Of a DNA stretch of 64,000 bases, positions 1-64,000 are shown one piece after another. The translations under genes and the position numbers were made by a program. Each line of letters starts with the position of its first letter. Within the stretch, counting starts at the first letter, position 1. The DNA lies in assembly GCF_002843315.1 (NCBI RefSeq), contig NZ_MVDD01000002.1, positions 496,001 through 560,000 on the forward strand. The letters run 5' to 3'. A model generated the notes under the pieces. It did not search any database and had not been told where the DNA came from. It saw nothing but the letters and a program-made list of their open reading frames with translations. This stretch comes from Labilibaculum filiforme (GTDB taxonomy: Bacteria > Bacteroidota > Bacteroidia > Bacteroidales > Marinifilaceae).

Positions 1-716
1 TCGGCTTGATCGGTTTGTAATACCGCTCCAATATTCTTTCCTATATCAATATCTGCGATATCAATCGATAAAATTTCAAAAGCAGTACCAGCATCCAAAC
101 CTTTTTCCAACACTACACGAGAGATATAATCAGGATTTTCAAGAACTGACTTATGCGATTCATTTGAACCAATTGAAGATACAATTCCTTCTCCAACCCT
201 TGCTAGTACAGTTTCCTCTCCTGCTCCTCCAACTAATTGTCGAATATTCGCACGTAAAGTAACCCTCGCTTTAGCGATTAACTGAATACCATCTTTAGAA
301 ACAGCTGTTACAGGTGGAGTGTTAATTACTTTAGGAATAACGCTCATTTGTACTGCTTCATACACATCTCTACCAGCCAAGTCGATTGCTGTAGCCATTT
401 TAAAGGACAAATCGATATTCGCCTTTGATGCCGAAACCAAAGCATGTGTAACCTGAGCAACGCGCCCTCCAGCTAAATAGTGAGCTTCGAGTTCATCCCG
501 ATTCAATACTAAACCAGCTTTTGTACCTTCAATTAAAGCACTTACAATTACTTTTGGTGGAACTTTTCTCCATCTCATAAACACAAGCTGAAGTAAAGAA
601 ATTTTAACTCCTGACAAAAGAGCCGAAAACCAAAGACCAACTGGGACGAAATAGAATAATATATATATTCCAACCCCAACGGCGACAATTAACATTATTA
701 ATGCACCAATTTCCAT
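1..716 (-). CDS. floA: Flotillin-like protein FloA (C-terminus cut by window edge)
   Basis: Membrane-anchored SPFH/flotillin-like scaffold of the FloA (UPF0365) family, which organises membrane microdomains. The ATG at 716 opens a frame that begins [14 protein letters not shown], one hydrophobic N-terminal hairpin, followed by the soluble FloA core with stretches such as FMRWRKVPP and ALVSASKAN; it ends at the window edge at LQTDQA. About 238 residues are visible of the roughly 330 usual for the family, so the Ala/Glu-rich C-terminal part is missing. It starts 10 bases after the stop of the NfeD gene, and NfeD-flotillin pairing is a well-known arrangement, which supports both calls. It is the last visible member of a four-gene leftward operon. 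Confidence 0.93.
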
Positions 717-726
717 TTGATTTATT

Positions 727-1191
727 TTAGATAGGTTTTACAATTACAACTTTATCAACAATACCAACTACTATAACTTTTGTTTTCTCGTCAACGTAGG
801 AACCTGTAGATCTTGCCTCTACAATTTTTTGATCCAACTTCACTTTTCCCATTGGAGCCAAACGAGAGACGCAGATCCCTTGATCCCCAATATTAATATT
901 TTCATCATCTAGCTTTTGAACTTTCGAATCCACTTCTGTATTCAACATGATTTTATTCCAAGTTTTCGACTTTAAAGCTAGAAATAAGGAAATTATACCA
1001 AAAATTACTGTCGCCAAAATAGTTAAATGTCCAATAGAACTTCCATAATGATCGTAGGACATATAAATACCACCTACTATCATTAAAACACCTCCAATAG
1101 CTGCCACTGTAATTCCAGGAATTACTAAGAATTCCAAAAGCAACAGAACAATTCCAAAAACAATAAGAAGTACAATAATTAGCGCTGTCAT
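727..1191 (-). CDS. NfeD-family short membrane protein
   Basis: A 154-residue partner protein of the flotillin-like FloA. Residues 1-72 form about three hydrophobic segments (the first is [19 protein letters not shown]), and residues about 80-154 are a small beta-rich domain of the NfeD C-terminal OB-fold type ([18 protein letters not shown]). It lacks the N-terminal ClpP-like protease domain of long NfeD proteins, so it belongs to the short class. It lies 26 bases after clpS and 10 bases before floA. The family role is thought to be assembly or stabilisation of flotillin rafts; the exact biochemical function is not established. Confidence 0.88.
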
Positions 1192-1217
1192 TTTCTACAA
1201 ATCTGATTTATTTAACA

Positions 1218-1502
1218 CTATACAATATTAACTTTTAATCCTTTCTCTGCTAATCTATCGCGCATTGGCTTAATGGTACTCATCTTGCCTTTCTTTACAT
1301 CACATTTCCCTTTATAATGAGTAATGTAAGCACATTGTTCTGCCTGATCCGGTTCATGTTCACAGACATCAACCAATGCATCCACAACAAAATCAAAGGT
1401 GTGAAAATCATCATTAATAAGCATTAATGTTTTGCGATTTAAAAGATCGCTAATTACATCGCTCTCCTCTTTATCTGTGCGTATATCTCTGCTCCCAAAC
1501 AT
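1218..1502 (-). CDS. clpS: ATP-dependent Clp protease adaptor ClpS
   Basis: Adaptor that binds the N-domain of ClpA/ClpC-type unfoldases and delivers N-degron substrates. The 94-residue product carries the family core: NDDFHTFDFVVDALVDVC near residues 30-47, then QAEQCAYITHYKGKCDVKKG. The Asn-Asp-Asp of the substrate pocket region and the His of THYKGK are present. The length is normal for ClpS with a short disordered N-terminus. It starts 15 bases after the SPOR-domain gene and is followed by the NfeD gene, so it is co-transcribed with envelope genes and not next to clpA. Confidence 0.92.
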   Translation of the reverse strand: MFGSRDIRTDKEESDVISDLLNRKTLMLINDDFHTFDFVVDALVDVCEHEPDQAEQCAYITHYKGKCDVKKGKMSTIKPMRDRLAEKGLKVNIV

Positions 1503-1517
1503 AGTAGATATCTCTAA

Positions 1518-3722
1518 TTATTGTCTTAAAATTTCGAGTGCTTGCTGAATAGTAATTTTATCATTTCCTGAAAATGCCACTGTAAAAGCATCACCCAATC
1601 CAGCTTCCCGAAGTTCCATTTTCAATTTACTCACTTTGCTGTAAGAATCAAAATCGCCAACGGTACAAATTGTATATCCCCTATAATCCTTTGAATAATC
1701 GATCGGATACTTTGAAAAACGTTTCAATTTTAACTTAACATCTTCGGGCACCTCGGTAGCATACGCTCCAACCTGAACCCGAAAAGAAACCTGCTCATTA
1801 ACAACTGCAGTAGTAGTTTTTGCAGGACTAACCTGCTCGGCTGGTTTCGCTTCATATTTATAGTCCTGATCGGTAGCTTTAATTGCAGCACTTAAGCTAG
1901 CTTTCACCCCATCCTTGTAGGCAACCACGAAAGTATTGGGAAATAATTGACGAACTTCAGGAATTTCCTTCTTCGCTGCCGCAAAAGTTGGATAAGACCC
2001 TACCATATATTTATACATTTTTCCGTTATCAACAACTTCCTCTTTTACATCCTTTAAGCCTAAAAAGAAACTGGACTCGGCTCGGTTCGAGAAAACACCC
2101 ACCTGTAAATGATATTCATATCCCTCCTTGGCTTTATTCGCTCTATAGGCTTCTGTTTTTGCACCACTAGCAGGAATTACCTCCGAACTCATTACTAATT
2201 GTTGTTTTGTTGCAGGAGCATGAACCTCGGCAGTAACCGTACCAATAATATTTTTATTCAAATAATCAGCTTCTTCAGACTGAGACTTTCGCAATTTATT
2301 TTGTGCCTGTTTACTCAATTCAAAAGATCGTTGCTCTAATTTTGATATTTTATTTGCAAGCACATTATGAGGCATCCCCTCCAAACCATTCAACTCGCCT
2401 CTTAAATCGTCGGTATAATCAATTAAACTATCCGAATTGAATTGGTCATTCTTTGCTTCAATAAAAACCTCCCGAGCATCGCCCGACTTAAATTCATTCA
2501 AATAATGATAAGTTAGCTCGCCAGTAATTGGAAAATTAAAATAAGGAAAATCGTTACTCCTGTATTTATTCGAATAGGTAAGTTCTTCTGTATCCGCCTG
2601 AAATAAATTTCCATCGACATTTTCCGCTCCAATACTTAAGCTAGCGATATTTGCCAGCAAATCAGGATTCATTACTACTTTTTGCTCTGAATAGTCGGAC
2701 AATTTGATTTTATAAATAGTGACCTCATTTTTTCCATTATCTCTGCTAGAGGCAAAACTAGCATACTCGTCGGTTAAATCGGTAGCAAAAAACAGATCAT
2801 TCGATGTTGAATTAATTGGAAAACCCATATTTTGAGGTTCCGTCCAAGTGTCTGATATTTCGTTGTATACCGATTTAAAAATATCAAAACCTCCCATACT
2901 TGTGTGTCCTTGTGAACAAAAGTAAAGCGTTCTTCCATCGTTAGACATGAATGGATATACTTCGTCGTAATCGGAATTTAGGGCTTTTAACTCTTCCCAT
3001 TCACCCCAACCACCATTTTTTAAACGTTTAGCACGAAATAAATCCCGTCCTGTTTTTTTATTTTTCCCTACACTTGAGAAATAAATATACTGTCCTTTGT
3101 TCGCCAAACAAGCTACCTCTTTATCTCCCTCGCCATCATATCTGGAAGTAAGCGATTTGTCTTTTTTTGACAATCGATCTTCAAAACCGTCAATATCGTA
3201 ATATCTAAAAAACTCGTTACTACTTACTACTTTCTTATTTTTAACATCTACAACATAATAAGAATTCACCAAGGGCAAACCATTCTGGCACATCTCAATT
3301 AAGCGATCGATACCAACTGATTTTTTCTTATAATATTCGCTAAATTTTCGATAGTAACGTATTGCAGAATTAAACTCATAATTCATATGAAAAGCTCGTC
3401 CTAAAAAATAGGGAACCGAGGCATTAACATTTTTTGTTGATGCAATTTTAAGGTGCTGAATAGCCTCCTTAACATCTTTATTTTCTTCCACTTGGCAAAC
3501 ACCTAGATAATAATTATACTCGGGGTCTTGCGGATATACATTAATTAATTCCTGATACAATGGCAAGGCATTCGTAAAATTCTCTGCATCGAAGAATGTA
3601 AAAGCTTCCTGCTCTATTTGCTGCTCCGTTTTTCCTCCATTAAAGTTTTGCGCGAAAGAAAACTGGAAAAGGAAAAAAGAAAGAAAAAATAAACCGTAGT
3701 GTAATCTCATTTTATTATTCAT
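1518..3722 (-). CDS. TPR-PD40-SPOR envelope protein
   Basis: An exported protein of 734 residues from the ATG at 3722. A longer frame begins at a TTG at 3776, but the ATG is followed directly by a signal peptide (HYGLFFLSFFLFQFSFAQ). Domains in order: TPR-like helices about 30-160 (DAENFTNALPLYQELINVYP); a PD40/WD40-like propeller about 190-360 with blades such as YPFMSNDGRTLYFCSQG; a linker; and two SPOR domains near the C-terminus (YEYHLQVGVFSNRAESS and SFRVQVGAYATEVPED). SPOR domains bind denuded peptidoglycan, so the protein is probably periplasmic and bound to the cell wall. TPR plus PD40 resembles T9SS/gliding proteins such as PorE, but with SPOR in place of an OmpA-like domain. First gene of the operon with clpS, nfeD and floA. 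Confidence 0.85.
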   Translation of the reverse strand: MNNKMRLHYGLFFLSFFLFQFSFAQNFNGGKTEQQIEQEAFTFFDAENFTNALPLYQELINVYPQDPEYNYYLGVCQVEENKDVKEAIQHLKIASTKNVNASVPYFLGRAFHMNYEFNSAIRYYRKFSEYYKKKSVGIDRLIEMCQNGLPLVNSYYVVDVKNKKVVSSNEFFRYYDIDGFEDRLSKKDKSLTSRYDGEGDKEVACLANKGQYIYFSSVGKNKKTGRDLFRAKRLKNGGWGEWEELKALNSDYDEVYPFMSNDGRTLYFCSQGHTSMGGFDIFKSVYNEISDTWTEPQNMGFPINSTSNDLFFATDLTDEYASFASSRDNGKNEVTIYKIKLSDYSEQKVVMNPDLLANIASLSIGAENVDGNLFQADTEELTYSNKYRSNDFPYFNFPITGELTYHYLNEFKSGDAREVFIEAKNDQFNSDSLIDYTDDLRGELNGLEGMPHNVLANKISKLEQRSFELSKQAQNKLRKSQSEEADYLNKNIIGTVTAEVHAPATKQQLVMSSEVIPASGAKTEAYRANKAKEGYEYHLQVGVFSNRAESSFFLGLKDVKEEVVDNGKMYKYMVGSYPTFAAAKKEIPEVRQLFPNTFVVAYKDGVKASLSAAIKATDQDYKYEAKPAEQVSPAKTTTAVVNEQVSFRVQVGAYATEVPEDVKLKLKRFSKYPIDYSKDYRGYTICTVGDFDSYSKVSKLKMELREAGLGDAFTVAFSGNDKITIQQALEILRQ

Positions 3723-4090
3723 AGAATCAATTTCTTGAAAATGAAAATTGGGAAAACAAAGAATGCTTTCCTCCAATTAACAACAAAAAACAATAATTTG
3801 CCTGCAACTATATTATTTTAATCAACAAAACCTCTTGTATCATGCAGGTTCTAACAAAAAGTTAAGATAGTAATTATTTCATAACAAAGATAATATATAA
3901 TGTGTAAGTACGAAATTACAAATTTGCAATTAAGATTAACAAAATAATGTTTTCAAAAGATAAAAAAGAAATCAGCACTTGCTATATTTAAAGGTATTTT
4001 TTTTTAACTTCCATGCTTAGTAATTTTTACACTAAAAATTCGTGCCTCTATTCTTATAAAGGTATATTTGCAATTCAAATTTCTGTATCG
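3723..4090. promoter_or_regulatory. Divergent promoter region between the SPOR operon and bcp-recA
   Basis: This 368-base gap holds no gene. Leftward, a TATCTTTG box on the minus strand (3885-3892) with TTCG 18 bases upstream (3911-3914) could serve the SPOR-clpS-nfeD-floA operon. Rightward, TTCG (4039-4042), a 20-base spacer and a perfect TATATTTG (4063-4070) match the Bacteroidota TTTG-N19-TAnnTTTG promoter, and lie 20 bases before the bcp ATG. The rest is AT-rich with no clear motif. Confidence 0.5.
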
Positions 4091-4558
4091 ATGACAAACT
4101 TAAAAGAAGGAGATAACGCACCAGAATTTACTGGTTTAAATCAAGATGAAAAGGAAATTAAACTTTCCGATTTCAAAGGCAAAAAAGTTATCCTGTACTT
4201 TTATCCGAAGGACAATACCCCTGGATGCACTGCCGAATCGTGCAATTTAAATGAGAACTACGACAAACTGACTAAAAAGGGATTCGAAGTTATTGGAGTA
4301 AGTCCGGATAAAATTTCCTCGCATCAAAAATTTATTGCAAAATACAATTTAGCATTTAATTTAGTTGCCGACACCGAAAAAGAAATACTGGAGGCATATG
4401 GTGCGTGGGGAGAGAAAAAACTGTACGGAAAAACCTATATGGGAGTACTTCGCACTACTTTTATAATTTCGGAGGAAGGAATTATTGAAAAAGTATTTCC
4501 GAAAGTTAAAACAAAAGATCATACCAATCAGATTTTATCTGAAATGGGATTACTGTAG
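4091..4558 (+). CDS. bcp: Thiol peroxidase of the BCP peroxiredoxin family
   Basis: Cytosolic thioredoxin-dependent peroxidase that reduces H2O2 and organic hydroperoxides. The 155-residue protein from the ATG at 4091 contains the motif YFYPKDNTPGCTAESCNL: the peroxidatic Cys is residue 46 and the resolving Cys is residue 51, the spacing of atypical two-Cys BCP proteins. An in-frame ATG at 4013 would add 26 residues, but a promoter box (4063-4070) lies between the two ATGs, so the downstream start is preferred. recA follows 25 bases after the stop, so peroxide defence and recombination are probably co-transcribed. Confidence 0.94.
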   Translation: MTNLKEGDNAPEFTGLNQDEKEIKLSDFKGKKVILYFYPKDNTPGCTAESCNLNENYDKLTKKGFEVIGVSPDKISSHQKFIAKYNLAFNLVADTEKEILEAYGAWGEKKLYGKTYMGVLRTTFIISEEGIIEKVFPKVKTKDHTNQILSEMGLL

Positions 4559-4583
4559 TAAATAAATAATTGATAAATATATT

Positions 4584-5603
4584 ATGAGCGCAAAAGAAGT
4601 TTTAGAAATAAACAAAGAAAAACTAAAAGCACTCCAGTTAACCATGGAGAAAATTGATAAGACCTATGGAAAAGGTGCTATCATGAAAATGGGAGACAAT
4701 GCCGTTGAAGATATTGCCACCATTTCGACAGGGTCTTTATCTTTAGATATGGCTTTAGGTGTGGGGGGACTACCAAGAGGACGAATTATTGAAATTTACG
4801 GACCAGAATCTTCTGGTAAAACAACCCTGGCCATTCATGCTATTGCTGAAGCGCAAAAAGCAGGTGGTATTGCTGCGATTATCGATGCAGAACATGCATT
4901 CGATCGTTCGTATGCCGAAAGATTAGGTGTTGACACTGAAAATCTATTAATTTCTCAACCAGATAATGGAGAGCAAGCTTTAGAGATTGCTGACCAGCTG
5001 ATTCGCTCATCGGCAATTGACATTATTGTAATTGACTCGGTTGCAGCTTTAACACCGAAAGCGGAGATTGAAGGGGAAATGGGAGAATCAAAAATGGGAT
5101 TACAAGCCCGTTTGATGTCTCAGGCATTACGTAAGCTTACAGCAAACATCAATAGAACCAATACTACTTGTATTTTCATTAACCAATTGCGTGAAAAAAT
5201 TGGTGTAATGTTTGGAAACCCTGAAACTACAACCGGTGGTAATGCACTTAAATTTTATTCTTCGGTTCGTTTGGATATCCGAAGAATCGGACAAATTAAA
5301 GATGGCGACGAAGTAAACGGAAATCACACTCGTGTGAAAGTGGTAAAAAATAAGGTTGCTCCTCCATTCCGAAAAGCAGAATTCGATATTATTTACGGAG
5401 AAGGAATTTCCAAAACAGGTGAAATCATCGATCTTGGTGTTACTTACAACGTAATTAAAAAGAGTGGATCTTGGTTCTCATACGGAGAAACTAAATTAGG
5501 TCAGGGTCGCGAAGGAGTAAGAAAACTTCTTATTGATAACGTAGAATTGGCAGAAGAATTAGAAGCTAAAATTATTGAGGCAATCAATACCCCAGTGGCA
5601 TAA
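4584..5603 (+). CDS. recA: Recombinase RecA
   Basis: DNA-dependent ATPase for homologous strand exchange and LexA-type co-protease activity. The 339 residues are a normal RecA length. The Walker A motif GPESSGKT is at 73-80, followed by the [19 protein letters not shown] segment, the Walker B strand [12 protein letters not shown] and the L2 region with [22 protein letters not shown]. No LexA-type SOS box is recognisable just upstream; transcription probably comes through bcp, 25 bases away. A strong terminator follows at 5629-5662. Confidence 0.98.
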
Positions 5604-5628
5604 TTTTTCCCAAAACAATTTATATCGA

Positions 5629-5662
5629 AAGGCTCTCCATTTTAATTGAGAGCCTTTTTTTT
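5629..5662 (+). terminator. Rho-independent terminator after recA
   Basis: Inverted repeat GGCTCTC (5631-5637) and GAGAGCC (5648-5654), 10-base loop, followed by eight T residues (5655-5662). Confidence 0.9.
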
Positions 5663-5793
5663 ATAAAAACAGCACTTCCAATTCTAAACGCAAGCTACCA
5701 TCTCCTTGTATCTGCTAAACCATTATTAAATGTGTTGCGTAATTCTTACATTTACGGTGCTAATATAAATTAACACAACAAAGCTATACAATT

Positions 5794-7890
5794 ATGACAA
5801 ACAAACAACTTTTGTTAGGCTTGGCAATTGTAACAGGATTATCATCCTGCAAACAAAACGCTGAGGAATCAAAAGACGATTCGTCGTACAAAACACCGGA
5901 AATAAAACTAGAGTCGGATGTAATGACTCCTGAAGTTTTATGGTCGTTCGGACGTCTTGGAGGAGAAAATATCTCGCCCGACGAAAAAACTATTCTTTAC
6001 GGAGTAAGTTATTTTAACAAGGAAGAAAATCGTTCGTACCGCGATTTATATACCCTTCCCGTTGAAGGTGGTGAACCAGTTCAATTAACCAACACAGAAA
6101 AAAAAGAATTCAACGAAATTTGGAGACCTGATGGTAAAAAGATCGCCTATATAAGTTCTGCAAGTGGAAGCACACAAATATGGGAAATGAATCCGGATGG
6201 AAGTAATCCTGTTCAGGTTTCCGACATTGAAGGAGGAATAGATGCATTTGCTTACTCTCCGGACATGAGTAAAATTTTCTACCTAAAAGAAGTTCAGGCA
6301 GAAAAGGCAGTTAAAGATCTGTATCCTGACCTACCAAAAGCAAATGCTCGGGTAATTAACGACATGAACTACCGTCATTGGGACAATTGGGTGGATACCT
6401 ATACTCATATTTTTATTGCTGATTACAGAGAGAAAATTACTGCAGGTAAAGATATTATGGAAGGTGAAAAATGGTCGGCTCCGGTAAAACCTTTTGGTGG
6501 AACGGAACAAATAGCATGGTCGCCCGATTCAAAAACATTGGCTTATGTGTCGCGAAAATTACAAGGCGTAGAATATGCAAAATCGACCAATTCGGACATC
6601 TACTTTTTCGATATCGCTACTAGCGAAACCAAAAACATGACCGAAGGAATGATGGGTTACGATATGAACCCAGTATTCTCGCCTGACGGAAGCAAAATGG
6701 CTTGGGAAAGTATGGAGCGTGATGGTTACGAAGCCGATAAAAACCGTTTATTCGTGATGGATTTGGCTAGTGGCGAAAAAACATTTTACACGAAAGATTT
6801 CGATCAAAATGCGCAAGCCTTAACTTGGACTGCCGATAGTAAAGGAATTTATTTTATTTCGGGATGGCATGCCGTACAGGAAATTTACAAGCTAGACTTA
6901 GCCTCTGGAAATATCAAACAAGTTACCGAGGGCATTCACGATTACCATACCATACACATTGCTGGCGACGCGCTAATTGCAACCAAGGTTTCGATGTCGA
7001 AACCTGCTGAAATCTATAATGTAAATCCGGAAACAGGCGATGCAGAAGAGATTTCTTTCGTGAATAAAAATATTCTGGAGCAGTTAGAAATGGGAAAAGT
7101 AGAGAAAAGATGGATTACTACAACCGACAACAAACAAATGTTGGTTTGGGTAATTTACCCTCCTCATTTCGATGCAACTAAAAAATATCCTGCTTTACTT
7201 TACTGTCAGGGAGGACCACAGGGAACTGTTTCGCAATTTTGGAGCTACCGTTGGAATTTTCAGATGATGGCCGCGAACGATTATATAGTTGTTGCACCAA
7301 ACCGTAGAGGATTGCCTGGTTTCGGTCAAGAATGGTTGGAACAAATTTCGGGCGATTATGGTGGACAAAACATGAAAGATTATTTAAGTGCAATTGATGC
7401 CGTTAAAGAAGAACCATTTGTTGACGAAAACCGTTTGGGTTGCGTTGGCGCATCTTACGGAGGATTTTCTGCATTTTGGTTGGCCGGACATCACGAGAAA
7501 CGCTTTAAAGCTTTTATTGCTCACGATGGAATGTTCAATTTAGAAGCTCAGTATTTAGAAACCGAAGAAATGTGGTTCGTAAACTGGGATTTAGGCGGTG
7601 CTTTCTGGGAAAAAGACAATAAAATTGCACAGCGTTCCTATGCAAATTCTCCACATAAATTTGTCCAAAATTGGGACACTCCTATTTTAGTGGTGCACGG
7701 TGGAAAAGATTACCGTATTGTTGAATCGCAGGGAATGCAGGCATTTAACGCTGCACGCCTACGCGGAATTCCTGCTCAACTGCTACATTTACCTGAAGAA
7801 AACCATTGGGTACTTGGCGTTCAGAACGGAATTTTGTGGCAACGTACTTTCGCCAACTGGTTGGATAAGTATGTGAAAGAAGCAAAATAA
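5794..7890 (+). CDS. S9-family prolyl oligopeptidase, predicted lipoprotein
   Basis: A serine peptidase of 698 residues, probably an aminopeptidase or dipeptidyl peptidase (S9B/S9C-like) acting on oligopeptides in the periplasm or at the outer membrane. The N-terminus ends in a lipobox (TGLSSC). Residues about 45-430 form a PD40-like beta-propeller (SPDEKTILYG, WRPDGKKIAYISSASG), and about 440-698 form the alpha/beta hydrolase domain. The catalytic triad is visible: Ser554 in GASYGG, Asp639 in HGGKDYR and His671 in EENHW. It stands alone between two terminators. Substrate specificity cannot be read from sequence. Confidence 0.93.
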   Translation: MTNKQLLLGLAIVTGLSSCKQNAEESKDDSSYKTPEIKLESDVMTPEVLWSFGRLGGENISPDEKTILYGVSYFNKEENRSYRDLYTLPVEGGEPVQLTNTEKKEFNEIWRPDGKKIAYISSASGSTQIWEMNPDGSNPVQVSDIEGGIDAFAYSPDMSKIFYLKEVQAEKAVKDLYPDLPKANARVINDMNYRHWDNWVDTYTHIFIADYREKITAGKDIMEGEKWSAPVKPFGGTEQIAWSPDSKTLAYVSRKLQGVEYAKSTNSDIYFFDIATSETKNMTEGMMGYDMNPVFSPDGSKMAWESMERDGYEADKNRLFVMDLASGEKTFYTKDFDQNAQALTWTADSKGIYFISGWHAVQEIYKLDLASGNIKQVTEGIHDYHTIHIAGDALIATKVSMSKPAEIYNVNPETGDAEEISFVNKNILEQLEMGKVEKRWITTTDNKQMLVWVIYPPHFDATKKYPALLYCQGGPQGTVSQFWSYRWNFQMMAANDYIVVAPNRRGLPGFGQEWLEQISGDYGGQNMKDYLSAIDAVKEEPFVDENRLGCVGASYGGFSAFWLAGHHEKRFKAFIAHDGMFNLEAQYLETEEMWFVNWDLGGAFWEKDNKIAQRSYANSPHKFVQNWDTPILVVHGGKDYRIVESQGMQAFNAARLRGIPAQLLHLPEENHWVLGVQNGILWQRTFANWLDKYVKEAK

Positions 7891-7915
7891 TATTTAAAGA
7901 AAATTACCCTATAGA

Positions 7916-7952
7916 ATCCTCATCAAACAAAAGTATGATGAGGATTTTTTTT
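7916..7952 (+). terminator. Terminator after the S9 peptidase gene
   Basis: Perfect 10-base stem ATCCTCATCA (7916-7925) with TGATGAGGAT (7936-7945), followed by a run of T to 7952. Confidence 0.9.
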
Positions 7953-8014
7953 ATTCAAAACACAATCCTATATAATATATAAGTCACCTTCCATATCTAT
8001 GCAAATAAAATCCC

Positions 8015-8022
8015 TAAGTTTG
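8015..8022 (+). promoter_or_regulatory. Promoter -7 box before the DMT transporter
   Basis: TAAGTTTG matches the TAnnTTTG element exactly and lies 19 bases before the ATG at 8042. No good TTTG element is seen 19 bases upstream, so only half of the promoter is supported. Confidence 0.45.
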
Positions 8023-8041
8023 CAGTAAATTATTCATTCCT

Positions 8042-8965
8042 ATGAAAAAGTTTCTATTCTCTACAACCGCACTTGCAATTTTTGCATGTTTACTTTGGGC
8101 AACACCATTTACGGCAATTAAAATTGGCTTAAAATACACTACTCCTCTTCAATTTGCAGGCATTCGATTTTTCCTTTCGGGATTAATTATTCTTCCTTTT
8201 ATAAAAGATTTAAAATTCAAACTACGAGAATCGAAAAAAAGATGGCGATTTATACTTTGGGTTGCCCTTTTACAAACTACTTTTCTTTACGGATTATTCT
8301 ATACGGGAATAAGTTATGTGCCTGGAGCTTTGGCAGCAATGCTAATTGGTGCGCAGCCTTTATTTGCAGCATTCTTTGCTCACTTTATGCTAAAAAATGA
8401 CAAAATGAGCTGGCAAAAGATTTTTGCGATCCTACTGGGAATCATCGGAGTGTGCATTATTAGTTTGGGCAGAGCCGATTTTGTATTAAGCACTACTATT
8501 CCGCTAGGTGTAGGAATTTTGATCCTGAATAATATTGTGGGAAGTACTGGGAATGTAATTGTATCGCGCGATGCAAAAGACATGCCCCCAAGAGTTTTAG
8601 CCTCCTTCTCGATGATTATTGGTGGCGCGGTATTGATGCTTATTTCTATTCCCGTAGAGCATCCTTCGTGGAACACAATTTACCCTGGCGAATATTACAT
8701 TTCCTTAGCTTGGCTAGCCATGGTTTCGGCATTTGCCATTACTATTTGGTTTGGTTTGCTACAACGCCCTGGAGTAAAAGTTTCCAATTTAAATACTTGG
8801 AAATTTATTGTGCCAATTTTTGGTGCTTCCTTAAGCTGGTTAATTCTTCCCAACGAATATCCCGATCTACTTTCCATTACCGGAATGATGGTAATTGCCT
8901 GCAGTTTACTTCTGGTTAATTATTTAAACCGAAGAGCGGTAAAATTAGAAATTGCCAACAGATAA
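8042..8965 (+). CDS. EamA/DMT-family transporter
   Basis: Inner-membrane exporter of the drug/metabolite transporter superfamily, 307 residues, with ten hydrophobic segments arranged as two EamA repeats. The first repeat opens with ALAIFACLLWATPFTAIKIG and contains the typical YTTPLQFAGIRFFLSG segment; the second begins near residue 155 (TTIPLGVGILILNNIVG). The Lys/Arg-rich C-terminal tail should be cytoplasmic. Family members export amino acids or other small metabolites, but the substrate is not predictable. Only weakly similar by eye to the other EamA protein in the window (28122-28997). Confidence 0.9.
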   Translation: MKKFLFSTTALAIFACLLWATPFTAIKIGLKYTTPLQFAGIRFFLSGLIILPFIKDLKFKLRESKKRWRFILWVALLQTTFLYGLFYTGISYVPGALAAMLIGAQPLFAAFFAHFMLKNDKMSWQKIFAILLGIIGVCIISLGRADFVLSTTIPLGVGILILNNIVGSTGNVIVSRDAKDMPPRVLASFSMIIGGAVLMLISIPVEHPSWNTIYPGEYYISLAWLAMVSAFAITIWFGLLQRPGVKVSNLNTWKFIVPIFGASLSWLILPNEYPDLLSITGMMVIACSLLLVNYLNRRAVKLEIANR

Positions 8966-9019
8966 CCAACAAAGTTCTTTATAGGCAACAATTTGCTTTT
9001 AGGAGAAAAGGGGCTCTTT

Positions 9020-12000
9020 TTACCCTCTATTCTTCTCGCGTCGCACCAGCTTAATACTTTCGATGTAATTCATTGCTTTTCTTAAAACATCAGACCATAG
9101 CGTTAAGAACAAGAAGCATGTTCCTAACCATATTACAGCAATATTAAACCAAAAAGTATCGATATAAAAAGAAGCAATTCGTTTTACCGGAGCATAAAAA
9201 TGAGCACGCCCAAATTCAGAATCCGGATACATTAAAATAGGATCTTTCTTTTGAATTAACTGGTAATCGACCTCAATCATTTTATTAATTTCGGTTTTAT
9301 TGAGTACCAAATCGGCTAAACCAGCATTGTAATATTTCTGCTGAAATTCATAAACCCCATCTCGTCCCAAAGAATCGACCAAACGAGAATATTCGAAATC
9401 TTTTTTGTAGCCCGATTCACTTCCTAAACCCAAAAAGGAGAGCTTCACCCTATCTAAGAAACTTCTGGTTTGCTCGGCAACGTTCAAATTAAAGTCATGA
9501 ACATTCAATTCCTTTACCTCCGAATAGAGCGTAAAGCCAACCTCATCCGCTAATTGCGAAATCTCTTTTCTAAGCATCTCAAACTGAGCTTCGGTTTCCT
9601 CCGAATCTTTTTCGAATTCGATATTCCGCTCACAATCCAACAATACCGATTCTATTTTAGGAATTAAAAAGGAGCTCTTAAAAGAAGCATCGCTAATTCC
9701 TTTCTCAAATTCGAAAAAGTGTTTCTCGAAAGCATTGTCCTTAAACTGAGTCACCGCTAAAGCTTCGTACGCCCAACGAGTAGTCATCAAATCCCCAACA
9801 ATTGGCACATACACCTTATCGGTAATTCCGGAATGTAGGTCGTCAAATTTAATCATAGCGCCACCTAACAAAAGCTGAGGAACCAGAATTAAAGGAATTA
9901 GGATATAAATGGTTATCACCGAATTTAATCCCGATGAGATATTTAACCCAATCATGTTCGAAAAACAGGAAGTAGAGAACAGCACTAACCAATAAGCAAA
10001 AGTCATTCCTTCCACTTCCAATACATAGTTCCCCACTATTACAAAAGAGATGGATTGAATTGCAGAAAGAACAAATAAGAAAATGATTTTAGAGGCCAAA
10101 TAACTAATTCTGCAGAGGTTCAAAAATTTCTCCCGTTGTAAAATCCTTTTGTCTCGAATAATTTCCTCGGCACTTACGGTTAATCCTAAAAACATCGAAA
10201 CCACTACTGCCATAAACAGGAAAACAGGAAAATTTTTATTGTCGCCGAATACATAACCCGCATCGGTAGTATATTTGGTAAAGTACCCTAATATTACGGC
10301 AAGCAAAGGAGCTTCGAACAAATTAATAATTAGGTACTGCTTATTGGTTAATTTCGAAAGCACATTCCGAATCCAGAAAATAGAAAATTGCTTTAATTTT
10401 CCTGGAATTTTGAAATCACTTTGTGGCAATTTTTTATCGGGTCGCAATAACAAACGATTCGATTCGATATTGTCTTTGTATTTTTGGTACCACTCAATAG
10501 GTAAAATTCGTCGCTCGCGAGTAGGTTTGCCCTGATCATCAATCAATTTAGTTTCAACAATCTGTAATATCTGCTCTGGATTTACATTTCCACAAGTAAC
10601 GCACTCACTTTCGGAAGCATTTACCTGCGAATTTTGAGTCTTAAAGTACACAATAGCATCAATTGGATTGCCATTGTAAATGGGATAACCTCCTCGATCG
10701 AGAATCCAAAGTTTATCCAGCATCTTAAAAATTCCCGAAGAAGGCTGATGAATATTCACTACCACCAATTTCCCCTTTAAAGTTTGACTCTTTAGCAAAT
10801 TCATCACCATTTCCGAATCGGTTGAAGATAAGCCAGATGTAGGTTCATCCACCAACAAAATAGCTGGCTCGCGCATCAGCTCCAAACCAATATTTATTCT
10901 TTTTCGCTGTCCTCCACTAATAAATTTATTTAATGGGTTACCTACTTTAAGATCGCGAACTTCATACAAGTCCAAATCCTGAAGTATTTTCAATACTTTT
11001 TTTAGAATTTGAATTTCGCTGTAATCTTTAAAACACAATTTGGCGTTATAATACAGATTCTGAAATACACTCAACTCTTCAATCAACAAATCATCTTGTG
11101 GCACAAAACCAATTAATCCCCTTACTGCCAATTTATTTCGATGAATATCGTAATCGTTAATACGAATTTCGCCATGATTTAAACTTAAATTTCCATTCAA
11201 AACATTCAACAAAGTGGACTTTCCAACACCACTTCCGCCCATTATTCCTATCAGCTGTCCGCTCTCCTCCGAAATAGTGAATTTATGAATCCCATTGTTC
11301 GAATTCCGAAACTTAAATTCAATCTCTTTGGCCGAAAAAATTATTTTTTGCTGCGATTCCTCCTTTAAAAATTTCCCAGCAATATCCGAGTAGTAAATCG
11401 AACGAATATTAGGACCTTTAATAATGGAGCCATTGCTTAACTGGTAAGTTTTATCGGGCTTTATTTTATTTCCTTCCAGATAAAGGTTTAATTCTCCTTC
11501 GTATTTAAACACCAATAAGTTCACACTCTCGGCAAACATCACCACAATTCGGCCATACAAATTATCGCAAAATAAGTGCTTCTGATCATTCTCTGTCTTT
11601 TTATCTTTCTTCATGAACCAGGACAGATTTTCAGACCACTCGGTTACCTTATTATCGATAATCAAAAACTTACTCTTATCGTATTCATCGAGCGTATCGC
11701 CCCACACAAATGCCAAACAATTAATAAATTCGGAACGTGGAATTTTAAAGTTTTCCGCGACAATACTTATAAACTCGAATTCATTTTCGCTTACCACCTT
11801 ATCCTCGTAAACAAATTCCAATAAACGCAATAGCACAATCAAGCGCTCCTCCTGAACCAACTCTGCCTTAATTTTGGTGCAAACCTTAGATGCCTCTGAT
11901 AAGGATAAAATATTAGCTTGCTGAGAATGCACACTATTCTGGTACTCCATCTCACGCCGATAGAATTCCGAATAGTTTTCGAACAATCGCAGGTATTCCA

Positions 12001-12136
12001 TTTGGAGTTCTAAATTCACATAGCGATTTAAAAAACCTTCCACGATCACTTTCCCTTCCCGCGAAATTCCTTCTTCCTTAGCATTGGCAACAATGGCAAA
12101 AAGATGCATTAGTGCATTTAAAATCGATTCCCCCAT
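9020..12136 (-). CDS. ABCG-like transporter with TerB-like N-terminus (ATPase-permease fusion)
   Basis: A 1038-residue half-transporter with ATPase and membrane domain in one chain. Residues about 1-140 look like a TerB-type helical domain (IVANAKEEGISREGKV, ENEFEFISIVAENF). About 180-250 is a short beta-rich domain resembling FHA-like segments found N-terminal to ABCG ATPases. The ATPase has Walker A GGSGVGKST (Lys306), signature ISGGQRKR and Walker B ILLVDEPTSG. The ABC2-type membrane domain (about 600-790) is followed by a roughly 200-residue soluble insert rich in charged helices, then a last membrane span near 1005-1025. The gene stands alone. Substrate unknown; members of this class occur widely in Bacteroidota without assigned function. 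Confidence 0.85.
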   Translation of the reverse strand: MGESILNALMHLFAIVANAKEEGISREGKVIVEGFLNRYVNLELQMEYLRLFENYSEFYRREMEYQNSVHSQQANILSLSEASKVCTKIKAELVQEERLIVLLRLLEFVYEDKVVSENEFEFISIVAENFKIPRSEFINCLAFVWGDTLDEYDKSKFLIIDNKVTEWSENLSWFMKKDKKTENDQKHLFCDNLYGRIVVMFAESVNLLVFKYEGELNLYLEGNKIKPDKTYQLSNGSIIKGPNIRSIYYSDIAGKFLKEESQQKIIFSAKEIEFKFRNSNNGIHKFTISEESGQLIGIMGGSGVGKSTLLNVLNGNLSLNHGEIRINDYDIHRNKLAVRGLIGFVPQDDLLIEELSVFQNLYYNAKLCFKDYSEIQILKKVLKILQDLDLYEVRDLKVGNPLNKFISGGQRKRINIGLELMREPAILLVDEPTSGLSSTDSEMVMNLLKSQTLKGKLVVVNIHQPSSGIFKMLDKLWILDRGGYPIYNGNPIDAIVYFKTQNSQVNASESECVTCGNVNPEQILQIVETKLIDDQGKPTRERRILPIEWYQKYKDNIESNRLLLRPDKKLPQSDFKIPGKLKQFSIFWIRNVLSKLTNKQYLIINLFEAPLLAVILGYFTKYTTDAGYVFGDNKNFPVFLFMAVVVSMFLGLTVSAEEIIRDKRILQREKFLNLCRISYLASKIIFLFVLSAIQSISFVIVGNYVLEVEGMTFAYWLVLFSTSCFSNMIGLNISSGLNSVITIYILIPLILVPQLLLGGAMIKFDDLHSGITDKVYVPIVGDLMTTRWAYEALAVTQFKDNAFEKHFFEFEKGISDASFKSSFLIPKIESVLLDCERNIEFEKDSEETEAQFEMLRKEISQLADEVGFTLYSEVKELNVHDFNLNVAEQTRSFLDRVKLSFLGLGSESGYKKDFEYSRLVDSLGRDGVYEFQQKYYNAGLADLVLNKTEINKMIEVDYQLIQKKDPILMYPDSEFGRAHFYAPVKRIASFYIDTFWFNIAVIWLGTCFLFLTLWSDVLRKAMNYIESIKLVRREKNRG

Positions 12137-12439
12137 TTATTTTCTCCGAATTTATGGTATGCCTTTATTGGATTAATATCAAAACTCATCTTACAGCACC
12201 TTTCTTTTCCGTTACATTATCATTAAAAAGGCAAATTTGCTCGGCTATCGTTTCTGTTTTAGCCTTTATATAGCAGCAAACAATCTTATTTCATGAAAAA
12301 TGATTTTGAAATTATATTGGTACAATTTTAAAAATACAACTTATTTCGTAAACAAAAGGAGGATTGCAGCTCTGATATCGACATAAAAAAACTGCCTTTC
12401 GTTTCGAAAGGCAGTTACATATCTTGTTATAACTTGTAA
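12137..12439. other. Intergenic gap with one terminator
   Basis: This 303-base gap lies upstream of the ABCG-like gene and downstream of the lipoprotein gene, both on the minus strand. Apart from the terminator at 12385-12416 I see no gene, RNA or convincing promoter in it. Confidence 0.5.
12385..12416 (-). terminator. Terminator after the lipoprotein gene
   Basis: Perfect stem ACTGCCTTTC (12391-12400) with GAAAGGCAGT (12406-12415). Read on the minus strand it is followed by a run of T (complement of 12385-12390). Confidence 0.9.
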
Positions 12440-13273
12440 TTACTGAACTATAGCATCTCTAAGTTTAGCAACACTAGCAGTAATTTCTTTTAATTGTGCT
12501 TCATTCATACTTCCATCAACCACTTTATCGTAGCTAAGTTTTAATCCATTTAGCTCAATTAATAAAGAATCGATATTAGGATCATTAGCTTCAGGCTCTA
12601 AAACCGATACCAATTTCTCCAAAACTTCTTTCTGATCGAAAATTACTTTCACCATTTCAGGATTAGAGTAAGTATTCTCAGAAATATGAGTTGCAATATA
12701 CAATCCCTCAACAAAACTACCCGAAACAACCATTAATGAAAGATTACCTTTGGCATTCTTGTTCAAAAACTCATAGGTATCGTAAAAAGAGTTTGTAATT
12801 ATTTTCACTAGCTGATCTTTATCATCCAAGTTCTTTTCTACCTCTGCTACAAGTGTTTCATTGTAAGCACTAGTAATTTCCAAATTATCGATTAAAGCTT
12901 TTGATGCTTTTAGGAACAACATGGTTTCCTGCTTGCGCTGATAGGTACTTGCATAACTTAAATCGGCACTATATACACCAAGATTTAAAGCTCTGGCTTT
13001 TTCGGTAAAATATTTATCTGCATTCTCTGGAGAATTAGAAAGTCCTAATATATAATCAGCACCAATACGATTCAACATCGAAGTTAACTCAAAAGTTGTT
13101 GGTAGAGGGTAAACTACATCTTTCACCTCTTTTTCAATCGCTTTCTTTAATAAAGGCTTCACAGTTTGTCCTTCATTATTCTTTTTATCAACTGGTTTAC
13201 AACCAACAAAGTTAAAAGCAAAGACAATTACTACAAGAAAAGCAATATAACGGCAATTAGTCAGTTTTTTCAT
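12440..13273 (-). CDS. Helical lipoprotein of unknown function
   Basis: A 277-residue protein that I do not recognise. The signal peptide ends in a lipobox (FNFVGC, Cys at residue 25), so it should be a lipoprotein. The mature part looks almost wholly alpha-helical, with segments such as LTSMLNRIGADYILGLSNSP and LRDAIVQ at the end, and no Cys after the lipobox. It starts at an ATG at 13273, ends just before a strong terminator and sits upstream of no co-directional partner. The LytR/LytS pair lies behind it on the same strand, but a terminator separates them. Confidence 0.75.
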   Translation of the reverse strand: MKKLTNCRYIAFLVVIVFAFNFVGCKPVDKKNNEGQTVKPLLKKAIEKEVKDVVYPLPTTFELTSMLNRIGADYILGLSNSPENADKYFTEKARALNLGVYSADLSYASTYQRKQETMLFLKASKALIDNLEITSAYNETLVAEVEKNLDDKDQLVKIITNSFYDTYEFLNKNAKGNLSLMVVSGSFVEGLYIATHISENTYSNPEMVKVIFDQKEVLEKLVSVLEPEANDPNIDSLLIELNGLKLSYDKVVDGSMNEAQLKEITASVAKLRDAIVQ

Positions 13274-13577
13274 GGATATTCAATTTTTATAAACCTAAAA
13301 TTCAATTTTTTCAGCTCTAAATTTAACAAAAAGGGAGCGAAATACAAGCATGAAATCCTCAATATATTTCCACTACTTAATTCCATCTCTTCGTCCTCTA
13401 AACATAGTTGCTATTATCCGATTAAAGTCGACACTATCTCTTAAAGAACGCATTCTCTTTTCTTATTGCCTATCAAATAGATATAAAAACAATCGGCAAT
13501 ATAAAATCTTCAAAAAGAAAAAAGGTTCGATGAAAACATTCATCGAACCTAAAAAAAAACAGAACTTGATTATGATA
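13274..13577. other. Intergenic gap with one terminator
   Basis: This 304-base gap separates the LytTR regulator from the lipoprotein gene, both leftward. It contains the hairpin at 13521-13558 and otherwise AT-rich sequence in which I see no gene or clear promoter. Confidence 0.45.
13521..13558 (-). terminator. Terminator after the LytTR regulator gene
   Basis: Stem GGTTCGATG (13524-13532) with CATCGAACC (13541-13549), flanked by A-runs on both sides. On the minus strand it gives a hairpin followed by T-rich sequence; it could work in both directions. Confidence 0.85.
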
Positions 13578-14282
13578 TTATGCCGGATGTATTCTTTGGA
13601 AAAAACTCTGCTTGTAGTTATTTCCAATAGGAATAGTTCCTTTTTCCATATGCACCATATTGCCTTCTATCGATTTAATTTTCGCTAAGGCAACGATGTA
13701 AGATTTGTGAATTCGGTAAAATTTCTGGGATGGCAATAAACGTTCAATTCCTTTCAACGATTGATAGGTTACAATGTGACCTTCCTTTGTAAAAATCTTT
13801 ACGTAATCGCCTAAAGCTTCCACATATAAAATAGAATCGAGACTAATATTTACCGTTTTCTTATTTGCTTTCACAAAAATAAATTCCCGCTCGTCCTTTT
13901 CAATCTCTTGTGGCTCCACATTCCCTTTCAACTTATCCTCTGCCTTTTGAACCGCTTGTAAAAAACGCTCAAAAGAAAAAGGTTTTTTTAGGTAATCCAA
14001 CACATTTAGCTCATAACTTTCCAAAGCATATTCTGTGTAGGCCGTTGTAATAACAACCATTGGTGGATTTTTATATGTTTTCAAAAAATTAATTCCGCTT
14101 AAACGAGGCATATTAATATCCAAAAATATAAGATCGACATCCTGCTCTTGTAAAACTTCCATTGCCTCAATAGCATCGCTACATTTCCCTTTCAATTCAA
14201 GACCAGGCAATTCCGAGACATATTTTTCCAAAACCCGTTGTGCCAAAGGCTCATCATCAACTATCAAACATTTTAACTTCAT
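13578..14282 (-). CDS. LytTR-family response regulator
   Basis: A DNA-binding response regulator of 234 residues. The receiver domain (1-120) has the acidic pair in LIVDDEP, the phospho-acceptor Asp55 in LIFLDINMP, and the conserved Lys in YLKKPF. The C-terminal LytTR domain (about 135-234) includes FIFVKANKKTVNISLDSI, YVEALGDYVKIF and the FYRIHKSYIVAL segment typical of the family. It starts 20 bases after the histidine kinase gene, so the two form a two-component operon. Target genes cannot be inferred. Confidence 0.93.
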   Translation of the reverse strand: MKLKCLIVDDEPLAQRVLEKYVSELPGLELKGKCSDAIEAMEVLQEQDVDLIFLDINMPRLSGINFLKTYKNPPMVVITTAYTEYALESYELNVLDYLKKPFSFERFLQAVQKAEDKLKGNVEPQEIEKDEREFIFVKANKKTVNISLDSILYVEALGDYVKIFTKEGHIVTYQSLKGIERLLPSQKFYRIHKSYIVALAKIKSIEGNMVHMEKGTIPIGNNYKQSFFQRIHPA

Positions 14283-14302
14283 AAAATATAAACTTAACTT
14301 GG

Positions 14303-15367
14303 TTAAGACAAATCAATTTGCAAGCTAACCTTAAACAGATTATCCTCGTCTTTAATCTCTAAACGATGTTTTTCGGGATATAATAATTCCAATCGTCGAA
14401 TTACATTTTTTATTCCGATACCACTATTCTTTTCATCCTCTTTATCCCAGACGTGTTGCGACCGATTTTCTATTAATAATTCAATATGGTTCTCGTCTTC
14501 AAAATTCAAAAGGATATTTACGAACCCCCCATTATTCTTTCCATACGCTCCATGCTTAAAGGCATTTTCGATTAATGGTTCGAACAACAAAGGAGCAATT
14601 TTACTTCTTGCCACATTTCCTTTCACTTCCATTTTTACAGGAATACTATCGTCCAATCTAATTTTCTGTAAGTCCAGATAATTCTTTATAAATTCCAACT
14701 CCTTCTCCATTAAAACGTAACGATCGTTGCAATCGTATAAAATATATCGCATTAAATCGGATAGTTTCAGCACTAAGCTAGGTGCTTTATCCGACTTGTC
14801 AAGTGTAAGAGAATAAATATTATTCAACGTATTAAACAAAAAATGAGGATTTATTTGAGCCTTCAATGCCTTTAACTCTGCTTCTAATTTTTCCCGTTCA
14901 ATATCTTTTAACTGAAAAGATATTTTTTGTAGAATGAACCACTCTCTCATCAGCGATAAAAAGCTAGTAAGCCCAACGTAAATAAATGTAAAAAAAGCAA
15001 AGTTAAACCAAACCACAAAGGTTAATTCTTCGAAATACTTTTCTCCCTGTACAAATCGTCCAAGCGGATAAACCAGCAAAAAATCAATAAAAAAGGCGGC
15101 TAGCGATATTAATCCCAATAAGAAGAGAATATATAAGAAAAACTTCTGCTTTTTGAAGAAAAATGGAATTAATACCAATAAGTTAAAATACACAGCAACC
15201 GCAAAACAAAGATTAAAGACAAATGTCATTAAGACCGGTTCTAATCGCAATATATTTTTGAAATTACTTGCCACAAACATGGTAAAAAGCCAAAATGTAA
15301 AGGCAAGAACCCAGAACAATATATGGTAAGCAATCCGACTACGGGATATCTTTCTTATGTTAGTCAT
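14303..15367 (-). CDS. LytS-like sensor histidine kinase (His_kinase family)
   Basis: Membrane sensor kinase of 354 residues and partner of the LytTR regulator downstream. Four hydrophobic segments occupy about 12-140 (HILFWVLAFTFWLFTMFVAS is the first), with almost no periplasmic sensing domain. A short coiled coil leads to the phospho-acceptor motif KALKAQINPHFLFNTLNNIY with His175. A GHKL-type ATPase follows (LLFEPLIENAFKHG, then NSGIGIKNVIRRLELLYP). This architecture is typical of Bacteroidota LytS/YehU-like kinases, whose signals are mostly unknown. Confidence 0.92.
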   Translation of the reverse strand: MTNIRKISRSRIAYHILFWVLAFTFWLFTMFVASNFKNILRLEPVLMTFVFNLCFAVAVYFNLLVLIPFFFKKQKFFLYILFLLGLISLAAFFIDFLLVYPLGRFVQGEKYFEELTFVVWFNFAFFTFIYVGLTSFLSLMREWFILQKISFQLKDIEREKLEAELKALKAQINPHFLFNTLNNIYSLTLDKSDKAPSLVLKLSDLMRYILYDCNDRYVLMEKELEFIKNYLDLQKIRLDDSIPVKMEVKGNVARSKIAPLLFEPLIENAFKHGAYGKNNGGFVNILLNFEDENHIELLIENRSQHVWDKEDEKNSGIGIKNVIRRLELLYPEKHRLEIKDEDNLFKVSLQIDLS

Positions 15368-15571
15368 AAATAGTATTCGCTGTAATTTTCTAAAGTAAAT
15401 TAGAAAAGAAATAATGAGCAGTGAAAATTATTCGTTGTCACTTACAATTATCCGGTTAAAAGGGCTTAATTTTCCGATGTCTTAAAGCTAAAAAACACCC
15501 TTTTAGTTTTGATCTTTTTTAATGCTGTTGTAATATTGCTGTAAATACCAATCTAAATTAAGAATCACGAT

Positions 15572-16207
15572 ATGTTTGTAAAAGATATTTTATTTTGGAA
15601 TGTGGACACTCAATTTGATTTTATGAGCGCCTTCGGAAAATTATATGCCCAGGGAGCAGAACAAATTCAACCTGTACTTGGTCAACTAACCACTTTTGCC
15701 GAAAAAAATAATATCCAAGTAGTTAATACTGCTGATTTTCACTATTCTAATTCCAAAGAATTATCCGACACCCCTAATTTTATAACAACATTTCCAGCCC
15801 ATTGCATGGCAAACACTTCCGGGGCTGCTTACGTGAAAGAGACGAATCCTAAAGCTCCTTTTTCAGAAGTATTTTGGAACATCAACTATTCTGAAAAAGA
15901 AATTCGCAATTTGATTACGAATCGAAATATTGTGATTCGAAAAGATGCATTTGATGTATTCCAAGGAAACAAAAATACCCATGCAATACTCAAATTAATT
16001 GCTCCTAAAAAAGTTTTTGTTTATGGTGTTACCACCAATGTTTGCGTAGATTGTGCAGTTGTTGGCTTGGCACAGCGAGGTATTAGCGTTTACGTAATTG
16101 AGGATGCAATTAAAGAATTACCAAACATTCCCCTTCCCTTTTCGAACTGGAATACACTAAAGGTAAAACGAATTCGCTTCGAGGACATTGAAAAATACAT
16201 AAATTAA
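15572..16207 (+). CDS. Isochorismatase-family cysteine hydrolase (nicotinamidase-like)
   Basis: A cytosolic hydrolase of 211 residues in the isochorismatase superfamily. The Asp-Lys-Cys catalytic set is present: Asp12 in FWNVDTQFDF, Lys124 in IRKDAFDVF and Cys158 in GVTTNVCVDCAV. The sequence TADFHYSN followed by TFPAHCMANTSGA resembles the metal-site and substrate-loop region of nicotinamidases, so deamidation of nicotinamide is a reasonable guess, but the fit is not decisive. It is convergent with miaA and the two stop codons overlap in the four bases at 16204-16207. Confidence 0.85.
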   Translation: MFVKDILFWNVDTQFDFMSAFGKLYAQGAEQIQPVLGQLTTFAEKNNIQVVNTADFHYSNSKELSDTPNFITTFPAHCMANTSGAAYVKETNPKAPFSEVFWNINYSEKEIRNLITNRNIVIRKDAFDVFQGNKNTHAILKLIAPKKVFVYGVTTNVCVDCAVVGLAQRGISVYVIEDAIKELPNIPLPFSNWNTLKVKRIRFEDIEKYIN

Positions 16208-17118
16208 AGCGACGCAAGCTCTTTTACCTTTTGCACTTTCTCGTTCAATGGCATAAAACCATCCAACCAATGGATGCTTGAGCCACTACGTTCCATTTTT
16301 CGAAACCAGGTCATTTGGCGCTTGGCAAACTGATGAATAGCTATTTCGAGACCAGTAAACATTTCGTTGTAAGTAAGTTCACCAACCACATACTGCGTTA
16401 GAAATTTATATTCTAAGCCGTAATAAATCAAATCTTCGGCCGATACTCCAGACTGCATTAAAGCCTGAACCTCTTCCACCATTCCTGATTTTAGCCGCTC
16501 TTTTAAACGTTGTGAAATTCTCTCTCGTCTAATTTCACGATCGAACTTAATTCCTATCAACAAAGGATTTAATTCTGGATAATCCATTTCAATTTCGGGA
16601 TGCGATGCATAGTATCGTTCAATTTCAATCGCTCGAATAGCTCTCTTTTTAGTTTCTAAGTCTGAATTATTGTGAACCTCTTTATACGAGCGAAGAATAA
16701 CAGCTAACTCGTCTAAGGATTTATCCAATAACTCATCGCGAAAGGGCTGATCTTTTGGCACTGCAATTAATTTATATCCTTTCAAAGCCGCTTCTAAATA
16801 CATTCCTGTACCACCACAAACCACCGGCATTTTCTTTTTAGCGGTAATCTGCTCAAAAGCTTTTACAAAATCTTGCTGAAATTCATATACATTGTACTTA
16901 TAACCAGCGTCGGCAATATCAATTAAATGATAAGGAATTGCAGTCCCATCCAAAACGTACTCATCCAGGTCTTTACCGGTACCCAAATCCATTCCACGAT
17001 AAATCTGACGAGAATCGGCACTAATAATTTCTCCATCAAATTCTTTCGCCAATTTTACTGCCAGGCTTGTTTTTCCTGTGGCAGTTGCTCCAAGTACTAC
17101 TAATAAGTTATTCTGCAT
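16204..17118 (-). CDS. miaA: tRNA dimethylallyltransferase MiaA
   Basis: Transfers a dimethylallyl group to N6 of A37 in tRNAs that read codons starting with U. The 304 residues from the ATG at 17118 begin with MQNNLLVVLGATATGKTSLA (P-loop 10-17), then ISADSRQIYRGMDLGTGK, VVCGGTGMYLEA and QMTWFRKMERS, all MiaA hallmarks. A longer frame from a TTG at 17136 adds six residues and is less likely. Convergent and four bases overlapping with the upstream hydrolase gene. No hfq is nearby, unlike in proteobacteria. Confidence 0.94.
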   Translation of the reverse strand: MQNNLLVVLGATATGKTSLAVKLAKEFDGEIISADSRQIYRGMDLGTGKDLDEYVLDGTAIPYHLIDIADAGYKYNVYEFQQDFVKAFEQITAKKKMPVVCGGTGMYLEAALKGYKLIAVPKDQPFRDELLDKSLDELAVILRSYKEVHNNSDLETKKRAIRAIEIERYYASHPEIEMDYPELNPLLIGIKFDREIRRERISQRLKERLKSGMVEEVQALMQSGVSAEDLIYYGLEYKFLTQYVVGELTYNEMFTGLEIAIHQFAKRQMTWFRKMERSGSSIHWLDGFMPLNEKVQKVKELASL

Positions 17119-17262
17119 TTCAACTATTTTTCCCAAACGAATAAAACGATCTATTTTTGTTTTTGCCGATATTGCTTATCTTACAATAAAACAAACTACT
17201 GCTTAAAACGATGCAGTAAAATTACTTTAAGTTTTTTGAATTCACCAATATCTACATTCAAT

Positions 17263-17835
17263 ATGACCGTTAGAAGCATTTACAAACACAGTTTGCAGCT
17301 ATTCATTCAACCCACACCAGCCTGGGAATCCATTGCTATTCAAAAAAACGATCCTAAAAAATTATTCCTGATTCTTATTTTACCCTTACTTGTAATAATG
17401 GCCGTCTGCAATTTTTCGGGTTATCAGCTCTTCGAGCCTCATCCATTGCAGCACATAAACATGCATCTATTTTCAGCAATCGCCACTTTTTTATTTTCCA
17501 TTCTATCCATTTATATTTCCACGTTACTAGTTAGCAAATTTGCTCACTTCGAAAACAAGGCAGAAAGATTTAACCGAGCCTTCACGCTTGTTGCTTTCTC
17601 TTTTATTCCTGGTATCCTTTTTAATTCATTGGCATTTTTAATTCCCACCATAAACTACCTTACTATTCTTGGTCTTTTCAGCTTTTACATCCTATACAAA
17701 GGAATTACTCCAATGCTTTCTATTCCTAATGATAAAAAATCGGGATACTTTACCTTTATATTGATTGGATTACTCTCGATATATGCGGTTTTAGGAGCAT
17801 TTTTTATTGGCATTGCAAGCCTTTTGGGATTTTAA
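17263..17835 (+). CDS. Yip1-like multi-spanning membrane protein (first of a pair)
   Basis: A 190-residue inner-membrane protein resembling the Yip1 domain family. A short cytoplasmic N-terminus carries the family-like PTPAWESIA segment, followed by five hydrophobic spans, for example LFLILILPLLVIMAVCNFSG and AIATFLFSILSIYISTLLVS. A TTG at 17236 would add nine residues; the ATG at 17263 is preferred. The next gene encodes a protein of similar length and topology, so the two look like an old tandem duplication. Function unknown. Confidence 0.75.
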   Translation: MTVRSIYKHSLQLFIQPTPAWESIAIQKNDPKKLFLILILPLLVIMAVCNFSGYQLFEPHPLQHINMHLFSAIATFLFSILSIYISTLLVSKFAHFENKAERFNRAFTLVAFSFIPGILFNSLAFLIPTINYLTILGLFSFYILYKGITPMLSIPNDKKSGYFTFILIGLLSIYAVLGAFFIGIASLLGF

Positions 17836-17899
17836 TTAAAGAGACAAAACTAAAGCATACAATTTTGCAAAAAAACACAGCAAATTAAAAAAGCTTGCT

Positions 17900-17907
17900 T
17901 AATTTTG
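17900..17907 (+). promoter_or_regulatory. Promoter -7 box before the second Yip1-like gene
   Basis: TAATTTTG matches TAnnTTTG and lies 29 bases before the ATG at 17937. A TTTG at 17864-17867 is too far upstream (32 bases) to be the partner element. Confidence 0.4.
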
Positions 17908-17936
17908 ATGTCCATCAATTTTAAGAAATTACAGCA

Positions 17937-18527
17937 ATGAATTTTCGCATCGAATACCTACTAAACTCTTTCTCCAGGTGGCAGCATCTACTTCTAGACC
18001 CTAAAAAGGAATGGAAAGCAATTGCACAGGAGAAGACAAACATGAAATCCATTTTTATTCAATTTGCGTTTCCTGTAGTTGCCATTTGCTCCTTACTTTC
18101 TTTTATTGGTGTTTTAATTCACACTGGGAGTATTAGCAACAGCATTTCTCAACTTGTGGTTTCGTTCATTTCTTTAAACCTGGGATTTTACACGGTTGGA
18201 AAAATGATTGAACTATTAGCTCCTAATTTTCAATTGCAAATTAAACTCTCCACCATTTACCAACTAATTATTTATAGTGGGGCAGTTTTTTGTTTATTTC
18301 ATGGTTTGGCAAAATTATTTTCGCCCTATTCATTTCTGAATCAGATCTGTTTAGTGTTCGAATTATATTTTATACGTGTTTTATGGTTGGGAATATCGCA
18401 ACTACTAAACATTTCTGAAAATAAGAAACCAGGCTTCACCATTGTAGTAAGTTTGCTTATTTTAGTTCTTCCTTTAATCTTCGAACGAATGTTTTCCGTT
18501 ATATTCAAGCTTCCGGTTACAATTTAA
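17937..18527 (+). CDS. Yip1-like multi-spanning membrane protein (second of a pair)
   Basis: A 196-residue membrane protein with the same plan as its upstream neighbour: an N-terminal amphipathic segment, the LLDPKKEWKAIAQEK motif (compare PTPAWESIA in the neighbour), then five hydrophobic spans (FIQFAFPVVAICSLLSFIGV is the first). It lies 101 bases after the first gene and 33 bases before smpB. No enzymatic motif is seen. The family is usually annotated only as Yip1 or DUF1282-like. Function unknown. Confidence 0.75.
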   Translation: MNFRIEYLLNSFSRWQHLLLDPKKEWKAIAQEKTNMKSIFIQFAFPVVAICSLLSFIGVLIHTGSISNSISQLVVSFISLNLGFYTVGKMIELLAPNFQLQIKLSTIYQLIIYSGAVFCLFHGLAKLFSPYSFLNQICLVFELYFIRVLWLGISQLLNISENKKPGFTIVVSLLILVLPLIFERMFSVIFKLPVTI

Positions 18528-18531
18528 ATCG

Positions 18532-18539
18532 TAAATTTG
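18532..18539 (+). promoter_or_regulatory. Promoter -7 box before smpB
   Basis: TAAATTTG matches TAnnTTTG and lies 21 bases before the smpB ATG at 18561. It contains the TTG at 18537 that would otherwise open a longer frame, so it also supports the downstream start. Confidence 0.5.
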
Positions 18540-18560
18540 TTGGGCAATAAAGAATTTACA

Positions 18561-19007
18561 ATGCAGAAAATCAACATCAGAAATAAAAAAGCAAGCTTCG
18601 AATACGAATTCATAGAGACCTTTGTGGCAGGAATTCAGCTATTTGGAACTGAAATCAAGTCTATTCGTGCAGGGAAAGCAAATATTGGAGACTCCTTTTG
18701 CTATTTTAGTGCAAATGAGCTTTACGTGAAAGAAATGCACATTTCCGAATATAAATTTGGCTCCTACTATAATCACGAAGAAAAAAGAGAACGTAAACTC
18801 CTTCTTAACCGAAAAGAACTAGACAAATTAGATCGTAAAACGAAAGAAAGCGGTTTAACAATTGTGCCATTAAGAATTTTCTTGAACGAAAAAGGCTTTG
18901 CCAAAATGGAAATTGCACTCTGTCGAGGGAAAAAACACTACGATAAAAGAGAGAGCTTAAAACAACGCGATCATAAAATAGAGATAGACCGCATGATGAA
19001 GAGATAG
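18561..19007 (+). CDS. smpB: SsrA-binding protein SmpB
   Basis: Binds tmRNA and delivers it to stalled ribosomes for trans-translation. The 148-residue product has the core [20 protein letters not shown], the motif NIGDSFCYF, and the basic C-terminal tail [20 protein letters not shown], which is unstructured in solution and enters the mRNA channel. The start at the ATG 18561 gives the normal length. The tmRNA gene itself is not in this window. Confidence 0.95.
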
Positions 19008-19052
19008 TTAGCTCGAACCGCTCCTTTTTATTGAAAAAAACCAAGTATTTCC

Positions 19053-19084
19053 TTTCAAAACTCCCACTTTTTGTTCTATATTTG
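19053..19084 (+). promoter_or_regulatory. Orphan promoter pointing into a gene-free block
   Basis: TTTC (19053-19056), a 20-base spacer and a perfect TATATTTG (19077-19084) form a good Bacteroidota promoter. Rightward transcription from here meets no coding frame before the convergent nucleoside kinase gene ends at 19301; it would cross the DnaA-box-like cluster. It could make a short RNA. Confidence 0.45.
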
Positions 19085-19147
19085 CACCCCGGTTCTGAAA
19101 AACCAGTCCCAATATATTTTTCTACTTTTAAACAGAGTATTAACAAG

Positions 19148-19299
19148 TTATCAACAGTGTTGATTAATTGTTAATAACTTCTAAACACCCCTATTTAAGA
19201 TCATCTCAATTGTTAATAACTAAAAATCCCTGTTTTAATTGATAAGGTTATTAACAAGTAAAACAGGGATGAATATGAACAGGTGAAAAGTTATCAACA
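19148..19299. repeat. Cluster of DnaA-box-like 9-mers, candidate replication origin or regulatory block
   Basis: Five 9-mers of the form TTAT[CT]AACA occur in 152 bases: TTATCAACA at 19148-19156 and 19291-19299, TTATTAACA at 19248-19256, and the same on the minus strand (TGTTAATAA) at 19169-19177 and 19211-19219. A sixth with one mismatch (TGTTGATTA, 19158-19166) forms a near-palindrome with the first. Each TTATCAACA differs from the E. coli consensus TTATCCACA at one position. AATTGTTAATAAC is repeated exactly at 19166-19178 and 19208-19220. An 11-base inverted repeat (19226-19236 and 19260-19270) encloses one box and may also act as terminator for the gene at 19301. Gene orientation does not switch here, which weakens the origin reading. 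Confidence 0.4.
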
Positions 19300-19300
19300 G

Positions 19301-20968
19301 CTAATACTCAAAAGTACTTCCTCCTAAAAACTCTCTCATTAATGAGGTTGGTGGTATTTCGGCATCGCTAATTGGAACAAAGTAGCTGAAAAACTTCAAC
19401 AATCGATTTGCTTCGGAATATTCTGCCTGATTAGGCTGAATCTCCTTTAATATAGGCTCTGCGTATCGTTTTAAAACCCCCAACTCATACTGAAGCGCTG
19501 AATTAAACATGACATCCGCCTCTTCCTGATACGGAAAAATATTTTTTTCCTCGCCACGACGAACGCTTGGCCAACGACTAATTGTATCTAATGCACTGTA
19601 ATTTCTATATTTATGATCACGAACAATTCTTCTAATCAAGCGATTATCGGTCGATGGAATTCTATTGTGTCCATCAATAGAAATAGAAGTTAGAGCCGAA
19701 ATATAAATTCTAAATTTAGAATCATCAGCAATAAGTGGCGTTAACTTTGGATTTAGCGCATGAATTCCTTCCACAACTAAAACCTGCTTGCCATTAATTT
19801 TTAATTTTTCGCCATCGTAATAACGCGTTCCTGTTTCGAATGAAAACTTTGGTAACTCGACCTCATTACCATTTAAAAGATCAACCAAATTCTCATTAAA
19901 CAATCTAATATCTAAAGATTCCAAGGCTTCAAAATCGTATTCTCCATTTTCATCTCTTGGAGTTTTATCTCGATTCACGAAATAATTATCCAACGATAAA
20001 TTTACTGGATGCAAACCAGCAACTTTCAGCTGAATAGCTAATCGTTTGCCGAAGGTTGTTTTCCCCGATGATGAAGGTCCAGAGATAAGAATTAATTTGG
20101 TATGCTTTTTTTTCTTGCGAATTTTATCGGCTATTTGAGAAATTTTCTTCTCGTGCAAGGCCTCGGATATTTTAATTAGCTCTGAAATATTATTATTCTC
20201 GACATAGCCATTCAAATCTCCAACATTGGAAATATTCAGCACATTTCCCCAGCGTTTGTACTCACTAAAAATTTTCAGCATTTTTTCCTGAGGAATAAAA
20301 GGTTCTGTTACCGAAGTATCTCTTCTTCCAGGAGCCATAAGTAACATTCCCTGAGCAAAAGGTAACAAATCGAACACTTTTAGTTTGCCCGTAGATGGCA
20401 CTAAAAATCCATAAAAATAATCTACACTATCCCCCAAATGGTATACCGATGTAAATAAGTTGCCTCGGGTTTTAAATAAACTTGTTTTCTCTTTCAAGCC
20501 ATTCGCTTCGAATAATTCAATTGCTTTCTCTGTTTCAATTTCTTCTCGAATAAAAGGAAGATCCTCCTCTACAATCGCCTGCATTCTCTTTTTTATATTC
20601 TCAACATCTTCAGGCGTAAGCAATATATTCTTATCTGTTACTCGACAATATAAACCATTGGAAATAGAATGTTCAACCCTAAAGCTAGCTTTGGGATACA
20701 AATCATGAACCGCCTTGTAAAGCAAAAAACACAGCGAGCGAACATACATTCTTCGTCCATCGGGATGTGTTCCATCCACAAAAAGAACTTTTTTAGGCTT
20801 GTAAATTTCGTAGGTAAGCTCCTTCAGTTTATTATTCACCATTGCTCCTAGCACCTCGCCATTATATTGTGGTTTGTGATCTGCTAGTATGGTTTGAAGA
20901 TCGGTGCCAATAGCATAAGATCTTTTCTCTTTTAAATCTTCAAAATAAATATCAATTAATTTTCCCAT
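19301..20968 (-). CDS. Nucleoside (uridine-like) kinase with ThrRS-like N-terminus
   Basis: A 555-residue fusion. Residues 1-60 look like a TGS domain and about 65-240 like the editing/SAD region of threonyl-tRNA synthetase (THPDGRRMYVRSLCFLLY, VEHSISNGLYCRV). Residues about 290-500 are a uridine kinase/phosphoribulokinase-type P-loop domain: Walker A GPSSSGKT at 297-304, then SLDNYFVNRDKTPRDENGEY and VLVVEGIHALNP. It probably phosphorylates a nucleoside in pyrimidine salvage. This fusion is common in Bacteroidota and some Firmicutes; the role of the synthetase-like part is unclear. It lacks the synthetase catalytic core. Confidence 0.88.
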   Translation of the reverse strand: MGKLIDIYFEDLKEKRSYAIGTDLQTILADHKPQYNGEVLGAMVNNKLKELTYEIYKPKKVLFVDGTHPDGRRMYVRSLCFLLYKAVHDLYPKASFRVEHSISNGLYCRVTDKNILLTPEDVENIKKRMQAIVEEDLPFIREEIETEKAIELFEANGLKEKTSLFKTRGNLFTSVYHLGDSVDYFYGFLVPSTGKLKVFDLLPFAQGMLLMAPGRRDTSVTEPFIPQEKMLKIFSEYKRWGNVLNISNVGDLNGYVENNNISELIKISEALHEKKISQIADKIRKKKKHTKLILISGPSSSGKTTFGKRLAIQLKVAGLHPVNLSLDNYFVNRDKTPRDENGEYDFEALESLDIRLFNENLVDLLNGNEVELPKFSFETGTRYYDGEKLKINGKQVLVVEGIHALNPKLTPLIADDSKFRIYISALTSISIDGHNRIPSTDNRLIRRIVRDHKYRNYSALDTISRWPSVRRGEEKNIFPYQEEADVMFNSALQYELGVLKRYAEPILKEIQPNQAEYSEANRLLKFFSYFVPISDAEIPPTSLMREFLGGSTFEY

Positions 20969-21121
20969 AAAATTCTAAATTTACTAGTTGCCCGCTTATG
21001 ATTATATTGTTTTTAAAGATAACAATAAGGAGGTCACATTTAAAAGCTAACCCGTTAAATTTTGTTAAGTTCCTATATAGAAATTGAAAGTAAGGCAAGT
21101 ATATTTCCTCTGATCTGATTC

Positions 21122-21151
21122 AAAAAAAAAGATTCCCAAATTGAGAATCTT
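21122..21151 (-). terminator. Terminator after uvrA
   Basis: Stem AAGATTC (21129-21135) with GAATCTT (21145-21151). On the minus strand it is followed by nine T residues (complement of 21122-21130). Confidence 0.88.
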
Positions 21152-21174
21152 ATTCATAGAACTTTACGTGTTAA

Positions 21175-24036
21175 TTATTTCATTTCCTCTTTTAAAAATT
21201 GAGCGGTAAATGACTTCTTACATTTAATAAGATCTTCAGGCGTACCCTCGAATAATATTTCACCACCATTGCGACCGCCTTCCATTCCAATGTCAATTAT
21301 ATGATCGGCAACTTTAATCACATCCATATTGTGTTCTATCACGATCACCGTATTTCCTTTGTTAACAAGACGATTCAACACATCAAGCAAAACTCTCACA
21401 TCCTCGAAATGCAAACCCGTAGTTGGTTCGTCGAGAATATACATGGTTTGTCCGGTATCTCTTTTAGCCAGTTCGGTTGCCAATTTCACCCGTTGCGATT
21501 CCCCTCCCGAAAGGGTTGTAGATGGCTGACCAAGTGTTATATATCCCAAACCAACATCCTTAAGCACCTTTAACTTCATTTGAATAGAAGGAATGTTTTC
21601 AAAAAATTCTACCGATTGATTAATGGTCATATCCAAAACATCCCCTATCGACTTTCCTTTGTAACGAACCTCCAGAGTCTCTCTGTTGTAACGCTTTCCA
21701 TTGCATTCATCGCAATGCACATACACATCAGGAAGAAAATTCATTTCGATAGATCGCACCCCAGCGCCCTGACAGGTTTCACATCGCCCTCCTTTCACAT
21801 TGAATGAGAATCGACCTGCTTTATATCCACGAATCTGCGACTCGGGCAATTTCTCGTATAGCTTTCTAATATCACCAAATAGATTTGTGTAGGTAGCCGG
21901 ATTAGATCTTGGTGTGCGACCCAATGGAGATTGATTCACCTCTACTACTTTATCGATATTCTTTATGCCGCTAATTTTTTCGTAAGGCAAAGGATCTGCA
22001 ACCGACCGATAGAAGTGTTGAGATAAAATTGGCTGTAAGGTTCCATTAATCAAGCTTGACTTGCCACTTCCCGAAACCCCTGTAACACAAATAAATTTCC
22101 CCAAAGGTAAAGTAACAGTTACATTTTTTAGGTTATTTCCGGTGCAACCTTTTAAGCTGATTGTTTTCCCGTTCCCTTCTCTTCTACTTTCAGGGATCGC
22201 AATTTTTTTAACGCCATTTAAGTAATGAGCCGTTAAACTATTCCCTTTCAGGATAAGTTCAGGCGTTCCGGCCGCTACCACCTCTCCTCCATGTTTTCCT
22301 GCAAATGGTCCCATATCTACCACATAATCAGCCGATAGAATCATATCTTTATCGTGCTCAACAACAATTACCGAATTGCCTGAATCTCGCAACTGCTGCA
22401 AAGAATAAATCAGTCGCTGATTGTCTCTTTGGTGCAAACCGATACTTGGCTCATCGAGAATATAAAGCACATTCACCAACTGAGAACCTATTTGTGTTGC
22501 TAATCGAATACGTTGCGATTCTCCTCCCGAAAGGGTTACAGAACTTCTGTTGAGCGATAAGTATTCCAAACCAACATCAAGCAGGAAGCCCAATCGAGAT
22601 CGTATTTCCTTTAATATCTCCTGTGCGATTATTTGTTGCTTCTCGTTTAAATGTTGTTCTAAATCCTGAAACCATTCACTCAACAAACCCAAATCCATCA
22701 TCGATACATCGGAGATATTTTTGTCGTGAATTTTAAAATGAAGAGATTCTTTTTTTAAACGATTTCCATTACAAGAATCGCAAACTTTAGTAATAATGAA
22801 TTGTTCGGCCCATTTCTTCGCCTTTTTCGAGGTTACATTACTTTCCTGATTAGAAATGTACTTAATCACCCCATCGAAACTAAGAAAGTAATTGGAAGAT
22901 GCTCCCAAGGGTGTATTATCCAACTTGAATGTTTCGCTGGATCCATCCAAAATAATACTTAATGCTTCCTCGGGAATTTCATTTATAGGCGTATCCATCA
23001 CGAAATTATACTTTCGTCCGATAGCCTCCAGCTGCCAAAATATCAATGAGTTTTTATATTTTCCTAAAGGTACAATCCCTCCTTCGCGGATACTCAATTT
23101 CGCATCGGGAATAATCTTATCCATATCAATGGCATTTACCCGACCTAGACCTTTACACTTGGGACAAGCTCCGTGTGGAGAGTTAAAAGAAAAGCTATGT
23201 GGCGCTGGTGTATTGTAGGATATTCCCGTTGTAGGGCACATCAATAAACGGCTATAAAATCGTAGCTCGTCCGAATCCTTATCCAGAATCATGGTGATTC
23301 CTTTTCCATGCTTCATAGCGGTTTGCACCGATTCTTTTAAGCGTTTATCGCCTACTTCTTCTACCACTAACTTATCAATCAGCACTTCGATGCTGTGATT
23401 TTTATATCGATCGACCTTATAGCCATGATGAAGCTCGACAATTTCGCCATCGACCCGGGCATACAAAAAACCTTTACTTCGAATTTGCTCGAATAGCTCC
23501 TTATAGTGACCTTTGCGACCTTTTACAATGGGAGCAAGAATCAAGATTCTTTTATCCGCAAATTTTTCATGAATTAAATCGATAATTTGCTCATCGGTAT
23601 ATTTCACCATTTCTTCGCCCGTTTCGTAGGAATAGGCTATACCTGCTCTTGCGTAGAGCAGTCGAAGAAAATCGTATAGTTCGGTAATCGTTCCAACAGT
23701 AGAACGAGGATTTTTGTTGGTGGTTTTTTGCTCAATAGAAATAACAGGACTCAAACCTGTAATTTTATCTACATCCGGGCGTTCCATTCCCCCCAAAAAC
23801 TGTCGGGCATAAGCCGAAAAAGTTTCAATATATCTTCTTTGTCCTTCGGCATAAATGGTATCGAAAGCCAAAGAGGATTTTCCACTTCCACTTAAACCTG
23901 TAATTACCGAAAGTTTGTTTCTTGGAATGCTTACGTCTATATTTTTGAGGTTATGAACACGAGCGCCTAAAACTTCGACATTTTCGGTCTCCAGCTGTTC
24001 TTCCCCATTGCTGTTCTTTTTACTTGTACTACTCAA
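21175..24036 (-). CDS. uvrA: Excinuclease ABC subunit UvrA
   Basis: Damage-recognition ATPase of nucleotide excision repair, about 953 residues. Two ABC ATPase halves are visible: Walker A motifs GLSGSGKSS and GVSGSGKSS, and signatures LSGGESQRIRLATQIG and LSGGESQRVKLATELA. Zinc-finger cysteines are present in CPKCKGLGR, CDSCNGNRL and CETCQGAGVRS...CDECNGKRY. The frame has no early ATG. A GTG at 24060 is possible, but the TTG at 24036 is preceded eight bases upstream by AAAGGAG, a rare good Shine-Dalgarno here, so I use the TTG. The lytic transglycosylase gene ends 32 bases upstream (8 if the GTG is used), so they may be co-transcribed. Confidence 0.95.
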   Translation of the reverse strand: MSSTSKKNSNGEEQLETENVEVLGARVHNLKNIDVSIPRNKLSVITGLSGSGKSSLAFDTIYAEGQRRYIETFSAYARQFLGGMERPDVDKITGLSPVISIEQKTTNKNPRSTVGTITELYDFLRLLYARAGIAYSYETGEEMVKYTDEQIIDLIHEKFADKRILILAPIVKGRKGHYKELFEQIRSKGFLYARVDGEIVELHHGYKVDRYKNHSIEVLIDKLVVEEVGDKRLKESVQTAMKHGKGITMILDKDSDELRFYSRLLMCPTTGISYNTPAPHSFSFNSPHGACPKCKGLGRVNAIDMDKIIPDAKLSIREGGIVPLGKYKNSLIFWQLEAIGRKYNFVMDTPINEIPEEALSIILDGSSETFKLDNTPLGASSNYFLSFDGVIKYISNQESNVTSKKAKKWAEQFIITKVCDSCNGNRLKKESLHFKIHDKNISDVSMMDLGLLSEWFQDLEQHLNEKQQIIAQEILKEIRSRLGFLLDVGLEYLSLNRSSVTLSGGESQRIRLATQIGSQLVNVLYILDEPSIGLHQRDNQRLIYSLQQLRDSGNSVIVVEHDKDMILSADYVVDMGPFAGKHGGEVVAAGTPELILKGNSLTAHYLNGVKKIAIPESRREGNGKTISLKGCTGNNLKNVTVTLPLGKFICVTGVSGSGKSSLINGTLQPILSQHFYRSVADPLPYEKISGIKNIDKVVEVNQSPLGRTPRSNPATYTNLFGDIRKLYEKLPESQIRGYKAGRFSFNVKGGRCETCQGAGVRSIEMNFLPDVYVHCDECNGKRYNRETLEVRYKGKSIGDVLDMTINQSVEFFENIPSIQMKLKVLKDVGLGYITLGQPSTTLSGGESQRVKLATELAKRDTGQTMYILDEPTTGLHFEDVRVLLDVLNRLVNKGNTVIVIEHNMDVIKVADHIIDIGMEGGRNGGEILFEGTPEDLIKCKKSFTAQFLKEEMK

Positions 24037-24068
24037 TTTACAATCTCCTTTTACACCCACTTAATTTG

Positions 24069-25061
24069 CTACTTTACTGCAATCGAATCTGAAGGGTTTT
24101 TATATTCAGAAAATGCAAAATTAATATATCCTTTGGCAGGAAGCGTAATTTCGTACTCTTTTTTAGATAAATTTGTGAGATAAGCTTTACGAAGCCAAGG
24201 GTTAAAATGCTTTAGTATCTTATAATTAACTCCATTTTCCTTTGCAAAGACAGCAAAATCGTCCACTTTACCAGTCACTTTTACTTTCCGAGTAGGAATA
24301 TTTGGATACAAATCGGATAAGCGGTATCGAAAACCAAATTCTTCAGAATTCTCCATTATTCTTTTAATAGCCATAATTCGAAATACATACCGACCTGTTT
24401 CTTCGCCTAAAAGCAAATCGAAATAATCGCCAGCATCCTGTAATTGCAATTGCTTATCGATAAACCTTCTGCCTGCATTGTAGGATGCGGCAACCAAAGT
24501 CCAGCTTCTGTATTTCTCGTAAGACTGCTTTAAGTACTTACAAGCCGCAATGGTCGATTTTTCTATATTATATCTCTCATCCACCTCTAATTCAACCTCT
24601 AAACCATAATCCTTTGCTGTTCCTTTCATGAACTGCCATATTCCTACTGCACCAGCAGATGACTCGACCGTAGGAACTAATCCGCTTTCGATCAATGCTA
24701 AATATTTAAAATCATCGGGTATCCCCTGCTCTTTTAATATTGGTTCGATAATAGGAAAATAACGATTGGCTCTTTTAATAAAGAGAAGTGTTTGCGATTG
24801 CCAATAGGTGTTCACCAACAATTCACGATCGAATGATTCTTTTACATCCCATCTATCCAAGGGAATATTTTCACCGGCAAAAATCATTTTTTCGGGCATT
24901 TTTAATGCATACACATTGTATTTACTCATATACTCGCTTCCAATATGTTCCGTAGTGGGATCGTCGACCTTTGAATAGTTAAAAAGTTGAGCTGCCATGT
25001 AAATACCTACAAGGACTACGATAAAAATGATGCTGTTTTTTAATGAAGTATATGGATTCAT
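24069..25061 (-). CDS. Lytic transglycosylase (SLT domain, MltD-like)
   Basis: Cleaves peptidoglycan glycan strands between MurNAc and GlcNAc. The 330-residue protein has one N-terminal hydrophobic segment (IIFIVVLVGIYMAAQLF) without a Cys lipobox, so it is probably anchored in the inner membrane and faces the periplasm. The SLT domain spans about 105-240: catalytic Glu125 in LALIESGL, then SSAGAVGIWQFMKGTA and LVAASYNAGRRFI. There are no C-terminal LysM repeats; the last 60 residues (VTGKVDDFAVFAKENGVNYK) hold one LysM-like segment at most. Confidence 0.9.
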   Translation of the reverse strand: MNPYTSLKNSIIFIVVLVGIYMAAQLFNYSKVDDPTTEHIGSEYMSKYNVYALKMPEKMIFAGENIPLDRWDVKESFDRELLVNTYWQSQTLLFIKRANRYFPIIEPILKEQGIPDDFKYLALIESGLVPTVESSAGAVGIWQFMKGTAKDYGLEVELEVDERYNIEKSTIAACKYLKQSYEKYRSWTLVAASYNAGRRFIDKQLQLQDAGDYFDLLLGEETGRYVFRIMAIKRIMENSEEFGFRYRLSDLYPNIPTRKVKVTGKVDDFAVFAKENGVNYKILKHFNPWLRKAYLTNLSKKEYEITLPAKGYINFAFSEYKNPSDSIAVK

Positions 25062-25319
25062 GCTTATTTTTTTTATTTGGCTATCAAAAGTATAAGATTC
25101 TACTGTATTTCAATCAAAAATGTTCCGAAATATTATCTATTTCCATCCCTAAAAAATACTTGTTCATCAAGAATGATTCTAAATAATTTAAATGAACTAT
25201 TTCCCAAGTTTTTTTGGTTTTAAAAGCAACAAAATTGTTCCGATTTCGTTGTATCTTAGATAAGCTATTGCATCACAACACCTATTGGTAATTACGCACC
25301 TATTCCAAAATCCAACAGA
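25062..25319. other. Divergent intergenic region without a clear motif
   Basis: This 258-base region separates the leftward transglycosylase gene from the rightward lipoprotein gene. It must hold promoters in both directions, but I find no good TTTG-N19-TAnnTTTG match. Confidence 0.35.
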
Positions 25320-26066
25320 ATGAAAAACTATCTTTTTATTCTTTCTTCCTTTTTGGCTAGCATCTTCTTAGCAGCATGCGATGGTGACGCTACGATCAAC
25401 TTTCCTACCAATATTATTCAAGATTCAAGAGTGTCGGACTCTACTTTTCAGATTCTTTTAGACGATGCCAGGTTGCTTTGCTTAAACTTGTATTTAAATG
25501 AGGAGACTCAAGAATTAAACGATATCGAAATTAATGAATCGCATGTAGCACCCTTTGTGTCGGCGCTTCAAATGGTGTTTTTAGATTCGCTGTTACCAGC
25601 TACTCAGGAAATCAGGAACTATCAAATTCATGCTCTTTGCAGGCTGCAGTTGCACCAAGGAATACTGCTTTCCGATACTATAAATACACCTATTAACTCG
25701 TGGTATCGGAATGGTTATTCCGACTACAAAGCCTTGGATAATTACATTTACAAATACAGTATTAGTCTTGATTCCATCGGAAATAACCAATACAAATACC
25801 AATCCGAAATTGGCATCAATCAGTTGGCGCTGGCCTCGGAGCTAAAAAGCATGGCTTTTATTCTTAACGCCAAAGCTAGCTCGTGCATAGGCGATGGTTC
25901 GCAAATTGAAATTATGGATTATTCGTCCGATTTTATTCACCTAATTTATAGTTACGGCTGGGGCGATTGTCCTTCGGGATGTATCAATAGACATTATTGG
26001 GAATTAGGTGTGTATGGTTCTGGCATGGTTGAAATTATTGCAGAATCGGGCAGTAAATTACCATAA
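25320..26066 (+). CDS. Lipoprotein of unknown function
   Basis: A 248-residue protein that I do not recognise. The N-terminus MKNYLFILSSFLASIFLAAC ends in a clear lipobox (Cys20). The mature part has mixed alpha/beta character, five further Cys (among them RLLCLNL, HALCRLQ, SSCIGD and WGDCPSGCIN, the last two near the end), and a C-terminal half ending in HYWELGVYGSGMVEIIAESG, which could be a beta-strand pair. The CPSGC pair might form a disulfide or metal site; that is speculation. Flanked by AT-rich gaps on both sides, so it is probably a single-gene unit. Confidence 0.75.
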   Translation: MKNYLFILSSFLASIFLAACDGDATINFPTNIIQDSRVSDSTFQILLDDARLLCLNLYLNEETQELNDIEINESHVAPFVSALQMVFLDSLLPATQEIRNYQIHALCRLQLHQGILLSDTINTPINSWYRNGYSDYKALDNYIYKYSISLDSIGNNQYKYQSEIGINQLALASELKSMAFILNAKASSCIGDGSQIEIMDYSSDFIHLIYSYGWGDCPSGCINRHYWELGVYGSGMVEIIAESGSKLP

Positions 26067-26225
26067 AAGCAAAGCATTATTCCGTTTTCCCTTTTCGGTT
26101 TTCTCCGAAGAAATAAGACCAAAGCGCGAACGGCTATAGCTTCCCATTTCGCACTCGTTTTCAAAATCCTTTTTTTACTTGAGCCTTTTTTATAAATTCA
26201 CTTCTCAATAAATTAAAAGGAAATT

Positions 26226-27407
26226 ATGCAATACAATTTTGATGAAATAATTGAAAGAAAAAATACAGACTCTATAAAATACGATGCCCTGGGAAAATTC
26301 TTTGGCAAGGACGATCTTCTTCCCCTTTGGGTTGCCGATATGGATTTTAAAGTTCCACCATGTATTTCGGATGCCATTCTTAAAAGAGCCAATCATGAAA
26401 TTTACGGCTACTCTTTTCGCAGCGACAAGTGCATTGAGAACATTCAAAACTGGCTCAAAACCAGACACAATTGGTCGGTTCGTAAAAAGTGGATCTCCAC
26501 TAGTCCGGGAGTAGTTACCGGCCTATCTCTTTTGCTAATGAGCTTAACCAATAAAGGAGACAAAATAGCGGTTCAACCTCCTGTTTACAACCCTTTTTAT
26601 CAGGTGGTAAATGACACCAAACGAGAGTTGGTTTACAACCCTTTGATAAGAACCGAAACGGGCTACGAAATGGATTTTAAGCAACTCGAAGAATTGGCAA
26701 AAAATGGAATAAAAGCATTGATACTGTGTAATCCTCACAATCCGGTTGGAAGAGTATGGACAAAAAAGGACTTGCTTCAACTTGGAGATCTTGCCAAAGC
26801 CTACGATTTTTTTATTATTTCTGATGAAATTCATCAGGATTTAATTTTAGAAGGATACAAACACATTCCGCTTGCTTCCTTATCCGAAGATTTAAACCAA
26901 AGAACCATTACCTGTATTGCTCCTTCGAAAACTTTTAATGTTGCAGGCTTATCGAGCTCCTTAATTATTATTCGAAATTCGGTATTTCGGAAAAAATACA
27001 AAAGATTGGTATCGGCCTTGCACTTAGATTTGGGAAATTTATTTGGACAGGTTGCTATGCAGGCCGGTTACGGGGAAGGAGCCGAATGGCTGGATCAGCT
27101 AATGATCTACTTAAAAGGCAATGTTGATTTTCTAAGAGAATATCTAAAGGAACATATCCCGGGAATAAAATTGGTTGAACCCGGAGCCACTTATTTACTT
27201 TGGTTGGATTACCGGGCGCTTGGAATTTCGACTGAAGACCTGCATCGCTTATTAATTAATAAAGCAGGTTTGGCAGTAAACGAAGGAACCAAGTTTGGCC
27301 CCGAAGGAGAAGGATATCTTCGCATTAACATTGGATGCCCAAGATCGGTACTCGCCATTGCTCTCGACAAAATAAAACAGACAGTAGATGAATTAAAGCA
27401 TTCCTAA
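26226..27407 (+). CDS. MalY/PatB-family PLP-dependent C-S lyase/aminotransferase
   Basis: A PLP enzyme of fold type I, 393 residues, in the MalY/PatB group; most members are cystathionine beta-lyases (C-S lyases). Group features are visible: PLWVADMDFKVPPCISDAI near residue 37, YGYSFRSDKC, NPHNPVGRVW, SDEIHQDL, and the PLP Lys235 in APSKTFNVAGLSSS. The C-terminal Arg that binds the substrate carboxylate lies in GYLRINIGCPRS. The ATG at 26226 follows AAAAGGAAATT, a weak ribosome site. Methionine biosynthesis or Cys degradation is likely. Confidence 0.9.
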   Translation: MQYNFDEIIERKNTDSIKYDALGKFFGKDDLLPLWVADMDFKVPPCISDAILKRANHEIYGYSFRSDKCIENIQNWLKTRHNWSVRKKWISTSPGVVTGLSLLLMSLTNKGDKIAVQPPVYNPFYQVVNDTKRELVYNPLIRTETGYEMDFKQLEELAKNGIKALILCNPHNPVGRVWTKKDLLQLGDLAKAYDFFIISDEIHQDLILEGYKHIPLASLSEDLNQRTITCIAPSKTFNVAGLSSSLIIIRNSVFRKKYKRLVSALHLDLGNLFGQVAMQAGYGEGAEWLDQLMIYLKGNVDFLREYLKEHIPGIKLVEPGATYLLWLDYRALGISTEDLHRLLINKAGLAVNEGTKFGPEGEGYLRINIGCPRSVLAIALDKIKQTVDELKHS

Positions 27408-27607
27408 TGAACTAATTCCAAGAAGTTTTACTCGCAAGTGCGGAGAAATTACAATTAAATGCAATAAATAATCGGTTGGGAAGGGTTACCTTTTAGCAAA
27501 TAAGAGAATAAAGAGGTGAGATTAGTTTAGAAGCTAAATATCTTACAAAAATAAACGACGATTAACTGTTGGTTTTCTCACAAAACCTGCATCTGTTTTT
27601 TACACCC

Positions 27608-27643
27608 AAACCCCCGACAAACTGCTATCGGGGGTTTATTTTT
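27608..27643 (+). terminator. Strong terminator about 200 bases after the MalY/PatB gene
   Basis: Perfect 10-base stem AAACCCCCGA (27608-27617) with TCGGGGGTTT (27628-27637), followed by ATTTTT. It is unusually far from the upstream stop codon (27407). Confidence 0.88.
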
Positions 27644-27697
27644 ACAAAAAAACATACTTTATTGGTCATCCACATCCTTCCTTCGCAGTATATCGCG

Positions 27698-27790
27698 TCT
27701 CTGTGTTAAAAACGTTCGTTCTGCGGATAAATCATTCCATCCTGTGGATTTACAAGCTCTTCTGCGGATCAATCGACAGGTTCTGTGGCA
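27698..27790 (+). repeat. Degenerate repeat with a 20-21 base period
   Basis: CTG[CT]G recurs at 27701, 27721, 27742, 27762 and 27783 (spacings 20, 21, 20, 21), the last four as CTGCGG, CTGTGG, CTGCGG, CTGTGG, mostly followed by AT. The period is two helical turns. The rest of each unit is poorly conserved. Confidence 0.5.
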
Positions 27791-27952
27791 AAAAATGCTG
27801 ATGATCTAAAAATATCTATTGCTCTTACTAAAAATCTAAAAGAGGTGGCAATAGAAATAGAACCAGACTGGTCTACTTATTTTTACATTAAAAAAGATGG
27901 GAAATGGGTGATCAATGAAGATAAGAAACCTTTGATAAACTATATAGAGTAA
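27785..27952 (+). pseudogene. C-terminal remnant of a lost gene, or a very small GTG-start gene
   Basis: A frame of 55 codons from a GTG at 27785 to the TAA at 27950. It has protein-like composition (IEIEPDWSTYFYIKKDGKWV, then INEDKKPLINYIE) and is followed at once by a good terminator, as the end of a real gene would be. There is no ATG, and the frame is closed by a stop a short way upstream inside the periodic repeat. The family cannot be named. It may be a small functional gene or only a relic. Confidence 0.35.
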
Positions 27953-27969
27953 GCTCTCCACTTTAAAAC

Positions 27970-28006
27970 AGCCCCAAATTAGAAACGATTTGGGGCTATT
28001 TTTATT
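27970..28006 (+). terminator. Terminator after the gene remnant
   Basis: Perfect 10-base stem AGCCCCAAAT (27970-27979) with ATTTGGGGCT (27988-27997), followed by ATTTTTATTT. Confidence 0.88.
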
Positions 28007-28069
28007 TGCACATTGGCATTTGCATGAATTAAAGATGCAATAAACACAATTTTCTCCCTTTCCGGCGGG

Positions 28070-28100
28070 TTTGTTCTTACCTAAAAATAAATTACTTTCG
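28070..28100 (+). promoter_or_regulatory. Promoter of the second DMT transporter gene
   Basis: TTTG (28070-28073), exactly 19 bases, then TACTTTCG (28093-28100), one mismatch to TAnnTTTG. It ends 21 bases before the ATG at 28122 and overlaps the upstream TTG candidate at 28071, which rules that start out. Confidence 0.6.
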
Positions 28101-28121
28101 GGTGCTCAAACACACAATATT

Positions 28122-28997
28122 ATGAACTGGAATAAGCCTTGGTTTCAATTTTCTATCCTTTTACTATTAGCCTTTGTATGGGGCAGTTCTTTTATTCTCA
28201 TGAAAATTGGTTTAAAAAGTTTCACCAGTGAGCAAGCTGCTGGTATCAGAATGCTTACGGCCTCTTTAGTTCTGTTGCCCTACTCCATTAAAAATTTAAA
28301 ATTTCTACAGCGAAAAGACCTAGTAAATCTGCTAATTGCCGGTTTTATTGGAAGTTTTATTCCAGCATTTCTCTTTACCAAAGCACAAACTCAAATTGAT
28401 AGTGCTTTAGCGGGAATGCTAAACTCCATGACTCCGATATTTACTTTAATTATTGGAATGCTTTTCTACAAAACTAAAATGAAGTGGCTACAAATAACTG
28501 GTTTGATACTTGGATTTTTTGGAGCCATTGGTCTAATTACATCGGGTCAAGATTTATCCTTCGGAAAAATCAATAGCTATGCCTTACTTATTGTACTCGC
28601 CACTGTTTTTTATGGAATAAATATCAATGTAGTTAAAGCACGCTTATCCCACTTAAGTGGTGTTCAAATTACCTCATTGGCATTCTTTTTTACCGGACCT
28701 GCTGCACTAATTTATTTGGCGACAACCGATTTCGAACCTGTTTTAGCATCAGCAAACTGGCCCATTCATTTCTTAGCACTATGTACTTTAGGAATTATTG
28801 GAACTGCGTTGGCAATGCTACTAATGAATAGTTTAATTCGTTATGCTTCGGCTGTTTATGCCTCATCGGTAACCTATATTATTCCTGTATTTGCAATTTG
28901 CTGGGGAGTACTCGATGGAGAGAAAATAAACGTTCTGCACATTAGCTGTATGGTGCTAATTCTTTTGGGTGTTTATCTGATCAATCGGAAAAAATAA
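28122..28997 (+). CDS. EamA/DMT-family transporter
   Basis: A 291-residue inner-membrane transporter with ten predicted spans in two EamA repeats. The first opens FSILLLLAFVWGSSFILMKI and continues with SEQAAGIRMLTASLVLLPYS; the second starts near residue 150 (INSYALLIVLATVFYGININ). The exported metabolite is unknown. The start at the ATG 28122 is fixed by the promoter just upstream. It ends 12 bases before the convergent anti-sigma gene, with no terminator in between. Confidence 0.9.
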   Translation: MNWNKPWFQFSILLLLAFVWGSSFILMKIGLKSFTSEQAAGIRMLTASLVLLPYSIKNLKFLQRKDLVNLLIAGFIGSFIPAFLFTKAQTQIDSALAGMLNSMTPIFTLIIGMLFYKTKMKWLQITGLILGFFGAIGLITSGQDLSFGKINSYALLIVLATVFYGININVVKARLSHLSGVQITSLAFFFTGPAALIYLATTDFEPVLASANWPIHFLALCTLGIIGTALAMLLMNSLIRYASAVYASSVTYIIPVFAICWGVLDGEKINVLHISCMVLILLGVYLINRKK

Positions 28998-29009
28998 GTC
29001 TGCAAGTCG

Positions 29010-30341
29010 CTAGTCGAAATTCAACTCCAGAATCATTTTCACTTTTGAACTTACTGCTTTTCCTCCTGATTCGGCTGGATACCAATCTCCTGAATCTAGT
29101 AGCAAACGTTCAATTTCTTTTACTAAAACAGCATCAGGATTGCCTTTAAACCTGATATCGCTTAAAGCACCATTGGCTTCTACTTCGAAAGTAAATTTTA
29201 CTTTGTGAATACCTTGCAGGAGTTTAAACTTCTTACTTTCTAAGTTTTCGATAAGGTAATCTTCAAACTTAGAAACAGTGGCAAATTGATTTGGCTTGGC
29301 TTCATGCCAGTGTGTATTTCCACGCTCTGTTTTACTTGTTCCGTAGCCTACAACTACTACTTCACTTATTTCATCTTGATTCATTTCAAGAACAACCAAT
29401 AAAGAAGAGTCGGCTAATGCATTTACCTCTTTTGGCTCAAAACCGACAAAAGAAGCCACCAATCTGTAATCTTCATTCGTATCCGATGCATTCAATTTAA
29501 ATTGTCCATCCAAATCGCTAACTACACCATTTGCAGTTCCCTTTACCACTATGCTAACCCCAGGAATCGGTTTATCCTCCTCATCCACCACTTTTCCTGA
29601 TATTATCCGTGAACTTTGTAAGGCATTATTTGCAACGGCTTTTTTGGCAGATTTTAATCTTCTTACTTTTTCAACTTCCGCCCCCTCGAGCTTCTTATCG
29701 AGAGCTCCTAGCATATCTCTTGAAGATAAGTCTGTTGCTATTTCAGAATCTTCCTCTTCTATAACGGAATAAACAGTCGATTCAATCTCTTCAACTTCTT
29801 CACTTTTTACAAGAGGAACAATTTCGTCTTCCACCTCTTTATCCTCACTCACAACCAACAACTCCTCTTCCATGACCGCTTCGGCATCAGAAATTTCCAT
29901 TTCCAAATCCTCATCAAGCATTTCCATCATATCAACAGATTCTGTATCCTGATTTACTATTTCGGGTTCGGCAATAGGGCTTTCTATTTTCGGTGTTAAC
30001 TCTTCCATTTGGTCACCAATCATTTCATCCGGCACAGAATATTGATTCAAATAGTAAAGCACCGACCCCAAACCAAGTAGAAGTATCACACTTGCCGCAT
30101 AAGGAAACCAAATTGGTATTCTACGTTTCTTTTCTTTTGTACGAGCTTGAAGAAAATGATCCAAATCAGTCATGTCTTTTTTAAAATCCTCAACATCCAA
30201 TTTCGACAAACCATCGAAAGCCTCGCTCTCGAAAGCATCTTGCATCATCTGTTTTTCAAAAGCGTGCTTTTCCGTCTTCTCCAGCTTGTTGCCGAAGTAG
30301 TCTAAAAAGTTTCGATATGTCAATCTGCCTTTAAACTTCAT
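29010..30341 (-). CDS. Anti-sigma-like membrane protein with CarboxypepD_reg and TonB-C-like domains
   Basis: A 443-residue predicted inner-membrane regulator that pairs with the ECF sigma factor, whose gene overlaps it by 11 bases. Residues 1-75 form a cytoplasmic charged domain, probably the sigma-binding part. One membrane span is at about 77-97 (IWFPYAASVILLLGLGSVLY). A very acidic periplasmic stretch follows (about 105-215). A CarboxypepD_reg-like beta-sandwich is at about 243-325 (ISGKVVDEEDKPIPGVSIVV), then the SusC-type motif EVVVVGYGTSK, and a C-terminal domain like that of energy transducer TonB (KVKFTFEVEANGALSDIRF). The divergent VWA protein has the same N-terminal module. Confidence 0.8.
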   Translation of the reverse strand: MKFKGRLTYRNFLDYFGNKLEKTEKHAFEKQMMQDAFESEAFDGLSKLDVEDFKKDMTDLDHFLQARTKEKKRRIPIWFPYAASVILLLGLGSVLYYLNQYSVPDEMIGDQMEELTPKIESPIAEPEIVNQDTESVDMMEMLDEDLEMEISDAEAVMEEELLVVSEDKEVEDEIVPLVKSEEVEEIESTVYSVIEEEDSEIATDLSSRDMLGALDKKLEGAEVEKVRRLKSAKKAVANNALQSSRIISGKVVDEEDKPIPGVSIVVKGTANGVVSDLDGQFKLNASDTNEDYRLVASFVGFEPKEVNALADSSLLVVLEMNQDEISEVVVVGYGTSKTERGNTHWHEAKPNQFATVSKFEDYLIENLESKKFKLLQGIHKVKFTFEVEANGALSDIRFKGNPDAVLVKEIERLLLDSGDWYPAESGGKAVSSKVKMILELNFD

Positions 30342-30921
30342 GTTCTTTTTCCAATTGCTCCAAACAAATTTTCAGGTTACGCTTCCCATTCTGAATGTAG
30401 CTTTTCACTTTTTTCTCTGCGATTTCTAATTCCTCAGCTATTTCTTTATATCCTTGTTCCTGATAATAAAACAGCTGTACGCAATCCTTTTGCTCTTTTT
30501 TTAATCGCTCGATACAATGCTTTAAATTCTCTTGCATCGACGAATTCAAGTCCTCATCTATAGGATGCACAAATTCTGCAGATTCCATATTTTGCTCTAC
30601 AGAATATTTTTCAAATCGATTTTTAGTCGCCTTTTCTTTTCGAATTTCCATCAAGCAAAAATTCTTAGTTACTACAAACAACCAGCTCTTAAAATTCTTT
30701 ATCTCAAATTTAGGGATTTCAATGATCAAACGCTCAAAAATCTGCGTTACCACATCTTTTGCCTGTTCCCTATCTTTTAGGTATTTCAAAGCAACACCAT
30801 AAACCAAATGCATGTATCGGCCAAAAAGTTCTCCTAATGTTTCCAGGTTACCATCCGCCAAATAATCCAACAGTAAGTGTTGATCATCCTTATTTTTTAG
30901 ATTTTTTTTCGATTGAAACAT
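30331..30921 (-). CDS. ECF-type RNA polymerase sigma factor
   Basis: An alternative sigma-70 family factor of 196 residues. Region 2 covers about 25-100 (LFGRYMHLVYGVALKYLKDR, with DVVTQIFERLI and FKSWLFVVTKNFCLMEIRKE), and region 4 covers about 130-190 (LKKEQKDCVQLFYYQEQGY, KEIAEELEIAEKKVKSYIQN). Its gene overlaps the downstream anti-sigma-like gene by 11 bases, which suggests translational coupling. It is divergent from the VWA-domain gene, a likely target. The promoter sequence it recognises is not evident. Confidence 0.92.
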   Translation of the reverse strand: MFQSKKNLKNKDDQHLLLDYLADGNLETLGELFGRYMHLVYGVALKYLKDREQAKDVVTQIFERLIIEIPKFEIKNFKSWLFVVTKNFCLMEIRKEKATKNRFEKYSVEQNMESAEFVHPIDEDLNSSMQENLKHCIERLKKEQKDCVQLFYYQEQGYKEIAEELEIAEKKVKSYIQNGKRNLKICLEQLEKEHEV

Positions 30922-31068
30922 TCAGAAGATTTGCTTGATAAACAAAGAGTTTGCTTCTGCTAGTTAACTAAAAAGAAAAAAAGATGAAAATTTTTTATGG
31001 AATTTGTTTTGCTCTTGCATCCTATAGGCAAAGACAGACAAATTAATAAGAACTAAAAAAGATAAATC

Positions 31069-32976
31069 ATGAAGACAAAAGCATTATTTCTAAGCATTGT
31101 AGGCATACTTATTAGCTGTAATTTATTCGCGAACATCATTTCAGGAACTGTTTCTGATGAAAGTAAAATGCCTATACTAGGTGTAAGTATCATTATTAAA
31201 GGAACTGTAAATGGTGTTATTACTGATTTTAATGGACAATACAGTATCGAAGCTGATAAAGGCGATGTATTGGTATATTCCTTCGTAGGTATGATTGCAC
31301 AAGAAGTAAAAATAACGAATCAAGACAATATTGATATTGTTCTTGAATCAAGTAAAATTGGTTTGGATGAAATCGTAGTAGTTGGTTATACTACACAAAG
31401 AAAATCATCTTTAACTGGCAGTGTAGCAGGCGTAAAAACAAAGAGAACACTTTACAGGAAGAACAAACCTGTAACTTCACAAGACAAAGCAGAAAATGTT
31501 TATTCAATACAAGATTGTGATATGGAAATGGAATTTAGTGAATGTATTTCTTATCCCATAAATGAAGAATTTAATACGGAAGGTTATTCTACAATCCATG
31601 AAAACGGGTATAAGAGTGCTGTTAAAAGTCCATTGTCTACTTTCTCGATTGATGTAGATGCGGCATCGTACAGTAATGTTCGTCGTTTTTTAACCGATGG
31701 CCAAAAACCTCCAGTTGATGCAGTTCGTATTGAGGAAATGATCAACTATTTTAATTACGATTACGCACAGCCTATGGGAGAACACCCATTTTCTATTAAT
31801 CATGAGCTAGCTGAGTGTCCTTGGAATTCAGAAAATAAATTGCTTCATATCGGATTGCAAGGGAAAGAAGTTCTGAATGAAAATTTACCTGCCTCCAATC
31901 TGGTTTTTTTGTTGGATGTTTCCGGATCGATGGATGCTTCGAACAAACTGCCTTTACTAAAAAAAGCATTTAAATTATTAGTCAATCAATTGCGCGAAGA
32001 CGATAGAGTAGCCATAGTTGTTTATGCAGGAAACTCTGGATTGGTTCTTCCATCAACTTCAGGATCAAGAAAAGAAGACATTTTAAATGCACTGGAAAGA
32101 TTGAATGCAGGAGGATCTACTGCCGGAGCTTCTGGTTTGCAATTGGCTTATAAAGTTGCCAGTGAAAATTTTATTAATGGCGGGAATAATCGAATTATTT
32201 TGGCTACCGATGGCGATTTTAATATTGGACAATCGAGCAATGCAGAAATGGAACGTTTGATTGAAAAAGAACGCGAAAAAGGAATTTTCATATCCGTTTT
32301 AGGTTTTGGAATGGGAAATTACAAGGATAATAAAATGGAAATTATAGCTGACAAAGGAAATGGAAACTATGCCTACATCGATAATATTTTGGAAGCAAAA
32401 AAAGTTTTGGTTAACGAATTTGGCGGTACTTTATTTACAATTGCCAAAGATGTGAAAATACAAATTGAATTCAATCCTGCTGTTGTAGCCGAATATCGAT
32501 TGGTTGGTTATGAAAATAGAATGTTGGCAAGCGAAGATTTTGCTGATGATAAAAAAGATGCCGGAGAATTGGGATCTGGCCATAGTGTAACGGCAATTTA
32601 CGAAGTGAAATTGAATGAGAACAATAGCAAGAAAAATCAGGGTTTAAAATATCAGAATACCCATTTAAATACTATTGCCACGAACAGCAACGAATTTGCC
32701 ACGGTAAAATTTCGATACAAAAAACCAGAAGGCACAAAAAGTCAACTACTCGAAAAAATAATTCCAAATACTTGTCTCCATCAACAAAAAGTATCGAACA
32801 ATTACAAGTTCTCTGCAGCTGTTGCAGGCTTTGGACTTCTTTTGCGAGATTCAAAATTTAAAGGAAACTGTTCTTACGATATGCTGATTAATTTGGCACA
32901 AGAATCGAAAGGAGACGACAAAGAAGGATACCGAAGCGAATTTATCCAACTAATGAAACTTGCCAAACAATTATAA
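31069..32976 (+). CDS. VWA-domain protein (YfbK-like) with N-terminal CarboxypepD_reg module
   Basis: A 635-residue exported protein. The signal peptide may end in a lipobox (GILISC, Cys17) or at LFA. Residues about 23-95 form a CarboxypepD_reg-like domain (LGVSIIIKGTVNGVITDFNG) followed by DEIVVVGY, the motif normally seen just before the plug of SusC-type receptors. About 185-270 is the domain that precedes VWA in YfbK-like proteins (TFSIDVDAASYSNVRRFL). The VWA domain (about 277-450) has an intact metal-binding motif DVSGS at 283-287. A C-terminal DUF3520-like part follows. Divergent from the ECF sigma gene and possibly under its control. Function unknown; envelope surveillance is a guess. 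Confidence 0.88.
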   Translation: MKTKALFLSIVGILISCNLFANIISGTVSDESKMPILGVSIIIKGTVNGVITDFNGQYSIEADKGDVLVYSFVGMIAQEVKITNQDNIDIVLESSKIGLDEIVVVGYTTQRKSSLTGSVAGVKTKRTLYRKNKPVTSQDKAENVYSIQDCDMEMEFSECISYPINEEFNTEGYSTIHENGYKSAVKSPLSTFSIDVDAASYSNVRRFLTDGQKPPVDAVRIEEMINYFNYDYAQPMGEHPFSINHELAECPWNSENKLLHIGLQGKEVLNENLPASNLVFLLDVSGSMDASNKLPLLKKAFKLLVNQLREDDRVAIVVYAGNSGLVLPSTSGSRKEDILNALERLNAGGSTAGASGLQLAYKVASENFINGGNNRIILATDGDFNIGQSSNAEMERLIEKEREKGIFISVLGFGMGNYKDNKMEIIADKGNGNYAYIDNILEAKKVLVNEFGGTLFTIAKDVKIQIEFNPAVVAEYRLVGYENRMLASEDFADDKKDAGELGSGHSVTAIYEVKLNENNSKKNQGLKYQNTHLNTIATNSNEFATVKFRYKKPEGTKSQLLEKIIPNTCLHQQKVSNNYKFSAAVAGFGLLLRDSKFKGNCSYDMLINLAQESKGDDKEGYRSEFIQLMKLAKQL

Positions 32977-33029
32977 ACACAGAAAAGAGGCATCAAGCAT
33001 GCCTCTTTCTTTCAAATATCGCCATAAAG

Positions 33030-33059
33030 TTTCTAATGATGGGATATTTAGTAATTTTG
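33030..33059 (+). promoter_or_regulatory. Promoter of the single-domain DEAD gene
   Basis: TTTC (33030-33033), an 18-base spacer and TAATTTTG (33052-33059), a perfect TAnnTTTG. The ATG at 33036 lies inside the spacer, so translation more likely begins at the ATG at 33087, 27 bases after the box. Confidence 0.5.
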
Positions 33060-33086
33060 CACAGAATACAAAAATACGATACCCCG

Positions 33087-33698
33087 ATGTTTTTAAAAAA
33101 ATTAGATCCACAGCTTTTAGAAGCGATTGAAGAATATGGTTTTGAAACTCCAACGGAAGTTCAAAAAGCTTGCATCTCTAAAATAAAAAGTGGTGTTGAT
33201 TTATTTGTTAAAGCTCCTGACAATTCAGGGAAAACACATACCATTATTATTAGTTTAATTCAGCAACTAAAAGCCGAATTTGAGGATGTACCAAGAGCTA
33301 TTGTTGTTGTTTCGGATAGAGAAAAAGCAATTCAACTAAAAGAACAATTTTTGGCACTTAGTCACAATACCAGTCTACGAATATTTAGCGAAGGCGATGC
33401 AGGAAATTTACACACCCTTCGCGATAAGGTATATGCAGGATCGGATATTGTAATTGCAACAGCCCGAAAATTTAACGAATTGTATTCGTTTAGCGGAATT
33501 AATCTTAGCAATTTAAAAATGGTAGCAATTGACGATGCCGATTTAATTATTAAAGAACAAATTGTGTCCGATATTAATCGCCTTTCTGATAATCTTCCAA
33601 AATCGCAAAGAATAATTTTCAGTACTAAAATCACCAATAAAATGGATGATTATATGGAAAACTACATGAATTCACCAATGGTTTTGGATTTTGAATAA
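33087..33698 (+). CDS. Single-domain DEAD-box-like protein lacking the second RecA domain
   Basis: A 203-residue protein that corresponds only to the first RecA-like domain of DEAD-box RNA helicases. A Q-motif-like segment (GFETPTEVQ, 18-26), a Walker A variant APDNSGKT (43-50), a motif II of DDAD in place of DEAD (149-152) and FST in place of SAT (178-180) are visible. No helicase C-terminal domain follows: the gene ends at a clear stop and a terminator begins five bases later. The degenerate motifs suggest ATP or RNA binding without full helicase activity, perhaps a regulator. No frameshift is seen downstream. Confidence 0.8.
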   Translation: MFLKKLDPQLLEAIEEYGFETPTEVQKACISKIKSGVDLFVKAPDNSGKTHTIIISLIQQLKAEFEDVPRAIVVVSDREKAIQLKEQFLALSHNTSLRIFSEGDAGNLHTLRDKVYAGSDIVIATARKFNELYSFSGINLSNLKMVAIDDADLIIKEQIVSDINRLSDNLPKSQRIIFSTKITNKMDDYMENYMNSPMVLDFE

Positions 33699-33702
33699 AA
33701 AA

Positions 33703-33738
33703 ATAAGCCTCCAATTTTCATTGGAGGCTTATTTTTCT
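33703..33738. terminator. Bidirectional terminator between the DEAD gene and dps
   Basis: Perfect 14-base stem AATAAGCCTCCAAT (33703-33716) with ATTGGAGGCTTATT (33721-33734), with A-rich sequence on the left and T-rich on the right. It serves both convergent genes. Confidence 0.9.
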
Positions 33739-34217
33739 TAGCGTAAATAAGCTTTAAACATCCAGTTTAGCTTTTCAAAATAAGAAACATAGGCAGGTAA
33801 TATATCCAAAGTTCCTTCGTCTCCATTTTCATTTGCCTCCACAATTACCTCTTTTACTTTTTCGATTAAGATATTGTGCGACTGAATAACTTGATTCACC
33901 ATTTCGGTACCAGAGCAGTTCGAGTTGGCTTCCTGTATGCTTGAAATTGCAACGTAATCGGAGAAATTCCCAAGAGGATGACCATCCAAAGTTAATATGC
34001 GCTCTGCAATTTCGTCAACCTTATCACTTGCATCGTTATATAACTCTTCAAATTTGTCGTGCAACTGAAAGAAGTTACTTCCCCCTACATTCCAATGAAA
34101 ATTTCTTAAATTCTGATAGTACAATTGATAGTTGGCTAGTAATACTTGTAACTGCTCTATTTCTCTTTCTTTCGCATTTAAATCTGCTACGGCTTCGTTA
34201 CTTTTTACATTTTTCAT
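33738..34217 (-). CDS. dps: Dps-family ferritin-like protein
   Basis: Dodecameric iron-storage and DNA-protection protein of the Dps family, 159 residues. The ferroxidase-site residues sit in NFHWNVGGSNFFQLHDKFEE and in the following DASDKVDEIAERI; the LDGHPLG turn is also typical. Dps proteins oxidise Fe(II) with H2O2 and protect DNA under stress. The N-terminal tail (MKNVKSNEAVADLNAKE) is not strongly basic, so direct DNA binding is uncertain. Transcribed alone toward a shared terminator. The upstream 234-base gap contains palindromes that could be regulatory. Confidence 0.93.
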   Translation of the reverse strand: MKNVKSNEAVADLNAKEREIEQLQVLLANYQLYYQNLRNFHWNVGGSNFFQLHDKFEELYNDASDKVDEIAERILTLDGHPLGNFSDYVAISSIQEANSNCSGTEMVNQVIQSHNILIEKVKEVIVEANENGDEGTLDILPAYVSYFEKLNWMFKAYLR

Positions 34218-34342
34218 GATTTCTTATTTTTTAGTTTTACTGTTTTATTTCTAATTATCTGATACAAATATCCGACGATTCGAATTATTAAACTTTATAC
34301 TACCATAAGAAAAACTTATTAATATGCTTACAAAGCAATACT

Positions 34343-34395
34343 TTCAAGGAACTTGAAGCTACCCTATAAAGAAAGATTAAAAATAAAGTAGGGTA
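34343..34395. repeat. Two inverted repeats between dps and the small membrane protein gene
   Basis: TTCAAG (34343-34348) with CTTGAA (34352-34357), spacer three; and TACCCTA (34360-34366) with TAGGGTA (34389-34395), spacer 22. They lie 57-109 bases upstream of the ATG at 34452 and 126-178 upstream of the dps ATG at 34217. Possible operator sites. Confidence 0.3.
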
Positions 34396-34451
34396 AAGCC
34401 TTACTTATTTCGGTTCTATAGTAATTACATAAAAACTAAATAAGTAAAAAG

Positions 34452-34907
34452 ATGATTCATAACAAACTCGATAAACTATTTGGACAAGCCGGATCGATTC
34501 TCGGTTGGATAATCATGCTATTAGGAATATACTGCTTCTTTTTCCCTCTTACCCTACTCTTACTTCTTATAGGATCGTTTATGGCCTTTTCTTATTCAGG
34601 AATTTACCTTGATAAAGCACATGGAAAATATAAATTCTATTACGCTTACTTTGGAGTATTTAAATCGGGGTCGTGGAGAAGTTTAAAGAACATCGACCGT
34701 GTGGCAGGAATTTCCTCTATCCTAGTAAGGGATTCTTATGCCACAAAAAATAAAGTGGCAAATTTAAAAATGGAGGATTGTTTTGTTGTTTTATTTCTAA
34801 AAAACCGCAATCGAAAAATTCCTTTTAAAAGATGTAAAGACTTACTGGAAGCCAAATTGGAAGCACAAAAAGTTGCACATTTATTAAACTTAACCATTGT
34901 GCAATAA
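34452..34907 (+). CDS. Small membrane protein of unknown function
   Basis: A 151-residue protein that I do not recognise. Two hydrophobic segments at about 14-50 (GWIIMLLGIYCFFFPLTLLL, then LIGSFMAFSYSGIYL) form a hairpin, followed by a cytoplasmic beta/alpha domain of about 95 residues (YAYFGVFKSGSWRSLKNIDR ... CFVVLFLKNRNRKIPF) and a C-terminal helix (LLEAKLEAQKVAHLLNL). The layout resembles small PH-like/YcxB membrane proteins, but I see no diagnostic motif. Confidence 0.7.
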   Translation: MIHNKLDKLFGQAGSILGWIIMLLGIYCFFFPLTLLLLLIGSFMAFSYSGIYLDKAHGKYKFYYAYFGVFKSGSWRSLKNIDRVAGISSILVRDSYATKNKVANLKMEDCFVVLFLKNRNRKIPFKRCKDLLEAKLEAQKVAHLLNLTIVQ

Positions 34908-34962
34908 TACCAATGCAGTCTGATTTTTAGGTGGTAAAAAAAATAATTCAAGCTATTATCTC

Positions 34963-34993
34963 AAAAAAAAAAGGACCTCAAAATGGAGGTCCT
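34963..34993 (-). terminator. Terminator after the C1 aminopeptidase gene
   Basis: Stem AGGACCTC (34972-34979) with GAGGTCCT (34986-34993); on the minus strand followed by about ten T residues. Confidence 0.88.
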
Positions 34994-35017
34994 TTCTATT
35001 CTATCGATTTTTTAAAT

Positions 35018-36406
35018 TTAGAACATATAATCCCAAACAGGTAGTAATATCGGACTTGTATTAAGCGCTGCCTTCGCTTTGTCGTCCAAATAGTTTTTGT
35101 TGATTACCACGCGAAACATGTATTCCGAAAACCATTCATCTGTAAAAGTAATGTATCCATTATTTCCAGAAGTAGCTCCCCATGAGTTTTCAAACTCCCA
35201 TTTCACAGGCTTTTCATTTTCATCTACATCAACACCTATTAGTGCCATTGCATGTGAAGAACCTGATTGTCGGGTTAAAATTCTGGCTTTTTTATCCATA
35301 TCAAATTCTACCCCCATTAACGATTCGTAATCGTAGGTATTCAAATCCATTACGCCCGCTTTTCTGTTGTGTTGTTTCCCAACATCGCAAGATGCATACA
35401 TTGCTTCATTGTTCTTTATGGAAGCCATTGCAAACTGCTTAATCTGATCGTTTGGTAAATTTAAATACGTCCAGTTAATACCTTCCGAAACATTTCTGTA
35501 ATTCTTAATTTCGTATACTTTATAGTAATCACGAGTAGGATCATTCATAATCATCACCAATTCTGTTTTTGCAAAATCAGGATTTATTTCCGCCAAAAAT
35601 TCTTTTGGAGTGTATAATTTGCTTTCGCTGATTTTTCCATCCACGTCCTTAAATCTCCAGGTAAAATTTACCGGAGGCTCGCCCAAGCTTAAAGCTAACA
35701 TGCGATAAATCGACTTTAAGACCTCCACTTTTGCCAAACGAACCTCTTTTACAGAAGCTTTTCTGGCAATCATATTTCGGAGCTTGTACCCTTCACCTCT
35801 TAATTTCTCATTTATCAAGCTGGTAATTTCGCGAGTTTTATTACTTGCTTCGGTTTCTGGCATTACCTCTGTTGGAACAACACCATATTTCTTAGCTACA
35901 TTAAAAAAAGAATTCCAAACGCCACCATCATCTACCGGACCTTTAAAATAAAGTACCACCTCGCGGTCATCCATTTTTCTATCTGCAGTTGCCATCACAT
36001 TCTCAAGAAATAAATTCGATTTCTCGAACAAATCCCAGAAATAGTTATAGTTATGAGAAAAATCAAAAGAATTTAAATTAAATTTCTTCATTACATCAGG
36101 TCGAATTGTATTCATCGAAGTAAACATCCAGCATCTGCCTGAACTTTCCTGATTCGTAATTCCTTTTACATCTACTCTGTACTTGAAAAAATGATCTGTT
36201 TTTCCAATTTTTTCATGATTCAAAGACAATTCTCGAATACTTTCCGAATTAGTAATTGCATTCTGAATTGCACGACTTGAAGCATCCAATGTGAAAGTAG
36301 ATCGAATATCATTCAACATTTTCACATCTACGGCTCCCTTATTTTGTGCTATTGACATCGTACCACATGTCAACGCTAAAATAGAAACCAATAAAAATCT
36401 CTTCAT
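35018..36406 (-). CDS. Exported C1-family aminopeptidase (bleomycin hydrolase-like)
   Basis: Papain-fold cysteine peptidase of the C1B (PepC/bleomycin hydrolase) group, 462 residues. All catalytic residues are visible: Gln86 and Cys92 in NQESSGRCWMF, His385 in SSHAMALIG and Asn407 in WEFENSWG. Cytosolic PepC enzymes have no signal peptide, but this one begins MKRFLLVSILALTCGTMSIAQ, so it should act in the periplasm or outside, perhaps trimming peptides for uptake. The length is normal for the family. A -7 box and an inverted repeat lie just upstream. Confidence 0.93.
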   Translation of the reverse strand: MKRFLLVSILALTCGTMSIAQNKGAVDVKMLNDIRSTFTLDASSRAIQNAITNSESIRELSLNHEKIGKTDHFFKYRVDVKGITNQESSGRCWMFTSMNTIRPDVMKKFNLNSFDFSHNYNYFWDLFEKSNLFLENVMATADRKMDDREVVLYFKGPVDDGGVWNSFFNVAKKYGVVPTEVMPETEASNKTREITSLINEKLRGEGYKLRNMIARKASVKEVRLAKVEVLKSIYRMLALSLGEPPVNFTWRFKDVDGKISESKLYTPKEFLAEINPDFAKTELVMIMNDPTRDYYKVYEIKNYRNVSEGINWTYLNLPNDQIKQFAMASIKNNEAMYASCDVGKQHNRKAGVMDLNTYDYESLMGVEFDMDKKARILTRQSGSSHAMALIGVDVDENEKPVKWEFENSWGATSGNNGYITFTDEWFSEYMFRVVINKNYLDDKAKAALNTSPILLPVWDYMF

Positions 36407-36417
36407 CTGATTTAGTT

Positions 36418-36456
36418 TTTGTAGGTTGTTGTTTTTGAATATTTCCTACAAACTTA
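36418..36456 (-). promoter_or_regulatory. Promoter box and overlapping inverted repeat before the C1 aminopeptidase gene
   Basis: On the minus strand TAAGTTTG (36449-36456) is a perfect TAnnTTTG box 42 bases before the ATG. The inverted repeat TTTGTAGG (36418-36425) and CCTACAAA (36445-36452), spacer 19, overlaps its downstream half. The repeat could be an operator or a 5' UTR hairpin. No TTTG element lies at the right distance upstream. Confidence 0.4.
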
Positions 36457-36489
36457 AAAAAACAGATCTAAAAACACGCCTAATTCCAT

Positions 36490-36526
36490 GAGAAAAGCCA
36501 CCCTTCAAACTGAAGGATGGCTTTTT
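36490..36526 (-). terminator. Terminator after lpdA
   Basis: Imperfect long stem: AAAAGCCACCCTTCA (from 36493) pairs with TGAAGGATGGCTTTTT (36511-36526), with one G-T pair. Read leftward from lpdA it ends in T-rich sequence. Confidence 0.8.
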
Positions 36527-36549
36527 ATCTTGCATTAATTTCGAATCTT

Positions 36550-37944
36550 TTAAATATGTATCACCTCATCGTAAGCAGCAGCTGCGGCTTCCATAATCGC
36601 TTCCGACATGGTTGGATGTGGATGAATAGCCTTAATTAACTCATGACCTGTAGTTTCCAGTTTACGAGCAGTAACTAATTCTGCAATCATTTCGGTTACA
36701 TTAGCACCCACCATATGAGCTCCAAGTAATTCGCCGTATTTCGCATCAAATATTAGCTTCACAAATCCTTCGTTTGCGCCAGCAGCACTAGCTTTTCCCG
36801 AGGCTGAGAAAGGGAATTTACCAACTTTCAACTCGTATCCAGCTTCTTTGGCAGCTTTTTCTGTCATCCCCATCGAAGCAACTTCAGGAATGGTATAAGT
36901 ACATCCAGGAATGCTTGTATAATCAATCGGTTCCACCTTCATTCCTGCAATTTTCTCTACACAGCAAATACCTTCGGCCGAAGCAACGTGAGCCAAAGCA
37001 GGACCTTTAATAATATCGCCAATTGCATAAACACCTTCGATATTTGTTCTAAAGTAATCATCAACAAGAACTCTACCATTTTCAGTAGTCACTCCTACTT
37101 CCTCTAAACCAATATTTTCGGTATTCGGCGCAATTCCAACTGCTGAAAGTACAATTTCGCACTCGTGCACTTCAATTTCGCCCTTCTTATTTTTAATATT
37201 CACTTTTAAATTGCCATCCGATCCTTCTACCGATTCCACAGTAGAATTAGTCATGACTTTAATTTTATTCTTTTTGAAACTACGTCCCATTTGTTTCGAA
37301 ACCTCTTCGTCTTCCACAGGAAGAATTTCTGGCAGGAACTCCACCAAAGTTACCTTAGTACCCATGGTAGAATAGAAGTAAGCAAACTCCGACCCAATTG
37401 CTCCAGAACCAACTACAATCATCGATTCAGGCAGTTTCTCTAAAGTTAAAGCTTTGCGGTATCCAATAATATTTTTTCCATCCTGAGGAAGATTTGGCAA
37501 TTCACGGGAACGTGCTCCTGTTGCCAAAATGATATGTTTTGCTTCATGATTGGATTTACTTCCATCTTCCGCAGTTACTTCCACCGTTTTGTTACCTACT
37601 AATTTTCCAAAACCATTAATTACCTCAATTTTGTTCTTTTTAAGTAGGTATTGAATACCACCACTCATTTTTTCAGCAACACCACGACTACGTGCTACTA
37701 CTTTTTCAAAATCAGGTTTAACCTCTCCTTCCACAGTTAAGCCATAATCTCCGGCATGCTTCATATATTCGAAAACCTGAGCTGACTTCAGCAAAGATTT
37801 GGTAGGAATACAACCCCAGTTCAAACAAATTCCACCCAATTCGGCTCGTTCAACAACTGCAACATTCAAACCCAATTGTGAAGCGCGAATGGCGGCTACG
37901 TAACCACCAGGACCGCTTCCTACTACTATTAAATCGTAACTCAT
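36550..37944 (-). CDS. lpdA: Dihydrolipoyl dehydrogenase (E3)
   Basis: Flavoprotein that reoxidises dihydrolipoamide in 2-oxoacid dehydrogenase complexes or the glycine cleavage system. The 464 residues include the FAD-binding GSGPGGYVAAIRASQLG at the N-terminus, the redox disulfide Cys40-Cys45 in GGICLNWGCIPTK, the NAD-binding GSGAIGSEFAYFY, and the C-terminal His-Glu dyad region AIHPHPTMSEA. No lipoyl domain is fused. No E1 or E2 gene is adjacent, so this E3 probably serves several complexes. Confidence 0.96.
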   Translation of the reverse strand: MSYDLIVVGSGPGGYVAAIRASQLGLNVAVVERAELGGICLNWGCIPTKSLLKSAQVFEYMKHAGDYGLTVEGEVKPDFEKVVARSRGVAEKMSGGIQYLLKKNKIEVINGFGKLVGNKTVEVTAEDGSKSNHEAKHIILATGARSRELPNLPQDGKNIIGYRKALTLEKLPESMIVVGSGAIGSEFAYFYSTMGTKVTLVEFLPEILPVEDEEVSKQMGRSFKKNKIKVMTNSTVESVEGSDGNLKVNIKNKKGEIEVHECEIVLSAVGIAPNTENIGLEEVGVTTENGRVLVDDYFRTNIEGVYAIGDIIKGPALAHVASAEGICCVEKIAGMKVEPIDYTSIPGCTYTIPEVASMGMTEKAAKEAGYELKVGKFPFSASGKASAAGANEGFVKLIFDAKYGELLGAHMVGANVTEMIAELVTARKLETTGHELIKAIHPHPTMSEAIMEAAAAAYDEVIHI

Positions 37945-38026
37945 TTTTATTTTGTTGTTTATGTTAGTACAATTTTCGTTTTACTAATTTATGTTTTCTT
38001 TTTTTAATACGGATCTTTTTTCGGCT

Positions 38027-38872
38027 TCAATTATTGGAAACAACACTTTTACGTTTTACCGAAAGCCTTACTAGCTGAACCAATTTAGCCAGCACAAACA
38101 AAATTACAAAAGCAAAAATAATAGTTGCTCCTGATGGTGCATTAATACGATAAGAAACCAACAAACCAATAAATGATCCTAAAATACCAAAAGCTATCGA
38201 TCCGAAAATCATTTTCTTAAAATCGTTCGTAAACATATTGGCTATGGTTTGTGGAATCGTCAAAAACGATATCACCAGAATAATTCCAACCACTCTGATA
38301 TTTAAAACAATGGCCAAAGCCACCAATGCTATCAGTAAATAATTTAGAAACTGAACCGGAGCTTTTTGGGTTCTTGCAAATTCCTCATCGAAAGCAACAA
38401 ACAAAATAGGTCGCAACAGAAAAGAAAAAACAGCAATTGTAAATAGGCATAAACCCAACAAAAGGTATAAATCCAATGCTCCCACCGTTAAAATATTTCC
38501 AAATAAAAAACTCATTAAATTGGGTGCATAACCAGGAGTCATGTAAATAAAAATGATTCCCAAAGCCATCCCAAAAGCCCACAAAATTCCAATAACAGAA
38601 TCTTGTCTCACGTCGGTTTTTTTCGAAATCCATTCAATTCCTAAGGCCGACAAAACACCAAAAACAGCTGCTCCAAATACTGGATTTAAGCCTAAATACC
38701 AAGCCAATCCAATTCCTCCAAAAGAGGCGTGTGTAATTCCTCCACTAATAAAAACAATTCGTCGGGCAACAATGTAAGAACCAATAATTCCACACGAAAT
38801 ACTTGCCAAAATTGCAGCCCCTACTGCATTTAGAAAGAAATTATATTGAAATAATTCAAACAGATCGTTCAT
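38027..38872 (-). CDS. znuB: Metal ABC transporter permease (ZnuB-like)
   Basis: Membrane subunit of a family-9 metal ABC transporter, 281 residues with about eight hydrophobic spans. Typical features are YIVARRIVFISGGITHASFG (the conserved region contacting the ATPase) and the PQTIANMF segment. It starts three bases after the ATPase gene and is the last gene of a three-gene operon. Zinc is the likely substrate, given the His-rich binding protein, but manganese or iron cannot be excluded. Confidence 0.9.
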   Translation of the reverse strand: MNDLFELFQYNFFLNAVGAAILASISCGIIGSYIVARRIVFISGGITHASFGGIGLAWYLGLNPVFGAAVFGVLSALGIEWISKKTDVRQDSVIGILWAFGMALGIIFIYMTPGYAPNLMSFLFGNILTVGALDLYLLLGLCLFTIAVFSFLLRPILFVAFDEEFARTQKAPVQFLNYLLIALVALAIVLNIRVVGIILVISFLTIPQTIANMFTNDFKKMIFGSIAFGILGSFIGLLVSYRINAPSGATIIFAFVILFVLAKLVQLVRLSVKRKSVVSNN

Positions 38873-38875
38873 ATT

Positions 38876-39616
38876 TTATTTATGTTGCTTTAGTACTCGG
38901 TGAGGAACTTCTCCATGTGTAATTAAATCAATCGGACAATTATACGCTTTCAATTGTTCCTGCGAAATCACATTCGAATCGTGATAACAAAGTGTTTTGT
39001 TTACGCAAGCAATTGATTTCACATGCGAACATATTGTTCCAACATCATGCGATACAACAATAATCGCCATATGTGAATTTAATTGATGAAGAATTTCATA
39101 CAATTCTCCTTCAAAATTACTATCAACATAAGTATCCGGTTCATCCAAAATCAATAACTGAGGATCCGAAATAATCGCCCTACACAAAAATACCCGTTGC
39201 ATTTGTCCGCCAGACAACTCTCCAATATTTTTATTCTTCAAATGAATAATTCCCATTTGAGTCATTAATTCCTCTGCGCGTTGCTTATTATCACTATTAT
39301 ATCTTCCAAATATCTTTTTATGAGACATTAATCCTGAAAGAACCACCTCTTTAACAGAAATTGGAAATTTCTTATCAATTTGATTTATTTGTGGCAAATA
39401 GCCAATATTACAACGCTCACTTCCATCAGGAGATATTTCACCCTCCATCGGCTTTAAAATACCCAAAATTACTTTTAAAAGTGTTGTTTTACCACCTCCA
39501 TTAGGACCAATGATCCCAAGGAAATCATTTTCCTTCACCATCAAATTCACTCCTTTCAATACGACTTTTTCCTCGTATCCTGCCGTTAGTGATTTTAATT
39601 CCAGAATTTTTCTCAT
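38876..39616 (-). CDS. znuC: Metal ABC transporter ATP-binding protein (ZnuC-like)
   Basis: ATPase subunit of the metal importer, 246 residues from the ATG at 39616; a TTG at 39625 would add three. Walker A GPNGGGKTT, signature LSGGQMQR, Walker B LLILDEPD and the switch His in VVSHD are present. The C-terminus holds several Cys and His (CSHVKSIACVNKTLCYHDSN), as seen in some metal transporter ATPases. It lies 11 bases after the binding-protein gene. Confidence 0.92.
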   Translation of the reverse strand: MRKILELKSLTAGYEEKVVLKGVNLMVKENDFLGIIGPNGGGKTTLLKVILGILKPMEGEISPDGSERCNIGYLPQINQIDKKFPISVKEVVLSGLMSHKKIFGRYNSDNKQRAEELMTQMGIIHLKNKNIGELSGGQMQRVFLCRAIISDPQLLILDEPDTYVDSNFEGELYEILHQLNSHMAIIVVSHDVGTICSHVKSIACVNKTLCYHDSNVISQEQLKAYNCPIDLITHGEVPHRVLKQHK

Positions 39617-39627
39617 TACCGCCAATT

Positions 39628-40491
39628 TCAGTTTTTAAGGATATGAATAATTCGTTTCATTTCCGTTAGCCAATCTTCAGCCAAGGGATCAATCACAACA
39701 ACTTCTCCATCAATTTCGGCAACAATTGCTTTTGCATTCTCAACATTAAATTGTTTCTGAACAAAAACTTGTTTTATTTCCAACCGCTTCGCCTCCTCAA
39801 TTAACTGTTTCATATAAGTTGGCGATGGCTCTTTCCCATCTACTTCAACAGCTATTTGTCTTAAATTATAATCTCTTGCCAAATAGGTTAAAGCTGGGTG
39901 AAAAATCATAAACGACTTTCCTTGTTTTCTCTTCAATGAAAATTCTGCAAGATTATCTAATTCATCTATTTCAGAAATAAATTGCTGATAATTTTTCTCA
40001 TAAATATCCTTTTTCTCAGGAGCCATTTTAATTAGTTCCTGATACAAATTCGCACTAAGGATTTTTACTGATTTAAGCGATGACCAGATATGAGGATCAA
40101 TTCCTCCTTCATGAAAATGATCGCCATGCTTCTCCTGACCCTTAATTAATTCAACACCTTTCGAAAGATCAACATCCTTAATATTATCAGCTCCTTCCAA
40201 CAAATTACCCAGCCAAACGGTTTCGAAAGGAATGTTTCCAATTCTAAAATAGGCAACAGATTTAGCTACATCTGTCATTTGATTTGGCGTTGGCTCATAA
40301 GTTTCAGGACTAGCTCCAGGAGGTATCAATACGTTTACCTTAAAGTCATCACCAGCAATTCGCTCAATAAAATATTTCTGAGGCAATATACTAACGGATA
40401 TTAAATTGGGTTCCTTCTCAATTTTACCTGATTGACAAGACATTATTATACTTGCAAGAAACACCAGAATTAATTTATTTATTACGTTCAT
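39628..40491 (-). CDS. znuA: Metal-binding lipoprotein of the ABC importer (ZnuA-like)
   Basis: Substrate-binding protein of cluster A-I, 287 residues. It is a lipoprotein (lipobox SIIMSC), so it is anchored rather than free in the periplasm. Likely ligands are His in the short acidic His-rich loop (GQEKHGDHFHEGGIDPHIW), His in MIFHPALTYLARDY, and an acidic residue near VVIDPLAEDW. The His-rich loop favours zinc. The upstream region carries a promoter whose -7 box lies within a perfect palindrome (40523-40548), as expected for metal-dependent repression. Confidence 0.9.
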   Translation of the reverse strand: MNVINKLILVFLASIIMSCQSGKIEKEPNLISVSILPQKYFIERIAGDDFKVNVLIPPGASPETYEPTPNQMTDVAKSVAYFRIGNIPFETVWLGNLLEGADNIKDVDLSKGVELIKGQEKHGDHFHEGGIDPHIWSSLKSVKILSANLYQELIKMAPEKKDIYEKNYQQFISEIDELDNLAEFSLKRKQGKSFMIFHPALTYLARDYNLRQIAVEVDGKEPSPTYMKQLIEEAKRLEIKQVFVQKQFNVENAKAIVAEIDGEVVVIDPLAEDWLTEMKRIIHILKN

Positions 40492-40522
40492 TTATTCTGT
40501 TTGAATTGTTGTTTTTATTTAG

Positions 40523-40567
40523 ATCTACTTTAAATAACAAAAGTAGATGTTTTTTTGTTTTTACAAA
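40523..40567 (-). promoter_or_regulatory. znu operon promoter with palindromic operator candidate
   Basis: On the minus strand TTTG (40564-40567), an 18-base spacer and TACTTTTG (40538-40545) form a promoter before znuA. The perfect inverted repeat ATCTACTTT (40523-40531) and AAAGTAGAT (40540-40548), spacer eight, covers the -7 box and probable start point. This position fits a repressor such as Zur or an MntR/DtxR-type regulator; the motif does not match a consensus I know. Confidence 0.55.
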
Positions 40568-40654
40568 GATTTTCCTCTTTAAATTTCATTAGATAGCCCC
40601 TCGTGATTTGAATAAATTTAGAATATGAATTTAATGAAAACCAAGTCATTTAAC

Positions 40655-40695
40655 AAAAAAAGACCCGAAAGATAAATTTAATTATCTCTCGGGTC
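40655..40695 (-). terminator. Terminator after the TlpA-like gene
   Basis: Stem GACCCGAAAGATAA (40662-40675) with TTATCTCTCGGGTC (40682-40695), with two mismatches; on the minus strand followed by seven T residues. Confidence 0.87.
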
Positions 40696-40718
40696 AAAAT
40701 ATTTTTATATGCTAAGAA

Positions 40719-41813
40719 TTACTGAATCAATTTTTCGATAGCAGCTTTTAATTCTTCACCTCTTAAATTTTTTGCAATAATTACGCCATTTTGATCTAAA
40801 ATAACAGTAGCAGGAATTCCGTTAACACCATATAATTTAGCTGCGGAAGAACCCCAACCTTTTAAATCAGAAACATGATTCCAAACCAAACCATCGTCTT
40901 CAATTGCTTTTAACCATTTTTCTTCACTCTCATCTAAAGATACACCTAAAATCTCAACCCCTTTAGGGTGAAGCTCTTCATACATCTTAACTACATTAGG
41001 ATTTTCTCTTCTACAAGGACCACACCATGATGCCCAAAAGTCAATCACTACCACTTTACCTTTAAAAGAAGATAAACTAAGTGGAGCTCCTTCGGTGGTA
41101 TTCAATGTAAAATCAGGAGCAGGTTGTCCAATTGCAACTTTCTTCAATACTTCTATCTTTTCCTTAATTAAAGTAGCATAAGACGATGCAAGTGCATTTT
41201 CGCTCAGTAAAGCATAAACTTCTTCCATTTCTGCAACTTCAAGAGAAGATGTAATTTGATAAGCAAGAAATGCTGCAGCAGGAGTAGCTCCATTCAATTT
41301 TACAAATTCTTTACTTGCAATAAGCTTATCTGCTTCCGATTTATTGAATTCAGCTTCGATAGAATCCATAACAACTTGATTCTTTTCTTCACCTGCTTTT
41401 TGATATTCAGCATATAAAGCTTGTTGTTTTTCTTGAAATCCTTTCTGTATATCTCCGAAGCCTCCTAAAATATCTTGATTTGCAGAACCAAGCACCTTAG
41501 CTTCTCTTAAGTTTTCAACATTTGCATCAACAGTGATAATAGAATTTTCTAGAAATACCTGAATTGCGCCTCCCTGACCATCTAATTGAATGTAATAGAG
41601 ATCTGGACTTGCAACAGTTCCTTGAAAAGTAAAACCTGTAGCCGTCATTTCAGTAGAATCGGTTTTTACCAATTTATTATCCTGAAGTTTAGAAAGGAAA
41701 ACTTTTCCTTCCGTTACACCTTCTACTTTTCCAGTTAATTTGTACTCTTCTTTAGAAGTACAAGCGCCTAAAAAAAGGCCAATCGCTGCTGTTGCGATAA
41801 AAAGTTTTTTCAT
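40719..41813 (-). CDS. TlpA-like thiol-disulfide oxidoreductase lipoprotein
   Basis: A 364-residue lipoprotein (lipobox LGAC, Cys18). The N-terminal half (about 20-215) is a DUF4369-type beta domain followed by helices, common in Bacteroidota. The C-terminal thioredoxin-like domain (about 225-364) has the redox motif FWASWCGPCRRE with Cys264 and Cys267. It probably reduces disulfides of envelope proteins or serves cytochrome c maturation. It has its own terminator and is separated from znuA by 227 bases, so it is a single-gene unit. Confidence 0.92.
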   Translation of the reverse strand: MKKLFIATAAIGLFLGACTSKEEYKLTGKVEGVTEGKVFLSKLQDNKLVKTDSTEMTATGFTFQGTVASPDLYYIQLDGQGGAIQVFLENSIITVDANVENLREAKVLGSANQDILGGFGDIQKGFQEKQQALYAEYQKAGEEKNQVVMDSIEAEFNKSEADKLIASKEFVKLNGATPAAAFLAYQITSSLEVAEMEEVYALLSENALASSYATLIKEKIEVLKKVAIGQPAPDFTLNTTEGAPLSLSSFKGKVVVIDFWASWCGPCRRENPNVVKMYEELHPKGVEILGVSLDESEEKWLKAIEDDGLVWNHVSDLKGWGSSAAKLYGVNGIPATVILDQNGVIIAKNLRGEELKAAIEKLIQ

Positions 41814-41906
41814 GTGATTAAGTATTTTGATCTATATTTTTTACTAAACACTAAAACTAGCAAATAAAACCATGCGAAAGAAAAGTTTTCGATAAACAAT
41901 GCGTTT

Positions 41907-43034
41907 TTACTCTTTATTTTTCACATCACTAAAATAAGCATCCAGCAACTTGTGTGCTGCAACAAACGAACTCATCTCATCATTTAAAACTTTTGTTTCA
42001 AAATCGGGAATTTGTCCTTTTATTACATCCAAATGATAAAAGCGATCACGTAATTGCTCATTAATAGTCTCATACATCCAATATTTCGCCTGCTCGCGTC
42101 TTCGTCTGTCAAAATATCCATTTTGCTGTGTATGACTACAATAATCTAAAATATTATCCCAAATAGAATCGATACCAGTTTTTTCTAAAGACGAACAAGT
42201 AAGTACTTTAGGAATCCATCCAGATGGTGATTCCGGAAACAGGTGCAATGCATTTTGGAATTGAACCCTTGCCAATTGAGCCTTATGAATATTATTTCCA
42301 TCGGCTTTATTAATACTAATTGCATCGGCCATTTCCATAATACCTCGTTTAATTCCCTGTAACTCATCACCTGCACCGGCAATTTTAATCAGTAAAAAGA
42401 AATCTACCATTGAATGTACAGCTGTTTCCGATTGACCAACACCAACTGTTTCAATTAAAATTGTATCGAAACCAGCAGCTTCGCACAGAATTAAACTTTC
42501 GCGAGTTTTACGCGCAACTCCACCCAAAGATCCTGCCGATGGTGAAGGTCGAATGTAAGCCTTTGGGTCCACTGCCAATTCCTCCATTCGTGTTTTATCG
42601 CCGAGAATACTTCCCTTACTTCTTTCACTACTTGGGTCGATTGCCAATACCGCCAATTTATGTCCTTGTCCGGTTACATGTTTTCCAAATGCCTCAATAA
42701 ACGTACTTTTACCAGCACCTGGTACTCCAGTAATTCCAATTCGAACCGATTTTCCCGAATAAGGCAAACACTTTTCAATAATATCTTGCGCTATCAATTG
42801 GTGCTCAGGCTTTGAACTTTCGGTTAGAGTAATTGCTTGACTTAAAATACCAATATTTCCCGCTAATATTCCCGCAACATAATCTGCTACCGAATATGTT
42901 TTCCGCTTATTTAATTTTAGTCTATCAGCAATTTTTGGATTAATAGACGGTGGTTTACTTATTCCTGAATTCACTTTTAGCGCCTTATAATCAGGAGCAT
43001 TTTCGATATGGTCTCTTTTATTTTTATCTGTCAT
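41907..43034 (-). CDS. meaB: Methylmalonyl-CoA mutase-associated GTPase MeaB
   Basis: G3E-family GTPase that loads and protects the adenosylcobalamin cofactor of methylmalonyl-CoA mutase. The 375 residues include Walker A GVPGAGKS at 103-110, the LAVLAIDPSS segment with SILGDKTRM, ETVGVGQSE, and the base-specificity region INKADGNN. The mutase subunits are not in this window, although the presence of MeaB implies the propionate/succinate pathway in this organism. Confidence 0.94.
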   Translation of the reverse strand: MTDKNKRDHIENAPDYKALKVNSGISKPPSINPKIADRLKLNKRKTYSVADYVAGILAGNIGILSQAITLTESSKPEHQLIAQDIIEKCLPYSGKSVRIGITGVPGAGKSTFIEAFGKHVTGQGHKLAVLAIDPSSERSKGSILGDKTRMEELAVDPKAYIRPSPSAGSLGGVARKTRESLILCEAAGFDTILIETVGVGQSETAVHSMVDFFLLIKIAGAGDELQGIKRGIMEMADAISINKADGNNIHKAQLARVQFQNALHLFPESPSGWIPKVLTCSSLEKTGIDSIWDNILDYCSHTQQNGYFDRRRREQAKYWMYETINEQLRDRFYHLDVIKGQIPDFETKVLNDEMSSFVAAHKLLDAYFSDVKNKE

Positions 43035-43130
43035 GACAAGAATTTTCCATTTAGTACTACATGCGAAGTTATAAATTTACCGTGTAAAGACTTAGTAAAC
43101 ATCGCGAAATCTGTACATGTTTGTTAGCAA

Positions 43131-43160
43131 CAAAAAAGGCTTTCCCTTGTGGAAAAGCCT
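43131..43160 (-). terminator. Terminator after the DUF1573 gene
   Basis: Stem AGGCTTTCCC (43137-43146) with GGAAAAGCCT (43151-43160), one mismatch; on the minus strand followed by TTTTTTG. Confidence 0.85.
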
Positions 43161-43186
43161 TTGGTATCTTAATATTCAAATTTCGT

Positions 43187-44287
43187 TTAATTAGTTTTAG
43201 GCATCACAACGTTTCCCGAAACACGAAGTTTTACTTCTGAATCAACAGGGTCGTTAGTGATTACAGTAATCATTTTATTCTGACGACCTCTTTTTCCTCT
43301 TGAATTAAATACTACTTTAATTTCCGATGCTTCACCAGCTTTTATAATCTTAGTGCTTGGTGCAATTGCTGTACATCCACATGATGCTTTGGTTTTTCTG
43401 ATAATTAAATCAGATTTTCCCAAATTTTTCATTGTAAAAGTATATTCAGCATTTTCGCCTTGAGTTATCTCCCCAAAATCAAATACATCATTCACGAATT
43501 CAACTTTAGGAGAATTTGCCAATTCTGTTTTCGATAAACTAGAAAAGTCTTCCACCAAATTGGCACTAACAGTAAGGCGGTTGCCCGATTTAAATTCCTG
43601 ATTTACTAAAACATCTAAATAATCAATCACAAATCCCCAATCGTTCTTTTTACTGGCATCGTAAGTTGCTACAATTTGTCCTTTTTGTTTTGGTTGTAAA
43701 TTTTCAGGAACCATTTTTAACGATAAATGAGCTGGTACTCGTTTAAAACCAATACTAATTGGCTGATCGCTATCATTATAAACATCCATTGTGGCTTCTT
43801 TCACATCTGTATTTTTCACTTTTGTGAAAGAAAGATGGTTATTTTGCAAACGCAAACCATTCATTTCCCGTGGATACAAATCAGCCACCGTTTTCTCTCT
43901 GGCAATAACGGTACCACTAATTCTTAAAATAGTAATTGCAGGATTAGTATTTGCTGTTATTGTAATCGACTTATTGAAAGGACCCGGACGATTTTTAGGA
44001 TCATAGGTTGCTTTCACAAAACCTTTTTGTCCTGGTGCAATTGGTTGCTTACTCCATTCCGGAGAAGTACATCCACACGAAGATCGTACCTGATTAATAA
44101 TTACCGGTTGACTTCCGGTGTTAATAAATTCGAACGAGTAAGATGTTAATCCATCCTCTTCCTTAAAAGTCTTGAAATCGTACTCCTTTGAATCAAATTT
44201 CATTACTGGTGCAGTATCTTGAGCAGACACAGAAAATGTGCTTCCTAAAATAGCTACTACCAACAAATAAAATACTTTTCTACTCAT
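43187..44287 (-). CDS. Exported protein with two DUF1573 domains
   Basis: A 366-residue exported protein with a signal peptide (VFYLLVVAILGSTFSVSAQ). It contains two DUF1573 repeats, immunoglobulin-like domains related to ASPM/SPD-2/Hydin: about 28-125 with NQVRSSCGCTSPEW, and about 268-362 with RKTKASCGCTAIAP. The SCGCT motif occurs once in each copy. A middle domain (about 130-260) has a related beta pattern without the motif. Function unknown; such proteins are abundant in the Bacteroidota envelope. Confidence 0.88.
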   Translation of the reverse strand: MSRKVFYLLVVAILGSTFSVSAQDTAPVMKFDSKEYDFKTFKEEDGLTSYSFEFINTGSQPVIINQVRSSCGCTSPEWSKQPIAPGQKGFVKATYDPKNRPGPFNKSITITANTNPAITILRISGTVIAREKTVADLYPREMNGLRLQNNHLSFTKVKNTDVKEATMDVYNDSDQPISIGFKRVPAHLSLKMVPENLQPKQKGQIVATYDASKKNDWGFVIDYLDVLVNQEFKSGNRLTVSANLVEDFSSLSKTELANSPKVEFVNDVFDFGEITQGENAEYTFTMKNLGKSDLIIRKTKASCGCTAIAPSTKIIKAGEASEIKVVFNSRGKRGRQNKMITVITNDPVDSEVKLRVSGNVVMPKTN

Positions 44288-44754
44288 AACAATTAATTAT
44301 TTTAATTACGGTGATTTTGTTTAATACGCTAAACAAATTAAAGAGTTCTATAAATTCTTGAAAATTTAGACGAACAAACAAAATTAACTATTTTTTACGA
44401 AAAGAAAACCTAAATATCGTTAAATAGTTGTTAAGGGAATTCCCTGACAATCATAACGTATTTTCAATATCCCAGCCTATCTTTATGCGTACTTAAACCA
44501 TCAAGAGCCTCTTTTTAATGTATCGAAACAAAAACCGAACCAAATAATTTTATTTGAAATTATTGACCTTCAAAAAAGGATAATTTGCTATCTGTAATAA
44601 GTATTTAGTAGATTTGTTTGTAATTAAAGTCTACTTTTAAAATTAGAAAATTATTCCCTTTAATTCGAATTAGCCAAAATAAGAGAACTTCGTGCAAGCA
44701 TATATTTTTTTTGAGAATACATGCAATTAAAACGAAATAAACGATTCACCACAA
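44288..44754. promoter_or_regulatory. Divergent intergenic region with a promoter for the amidohydrolase
   Basis: This 467-base gap holds no gene. TTTG (44584-44587), a 21-base spacer and TAGATTTG (44609-44616) form a rightward promoter candidate, leaving an untranslated leader of about 130 bases before the ATG at 44755. The part from 44340 to 44580 has no motif I can name. Confidence 0.4.
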
Positions 44755-45936
44755 ATGACAAATCTAAAAACAAAAATACTCGCATTTTCAGATCAGATTA
44801 ATGCAGAAATAAAAGAAATAAGAGCTCACTTACACAGGCATCCCGAACTTTCTTTTCAAGAATTTGAAACCTCAAAATTCATTCAGAATTATTTGAACGA
44901 ATTAGGAATTCCTTTTCAATCGGGCTTTGTTAAAACCGGTATTGTAGGAAAAATTGAAGGCAAAAACCCTTCTAAAAAAGTTATTGCGCTTCGTTCCGAT
45001 ATGGATGCCCTCCCTATCTCCGAAAATAAAAACAACAAGTATTGTTCTACCAACGAAGGTGTAATGCATGCCTGCGGACACGATATGCACATGGCAGGCT
45101 TATTAGGAACAGCTAAAATATTAACCGAATTTAAAAATGAATGGGAAGGTACCGTTTTATTAATTTTTCAGCCTGGAGAAGAGTTATTACCTGGAGGTGC
45201 CAAATTAATGATGGAGGAAGGTGCTTTAAACCCTGAACCAGAATGGATACTTGGCCAGCACGTTTTACCAGATATGCCAGCAGGAACTGTTGGATTCCGA
45301 TCGGGAATGTATATGGCCTCTGGTGATGAGATATATCTTACCGTAAAAGGCAAAGGCGGACATGCTGCAATGCCACACAAGTGTACCGATACTGTTCTTG
45401 TTGCTTCCCACATAATCGTTGCATTACAACAAATTGTTAGCCGACATTGCGATGCACGAATTCCTACAGTGCTTTCGTTTGGAAAAATGATTGCTAACGG
45501 AGCTACAAACATCATTCCCGACGAAGTAAAAATTGAAGGAACCTTTCGCACTATGAATGAAGAATGGAGAGCGAAGGCCAAACAATTGATCACCGACATT
45601 GCACAAACAACAGCTAAAGGAATGGGTGCAAGTTGCGAAGTAGATATTCGTCACGGCTATCCTTTTTTAGTGAACGATGAAAATAGTACCCAAGAAGCTA
45701 AAAAAAATGCGATCGATTTATTGGGCAAAGATAAAGTGGTAGATATGGATATTCGAATGACCACCGAAGATTTTGGTTTCTACTCTCAAAAATATCCGGT
45801 TACATTTTACCGTTTTGGAGTACAATCGGATAAAAATGGTTCTTTACACACTTCCTCTTTCGAAGCAAATGATAATTCTTTAAATACATGCATGACCACA
45901 ATGGCCTATTTGGCAATTAGCTATCTGAACAAGTAG
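44755..45936 (+). CDS. M20-family amidohydrolase
   Basis: A dinuclear metal-dependent amidohydrolase of the M20D type, 393 residues, such as N-acyl amino acid or N-acetyldiaminopimelate deacetylases. Motifs: LHRHPELSFQEFET, ALRSDMDALPI, HACGHDMH with Cys107 and His109, FQPGEE with the catalytic/ligand Glu142-Glu143, and GQHVLPDMP with His169. The dimerisation (lid) domain is about 185-295 (KGKGGHAAMPH). There is no signal peptide, so it is cytosolic. The substrate is unresolved. Confidence 0.92.
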   Translation: MTNLKTKILAFSDQINAEIKEIRAHLHRHPELSFQEFETSKFIQNYLNELGIPFQSGFVKTGIVGKIEGKNPSKKVIALRSDMDALPISENKNNKYCSTNEGVMHACGHDMHMAGLLGTAKILTEFKNEWEGTVLLIFQPGEELLPGGAKLMMEEGALNPEPEWILGQHVLPDMPAGTVGFRSGMYMASGDEIYLTVKGKGGHAAMPHKCTDTVLVASHIIVALQQIVSRHCDARIPTVLSFGKMIANGATNIIPDEVKIEGTFRTMNEEWRAKAKQLITDIAQTTAKGMGASCEVDIRHGYPFLVNDENSTQEAKKNAIDLLGKDKVVDMDIRMTTEDFGFYSQKYPVTFYRFGVQSDKNGSLHTSSFEANDNSLNTCMTTMAYLAISYLNK

Positions 45937-46076
45937 TTGCTCTAAGCATCTAAAACCAACGATTTAAACACATTACCATTATTTATTCTGCCTCATTAAA
46001 AATCTAATTTTTACTTGTAAGGCGTCTTGTTCATTATTTAATCTGTTTCAAAATAATATATTTATAGTCGATTTTC

Positions 46077-46107
46077 TTTCTCCATTAAAAATATGATATT
46101 ACATTTG
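46077..46107 (+). promoter_or_regulatory. Promoter of the ferredoxin gene
   Basis: TTTC (46077-46080), exactly 19 bases, then a perfect TACATTTG (46100-46107), 30 bases before the ATG at 46138. One of the clearest promoters in the window. Confidence 0.65.
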
Positions 46108-46137
46108 TCACAGTATTAACATTAAAATTTAAAGAAA

Positions 46138-46308
46138 ATGGCTTACGTAATTAACGACGACTGTATTTCTTGCGGTTCTTGTGAAGGGGAATGTCCTGTT
46201 GAGGCAATTTCTATGGGTGATGAGCATTATGTAATTGACGCTGATCTTTGTACTGATTGTGGTACTTGCGTTGACGCTTGTCCTGTGGAAGCTATTCACG
46301 CAGAATAA
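46138..46308 (+). CDS. Small 2[4Fe-4S] ferredoxin
   Basis: A 56-residue electron carrier with two CxxCxxCxxxCP clusters: Cys9, 12, 15 and 19, and Cys38, 41, 44 and 48, each completed by Pro-Val-Glu-Ala. The two halves are near-repeats (CISCGSCEGECPVEAI and CTDCGTCVDACPVEAI). The C-terminus is short, as in clostridial-type ferredoxins. Such low-potential ferredoxins serve pyruvate:ferredoxin oxidoreductase, hydrogenases or Rnf, which points to anaerobic or microaerobic metabolism. The gene has its own strong promoter and terminator and should be well expressed. Confidence 0.96.
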   Translation: MAYVINDDCISCGSCEGECPVEAISMGDEHYVIDADLCTDCGTCVDACPVEAIHAE

Positions 46309-46327
46309 TCGTAATTTAGCGATATTT

Positions 46328-46358
46328 AAAAGCCAGTGAGAGAATCACTGGCTTTTTT
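46328..46358 (+). terminator. Terminator after the ferredoxin gene
   Basis: Stem AGCCAGTGA (46331-46339) with TCACTGGCT (46345-46353), flanked by A on the left and T on the right (to 46358). It abuts the convergent gene that ends at 46357 and can serve both directions. Confidence 0.9.
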
Positions 46359-46914
46359 ATTGGAATACAATTTCATCCATTTTAATATCATGCTCATCAA
46401 TGGGTACATGATCTAAAACCTGAAAATCGAAACAAATTCCTATTTTAAAAGCACTTAGCGACTGTAATAATCTATCGTAATAAGCTTTTCCTCTGCCCAT
46501 TCTGTTCTTTTCTCGATCGAAAGCAATTCCTGGAATCAGAATCAATTCAATTTCATCCTCTTGCATAAATACAGATCCTTCAGGTTCTGGTATTCCATAA
46601 TGTTCTCCTTCAATCAGATTATCTATTCCTTCGAATAATTTTAGATCTAAGGTTTCTCCTTTTACACTCGGCAAAATCACTCTTTTCTCCTTGGCCCATT
46701 TGCAAACAAAATCGTGCGTGTAAACTTCGTCCCTCATCGACCAATAGAGCATAATGGTTTTGGCTTCGATAAATTCTGGGAGTTGTTCTAAGCTTTTCAA
46801 AATAGGAACACTCAACTTTTTTTTCTGCTCCAAAGAATAGTTTTGCTTCACAACTCTAATCTCCTTTCGAATTCGCCTTTTTTCAGCTTCAATACTTTGT
46901 TTTGACACATTCAT
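46357..46914 (-). CDS. 5-formyltetrahydrofolate cyclo-ligase
   Basis: Converts 5-formyl-THF to 5,10-methenyl-THF with ATP; 185 residues, the normal length. The N-terminal helix has EKRRIRKEIRVVKQNYS with conserved Arg/Lys, the substrate region contains LYWSMRDEVYTHDFV and YGIPEPEG, and the C-terminal ATP/Mg loop is LILIPGIAFDREKNRMGRGK followed by YYDRLL. First gene after the nitrilase gene, with a nine-base gap. Confidence 0.93.
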   Translation of the reverse strand: MNVSKQSIEAEKRRIRKEIRVVKQNYSLEQKKKLSVPILKSLEQLPEFIEAKTIMLYWSMRDEVYTHDFVCKWAKEKRVILPSVKGETLDLKLFEGIDNLIEGEHYGIPEPEGSVFMQEDEIELILIPGIAFDREKNRMGRGKAYYDRLLQSLSAFKIGICFDFQVLDHVPIDEHDIKMDEIVFQ

Positions 46915-46923
46915 TGTTCCTAC

Positions 46924-47697
46924 TTATTCATAAATATCAGTTCTTCTGTCCTTAAAAACATCATTTTTCGGAGTTATCATTTTGTCTCTGGCCATTTCTG
47001 GATCTATATCGACAAACAAAATTGTCTCCGACTCTCCCGCCTCTGCCAAAACCTCGCCTTTAGGATTCACAAATATAGATTGCCCTGTGAAAGAGAGGTC
47101 CTTTTCTGTTCCTATTCGATTTGCTGTCGCAATAAAAATTCGATTTACCAGAGCATAGGAAGGAATTACCGATTGAGCATAAGGCAATACCAAATTTGAA
47201 GGATGAAGAATTATATCAACTCCCTGCAAGGCTAATTTACGCCAAACTTCTGGAAACATCCAATCGAAACAAACTAACATTCCTATTTTAACCTCATCAA
47301 CAGTAAAAACAGGAAGTCCCAAATTTCCTTTCTCGAAAATATTTTTTTCATTCATGAACAAATGAAGCTTTCGATACGAACCAATTACTCCTTTTTTATT
47401 CAATAAAACAGCCGAATTATATAGCAAATCACCTTCCCGCTCCAAAAAACCAGTAGCCACTGTAAAATTATATTGCTGACAGGCTTCCTTTATAAACTCA
47501 AGAAAAACACTATTACCAACGGTCTCTGAAAGTGCGAAAGCCTCCTCTTTCGAATGAAAATTATAACCAGTATTTGTCAATTCCGGCAATACGAGTAAAT
47601 CGGCATCTTTAGCCTTGTGAAGCAGGGCCTTTAGAAAATTCATCGTTGCTTCTAAATCACCAAAAACCGGAGCAAATTGAATCAAAGCTATTTTCAT
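46924..47697 (-). CDS. Nitrilase-superfamily carbon-nitrogen hydrolase
   Basis: A 257-residue amidase of the nitrilase superfamily. The Glu-Lys-Cys triad is clear: Glu39 in VLPELTNTGYN, Lys110 in YRKLHLF and Cys143 in LVCFDWMFPE. The short length and cytosolic location resemble omega-amidase/Nit-like enzymes, but the subfamily is uncertain. It lies between gldB (15 bases upstream) and the folate cyclo-ligase gene (nine bases downstream), so the three form one leftward operon. Confidence 0.9.
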   Translation of the reverse strand: MKIALIQFAPVFGDLEATMNFLKALLHKAKDADLLVLPELTNTGYNFHSKEEAFALSETVGNSVFLEFIKEACQQYNFTVATGFLEREGDLLYNSAVLLNKKGVIGSYRKLHLFMNEKNIFEKGNLGLPVFTVDEVKIGMLVCFDWMFPEVWRKLALQGVDIILHPSNLVLPYAQSVIPSYALVNRIFIATANRIGTEKDLSFTGQSIFVNPKGEVLAEAGESETILFVDIDPEMARDKMITPKNDVFKDRRTDIYE

Positions 47698-47712
47698 CTG
47701 TTTTTAGGTTTT

Positions 47713-48726
47713 TTATGGCTGATAAGCAGATTCACGCAAAATAACAGCATAATCATTTTCGGTCATCAGTTGCTTAAGTGTGATCTCCTGATGTGTTGCC
47801 ATATATTCTTTAACAATCTGTAATCCAATCCAAATACCAGTTCTCGAAGGTGATTCCTGTGGCATTCCAGGAGTAAACGGCCCATCGTTAATGTATTTAA
47901 TAACCGTGCGATATTCGCTGATAAACAAATGCTTTTGTTCGATAATATATCCCCACATTAACTCGTCATTCTCCTTGCACCATTCCAATTCCTCCTGCGA
48001 ATATTTCATTACATCTGCCTCGTTTTTTTCGGGCATCATCGCTTGTAAAAAGTATCTTATTTTTCCCTGATAAATCATATTACTGATTAAATCATCTTTT
48101 AAAGGAGTAAACGGAAATTCCGTTAACGCATAAGCAAGTACAACATCCTGAACAATTCTTTCTGGAATCATATTTTTTCTGGCATACATCGGTGTTCCCA
48201 AGTAGGAATAAAACACGCAATCTTTTCCCAAATACTTATCCAAGCTTATCCCAATTAAATTTGGCGCAACCACAATAGATTGATTAAAACCTGAAATTTG
48301 AGAATAACAATTCGGAATCGTTTTTTCGGGAAAATAGTACTTCAAATACTTAAATGCTTGCTCCAAATCCTTCTCCTCTTTTTCAAGATTCGGAAATTTT
48401 TCAGCAACACTATCGGCAACCTGACTCATAGTTGAATCGGATAAAAACTGATTCAAATACATCATGTAATCAGGATCATTTGCATCGCCTAAAGCAATCA
48501 CTTTGTTGCTATACAATTGCAATACCTCAGGATATCGCTTTCGCAGTTGATTTAAATCAGAATCCTGTTTTACAGCAAAGAGCTCCTTCTCGAAACGTTG
48601 AATTTTCACGTCCAGTTCCATATTAGAAACATCCGGACTTTTAGTGCCAGATTTACAGGAAAAAAGAAAAACAAATAGTAAGATTAAAAAAAAACTGCCT
48701 GTATTTTTATACGAATACCACTTCAT
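47713..48726 (-). CDS. gldB: Gliding motility lipoprotein GldB
   Basis: A 337-residue lipoprotein (lipobox FLFSC, Cys24) of the GldB family, needed for gliding motility in Flavobacterium johnsoniae. The family regions are visible: IQRFEKELFAVKQDSDLNQL, SNKVIALGDANDPDYMMYL, DKYLGKDCVFYSYLGTPMYA and the C-terminal PSRTGIWIGLQIVKEYM. GldB is also found in non-gliding Bacteroidota. The divergent nadE gene next to it repeats the gldB-nadE neighbourhood of flavobacteria, which supports the call. gldC is not present here. Confidence 0.9.
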   Translation of the reverse strand: MKWYSYKNTGSFFLILLFVFLFSCKSGTKSPDVSNMELDVKIQRFEKELFAVKQDSDLNQLRKRYPEVLQLYSNKVIALGDANDPDYMMYLNQFLSDSTMSQVADSVAEKFPNLEKEEKDLEQAFKYLKYYFPEKTIPNCYSQISGFNQSIVVAPNLIGISLDKYLGKDCVFYSYLGTPMYARKNMIPERIVQDVVLAYALTEFPFTPLKDDLISNMIYQGKIRYFLQAMMPEKNEADVMKYSQEELEWCKENDELMWGYIIEQKHLFISEYRTVIKYINDGPFTPGMPQESPSRTGIWIGLQIVKEYMATHQEITLKQLMTENDYAVILRESAYQP

Positions 48727-49027
48727 GTTTGTGAATTAATAAGTAGGTGATTGTTCTTGTGATTCCCAAAAATATTAAAAATAAGTTAAGTCGGGTTCAA
48801 AATTCAGTTTTTCCTTAAGTAGTCTTTTATTAAAACCTGGCTGCATTTAATTTCTTGCCAATTCATTTTTTGCAGATCGAAGGAATACCTATTCCATATT
48901 TTTATCACTAAATTTGCTCAGGCTGAAAATTTAAGACAGTTTCAAATATTCAATTATTAAAATGAGATGGCGGATTTACAGATCTTTCTTCTCCGCCTGA
49001 AAAATTTCTGGACTCATATTTTTAAAG
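48727..49027. promoter_or_regulatory. Divergent region between gldB and nadE
   Basis: This 301-base gap has a leftward TATTTTTG box (complement at 48767-48774) before gldB and a rightward TAAATTTG box (48909-48916) before nadE. Neither has a TTTG element at the ideal distance. The nadE leader would be about 100 bases. No gene is seen. Confidence 0.35.
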
Positions 49028-50674
49028 ATGAAAATAGCATTAGCACAATTAAACTATCATATCGGTAACTTCGAAAGCAATACCGACAAAATTATTTCTG
49101 CAATCGAAAAATCGCGCAAAGATGGTGTTGATTTGGTTCTTTTTTCGGAATTGGCAATTTGTGGATATCCGCCCAAAGATCTACTGGAACGCAAAGAATT
49201 TGTAGAGAAATCTAAATTAGCACTGGAAAAAGTAGCACAACATTGCATTGATATTGCAACTATTGTTGGAGGACCATCGGTAAATCCACATCCAAAAGGG
49301 AAAAACCTTTACAATTCGGCATATTTTATATCCAACGGAAAAATAGAGAGCATTCATAACAAAACGCTTCTACCAAATTACGATATTTTTGATGAATACC
49401 GTTACTTTGAACCCAATACTGAATTCTCGTTGGTGGAATTGAAAGGTAAAAAAATTGCCATTACCATTTGTGAAGATTTATGGGAGAAACAACCTGTAGA
49501 CAATAATTTTGCAAAATCGGAATTGTATAATGTTTCGCCAATGGAAGAATTAAGCAAACTAAAACCCGATTTTGTTGTAAACATTGCAGCCTCTCCTTTC
49601 TCGTACAATCAGCAAGACTTACGAACAAATATTCTAAAAGCAACCTGCGAAAAGTATCAACTTCCTATTTTTTACGTGAATCAGATTGGTGCACATACCG
49701 AATTAATTTTTGATGGCGACTCGTTGGTTCTCAATTCGAAGGGAGAAGTAGCCAAACGATTAAATTATTTTGAGGAAGATTATCAAATTGTTAGTCTTAA
49801 TGAAATTGAGAAGCAGAAAGCAGAAGCAAGAAATGTAGATTATATCGAAAAAATTCATGATGCTTTGGTTTTAGGTCTGAAAGACTATTTCGGAAAAATG
49901 GGATTCACCAAAACAACCCTTGGTTTATCGGGAGGGATTGATTCTGCAGTAACAGTAGTACTAGCAGAAAGAGCTCTTGGAAAAGAAAACGTAAGAGTTT
50001 TATTGATGCCATCGGAGTTTTCATCAGATCATTCGATTAAAGACGCCGTTGACTTAGCCGAAAATTTAGGCATTGCATATGATATTGTGCCAATTCAGGA
50101 CATTTTTCAAGAATTTCAGAACTCTTTACGTCCAATTTTTGGCGACCTTCCTTTTAATGTTGCTGAAGAAAACATACAGGCTCGCGTAAGGGGGACACTA
50201 GTTATGGGCTTATCGAATAAGTTTGGACATATCCTATTAAATACCTCGAACAAAAGTGAATCGGCTGTTGGATACGGCACGTTATATGGCGATATGAACG
50301 GTGGTTTATCGGTATTAGGCGATGTTTATAAAACTGATGTTTTCAAACTAGCTTGGTTCATTAATAAAGACAAAGAGGTGATTCCTGAAAACTCTATTGT
50401 AAAACCACCATCGGCAGAATTACGTCCCGATCAAAAAGATTCGGATTCTTTACCAGATTACGATGTGTTAGACGGCATTTTATTTCGATATATAGAAAAA
50501 AATATGTCTTCGGAAGAAATTATTCAGGATGGTTTCGAAAAAATTACGGTGCAAAAAGTACTCCGATTAGTCAACATGAATGAATACAAAAGATTCCAGA
50601 CTCCGCCTATTTTACGCGTTTCTTCGAAGGCTTTTGGCTTTGGTAGAAAAATACCCTTAGTAGCAAAACACTAA
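49028..50674 (+). CDS. nadE: Glutamine-dependent NAD+ synthetase
   Basis: Last step of NAD synthesis: amidation of nicotinate adenine dinucleotide using ammonia from glutamine. The 548 residues comprise an N-terminal nitrilase-type glutaminase (1-260; Glu41, Lys112 and Cys148 in LFSELAICGYP, HNKTLLPNYD and ITICEDLW) and a C-terminal ATP-pyrophosphatase synthetase with the SGGIDS loop at 301-306 and NTSNKSESAVGYGTLYGDM. The size matches the short two-domain form (about 540-560 residues). Divergent from gldB. Confidence 0.96.
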   Translation: MKIALAQLNYHIGNFESNTDKIISAIEKSRKDGVDLVLFSELAICGYPPKDLLERKEFVEKSKLALEKVAQHCIDIATIVGGPSVNPHPKGKNLYNSAYFISNGKIESIHNKTLLPNYDIFDEYRYFEPNTEFSLVELKGKKIAITICEDLWEKQPVDNNFAKSELYNVSPMEELSKLKPDFVVNIAASPFSYNQQDLRTNILKATCEKYQLPIFYVNQIGAHTELIFDGDSLVLNSKGEVAKRLNYFEEDYQIVSLNEIEKQKAEARNVDYIEKIHDALVLGLKDYFGKMGFTKTTLGLSGGIDSAVTVVLAERALGKENVRVLLMPSEFSSDHSIKDAVDLAENLGIAYDIVPIQDIFQEFQNSLRPIFGDLPFNVAEENIQARVRGTLVMGLSNKFGHILLNTSNKSESAVGYGTLYGDMNGGLSVLGDVYKTDVFKLAWFINKDKEVIPENSIVKPPSAELRPDQKDSDSLPDYDVLDGILFRYIEKNMSSEEIIQDGFEKITVQKVLRLVNMNEYKRFQTPPILRVSSKAFGFGRKIPLVAKH

Positions 50675-50830
50675 TTAATGGGTATAAACACCTACATAAT
50701 AGCATGTTGTCGAACATTACTTAAATAATGAATTATTTCTGCATTCGTTTTCTCATTTCATTTCATTTATATACTTTTGAAGTGTTTTAAAACATACAAC
50801 GTATTTTAAATCCATATTCCACTTTAGTAT

Positions 50831-51547
50831 ATGATTGAGAACGATAGAAAATCCAGAGAGATTATTTGTGGGGAAGTAATTAACAATTCCAGTTCAGTAT
50901 TTAATGTTCTTACTCCGTCTGAAAAAGAGGAGTTAATGGCAAACATGACCTGTTCTTTTTTTAAGAAGGGGGAATACATATACAAAGAAGGCGAAAGACC
51001 AATTGGACTTGTATGCTTGTCGGATGGAAAAGTGAAGATATTTAAGGAAGGCGTAGGCGGTCGTGAGCAAATTGTTCGAATGGCTAAACCTATTGGCTTT
51101 ATAGGATACCGTGCCCTTTTTGCGGAAGAAAACAATATTGCTTCGGCTGTTGCCATTGAAGATTCGGTGACTTGTACGGTTAGCTACGAATTAATTCTGA
51201 AATTGATAAAATCTAATTCGGAACTTTCTTTGTGTATAATTCGTTCCCTATCTACCGAATTAGGATTTTCGAACAACCGAACCATCACGCTAACTCAAAA
51301 ACATATTCGGGGAAGATTAGCTGAATCTTTGCTGTTTCTGCGCGATACTTATGGTTTTGAAGATGATGATGCAACCATAAAAGTTTATCTTTCGAGGGAA
51401 GATATTGCCAATTTATCGAACATGACTACTTCGAATGCAATTCGTACTCTTTCTACTTTTGCAAGTGAAGGTGTAATTTCTATTGATGGTCGGAAAATTA
51501 AGATATTAGATAAGGTGCGATTAGACCGGGTTAGTAAGCTTGGATAA
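50831..51547 (+). CDS. Crp/Fnr-family transcriptional regulator
   Basis: A 238-residue regulator with an N-terminal cyclic-nucleotide-binding-like beta-roll (about 25-150; SFFKKGEYIYKEGERPIGLV, KVKIFKEG) and a C-terminal winged helix (about 165-230; YLSREDIANLSNMTTSNAIR). The FNR-type N-terminal cluster of four Cys is absent, so it is unlikely to be an iron-sulphur oxygen sensor; the ligand is unknown. The gene stands alone, 157 bases after nadE, and ends at a strong terminator. Confidence 0.9.
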   Translation: MIENDRKSREIICGEVINNSSSVFNVLTPSEKEELMANMTCSFFKKGEYIYKEGERPIGLVCLSDGKVKIFKEGVGGREQIVRMAKPIGFIGYRALFAEENNIASAVAIEDSVTCTVSYELILKLIKSNSELSLCIIRSLSTELGFSNNRTITLTQKHIRGRLAESLLFLRDTYGFEDDDATIKVYLSREDIANLSNMTTSNAIRTLSTFASEGVISIDGRKIKILDKVRLDRVSKLG

Positions 51548-51570
51548 AAGCTAAAACCAAAAAAATATAG

Positions 51571-51598
51571 AAGCCATCTCGTTAGGGATGGCTTTTTT
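51571..51598 (+). terminator. Terminator after the Crp/Fnr gene
   Basis: Stem AGCCATC (51572-51578) with GATGGCT (51587-51593), followed by a T-run to 51598. Confidence 0.87.
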
Positions 51599-51619
51599 CA
51601 TGCATTAATAATTGCTTAG

Positions 51620-51745
51620 AGCAAGCACCGCTGAGCAAAAATTCGCAACTTGTGTGTTAGGGATTGAAACGTTTACCCCACAGCGAAGAATGAGCGAGGA
51701 GTAATAGTGAAAAGCCCGACACGAGGAACGAGTGAAACACCCAAG
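51620..51745. repeat. GC-richer intergenic element with imperfect tandem repeat
   Basis: The stretch between the Crp/Fnr terminator and the 3' end of murF-alr looks clearly less AT-rich than its surroundings. It contains GGATTGAAAC (51661-51670), the kind of sequence seen at CRISPR repeat ends, and two copies of CGAGGA followed by AGTGAAA (51695-51712 and 51722-51737), 27 bases apart. There is no coding frame and no array of spacers. It looks like a dispersed intergenic element, but I see only one copy in this window. Confidence 0.4.
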
Positions 51746-51752
51746 GTTTTTT

Positions 51753-54227
51753 TTATCCTTGAAAATAAACGCGTTTTACCCGACGCGAAATGGTAGTGAG
51801 AATTTCGTAAGGAATGGTATCCAATTGCGCGGCCAATTTACTTACCGGATAATCATCGCCAAAAATAAGTACCGAATCGCCCTCCACTGCATCAATGTTT
51901 GTAAGGTCGATCATACTCATATCCATACAAATATTACCAATTACAGGTGCAGTTTGGCCATTTACCAGCACTGTTCCAAGACCGTTACTCAACTTCCGGT
52001 TAAAACCGTCGGCGTAACCAATTGGAATTACTCCAATTCGTGTATCGGTCTGTAACTGCCCTTTTCGACCATATCCTACCGTATTCTCTTTCGAAACTTC
52101 TTTAATTTGAGAAATAGTGGTTTTTAAACTACTCACATTCATCAGTTTTTCTTGATGAACGGAACTTATACCATAAAGACCAATTCCCAAACGAACCATA
52201 TCAAATTGCGCCTGCGGAAAACGTTCAATGCCTGCCGAATTTAAAATATGCCGATCGATATGATAGGAAAACTGAGCTAAAATTTGATCGCTCCACTTGG
52301 TAAAAGTAGTAATTTGCTGTTTGGTAAAATCGTTATGTATTTGCTCATCGGCTCCCGCCAAGTGAGAGAATACCGAACTAATAAAGAAGTGCTCATTATT
52401 TACAATCATTGCCAACAGCGAATCTAGTCCCTGATGAACAAAACCCAAGCGATTCATTCCGGTATCCAATTTTATGTGAATTGGATAGTTTCTTACTCCG
52501 TTTCGTTTCAATGCCTTTTCGAATTCCAAGCAAATGGTCTGGTTGTATATTTCAGGCTCCAAATGATACTCAATCATTGTATCGAAACTATGAGACTCTG
52601 GATTCATCACAATAATTGGAATGGTGATTCCTGCATCTCTCAACTCAACTCCTTCGTCGGCTATTGCAACGGCTAAATAATCAACACGGTGGTACTGCAG
52701 TAAATTAGCAATTTCGGTGGATCCACTTCCGTAAGAAAATGCTTTTACCATCACAATTAACTTGGTAGCAGGTTGCAGTAAAGATCTAAAATAGTTTAAG
52801 TTATGAACCATGGCACTCAAATTCACCTCTAAAACCGTTTGATGCGCCTTGTACTGAAGTGCATTTGAAATTCTCTCGAAATGAAAATTTCGCGCTCCTT
52901 TTATCAAAATAATTTCATTATCGAACTGATTTCGATTTAAATCGGCCAAAAACACTTCGGTAGATCGATAAAAAGAAGCATTGCACTTAAATAGTTTAGC
53001 TTGAGAAGAAATATCTTCACCAATACCAATTAGTCGGGTAATTTTTTTCTGTTCTAATAATTTAGATATGGCTTTGTAAAGCTGATAATTGGTATAACCA
53101 GATTGAAAAATATCCGACAAAATTAAGGTTTTACGCTTATCGTTTTGCTGCTGATTCATTAAATCCAATGCTATTGCAAGCGAACCCAAGTCTGAATTGT
53201 AATAATCGTTAATCAGCGTACAATCGCCAATCCCTTCCTTAATTTCCAGTCGCATGGCAACTGGTTCCAACTTCAAAAAGCGCTCTTTTATGCTGTCATC
53301 GTCAACATTCAAGTTCAACAAGCAAAGCCAACAAGTAATTGCATTATCAATAGAGGCTTTATCGGTAAAAAACAAGCATATTTCTTTCGTTTCTTCCTTA
53401 TATTCCGCGCTTATGATGGTGCAATTCCCTTTTATTTCTTCCGATACAATTCGTAAATTGGCTTCCTGATTTCGTGACCAGCAAATCAGTTCTTTACTTT
53501 CTGCAAAACGAAGTTTAAGCGCTTTATCAACAAGTTCTTCATCGGCACAGTACATTATCGAATTACAGAATAGGAATAGTTTTATCTTTTCCTCTAACTT
53601 TTGCAAATCATCCTTAAAATTCTCTCGATGAGCATCGCCCAAATGAGTGAAAATTCCGACGGTAGGCTGAATAATTTTCGAAAGTGATTCCATTTCATCC
53701 ACTCGCGAAATACCAGCCTCAAAAATGGCTAAACTAGCCTCTTCGTCCATATTCCAAACCGAAAGCGGAACACCAACTTGTGAATTATAACTTTTAGGAC
53801 TGCGAACGATAGAATACGACTCGTTAAGTAATTGGTACAACCATTCCTTCACAATGGTTTTTCCATTGCTGCCAGTAATTCCAAATACCGGATACTCAAA
53901 GCTCTTTCTTCGATTCTGCGCCAAATCCTGCAATGCACAGAGTGTATCTGCAACTAAAACAAAAGCTACATCAGGAAAAATAGTGAAATCAATCATCTCC
54001 AAATTGCTCACTACAAAAGCACGAACTCCTTTCTGATATAAATCGACAATGTAGGAATGACCATCATGTCGTTCTCCGACTAAAGCAAAAAATAAAGTTT
54101 CTTCGGGCAATTGTAATGATCTGCTGTCGATAGAGAGATTTTTAACAACAAGATTCTCATTCCCATAACAAATGCCTCCTGTTACAGAGGCTACAGTTTC
54201 AATAGTATAAACTTGTGGAGCGGTCAT
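51753..54227 (-). CDS. MurF-alanine racemase fusion
   Basis: Bifunctional cell-wall enzyme of 824 residues. The N-terminal MurF-type ligase (1-455) adds D-Ala-D-Ala to UDP-MurNAc-tripeptide; its ATP loop is GSNGKT at 119-124. The C-terminal PLP alanine racemase (460-824) makes D-alanine: the PLP Lys495 is in VMVKAFSYGSG and the catalytic Tyr719 in TVGYGRKG. The fusion is characteristic of Bacteroidota. The ATG at 54227 follows AAGGAAG at Shine-Dalgarno distance, so it is preferred over the TTG at 54278. It starts 11 bases after tdk. Confidence 0.95.
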   Translation of the reverse strand: MTAPQVYTIETVASVTGGICYGNENLVVKNLSIDSRSLQLPEETLFFALVGERHDGHSYIVDLYQKGVRAFVVSNLEMIDFTIFPDVAFVLVADTLCALQDLAQNRRKSFEYPVFGITGSNGKTIVKEWLYQLLNESYSIVRSPKSYNSQVGVPLSVWNMDEEASLAIFEAGISRVDEMESLSKIIQPTVGIFTHLGDAHRENFKDDLQKLEEKIKLFLFCNSIMYCADEELVDKALKLRFAESKELICWSRNQEANLRIVSEEIKGNCTIISAEYKEETKEICLFFTDKASIDNAITCWLCLLNLNVDDDSIKERFLKLEPVAMRLEIKEGIGDCTLINDYYNSDLGSLAIALDLMNQQQNDKRKTLILSDIFQSGYTNYQLYKAISKLLEQKKITRLIGIGEDISSQAKLFKCNASFYRSTEVFLADLNRNQFDNEIILIKGARNFHFERISNALQYKAHQTVLEVNLSAMVHNLNYFRSLLQPATKLIVMVKAFSYGSGSTEIANLLQYHRVDYLAVAIADEGVELRDAGITIPIIVMNPESHSFDTMIEYHLEPEIYNQTICLEFEKALKRNGVRNYPIHIKLDTGMNRLGFVHQGLDSLLAMIVNNEHFFISSVFSHLAGADEQIHNDFTKQQITTFTKWSDQILAQFSYHIDRHILNSAGIERFPQAQFDMVRLGIGLYGISSVHQEKLMNVSSLKTTISQIKEVSKENTVGYGRKGQLQTDTRIGVIPIGYADGFNRKLSNGLGTVLVNGQTAPVIGNICMDMSMIDLTNIDAVEGDSVLIFGDDYPVSKLAAQLDTIPYEILTTISRRVKRVYFQG

Positions 54228-54238
54228 ATTACACTTCC

Positions 54239-54829
54239 TTATTTTGTTTTTGCAGCGCGATAAATTTTTTGGTAACAATGCCTGCAGAGAGGCTCGTACT
54301 CACTCTTTTCGCCCAATAAAACTAATTTATCAGCTTCGGCTAAACGATGTGAATAATTTGCTAAATTGCCACAACGCATGCAAACTGCATGAACTTTGGT
54401 TACATACTCGGCAGTGGCCATTATGCTAGGAATTGGACCAAAAGGATTGCCTTTAAAATCCATATCTAAACCCGCAACAATAACACGAATACCTTGATTT
54501 GCTAATTCGTTACAAACGTCGGATAAACCAGCATCGAAAAACTGTGCTTCATCAATACCAACTACATCAACATTACTAGCAAGCAGGAGTATATTCGCAG
54601 AGGTTTCGACCGGAGTAGATCGAATGGAATTAGCATTATGCGAAACCACCTCATCTTCAGAGTATCTCACATCAATATGAGGTTTGAATATCTCCACATT
54701 TTGGCGGGCTATTTTTGCCCGATTTAATCGACGAATCAATTCCTCGGTTTTACCCGAAAACATCGACCCAACAATTACTTCGATCCAACCGTTACTGCCA
54801 GCTCTGTTAATATCATTCTCAAGAAACAT
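54239..54829 (-). CDS. tdk: Thymidine kinase
   Basis: Type II thymidine kinase of pyrimidine salvage, 196 residues. The P-loop GSMFSGKT is at 21-28, the catalytic Glu is in VGIDEAQFF, the lasso/substrate region is [14 protein letters not shown], and four zinc-binding Cys lie in CMRCGN and CRHC. A -7 box TACTTTTG on the minus strand (54863-54870) lies 34 bases before the ATG. It is co-transcribed with murF-alr. Confidence 0.95.
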
Positions 54830-54862
54830 GTGATAAACTTTAGGTTATTTTACATAGATAGA

Positions 54863-54996
54863 CAAAAGTAAGAAAACACTTTAACACTTGCATTACCGAC
54901 TTGCTAAACTTTTGAACCATATGCCTCAAAAATTCTTTAGTTTGAACCGAAAAATCCGCTTAAGTCATCAATACAAAAAAAAATGCTTTACTTTTG
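54863..54996. promoter_or_regulatory. Back-to-back promoter boxes between tdk and the next gene
   Basis: TACTTTTG occurs on the minus strand (complement of 54863-54870) pointing to tdk, and on the plus strand (54989-54996) pointing to the gene at 55042. Both match TAnnTTTG; neither has an evident TTTG partner. Confidence 0.4.
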
Positions 54997-55041
54997 TAAA
55001 CTAGAATAGGCAATTCTAATTATTTTATAATAATTCTGGTC

Positions 55042-55668
55042 ATGGATAATAAACTAGTCATTCAACTACTTAAAAGTAAGACAGAAGAAATTCAAAACTT
55101 ATTGGTGCATTTTGCAAATAAACCTGCCGACCTTGAGGATGGTATTGATTTACTTGATTCCAGAATACAGGGATTAAGTCACGATTTTAAAATCCTGAAA
55201 AGGAATTGTGAAAGACAACCAGACGAACAATTTTCTGTTATTAAATCGACAGAAAGTACTCCTTTTGTTCCCGAAACAATACAAAAAGAACCAGAACCTC
55301 AAGAATCAAATCTTGCGAAGGAAATGGAACCTATAATTACCGAAAAAATTGAGCTGGAAGAGAAAAAAACACTCGTATCATCAGTCAGTAACGAAAGTAT
55401 TCCTGTAGCACCTACCCAATTAATTGGCGAAAAAATGTATTCTCACAAACTTGCAGATGTACAGTCTGCAATTGGAATTAACGATCGCTTTTTATTTGCT
55501 CGTGAGCTTTTTGAAAACAATATGGATGCCTATAACACAGCAATTTCCTTTGTAAACAAAGCGCCTAATTTTGATTCTGTAATGAATTGGATTAAAGTAG
55601 AAAAAGAATGGGATTTGGAAGATCCAATTGTTGTTCAATTCATCGAAATCACCAAAAGAAAATTTTAA
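55042..55668 (+). CDS. Conserved-looking hypothetical protein upstream of rsmI
   Basis: A 208-residue soluble protein whose function I do not know. The N-terminal third is helical (LLKSKTEEIQNLLVHFANKP), the middle (about 65-130) is a Glu/Pro/Thr-rich linker, and the C-terminal 75 residues look folded and conserved (LADVQSAIGINDRFLFAREL, FENNMDAYNTAISFVNKAPN). No signal peptide or membrane span. rsmI starts two bases after its stop, so the two are translationally coupled. Genes with this C-terminal domain occur in other Bacteroidota genomes as far as I recall, without assigned role. Confidence 0.8.
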   Translation: MDNKLVIQLLKSKTEEIQNLLVHFANKPADLEDGIDLLDSRIQGLSHDFKILKRNCERQPDEQFSVIKSTESTPFVPETIQKEPEPQESNLAKEMEPIITEKIELEEKKTLVSSVSNESIPVAPTQLIGEKMYSHKLADVQSAIGINDRFLFARELFENNMDAYNTAISFVNKAPNFDSVMNWIKVEKEWDLEDPIVVQFIEITKRKF

Positions 55669-55670
55669 AC

Positions 55671-56384
55671 ATGTCAAAACTATTCCTTGTTCCTACCCCA
55701 ATTGGAAATTTAGAAGATATTACTCTAAGAGCCTTAAAAGTATTACAAAGTGTTGATTTAATTCTTGCAGAAGACACAAGAACATCGGGCTTTTTATTGA
55801 AGCATTACCATATTTCGAAACCATTACACTCCCATCACAAATTTAACGAGCATAAAACTGCCGATAATATAGTTAATCGAATTAAAGCCGGCGAAACTAT
55901 TGCTTTAATTTCTGATGCCGGAACACCAGCAATTTCTGATCCTGGTTACTTTTTAGTAAAACACTGTTTGGATAGCGGAATTGATGTAGAATGTTTACCC
56001 GGAGCAACCGCATTTGTTCCTGCTCTTGTAAATTCAGGTCTGCCCAACGAAAAATTTTGTTTCGAAGGTTTTCTTCCACAAAAAAAAGGCCGTCAGTCTA
56101 AATTAGCCGAACTAGCCGAAGAATCGAGAACGATAATTTTTTATGAATCACCTCACCGTTTGGTAAAAACGCTGGAACAATTTGCTGAAGTTATGGGTGC
56201 AGACCGAAAAGCTTCTGTATCTCGGGAACTAACCAAATTATACGAAGAAAACGTTCGTGGCACACTCGCTGAACTCATTGCGCATTTCAATGAAAAAACT
56301 GTTAAAGGGGAAATTGTAATTGTTGTTGGCGGTAAAATTGTGGAAAAAAAGAAGAAAGAATACATTAAGAAAGACCGTATTTAA
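55671..56384 (+). CDS. rsmI: 16S rRNA 2'-O-methyltransferase RsmI
   Basis: SAM-dependent enzyme that methylates the ribose of C1402 in 16S rRNA. The 237 residues from the ATG at 55671 begin with the family signature LVPTPIGNLEDITLRAL, followed by AEDTRTSGFLLKHY, ISDAGTPAISDPGY, LPGATAFVPALVNSGLP and FYESPHRL. An upstream in-frame start at 55608 would overlap the preceding gene by 61 bases and is not needed. The Lys-rich tail (EKKKKEYIKKDRI) probably contacts RNA. Confidence 0.95.
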   Translation: MSKLFLVPTPIGNLEDITLRALKVLQSVDLILAEDTRTSGFLLKHYHISKPLHSHHKFNEHKTADNIVNRIKAGETIALISDAGTPAISDPGYFLVKHCLDSGIDVECLPGATAFVPALVNSGLPNEKFCFEGFLPQKKGRQSKLAELAEESRTIIFYESPHRLVKTLEQFAEVMGADRKASVSRELTKLYEENVRGTLAELIAHFNEKTVKGEIVIVVGGKIVEKKKKEYIKKDRI

Positions 56385-56403
56385 TTACAAATTATCAATT
56401 AAT

Positions 56404-56470
56404 AATTACGAATTCAGTTCTTCCTTAAGAGATAAAGTTTTAATAAACTAATATTTACTCATTCGTAATT
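56404..56470. repeat. Inverted repeat between rsmI and porP
   Basis: AATTACGAAT (56404-56413) and ATTCGTAATT (56461-56470) are perfect inverted copies with AT-rich imperfect extensions on both arms; spacer 47. It fills the 104-base gap between convergent genes. It could be a weak terminator or a small mobile relic. Confidence 0.35.
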
Positions 56471-56488
56471 TTTAATTCTTAATTAGCA

Positions 56489-57547
56489 TTAGTCTTCGTG
56501 TGAGAATTTCGGACAAGAAATAGCCTTATCTCCTAATTTTTTCACTTTCTGACGACGTTTCAACTTTCTGATTTCTCTAGGGTTAGAGTAATTGTAATTA
56601 TAAGTAAGAGAAATTTCTAAACCTCCTTTATTCGAGGATGCTACCTGCAAATCAGAAACATTAATATCATAGGTAATCATAAATTTCATGCGATTTTTCT
56701 CGTATCCAAATGCAGGAATAATATCCTGAGTAAAACGATACCACAAGCCATAATGAAGAATTGTACCTTTTTCACCATATAACATCATAAAATTGGCCCC
56801 AGCAATCCACTCATTTGCACTTTTCTCTGTTGTAAACATGATTTCGGGCTTCGCATATATTCTTGGTGATATTCTCGACTCTACCCCTCCATGCCAAGCA
56901 AATCGCCTTTTTAGATTATTTGTAATAGCATAAAAAGACTCACTAGGTTGATTAATATGACTAACAGAAACGCCCATAAAATATTTTGATTTCCCTTTAA
57001 AATAGGTAACCATTGAACCAGCTGAAAAATCGGTATAAAATAAGGATTGCGTTCCTAAAGGTTCTCCTGTTTGATAATTAGGATCGAATAGTGTTCCATC
57101 CCACTGGTCATCAAAAACCAATTTATTGTAATCTACTGACTTATTGACTAACTCTAAACCAAGACCTGCGTGAATAAACAATGTATTCCCAGCATTCAAA
57201 CTCTTATTTAAAGATCCTGAAAACATCACTTGAGTTGTCTTTAAACTACCTTCTCCAGCCTTATCGTTGAAAATCATTCCACCCACTCCCAACCAAGACG
57301 AGCTTAGTAATTGAGTAGACAATTTACCATCAACAAAAACAGACTGAGAAACAAAAGGGGTGGTAACACTATTCCACTGATTACGATAGTTTAACCCTCC
57401 TCGAAGGTTATAATCTGAATTTCCAGTCAACGCTGGATTTAACAATAAAGGAATAGAATAGAATTGAGAAGAGTGCACACGTTGAGCAGAGACCTGACAG
57501 ACTCCAAAAAACGATACCAGTATAAAAAAAACTAAACTCTTCCTCAT
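56489..57547 (-). CDS. PorP/SprF-family type IX secretion outer-membrane protein
   Basis: A 352-residue outer-membrane beta-barrel of the PorP/SprF family with a signal peptide (SLVFFILVSFFGVCQVSAQ). Family features: QFYSIPLLLNPALTGNSDYN, RGGLNYRNQWNSV, GVGGMIFNDKAGEGSLKT, and a C-terminal barrel strand followed by a basic tail (REIRKLKRRQKVKK). PorP/SprF proteins pair with T9SS substrates that carry gliding-type C-terminal domains; SprF is needed for export of SprB in F. johnsoniae. It follows exactly such a substrate gene (57762-60290), although a terminator lies between them. Confidence 0.9.
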   Translation of the reverse strand: MRKSLVFFILVSFFGVCQVSAQRVHSSQFYSIPLLLNPALTGNSDYNLRGGLNYRNQWNSVTTPFVSQSVFVDGKLSTQLLSSSWLGVGGMIFNDKAGEGSLKTTQVMFSGSLNKSLNAGNTLFIHAGLGLELVNKSVDYNKLVFDDQWDGTLFDPNYQTGEPLGTQSLFYTDFSAGSMVTYFKGKSKYFMGVSVSHINQPSESFYAITNNLKRRFAWHGGVESRISPRIYAKPEIMFTTEKSANEWIAGANFMMLYGEKGTILHYGLWYRFTQDIIPAFGYEKNRMKFMITYDINVSDLQVASSNKGGLEISLTYNYNYSNPREIRKLKRRQKVKKLGDKAISCPKFSHED

Positions 57548-57564
57548 ATCATAGTTTACGGGTC

Positions 57565-57594
57565 TTTCAATCGATTCTTAAAATTTTCAATCGA
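57565..57594 (-). promoter_or_regulatory. Direct repeats upstream of the PorP/SprF gene
   Basis: TTTCAATCGA occurs at 57565-57574 and 57585-57594, a 20-base pitch that puts both on the same face of the helix, 18-47 bases upstream of the ATG. Candidate activator or repressor sites. No TAnnTTTG box is seen. Confidence 0.35.
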
Positions 57595-57620
57595 CAAAAC
57601 GAAACATCCCACGCAAAAAT

Positions 57621-57651
57621 ATAAAAATGGGTAATAATAGCCTATTACCCA
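57621..57651 (-). terminator. Terminator after the T9SS surface protein gene
   Basis: Stem TGGGTAATA (57628-57636) with TATTACCCA (57643-57651); on the minus strand followed by five T residues. It lies 111 bases after the stop at 57762 and separates the surface-protein genes from the PorP/SprF gene. Confidence 0.75.
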
Positions 57652-57761
57652 CTGTAAAATATTTTATTTTACATTTATTTATTTTCGACAAATTATTCGG
57701 CATAAATATAATTAATAAGATGAAATTTAACAGTAACAATCCATTTTATTCATCAACTATA

Positions 57762-60290
57762 TTAGTACAGTAGTGTAACATTTCCACGTTTTTGTACTGA
57801 ACTACCATCTAGGAAGGTTACTTGTAGGAAGAAAACATAAACATCCATGTCTTGTTTTACTCCACGATAGGTTCCATCCCATCCTACATCTTGCCTGTTC
57901 GATTGAAATATTTTATGACCTAATCGGTTGTAAATAATCAAATTCATTGAACCAATATTGTTTCCACGAACAAAGAGCACATCATTTTTACCATCTCCAT
58001 TAGGAGAGAAACCCGACGCCAGACCTACAAATTGATCGCCTTCTGGGTACAAAACATTAATTGTATCTCTACCCATACAACTTTGCTGATTGGTTACCTC
58101 TACCCAATACTCGCCTGCTTGATCTACATTCAAAGTTTGAGTGATATCATTTGTTGACCACTGATAGAAACTACCACTATTTTCAGCATTAAGGATTACT
58201 GTTTCTCCAGTTTGAGCAATAATGTCTTCACCAAGATCAACTATAGGAGTTGCATTAACCGTTAATTCGATACAATCTCCTTCTGTATTGCCAAATGGAT
58301 CTGTTACTTCCACACAATACTTACCAGATTGATCCACAAAAATACCTTTTTCTGTTGATTCTGAAGGAATCCACTTATAACTTGGATCGGAAGTAAATAC
58401 TCTGTCAATAATTGGTTCTAGATATACTCTATCCCCCATACAAATTTCAATGTCACCACCTAAATCAACAGAGAATTTGTGACCATCTTTTTTAACAACA
58501 CTGATTTCATCGGTATTGTAGCAAGAATATGCCGCAGTAACCTTTACAGAATACACATTTTCATCACTTACTGTAATTGTTTGAGTATTTTCTCCTGTAT
58601 TCCATTCGTATACCAAGCCTGCTTCAGAATTACCTGCATCCAAAGTTGCAGTTTCGCCATCATATAAAGTAAAATCTTCACCTAAATCAACAATAGGTAA
58701 GGCATGAACAATTACTTCAATCTCATCTGTTTTTTCATTACCTGCATCATCTCGCATTGTTACAGAATATGTACCAGACTCACTCACTGTAAGTGTAGAA
58801 TTTCCAGCACCATTAGACCATAAATAAGCATAGTTTTGAGAGATACTTGGATTTGGATTTAGAATCACTTCTTCTCCATCACAAATATTAATATCAGCAC
58901 CTAGACTAATCGCAAACACATCACTTGAACTACTTATAACAATTTCATCGGAACCAACACAACCATTTAAACTAGTAACATTAACACTATAGGTATTACT
59001 AGTATTCACGCTTATGCTTTGACTGGTTTCACCAGTAGACCAAGAATAAGTTAATCCAGGATTTCCTGCATCCAACACCTTAGTTTCGGCTTCGGCCAAT
59101 TCATAATCTGCACCTAAATCAACAATTGGAGCTTTTAATACTTCCACATTAACACTTGCCGATGATGATTTACCTGTGTCCGAATCTTTGGCGGTAACAG
59201 AATAAGTTCCAGACTCTGTAACTGCTAAAGTAGGTTCTTTTGAACCATCGGACCATAAGTAAGTGTAGGTTCCACCAAAATCGATGGTAGGAGTTAAAGT
59301 TGCACTCTCTCCTTCACAAATACTAATATCGCCACCTAAACTAACAGAGAAGGATTCAACAAGGGTGATATCTGCATAAATAGTATCTCCAGCACAATCG
59401 AAAGCTGTTCGCTCTAAAAGTTTTATTTGATAGTCACCCGGAGTATTTCCCCACTGTACATCAAAGCTTAATTCACTATGATACTTATCGCTCAGTTTTG
59501 TTGTAGTTTCATTTAAAACTGTTGCTCCAGCAGGAATAAATAGTTCGTAATTCTCGTTCTTTTCAATAGTAGCTGTGTAGGATTGAATAGTTCCCGACTG
59601 AATAACAGGCTCATAATCTCCCCATACCGTATTTGGCAAGGCCATTACATCTACCTCTAAAGTCTGATTCACCAGATCTTCAGTTACCGGAATTCCTGAT
59701 ACTGTCTTCGCATCGACTAATAAAATTTCAGCACGATGAGTTTTCCCACTTGTATTCGGTATTTCGAGTTCGAACTCAAAAGAATTTACATACAATTCTT
59801 TTGCTCCATCAGGCATTACTGCAGGCGCACGATCTACCGAAATTTTAAATGTCCAAGGTTTCGGACCCGAATAATTAACGGTAACATTTATTTTCCCATT
59901 TGCATCTCCACCATTATTTGCAGAACAAACATATGGCACTTCTAAATCATCAAACTCTGCTGTTGGAGCAGCTCCATCAACCACAACCATCATAATTAAA
60001 GGCTCACCAAAACAACGCGTTCCTAAATCCTCTGGATATACCTTTACTACATATTCGCCTTCATTATCGAATACATAATCGCCAGACTCAAATGTTTCTG
60101 ATGTAAGATATGCAACAGCTCGAGTAGCTGTATGAGTTACCGACCAATGGTATGCATAACCGGTAACTTCATCCACCTTAAAATTAAGTGTTGTTCCCTT
60201 AACCACATACTGCTGTGCCACAACAGCCCATCCTCCCAAGAGGATGGCTATTGCGGTAAGCAGTGTTTTATGTAGTAAGGTTCTCAACAT
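57762..60290 (-). CDS. Modular surface protein with T9SS gliding-type C-terminal domain
   Basis: An 842-residue secreted protein with signal peptide (AIAILLGGWAVVAQ). Order: residues 27-228 are the same two-domain module as the small proteins encoded upstream (domain A with GEYVVKVYPEDLGTRC, Cys93; domain B with Cys122, KPWTFKI and LEIPNTSG, ending MALPNTVWGD). About 230-312 is a second domain A (GDYQIKLLERTAFDC). About 315-745 are three pairs of Ig/PKD-like repeats: one type has LGGDISICEGESATL, the other PIVDLGADYELAEAETKVLD. About 750-842 is the gliding motility-associated C-terminal domain (SGFSPNGDGKNDVLFVRGNN, WDGTYRG), which directs T9SS export and surface attachment. Probably the anchored or tip subunit of the array. 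Confidence 0.88.
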   Translation of the reverse strand: MLRTLLHKTLLTAIAILLGGWAVVAQQYVVKGTTLNFKVDEVTGYAYHWSVTHTATRAVAYLTSETFESGDYVFDNEGEYVVKVYPEDLGTRCFGEPLIMMVVVDGAAPTAEFDDLEVPYVCSANNGGDANGKINVTVNYSGPKPWTFKISVDRAPAVMPDGAKELYVNSFEFELEIPNTSGKTHRAEILLVDAKTVSGIPVTEDLVNQTLEVDVMALPNTVWGDYEPVIQSGTIQSYTATIEKNENYELFIPAGATVLNETTTKLSDKYHSELSFDVQWGNTPGDYQIKLLERTAFDCAGDTIYADITLVESFSVSLGGDISICEGESATLTPTIDFGGTYTYLWSDGSKEPTLAVTESGTYSVTAKDSDTGKSSSASVNVEVLKAPIVDLGADYELAEAETKVLDAGNPGLTYSWSTGETSQSISVNTSNTYSVNVTSLNGCVGSDEIVISSSSDVFAISLGADINICDGEEVILNPNPSISQNYAYLWSNGAGNSTLTVSESGTYSVTMRDDAGNEKTDEIEVIVHALPIVDLGEDFTLYDGETATLDAGNSEAGLVYEWNTGENTQTITVSDENVYSVKVTAAYSCYNTDEISVVKKDGHKFSVDLGGDIEICMGDRVYLEPIIDRVFTSDPSYKWIPSESTEKGIFVDQSGKYCVEVTDPFGNTEGDCIELTVNATPIVDLGEDIIAQTGETVILNAENSGSFYQWSTNDITQTLNVDQAGEYWVEVTNQQSCMGRDTINVLYPEGDQFVGLASGFSPNGDGKNDVLFVRGNNIGSMNLIIYNRLGHKIFQSNRQDVGWDGTYRGVKQDMDVYVFFLQVTFLDGSSVQKRGNVTLLY

Positions 60291-60337
60291 GTTATTTTTT
60301 TATTTTTTTCAAATCTAATAATTTAATATATTAAATA

Positions 60338-61042
60338 CTAGTTAAGAGTAATAGCACCTGAAATTGTAGGTTTTCCGTGAACAGTTACACTTCTTGTGTT
60401 ATTCGCAACATCTGCATCAACAGCTACGATACCTAAATCGGCAGTTGTTGCACTAATCAATTGAATGCTTACAGTTTGATCACCTGCAGTTAAATTTTCA
60501 AAATCTGAAATACTTAATTGGCCAGTTAATGGAGTTGCATCACCTGCAGCACCCATTGTTACAACTAGAGTCGATTTTGTTCCATCAATTGCAGTTTTCT
60601 CATATGTTAATTCGAATGGAGCTACACCACCAGTAAATACAACATCAAAGTCACTAACAGTTAAGGCTCCTCCTATCAATGGAGAACAACTAATAACGGC
60701 ATCATTTGCAGGCAAGTTAGCAAACATAACCGAAGAAGCACCTACAACTAAAATTTCAGATGTTCTTGTTTCTGTCAAACAGCCATTTGCATCAGTTCCA
60801 AATACAGTAACATCAAATGTTCCTGGAGCATCCCAAATAAGTGTCATCGAATTTCCTGTTTGTGCAACTAAATCAGTACTCGTTCCACCTGTGGTAGCCC
60901 AAGTATAAGTTACTCCCGCAACAGGATCTACATTATACGTATGAGAAGTATTAATCGTCACGGTTTGGTCCTGTGCATTAACAGTTCCTACGAATGCGAT
61001 TAAGCTAATAAATAGCAAGCCAAATATTTTAGTCAGTTTCAT
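60338..61042 (-). CDS. Small exported A-B module protein 1
   Basis: A 234-residue exported protein (signal peptide FGLLFISLIAFVGTVNAQ). Domain A (about 25-100) is PKD-like: HTYNVDPVAGVTYTWATTGG, then LIWDAPGTFDVTVFGTDANG and a Cys in GCLTETR. Domain B (about 102-234) has Cys in VISCSPL, FELTYEKTA in place of the WTFDY motif of its paralogues, and ends GKPTISGAITLN at the stop. It has no T9SS C-terminal domain. It starts six bases after its upstream paralogue and 47 bases before the large surface-protein gene. Function unknown; structural subunit inferred. Confidence 0.8.
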   Translation of the reverse strand: MKLTKIFGLLFISLIAFVGTVNAQDQTVTINTSHTYNVDPVAGVTYTWATTGGTSTDLVAQTGNSMTLIWDAPGTFDVTVFGTDANGCLTETRTSEILVVGASSVMFANLPANDAVISCSPLIGGALTVSDFDVVFTGGVAPFELTYEKTAIDGTKSTLVVTMGAAGDATPLTGQLSISDFENLTAGDQTVSIQLISATTADLGIVAVDADVANNTRSVTVHGKPTISGAITLN

Positions 61043-61048
61043 AGTAGT

Positions 61049-61795
61049 TTAATTTAAGTTTATGATTGATATTATTGGTTTCTTATTAATTGTTCGTGTA
61101 TGTATTTCCTGACCTGAAACTATCTTTAAAGTTCCCCCATAACTATTGGTCGCACTTGTTATGGTTATATGATTTATTTTATCTGAATTTACATCTTCAA
61201 TAACGCCCACTACTTGGAGCATTTTATCTGCAAAATTTACAATTGCAGTTCGATCAACAGCATCATCTAAATGGTAATTTACTGTAATCGGGTATTGTGA
61301 TTCTGGCAACTCGGTACCTGAATTAAACATGGCTACTAATTCTGTAGCAAATTGTGGATCTAAATCAGCACAATCTTCTGATGTAAGATCTTTAAATACA
61401 ATCGTGGCTTCAGTACCAAATACCTCCACTGGTATAGCTCTTCGAGAAGAACAAAAATTCGTTCCTGAATTAAACTCTTCCACAATTGCGTAATATTTGC
61501 CTTCATTTAAAAAGGTAATGTCAACTTCCGCTTTTTCAAATTCTCCCCCAACAAATAAAAAGTCATCATCTCCTCCTAATCCATCATTATCTGCTAATAA
61601 AGCATCCTTTTGATCTGCCCAATCGTTCACCTTATAAACTTTCCATTCATAAGTATTCCCAACATGATCAGTAATAGTAAGTTTATGCGTACTTCCAGGC
61701 AATATCACATACGGACTCTGTGCCTTAGCTGAAGCCAAAGCCACCATCGTAACAATTACGAGGATCAGAATTCTATGTAGTGTACCTTTAAACAA
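61049..61795 (-). CDS. Small exported A-B module protein 2
   Basis: A 248-residue exported protein (signal peptide ILILVIVTMVALASAKAQ) and paralogue of its neighbours. Domain A: GSTHKLTITDHVGNTYEWKV, FLNEGKYYAIVEEFNSG, and FCSSRRAIPVEVFG with the conserved Cys. Domain B: VFKDLTSEDCADL with its conserved Cys, YPITVNYHLDDAVD, and the end KKPIISIINLN. It is the most divergent of the set in domain B. The 86-base gap before it holds a perfect hairpin (61823-61848). Confidence 0.8.
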   Translation of the reverse strand: MFKGTLHRILILVIVTMVALASAKAQSPYVILPGSTHKLTITDHVGNTYEWKVYKVNDWADQKDALLADNDGLGGDDDFLFVGGEFEKAEVDITFLNEGKYYAIVEEFNSGTNFCSSRRAIPVEVFGTEATIVFKDLTSEDCADLDPQFATELVAMFNSGTELPESQYPITVNYHLDDAVDRTAIVNFADKMLQVVGVIEDVNSDKINHITITSATNSYGGTLKIVSGQEIHTRTINKKPIISIINLN

Positions 61796-61822
61796 ATCTT
61801 TCTATTTTTTATGTTTGAATTA

Positions 61823-61848
61823 CCTTCCCAGATCGTAATCCGGGAAGG
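61823..61848 (-). other. Intercistronic hairpin in the small-subunit array
   Basis: Perfect seven-base stem CCTTCCC (61823-61829) with GGGAAGG (61842-61848), 12-base loop, no T-run on the minus strand. It is therefore more likely an RNA stability or processing element than a terminator, and could set different levels for the genes on each side. Confidence 0.5.
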
Positions 61849-61881
61849 ATTCTATATGTAAGTCAACAAACTTTACATTAA

Positions 61882-62742
61882 TTAGTCAATCGAGATATCT
61901 GATGTTTTAGGAGAAGGTAAGATAACAATCGCATCTTTTGCTTTATTATTATCCACTGTTCCATTTTCATTAACATCTCCAGTATGAGTATTGATAGATA
62001 CTGCTGAAGCTGTCAAATTCAAATTAATTGACTCACTTGCAACAGGACCAGGAGTATTAGGCACATCAACCTTCAATATGATAGATGATGTACCAAGAGC
62101 TACGGCAACGTTAGTACCTGCAACTGTAGCATCTGTTGAAGTTACAGTTCCTGCTGTAGCAACATAGTCGAATTTCCATGTCCCTTCAGTCCATGCAACA
62201 CCACCTGCCGTCATCGAAACTTTAAAATAACGAACAGAACCTCCAAAATCGTCAGATCCACGTGTTATAATTTCTCCACTCTTATCATTACAAGTTGAAA
62301 GAACTGTCAAGTCTGGTGTTGTAGCTGTATAGTCAACCAAAGGTGTACCTGCGACATCACAAGCCTCAACTAAAAGATCAATATCTCCACCATCTACTCG
62401 AATACTAATCTGACGAAGAGTAGTACAAGCACCACCAGTATTCTGTTCAGTCACCTGAACCAAGTAATCACCTGAAGCCAACCATTGAATCTCAACTTCA
62501 TTTAAATCTACAGCCGATGGACCAGTAATAAATGAGTATGTTCCTGCAGGAGCTTCTGCTGTTCCCGCCGAATTTAAAACAGCCCAAGTATATGTATTAC
62601 CTGCATGATCCCCACTAGGATCTGTTAAATTCACTTTAAAAGTATGCTTCGAAAACACATTATGTGTAGCATCCTGTGCGTAAGTTCCAAATGCAATTAA
62701 AGAAATTGCAAGAACCATTGTTATTTTTAATAATCTTTTCAT
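61882..62742 (-). CDS. Small exported A-B module protein 3
   Basis: A 286-residue exported protein (signal peptide ITMVLAISLIAFGTYAQ). The ATG at 62742 is used; a TTG two codons upstream is less likely. Domain A: HTFKVNLTDPSGDHAGNTYT, EIQWLASGDYLVQVTEQNTG, and CTTLRQISIRV with the conserved Cys. Domain B: a Cys in LLVEACDV and another in LSTCNDKSG, then WKFDYVATAG, KVDVPNTPGP, and the end SPKTSDISID. It is closest to proteins 4 and 5. A Gly/Thr/Asp-rich composition with few Lys fits an extracellular beta-sandwich protein. Confidence 0.82.
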   Translation of the reverse strand: MKRLLKITMVLAISLIAFGTYAQDATHNVFSKHTFKVNLTDPSGDHAGNTYTWAVLNSAGTAEAPAGTYSFITGPSAVDLNEVEIQWLASGDYLVQVTEQNTGGACTTLRQISIRVDGGDIDLLVEACDVAGTPLVDYTATTPDLTVLSTCNDKSGEIITRGSDDFGGSVRYFKVSMTAGGVAWTEGTWKFDYVATAGTVTSTDATVAGTNVAVALGTSSIILKVDVPNTPGPVASESINLNLTASAVSINTHTGDVNENGTVDNNKAKDAIVILPSPKTSDISID

Positions 62743-62767
62743 GATCAATAAATTTAAGAGTTTTTAA

Positions 62768-63592
62768 TTAGTCCGTAGTTATACCTGTAGTTGCAGGTAC
62801 TGCTTTTACAATGTAAGATACTTTATTACTTGCATCACCTGTTTCACTATCTGGAGTACCTAACTCATCTTTAGCATTTGAAACAGCTAATTCCATAGTA
62901 AAATCAGTATCCTGTCCATTCACTCCAGCAGTATTTTTATTTGTACTATAACTTATAGAGAAAGTCACCTCTGAAACTCCTGCAGCAACAACTACATTAT
63001 TGCCAGTAGCAGTTCCATCAGTTATAGAAACAGCAGTAACATCACCTAAGTTAAAACTTCCAGCAATATCAGTTAAAGCATAATCAAACGACCATTTTTT
63101 CGTGTTATCTCCGCCTGTCATTTTAACTTTAAAATCACGTGATGTAGTTCCAAAAATATCCGTTGAATTATCACCAAGAACATCGGCATCATCAACAGGA
63201 GAAAGAACTGTTGCACATTCTTCAGTGGCACTAACAAGTTCCGCAAAAACATCAAAGGTATTTGTACCAACTTTCACAGCAATTTGACGCACTGTTGGAC
63301 AGGCAAAACCTACATCTGTTCTTGATTCTACAACCTGTACAATATAATCACCATCAACTAACCATTCGATATCTACATAAGTACCATCAAGAGCTGTTTT
63401 ATAATTAAATTGTGTTCCGTTACTACCAGTCGTAACACTCCAAGCTAATGTCGTCGTAGCAATACTACCTTTAGTAATTGTATATCTATGAGTTGAACCC
63501 GCAAAAGGAGTAGTACCCGTATTTTGTGCTTGAGTATTTGTAAACATCAATACCCCAACAAAAACCATTAAAAGTTTATATAAAGATTTCAT
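62768..63592 (-). CDS. Small exported A-B module protein 4
   Basis: A 274-residue exported protein (signal peptide LLMVFVGVLMFTNTQAQ). Domain A: GSTHRYTITKGSIATTTLAW, DIEWLVDGDYIVQVVESRTD, and CPTVRQIAVKVG. Domain B: conserved Cys in SATEECATV, FKVKMTGG, KWSFDYALTD, then a calcium-site-like acidic stretch (NGQDTDF, DELGTPDSETGD), ending AVPATTGITTD. It starts 30 bases after protein 5 and is followed 25 bases later by protein 3. Confidence 0.82.
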   Translation of the reverse strand: MKSLYKLLMVFVGVLMFTNTQAQNTGTTPFAGSTHRYTITKGSIATTTLAWSVTTGSNGTQFNYKTALDGTYVDIEWLVDGDYIVQVVESRTDVGFACPTVRQIAVKVGTNTFDVFAELVSATEECATVLSPVDDADVLGDNSTDIFGTTSRDFKVKMTGGDNTKKWSFDYALTDIAGSFNLGDVTAVSITDGTATGNNVVVAAGVSEVTFSISYSTNKNTAGVNGQDTDFTMELAVSNAKDELGTPDSETGDASNKVSYIVKAVPATTGITTD

Positions 63593-63622
63593 ATCGTATA
63601 TAATTTTCTTGTTAACTCTATA

Positions 63623-64000
63623 TTAATTAAAGGTAATATCTCCAGTATCTGGAAGACCGTAAATTGTAACATTTGCAGTTTCATCATCTCCTGTTACAGT
63701 ATCATTTCCAAAGCTATCTTTTACATTTGTAATTTGAACTTTGAAAGTTTTGTCTCCTCCATCAGTAGTATTAGGTACTGAAATTACCAAACTATGAGTA
63801 TCACCAGAAGCGTTAACACCTGTAGCTGCTATTTCATTACCTGCACCGAAACCAACAGTTTGGTAATCAAAAGTCCAATCAGTTGCTCCATTGGTTTTGC
63901 TCAAAACAAAAGTTATATCTGTATTTGCTGCAGTAGTCGCACAATCCACTGCAATAGTAGCATCTGCAATCACCACATCGAAGTCATCACCAACATTTAC
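63623..64000 (-). CDS. Small exported A-B module protein 5 (N-terminus beyond window)
   Basis: The C-terminal 125 residues of a fifth paralogue; the frame is open to the right edge of the window (first visible residues VNVGDDFDVVIADATIAVDC). The visible part is domain B: the conserved Cys, ITFVLSKTNGATDWTFDYQT, ISVPNTTDGGDKTFKVQI, an acidic DSFGNDTVTGDDE stretch, and the end YGLPDTGDITFN. The signal peptide and domain A must lie outside. A GTG at 63976 is only an internal Val codon, not a start. Confidence 0.8.
   Translation of the reverse strand, partial: VNVGDDFDVVIADATIAVDCATTAANTDITFVLSKTNGATDWTFDYQTVGFGAGNEIAATGVNASGDTHSLVISVPNTTDGGDKTFKVQITNVKDSFGNDTVTGDDETANVTIYGLPDTGDITFN

Follow-up and report, generated by a model that had tools for sequence, protein, structure and literature searches.

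A gene row in Labilibaculum filiforme that may encode a plug-and-socket surface fibre anchored through a type IX secretion substrate

Here, we have analysed a 64,000-nucleotide stretch of DNA (the window) from Labilibaculum filiforme, a marine sediment bacterium, and consider it fairly probable that one of its loci encodes an ordered, non-covalent hetero-fibre of the cell surface, made of plug-and-socket pieces and exported and anchored through a base protein with the C-terminal domain (CTD) of type IX secretion system (T9SS) substrates. A minus-strand row holds the genes of five small exported paralogues (S1-S5, 230-286 aa) upstream of the 842-aa base, followed by a PorP/SprF gene, and the short C-terminal tail of these proteins follows the next base-ward gene more than it follows its own protein's body. 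We propose that, in a stalk subunit, domain A would be an Ig/PKD-like socket at the N-terminus, domain B the body and the last 10-14 residues a plug, and that each plug would dock in the socket of the next protein encoded towards the base. The subunit order and head-to-tail logic, as read from the sequences, would then run tip, linker, S5, S4, S3, S2, S1 and base, where tips would combine a plug with ligand-binding domains and have no socket, and the base would have a socket and, alone in the chain, a type B CTD. With a plug-only tip and a base that has a socket and the sole CTD, the chain would therefore have the topology of a single long T9SS substrate that has been divided among several genes, with the adhesive tip at its N-terminal and the CTD at its C-terminal end.

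All five small genes lie on the minus strand, and their products bear Sec-type signal peptides that, by eye, end in A-Q and have no lipobox Cys. S1 (60338..61042; 234 aa), an A-B-tail protein that adjoins the base, is followed by S2 of the same build (61049..61795; 248 aa from a TTG start), S3 (61882..62742; 286 aa from ATG) and S4 (62768..63592; 274 aa), all recognised as open reading frames and by BLASTP. S5 (63623..64000), found with a profile of the small proteins, has its start beyond the window, at contig position 560315; with the adjoining contig sequence included, it amounts to 230 aa. The preliminary description had rightly seen at least five consecutive small secreted paralogues; of the size range it gave, 234-286 residues, the upper limit stands and the lower one falls with S5. 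As it said, the array continues beyond the window, but only by the remainder of S5. The next gene encodes a large HYR-repeat protein (the linker), which breaks off with the contig at 561502. The N-terminal part of this linker and two further large proteins are most likely those found at the end of contig C27; past the window edge there are one large linker and two CTD-less tip proteins.

The base (57762..60290, minus strand) reads as a signal peptide, domains A and B, a tail-like joint, a second domain A (A'), PKD/Ig repeats and a type B CTD, as judged from TIGR04131, CHU_C and aligned orthologues. It scored 43.9 bits against TIGR04131 (cut-off 35) and 50.8 bits against CHU_C (cut-off 27), which defines its CTD (57774..58019, minus strand; CHU_C at residues 758-838, TIGR04131 at 759-839) as type B. 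PKD-type repeats were found in the Pfam/NCBIfam scan, in agreement with the large repeat protein with a gliding-type CTD described earlier. Its domain A (about residues 27-106; 59973..60212, minus strand), placed with a head profile and a model of A-B-A', is the proposed socket for the S1 tail. The second domain A, also part of the earlier description, has head-profile support in the majority of orthologues, with E values between 5e-7 and 3e-3, and none in the bases of loci L073-L076. Between B and A', residues 217-228 (ALPNTVWGDYEP; 59607..59642, minus strand) may be a covalent version of the tail joint, as suggested by alignments and by a short strand or bridge in the model.

Next to the base, as had been noted, lies the gene of a PorP/SprF-family outer-membrane carrier or anchor (56489..57547, minus strand; 352 aa), which scored 185 bits against TIGR03519 (cut-off 90.55) and 144 bits against Pfam PF11751. 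The C-tail of this carrier, KAISCPKFSHED, lacks the Cys-x-Cys of SprB-SprF-type carriers and has instead a single conserved Cys, invariant in eight aligned sequences including its own. The genome also encodes the T9SS translocon (SprA, 2788 bits; GldK, 612 bits).

In the set of six A-B modules, BLASTP matched seven of the ten pairs of small proteins with E values from 1e-23 to 4e-5, and S1-S2, S1-S4 and S2-S5 gave no significant match. The small proteins are thus homologous to each other, as claimed before. The base N-terminus is weakly similar to them in pairwise comparison (E 0.001-0.003 to two of the five). That it is the same A-B module came from profile searches: a profile of the five small proteins recovers it in its own genome with E 1.1e-5, and a head profile made without this locus also matches it. 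The PKD-like character assigned to domain A holds for S1, the only small protein above the Pfam PKD cut-off (26.5 vs 23.5 bits), and not for the others, which had no Pfam match above cut-off. The possibility that domain A or B belongs to a known non-PKD family was rejected, as Pfam, NCBIfam and PDB-sequence matches gave nothing beyond generic PKD.

Sockets and CTDs are distributed along the chains in a regular way. Domain A stands at the head of 121 of 122 small subunits and of all 24 bases, according to a leave-one-locus-out head profile that excluded the tested locus but whose underlying alignment had been made with it; the sole miss is a 5'-cut linker fragment. It heads 15 of 16 linkers and none of 16 tips, where tips and linkers were separated by tail motif and 5'-cut frames were excluded. 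The exceptional linker, at L063, is tip-like (CUB), and that locus has no separate tip. Of the linkers recovered, 11 had served to train the linker profile; L066 and G003 are the independent ones. There is one CTD per chain: a type B profile derived from the bases, the CTD profile covered in this search, matches 24 of 180 chain proteins, always the base, in 24 chains. S1-S5 have no type A or B CTD by Pfam and NCBIfam (S5 by its C-terminal 125 aa), and Pfam found none in four tips and four linker or linker-like proteins (two linkers minus the C-terminus). The four tips scanned in full by Pfam, out of 16, carry PA14, C-type lectin, GLEYA, GEVED, CUB, F5/8, laminin-G and ice-binding domains, and tips end in a near-constant common tail, GI[FY]xE. 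Multiple tips with one shared plug type would be interchangeable. The CTD protein, earlier taken as base or tip, is best seen as the base. The tips are proteins of their own, which lack a CTD and are encoded past the end of the window.

The key feature of the small proteins is the C-terminal tail, which the preliminary description did not mention. The putative plugs, all on the minus strand, are KPTISGAITLN in S1 (60341..60373; from sequence and locus comparison), KKPIISIINLN in S2 (61052..61084; from tail class against next-gene class in 19 S2 loci and the S2-S1 model) and, from sequence, SPKTSDISID in S3 (61885..61914), VPATTGITTD in S4 (62771..62800) and LPDTGDITFN in S5 (63626..63655). A short Pro-initiated tail is found on 155 of 156 CTD-less proteins. 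At G009, a locus read outside the neighbour test below and with a different gene order, one subunit has a tail without Pro.

That the tail tracks the next neighbour was observed in 24 loci (the 20 loci L059-L078 with G000, G003, G014 and G034). Orthologous donors with a like base-ward neighbour have a mean tail similarity of 0.795 (n=133; five score below 0.4), compared with 0.073 for those with an unlike one (n=41; 39 not above 0.5, and two keeping the same tail). After thinning of three near-identical loci, the values were 0.744 (n=59) and 0.121 (n=29). Donors above 375 aa, one L071 pair with a broken base frame and pairs without a neighbour were dropped, and the 132 pairs kept include a 93-aa fragment from L066 that is not secreted, along with some frames cut at the 5' end and a few short tips. 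G007 and G009 were read outside this test, and G006, G012, G016, G017, G019 and G024 repeat loci of the L059-L078 series. When the upstream neighbour is the same and the downstream one different (n=18), similarity is 0.75 in the core, 0.80 in the first 14 mature residues and -0.02 in the tail; in the reverse case (n=13), it is 0.81 in the tail. With a different downstream neighbour, similarity is also lower in the 14 residues preceding the tail, at 0.34, and in the signal peptide, at 0.28, the latter figure being blurred by start-site choice. The partial Mantel r between tail and neighbour is 0.22, matched by none of 1000 within-locus shuffles (mean 0.02), and the donor's own body predicts the tail too (partial r 0.35).

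Individual loci show the same pattern. By eye, in 19 S2 loci chosen by sequence motif (L062, L073, L076, L077 and G014 not among them), the K[KQ]P-type tail never occurs without an S1-type neighbour, nor the ALPxKP-type without an X-type neighbour. The S2 protein of L068 falls within the Labilibaculum S2 clade, yet has a different tail and a different neighbour. In L073 and L077, S1 is absent and S2, which abuts the base, bears an S1-type tail, and L076/G019 has a natural S2-S1 fusion.

It could be argued that this pattern is an artefact of linkage, in which independent exported proteins are encoded side by side and recombination swaps a gene along with the final codons of the gene before it. 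In many loci, the tail codons and the neighbour gene are separated by a few to about 30 bp, cassettes have clearly been exchanged between loci, and the variation of the first 14 mature residues with the upstream neighbour is what linkage too would predict. However, the place in the donor gene where similarity is lost is not random: it coincides with the tail or slightly precedes it. Moreover, in windows along the neighbour (126 pairs), tail correlation peaks in part of domain A (0.13-0.25, peak 0.25) and is lowest in domain B (0.06-0.13), and it is weaker with the signal peptide (0.165), though the latter is nearer on the DNA. Unrelated donors also have somewhat similar tails when their neighbours are alike (0.26, n=107, against 0.04 otherwise, n=7146), and linkage leaves the socket-less tips and the one CTD per chain unexplained. 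We therefore regard this explanation as unlikely.

If the tails are plugs, docking in the neighbour's socket would probably occur by beta-strand addition. In the AF2 model of S2 with S1, S2 tail residues 211-220 have a mean pLDDT of 90, and residues 221-223 are beta-paired, with S1 or within S2 itself, in a block that also takes in the disordered linker and has a mean pLDDT of 51. The S1 tail, which has no partner in this model, is unpaired (pLDDT 74 for 451-460). In the A-B-A' model of the base (pLDDT 87.9), the tail at the covalent joint forms a short bridge only and not a full donor strand. The pTM values are modest (0.64 and 0.59). For both models, the Foldseek matches were limited to generic beta-sandwiches of the Ig-like, cadherin-like and GhpA kinds, at low TM; the top three matches of the S2-S1 model are GhpA fragments, with TM 0.19-0.45 by target over all GhpA rows shown. 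We suggest that assembly most likely takes place in the periplasm after Sec export, that the chain would leave CTD-first through SprA, and that it would stay anchored by PorP/SprF.

A surface coat or homopolymer, with many copies of the small subunits and the CTD protein as nucleator or cap, is a good deal less probable than linkage. Several A-B paralogues beside one anchored protein with the same head would fit it, but the paralogues of one locus differ in tail class and match different neighbours, position-specific orthologues are kept across species, and a homopolymer would require a tail that matches its own head. Because the tail tracks the identity of the next neighbour, we favour an ordered chain of different links over a polymer or coat of equal subunits. 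An assembled surface structure with a T9SS-anchored end, as proposed in the preliminary description, is thus still the best reading, without the many equal subunits.

It is very improbable that the tails serve as a short sorting signal of a new kind, which a factor for export or anchoring would recognise, with each protein secreted on its own. A Pro-initiated tail common to the CTD-less proteins of the locus and the near-constant tail of the tips would agree with it, but such a signal should be uniform per locus, whereas the tails of the stalk subunits vary with position and track the neighbour, and the bases with socket and CTD would be unexplained. Least probable of all, the CTD-less proteins could form a periplasmic or gliding accessory complex like SprC/SprD that helps the CTD protein, as the sprCDBF operon of F. 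johnsoniae, which joins accessory genes to a CTD adhesin and SprF (in the excerpts consulted), and the presence of GldK might suggest, but the lectin, CUB, PA14 and ice-binding domains of the tips are odd for periplasmic helpers, and the carrier has a single Cys in place of the Cys-x-Cys which, in the excerpt consulted, lies in the periplasmic C-tail of SprF, forms a disulfide to GldK and is needed for SprF-driven gliding (PMC12635249).

For the ordered plug-and-socket chain, we found no comparable system in the literature searched. SprB and the Aureispira grappling-hook protein GhpA are long strings of Ig/PKD/HYR-like domains, as the present chain would be, but each is one polypeptide, whereas here the string is split over about 8-10 genes with exchangeable joints. 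Chaperone-usher pili are ordered tip-to-base heteropolymers of Ig-like subunits. The proposed chain, as known from the genes, would resemble them in this order and differ in its C-terminal plug and in having a T9SS CTD protein as anchor; Pfam found no chaperone or usher domain among the cluster proteins scanned. Type V (FimA/Mfa1) pili of Bacteroidales, in the portions of the accounts used here, are fibres of several proteins that have an anchor, a shaft and a tip and assemble by a strand-based mechanism (PMC4789730, PMC5789003). The genes suggest a similar division into anchor, shaft and tip, but with the plug at the C-terminus and every shaft subunit different, and the proteins scanned gave no FimA/Mfa family match in Pfam or NCBIfam and no PDB relative by profile.

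In the parts consulted of the published model, the carrier anchors the type B substrate in the SprB-SprF and PG1035-PorP pairs (PMC9143113, PMC12618676). The base, with its type B CTD and adjacent PorP/SprF gene, is like these pairs, but their substrates, in the same parts, bear their own CTD, whereas stalk and tip without a CTD would ride on the base. A signal-less partner crossing a membrane with a signal-bearing one is described, in the excerpt consulted, for Tat hitchhiker export (PMC4273604). That process concerns the inner membrane, whereas the analogous export proposed here would concern the T9SS at the outer membrane.

If this is confirmed, the bacterial group would have a new means of making and displaying adhesive fibres, of a type outside the pilus classes compared here and with a readable assembly code in which each tail specifies the subunit that follows. 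Plugging into a CTD base would bring tip adhesins and stalk proteins that lack any known signal to the surface, so that the CTD alone would no longer suffice to list T9SS substrates and the surface proteomes of these bacteria would be undercounted. Short peptide tags could then bring a chosen protein to a chosen cell-surface socket, and the locus offers a defined case in which to test the handling of non-covalent cargo by the T9SS.

In the loci read, relatives lie mostly in arrays beside a CTD gene, with PorP present in most of the family; they are not scattered singly without PorP or T9SS substrates, which supports the co-occurrence expected in the preliminary description. A class-wide search with profile A10 matched 65 of 295 genomes, own included. 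Counting every match as this system was rejected because the matches listed mostly cover a partial profile inside large PKD-repeat proteins. The phylum search with A11 matched at least 129 of 395 genomes, own included, and among the matches listed these are mainly long CTD proteins aligned from mid-profile. Four of 14 order-level stretches, chosen for a short matching frame, show no base, and L127 has, on a short contig, a protein with socket and CTD but no upstream plug partner. Other families of the order have the same layout; their minimal bases of 192-207 aa, one of them with 193 aa, consist of socket and CTD.

In transcription order along the minus strand, the locus comprises genes for five small exported stalk subunits, S5 (230 aa, cut by the window edge), S4 (274 aa), S3 (286 aa), S2 (248 aa) and S1 (234 aa), followed by the 842-aa base and, as the final gene of the cluster, the PorP/SprF carrier (window 56489-57547). 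By eye, each of S1-S5 has a signal peptide, and all share one plan in which domain A, where a Trp and a Cys are conserved, precedes domain B, which holds a second Cys. The preliminary description had taken the small proteins and the head of the base for relatives; indeed, 7 of the 10 pairs among S1-S5 are related by BLASTP (E from 1e-23 to 4e-5, searched within a set of six), and a profile of the five small proteins recovered the base N-terminus from this genome (E 1.1e-5). The base also has PKD-type repeats and a type B C-terminal domain (CTD) that exceeds the cut-off, and a domain-profile scan found no CTD in S1-S5. Among the 180 proteins of 24 such chains, a type B CTD was matched in 24, one per chain and in the base every time. 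It is virtually certain that the array is conserved, that its members are homologous and that it has one CTD base.

To the right of the window, the contig stops after 1.5 kb within a HYR-repeat protein, whose N-terminal part very probably forms the end of contig C27, where two proteins, 633 and 1390 aa long and each terminating in GIYHE, come before it. In two relatives assembled as single contigs (G007 and G003), the whole cluster lies together in the order tips, linker, stalk genes, base and PorP, where linker and tips are CTD-less proteins beyond S5; in G003 one small unrelated gene sits among the large ones. Another very large HYR-repeat protein is found on contig C9 of this genome (about 152000-176000), with an open frame of 9072 aa, 7989 aa of which and not the C-terminal end fall in the stretch read.

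A base profile matched 24 of 56 family genomes, and all 24 hold a second base-like protein, matched by the A-B-A' profile only from position 63 or later. Base and socket, that is domain A, occur together in 23 of the 56, because one genome shows the second base-like protein only. In this genome the second protein is P0009 (762 aa, contig C6:11603-13891), which by eye starts with domain B and is without a socket; a head-profile search gave no match before residue 186, and neither array nor PorP was found beside it. In Marinifilum fragile JCM 15579, the base frame (L071, around 10001-12569) seems broken, with a 789-aa frame of odd ends, which is either genuine or an assembly error.

In these loci, the proteins without a CTD range from about 220 to 2347 aa and terminate in a short tail, which starts at a Pro past the last body strand. 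A Pro is present between residues 14 and 5 from the end in 155 of 156 CTD-less chain proteins, the sole miss being a 93-aa fragment outside the system; in the divergent relative G009, one subunit tail is without Pro. Examples of tails are KPTISGAITLN in S1, KKPIISIINLN in S2, VPATTGITTD in S4, HKPxPSGINY in linkers and PxPxGI[FY]xE in tips. In the base, a joint of the tail type continues covalently into a second domain A. One locus (L076:8663-9991) carries S2 and S1 naturally fused in one frame, with a tail-like joint retained and the S1 signal peptide lost. Upstream of the linkers in four relatives (G007, G003, G034 and G024) there are several tips per locus with one common tail type (GI[FY]xE), as if they were interchangeable on a single linker socket. 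G009, a reduced 2.6-Mb relative, has a rearranged version, in which a 376-aa CTD base and a PorP-like gene come first (L054/L055), followed by an array of 270-336-aa subunits with divergent tails.

We compared tails across 132 pairs of a tail-bearing donor and its base-side neighbour from 24 loci, taking as orthologous those donors from different loci with body similarity >0.45; these comparisons have phylogeny in common and are not independent events. Tail similarity of orthologous donors was 0.795 when their neighbours were alike (n=133) and 0.073 when unlike (n=41), with the tail kept in 2 of the 41 and falling below 0.4 in 5 of the 133. Where the downstream neighbour alone had been replaced (n=18), similarity was 0.75 for the core, 0.80 for the head and -0.02 for the tail, the 14 pre-tail residues being intermediate (0.34); with the downstream neighbour kept and the upstream one replaced (n=13), tail similarity was 0.81. 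In a partial Mantel test, tail and neighbour head correlated at 0.22 given the donor body, a value reached by 0 of 1000 within-locus shuffles; donor body and tail are also correlated (partial 0.35). In a tree of 19 S2 cores, the protein of L068 falls among S1-followed S2 proteins, yet differs in both neighbour and tail, and more joint changes occur at L067/L072 and L065/G003/L075/G034. By eye, all 10 K[KQ]P-type S2 tails are followed by an S1-type neighbour, all 5 ALPxKP-type tails by an X-type neighbour, and the other 4 precede neighbours of neither type. In two loci (L073 and L077), S1 is absent, S2 adjoins the base and the S2 tail is of the S1 form. It is highly likely that the tail is specific for the next subunit.

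Since the tail codons adjoin the neighbour gene, the main rival explanation is that the two were transferred jointly. Along the neighbour, correlation with the tail is highest for the N-terminal half of domain A (partial 0.25), with 0.13-0.22 in the remaining domain A windows and the lowest values in domain B (0.06-0.13). The signal peptide is nearer on the DNA than domain A, yet its correlation is weaker (0.165), and this pattern makes function more probable than linkage. The signal peptide is less alike when the upstream neighbour has changed and likewise when the downstream one has, and therefore gives no clean linkage control; the choice of start site also blurs this comparison.

If the tail acts as a plug for the socket of the next protein, sockets would be expected in the proteins that have such a partner. 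With head profiles built without the tested locus (at least 10 bits), an N-terminal domain A was found in 121 of the 122 small subunits and in every one of the 24 bases. A profile of all heads matched 13 of 16 linkers (15.8-34.5 bits), and a linker profile brings in those of L066 (77 bits) and G003 (73 bits), for a total of 15 of 16; the remaining linker (L063) has a CUB domain at its start, and a separate tip was not seen in its locus. None of the 16 tips was matched by the profile of all heads (best 3.2 bits), nor any tip by the linker profile (best 4.0 bits). A Pfam scan of four tips found PA14, C-type lectin, GLEYA, GEVED, CUB, F5/8, laminin-G-like, ice-binding and HYR domains, the ligand domains varying among the four; tips are quite likely adhesive.

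AlphaFold2 modelled the base A-B-joint-A' region with per-residue confidence (pLDDT 87.9, pTM 0.64), the joint holding only a short strand or bridge. For S2 and S1 as a single chain (pLDDT 83.3, pTM 0.59), mean pLDDT is 90 over S2 tail residues 211-220; residues 221-223 are beta-paired, in a block of mean pLDDT 51 that includes the disordered linker, and the S1 tail, for which the chain offers no partner, stays unpaired (pLDDT 74). A Foldseek search with this model placed fragments of GhpA, the grappling-hook protein of Aureispira, at the top, with low TM-scores. We argue that the proteins probably form an ordered physical fibre.

How could CTD-less links reach the surface? Sec would carry every link across, periplasmic docking of plugs in sockets would give a tip-to-base chain, the adjacent PorP/SprF carrier would take the base CTD, and the CTD-less links would trail behind the base through export. 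The genome encodes SprA and GldK; in the literature, T9SS substrates are modelled to exit the SprA pore CTD-first (PMC10994853) and type B proteins to remain carrier-bound (PMC9143113, PMC12618676). Beyond the family, the base head was weakly matched in two genomes besides this one in a phylum sample of 395, and within the order a broader stalk profile matched 38 of 198 genomes including this one, many via a PKD-like part only. Among 14 order-level stretches chosen for a short matched frame, 9 have a protein that combines domain A with a type B CTD match, and in 8 of these 9 CTD-less proteins lie upstream on the same strand, the nearest with a Pro-containing tail. A tenth (L123:10119-10697) joins domain A to a type A CTD (TIGR04183, 28.8 bits, cut-off 23), which suggests that sockets are combinable with either T9SS signal; a base was not seen in 4 of the 14. 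The smallest bases, of 192-207 aa, hold scarcely anything besides a signal peptide, domain A and the CTD, and we infer that their sole evident job is to lend a CTD to a domain-A binder; in our view no other single observation hints as strongly at export by hitchhiking. On balance, we lean slightly towards export by hitchhiking on the base. In the passages of open-licence PubMed Central papers among the matches listed, such arrays, socket-plus-CTD bases and CTD-less T9SS hitchhikers were not described.

The C-tail of the carrier, KKLGDKAISCPKFSHED, is strongly conserved and has a single Cys, a possible disulfide contact with GldK/PorK. In gliding, by contrast, SprF requires Cys-x-Cys, according to an excerpt of PMC12635249, a difference that would by analogy make a static fibre more likely than a moving one; this reading is tempered by the twin-Cys motif of PorG, which the same excerpt describes as not rigidly conserved. 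Elsewhere in this genome, a 3805-aa single-chain adhesin with a CTD match (contig C12, L086:6821-18238) matches, as one covalent chain, the proposed split fibre, and the protein encoded after it, PorP-like by eye and place, likewise has a CPKF-like end.
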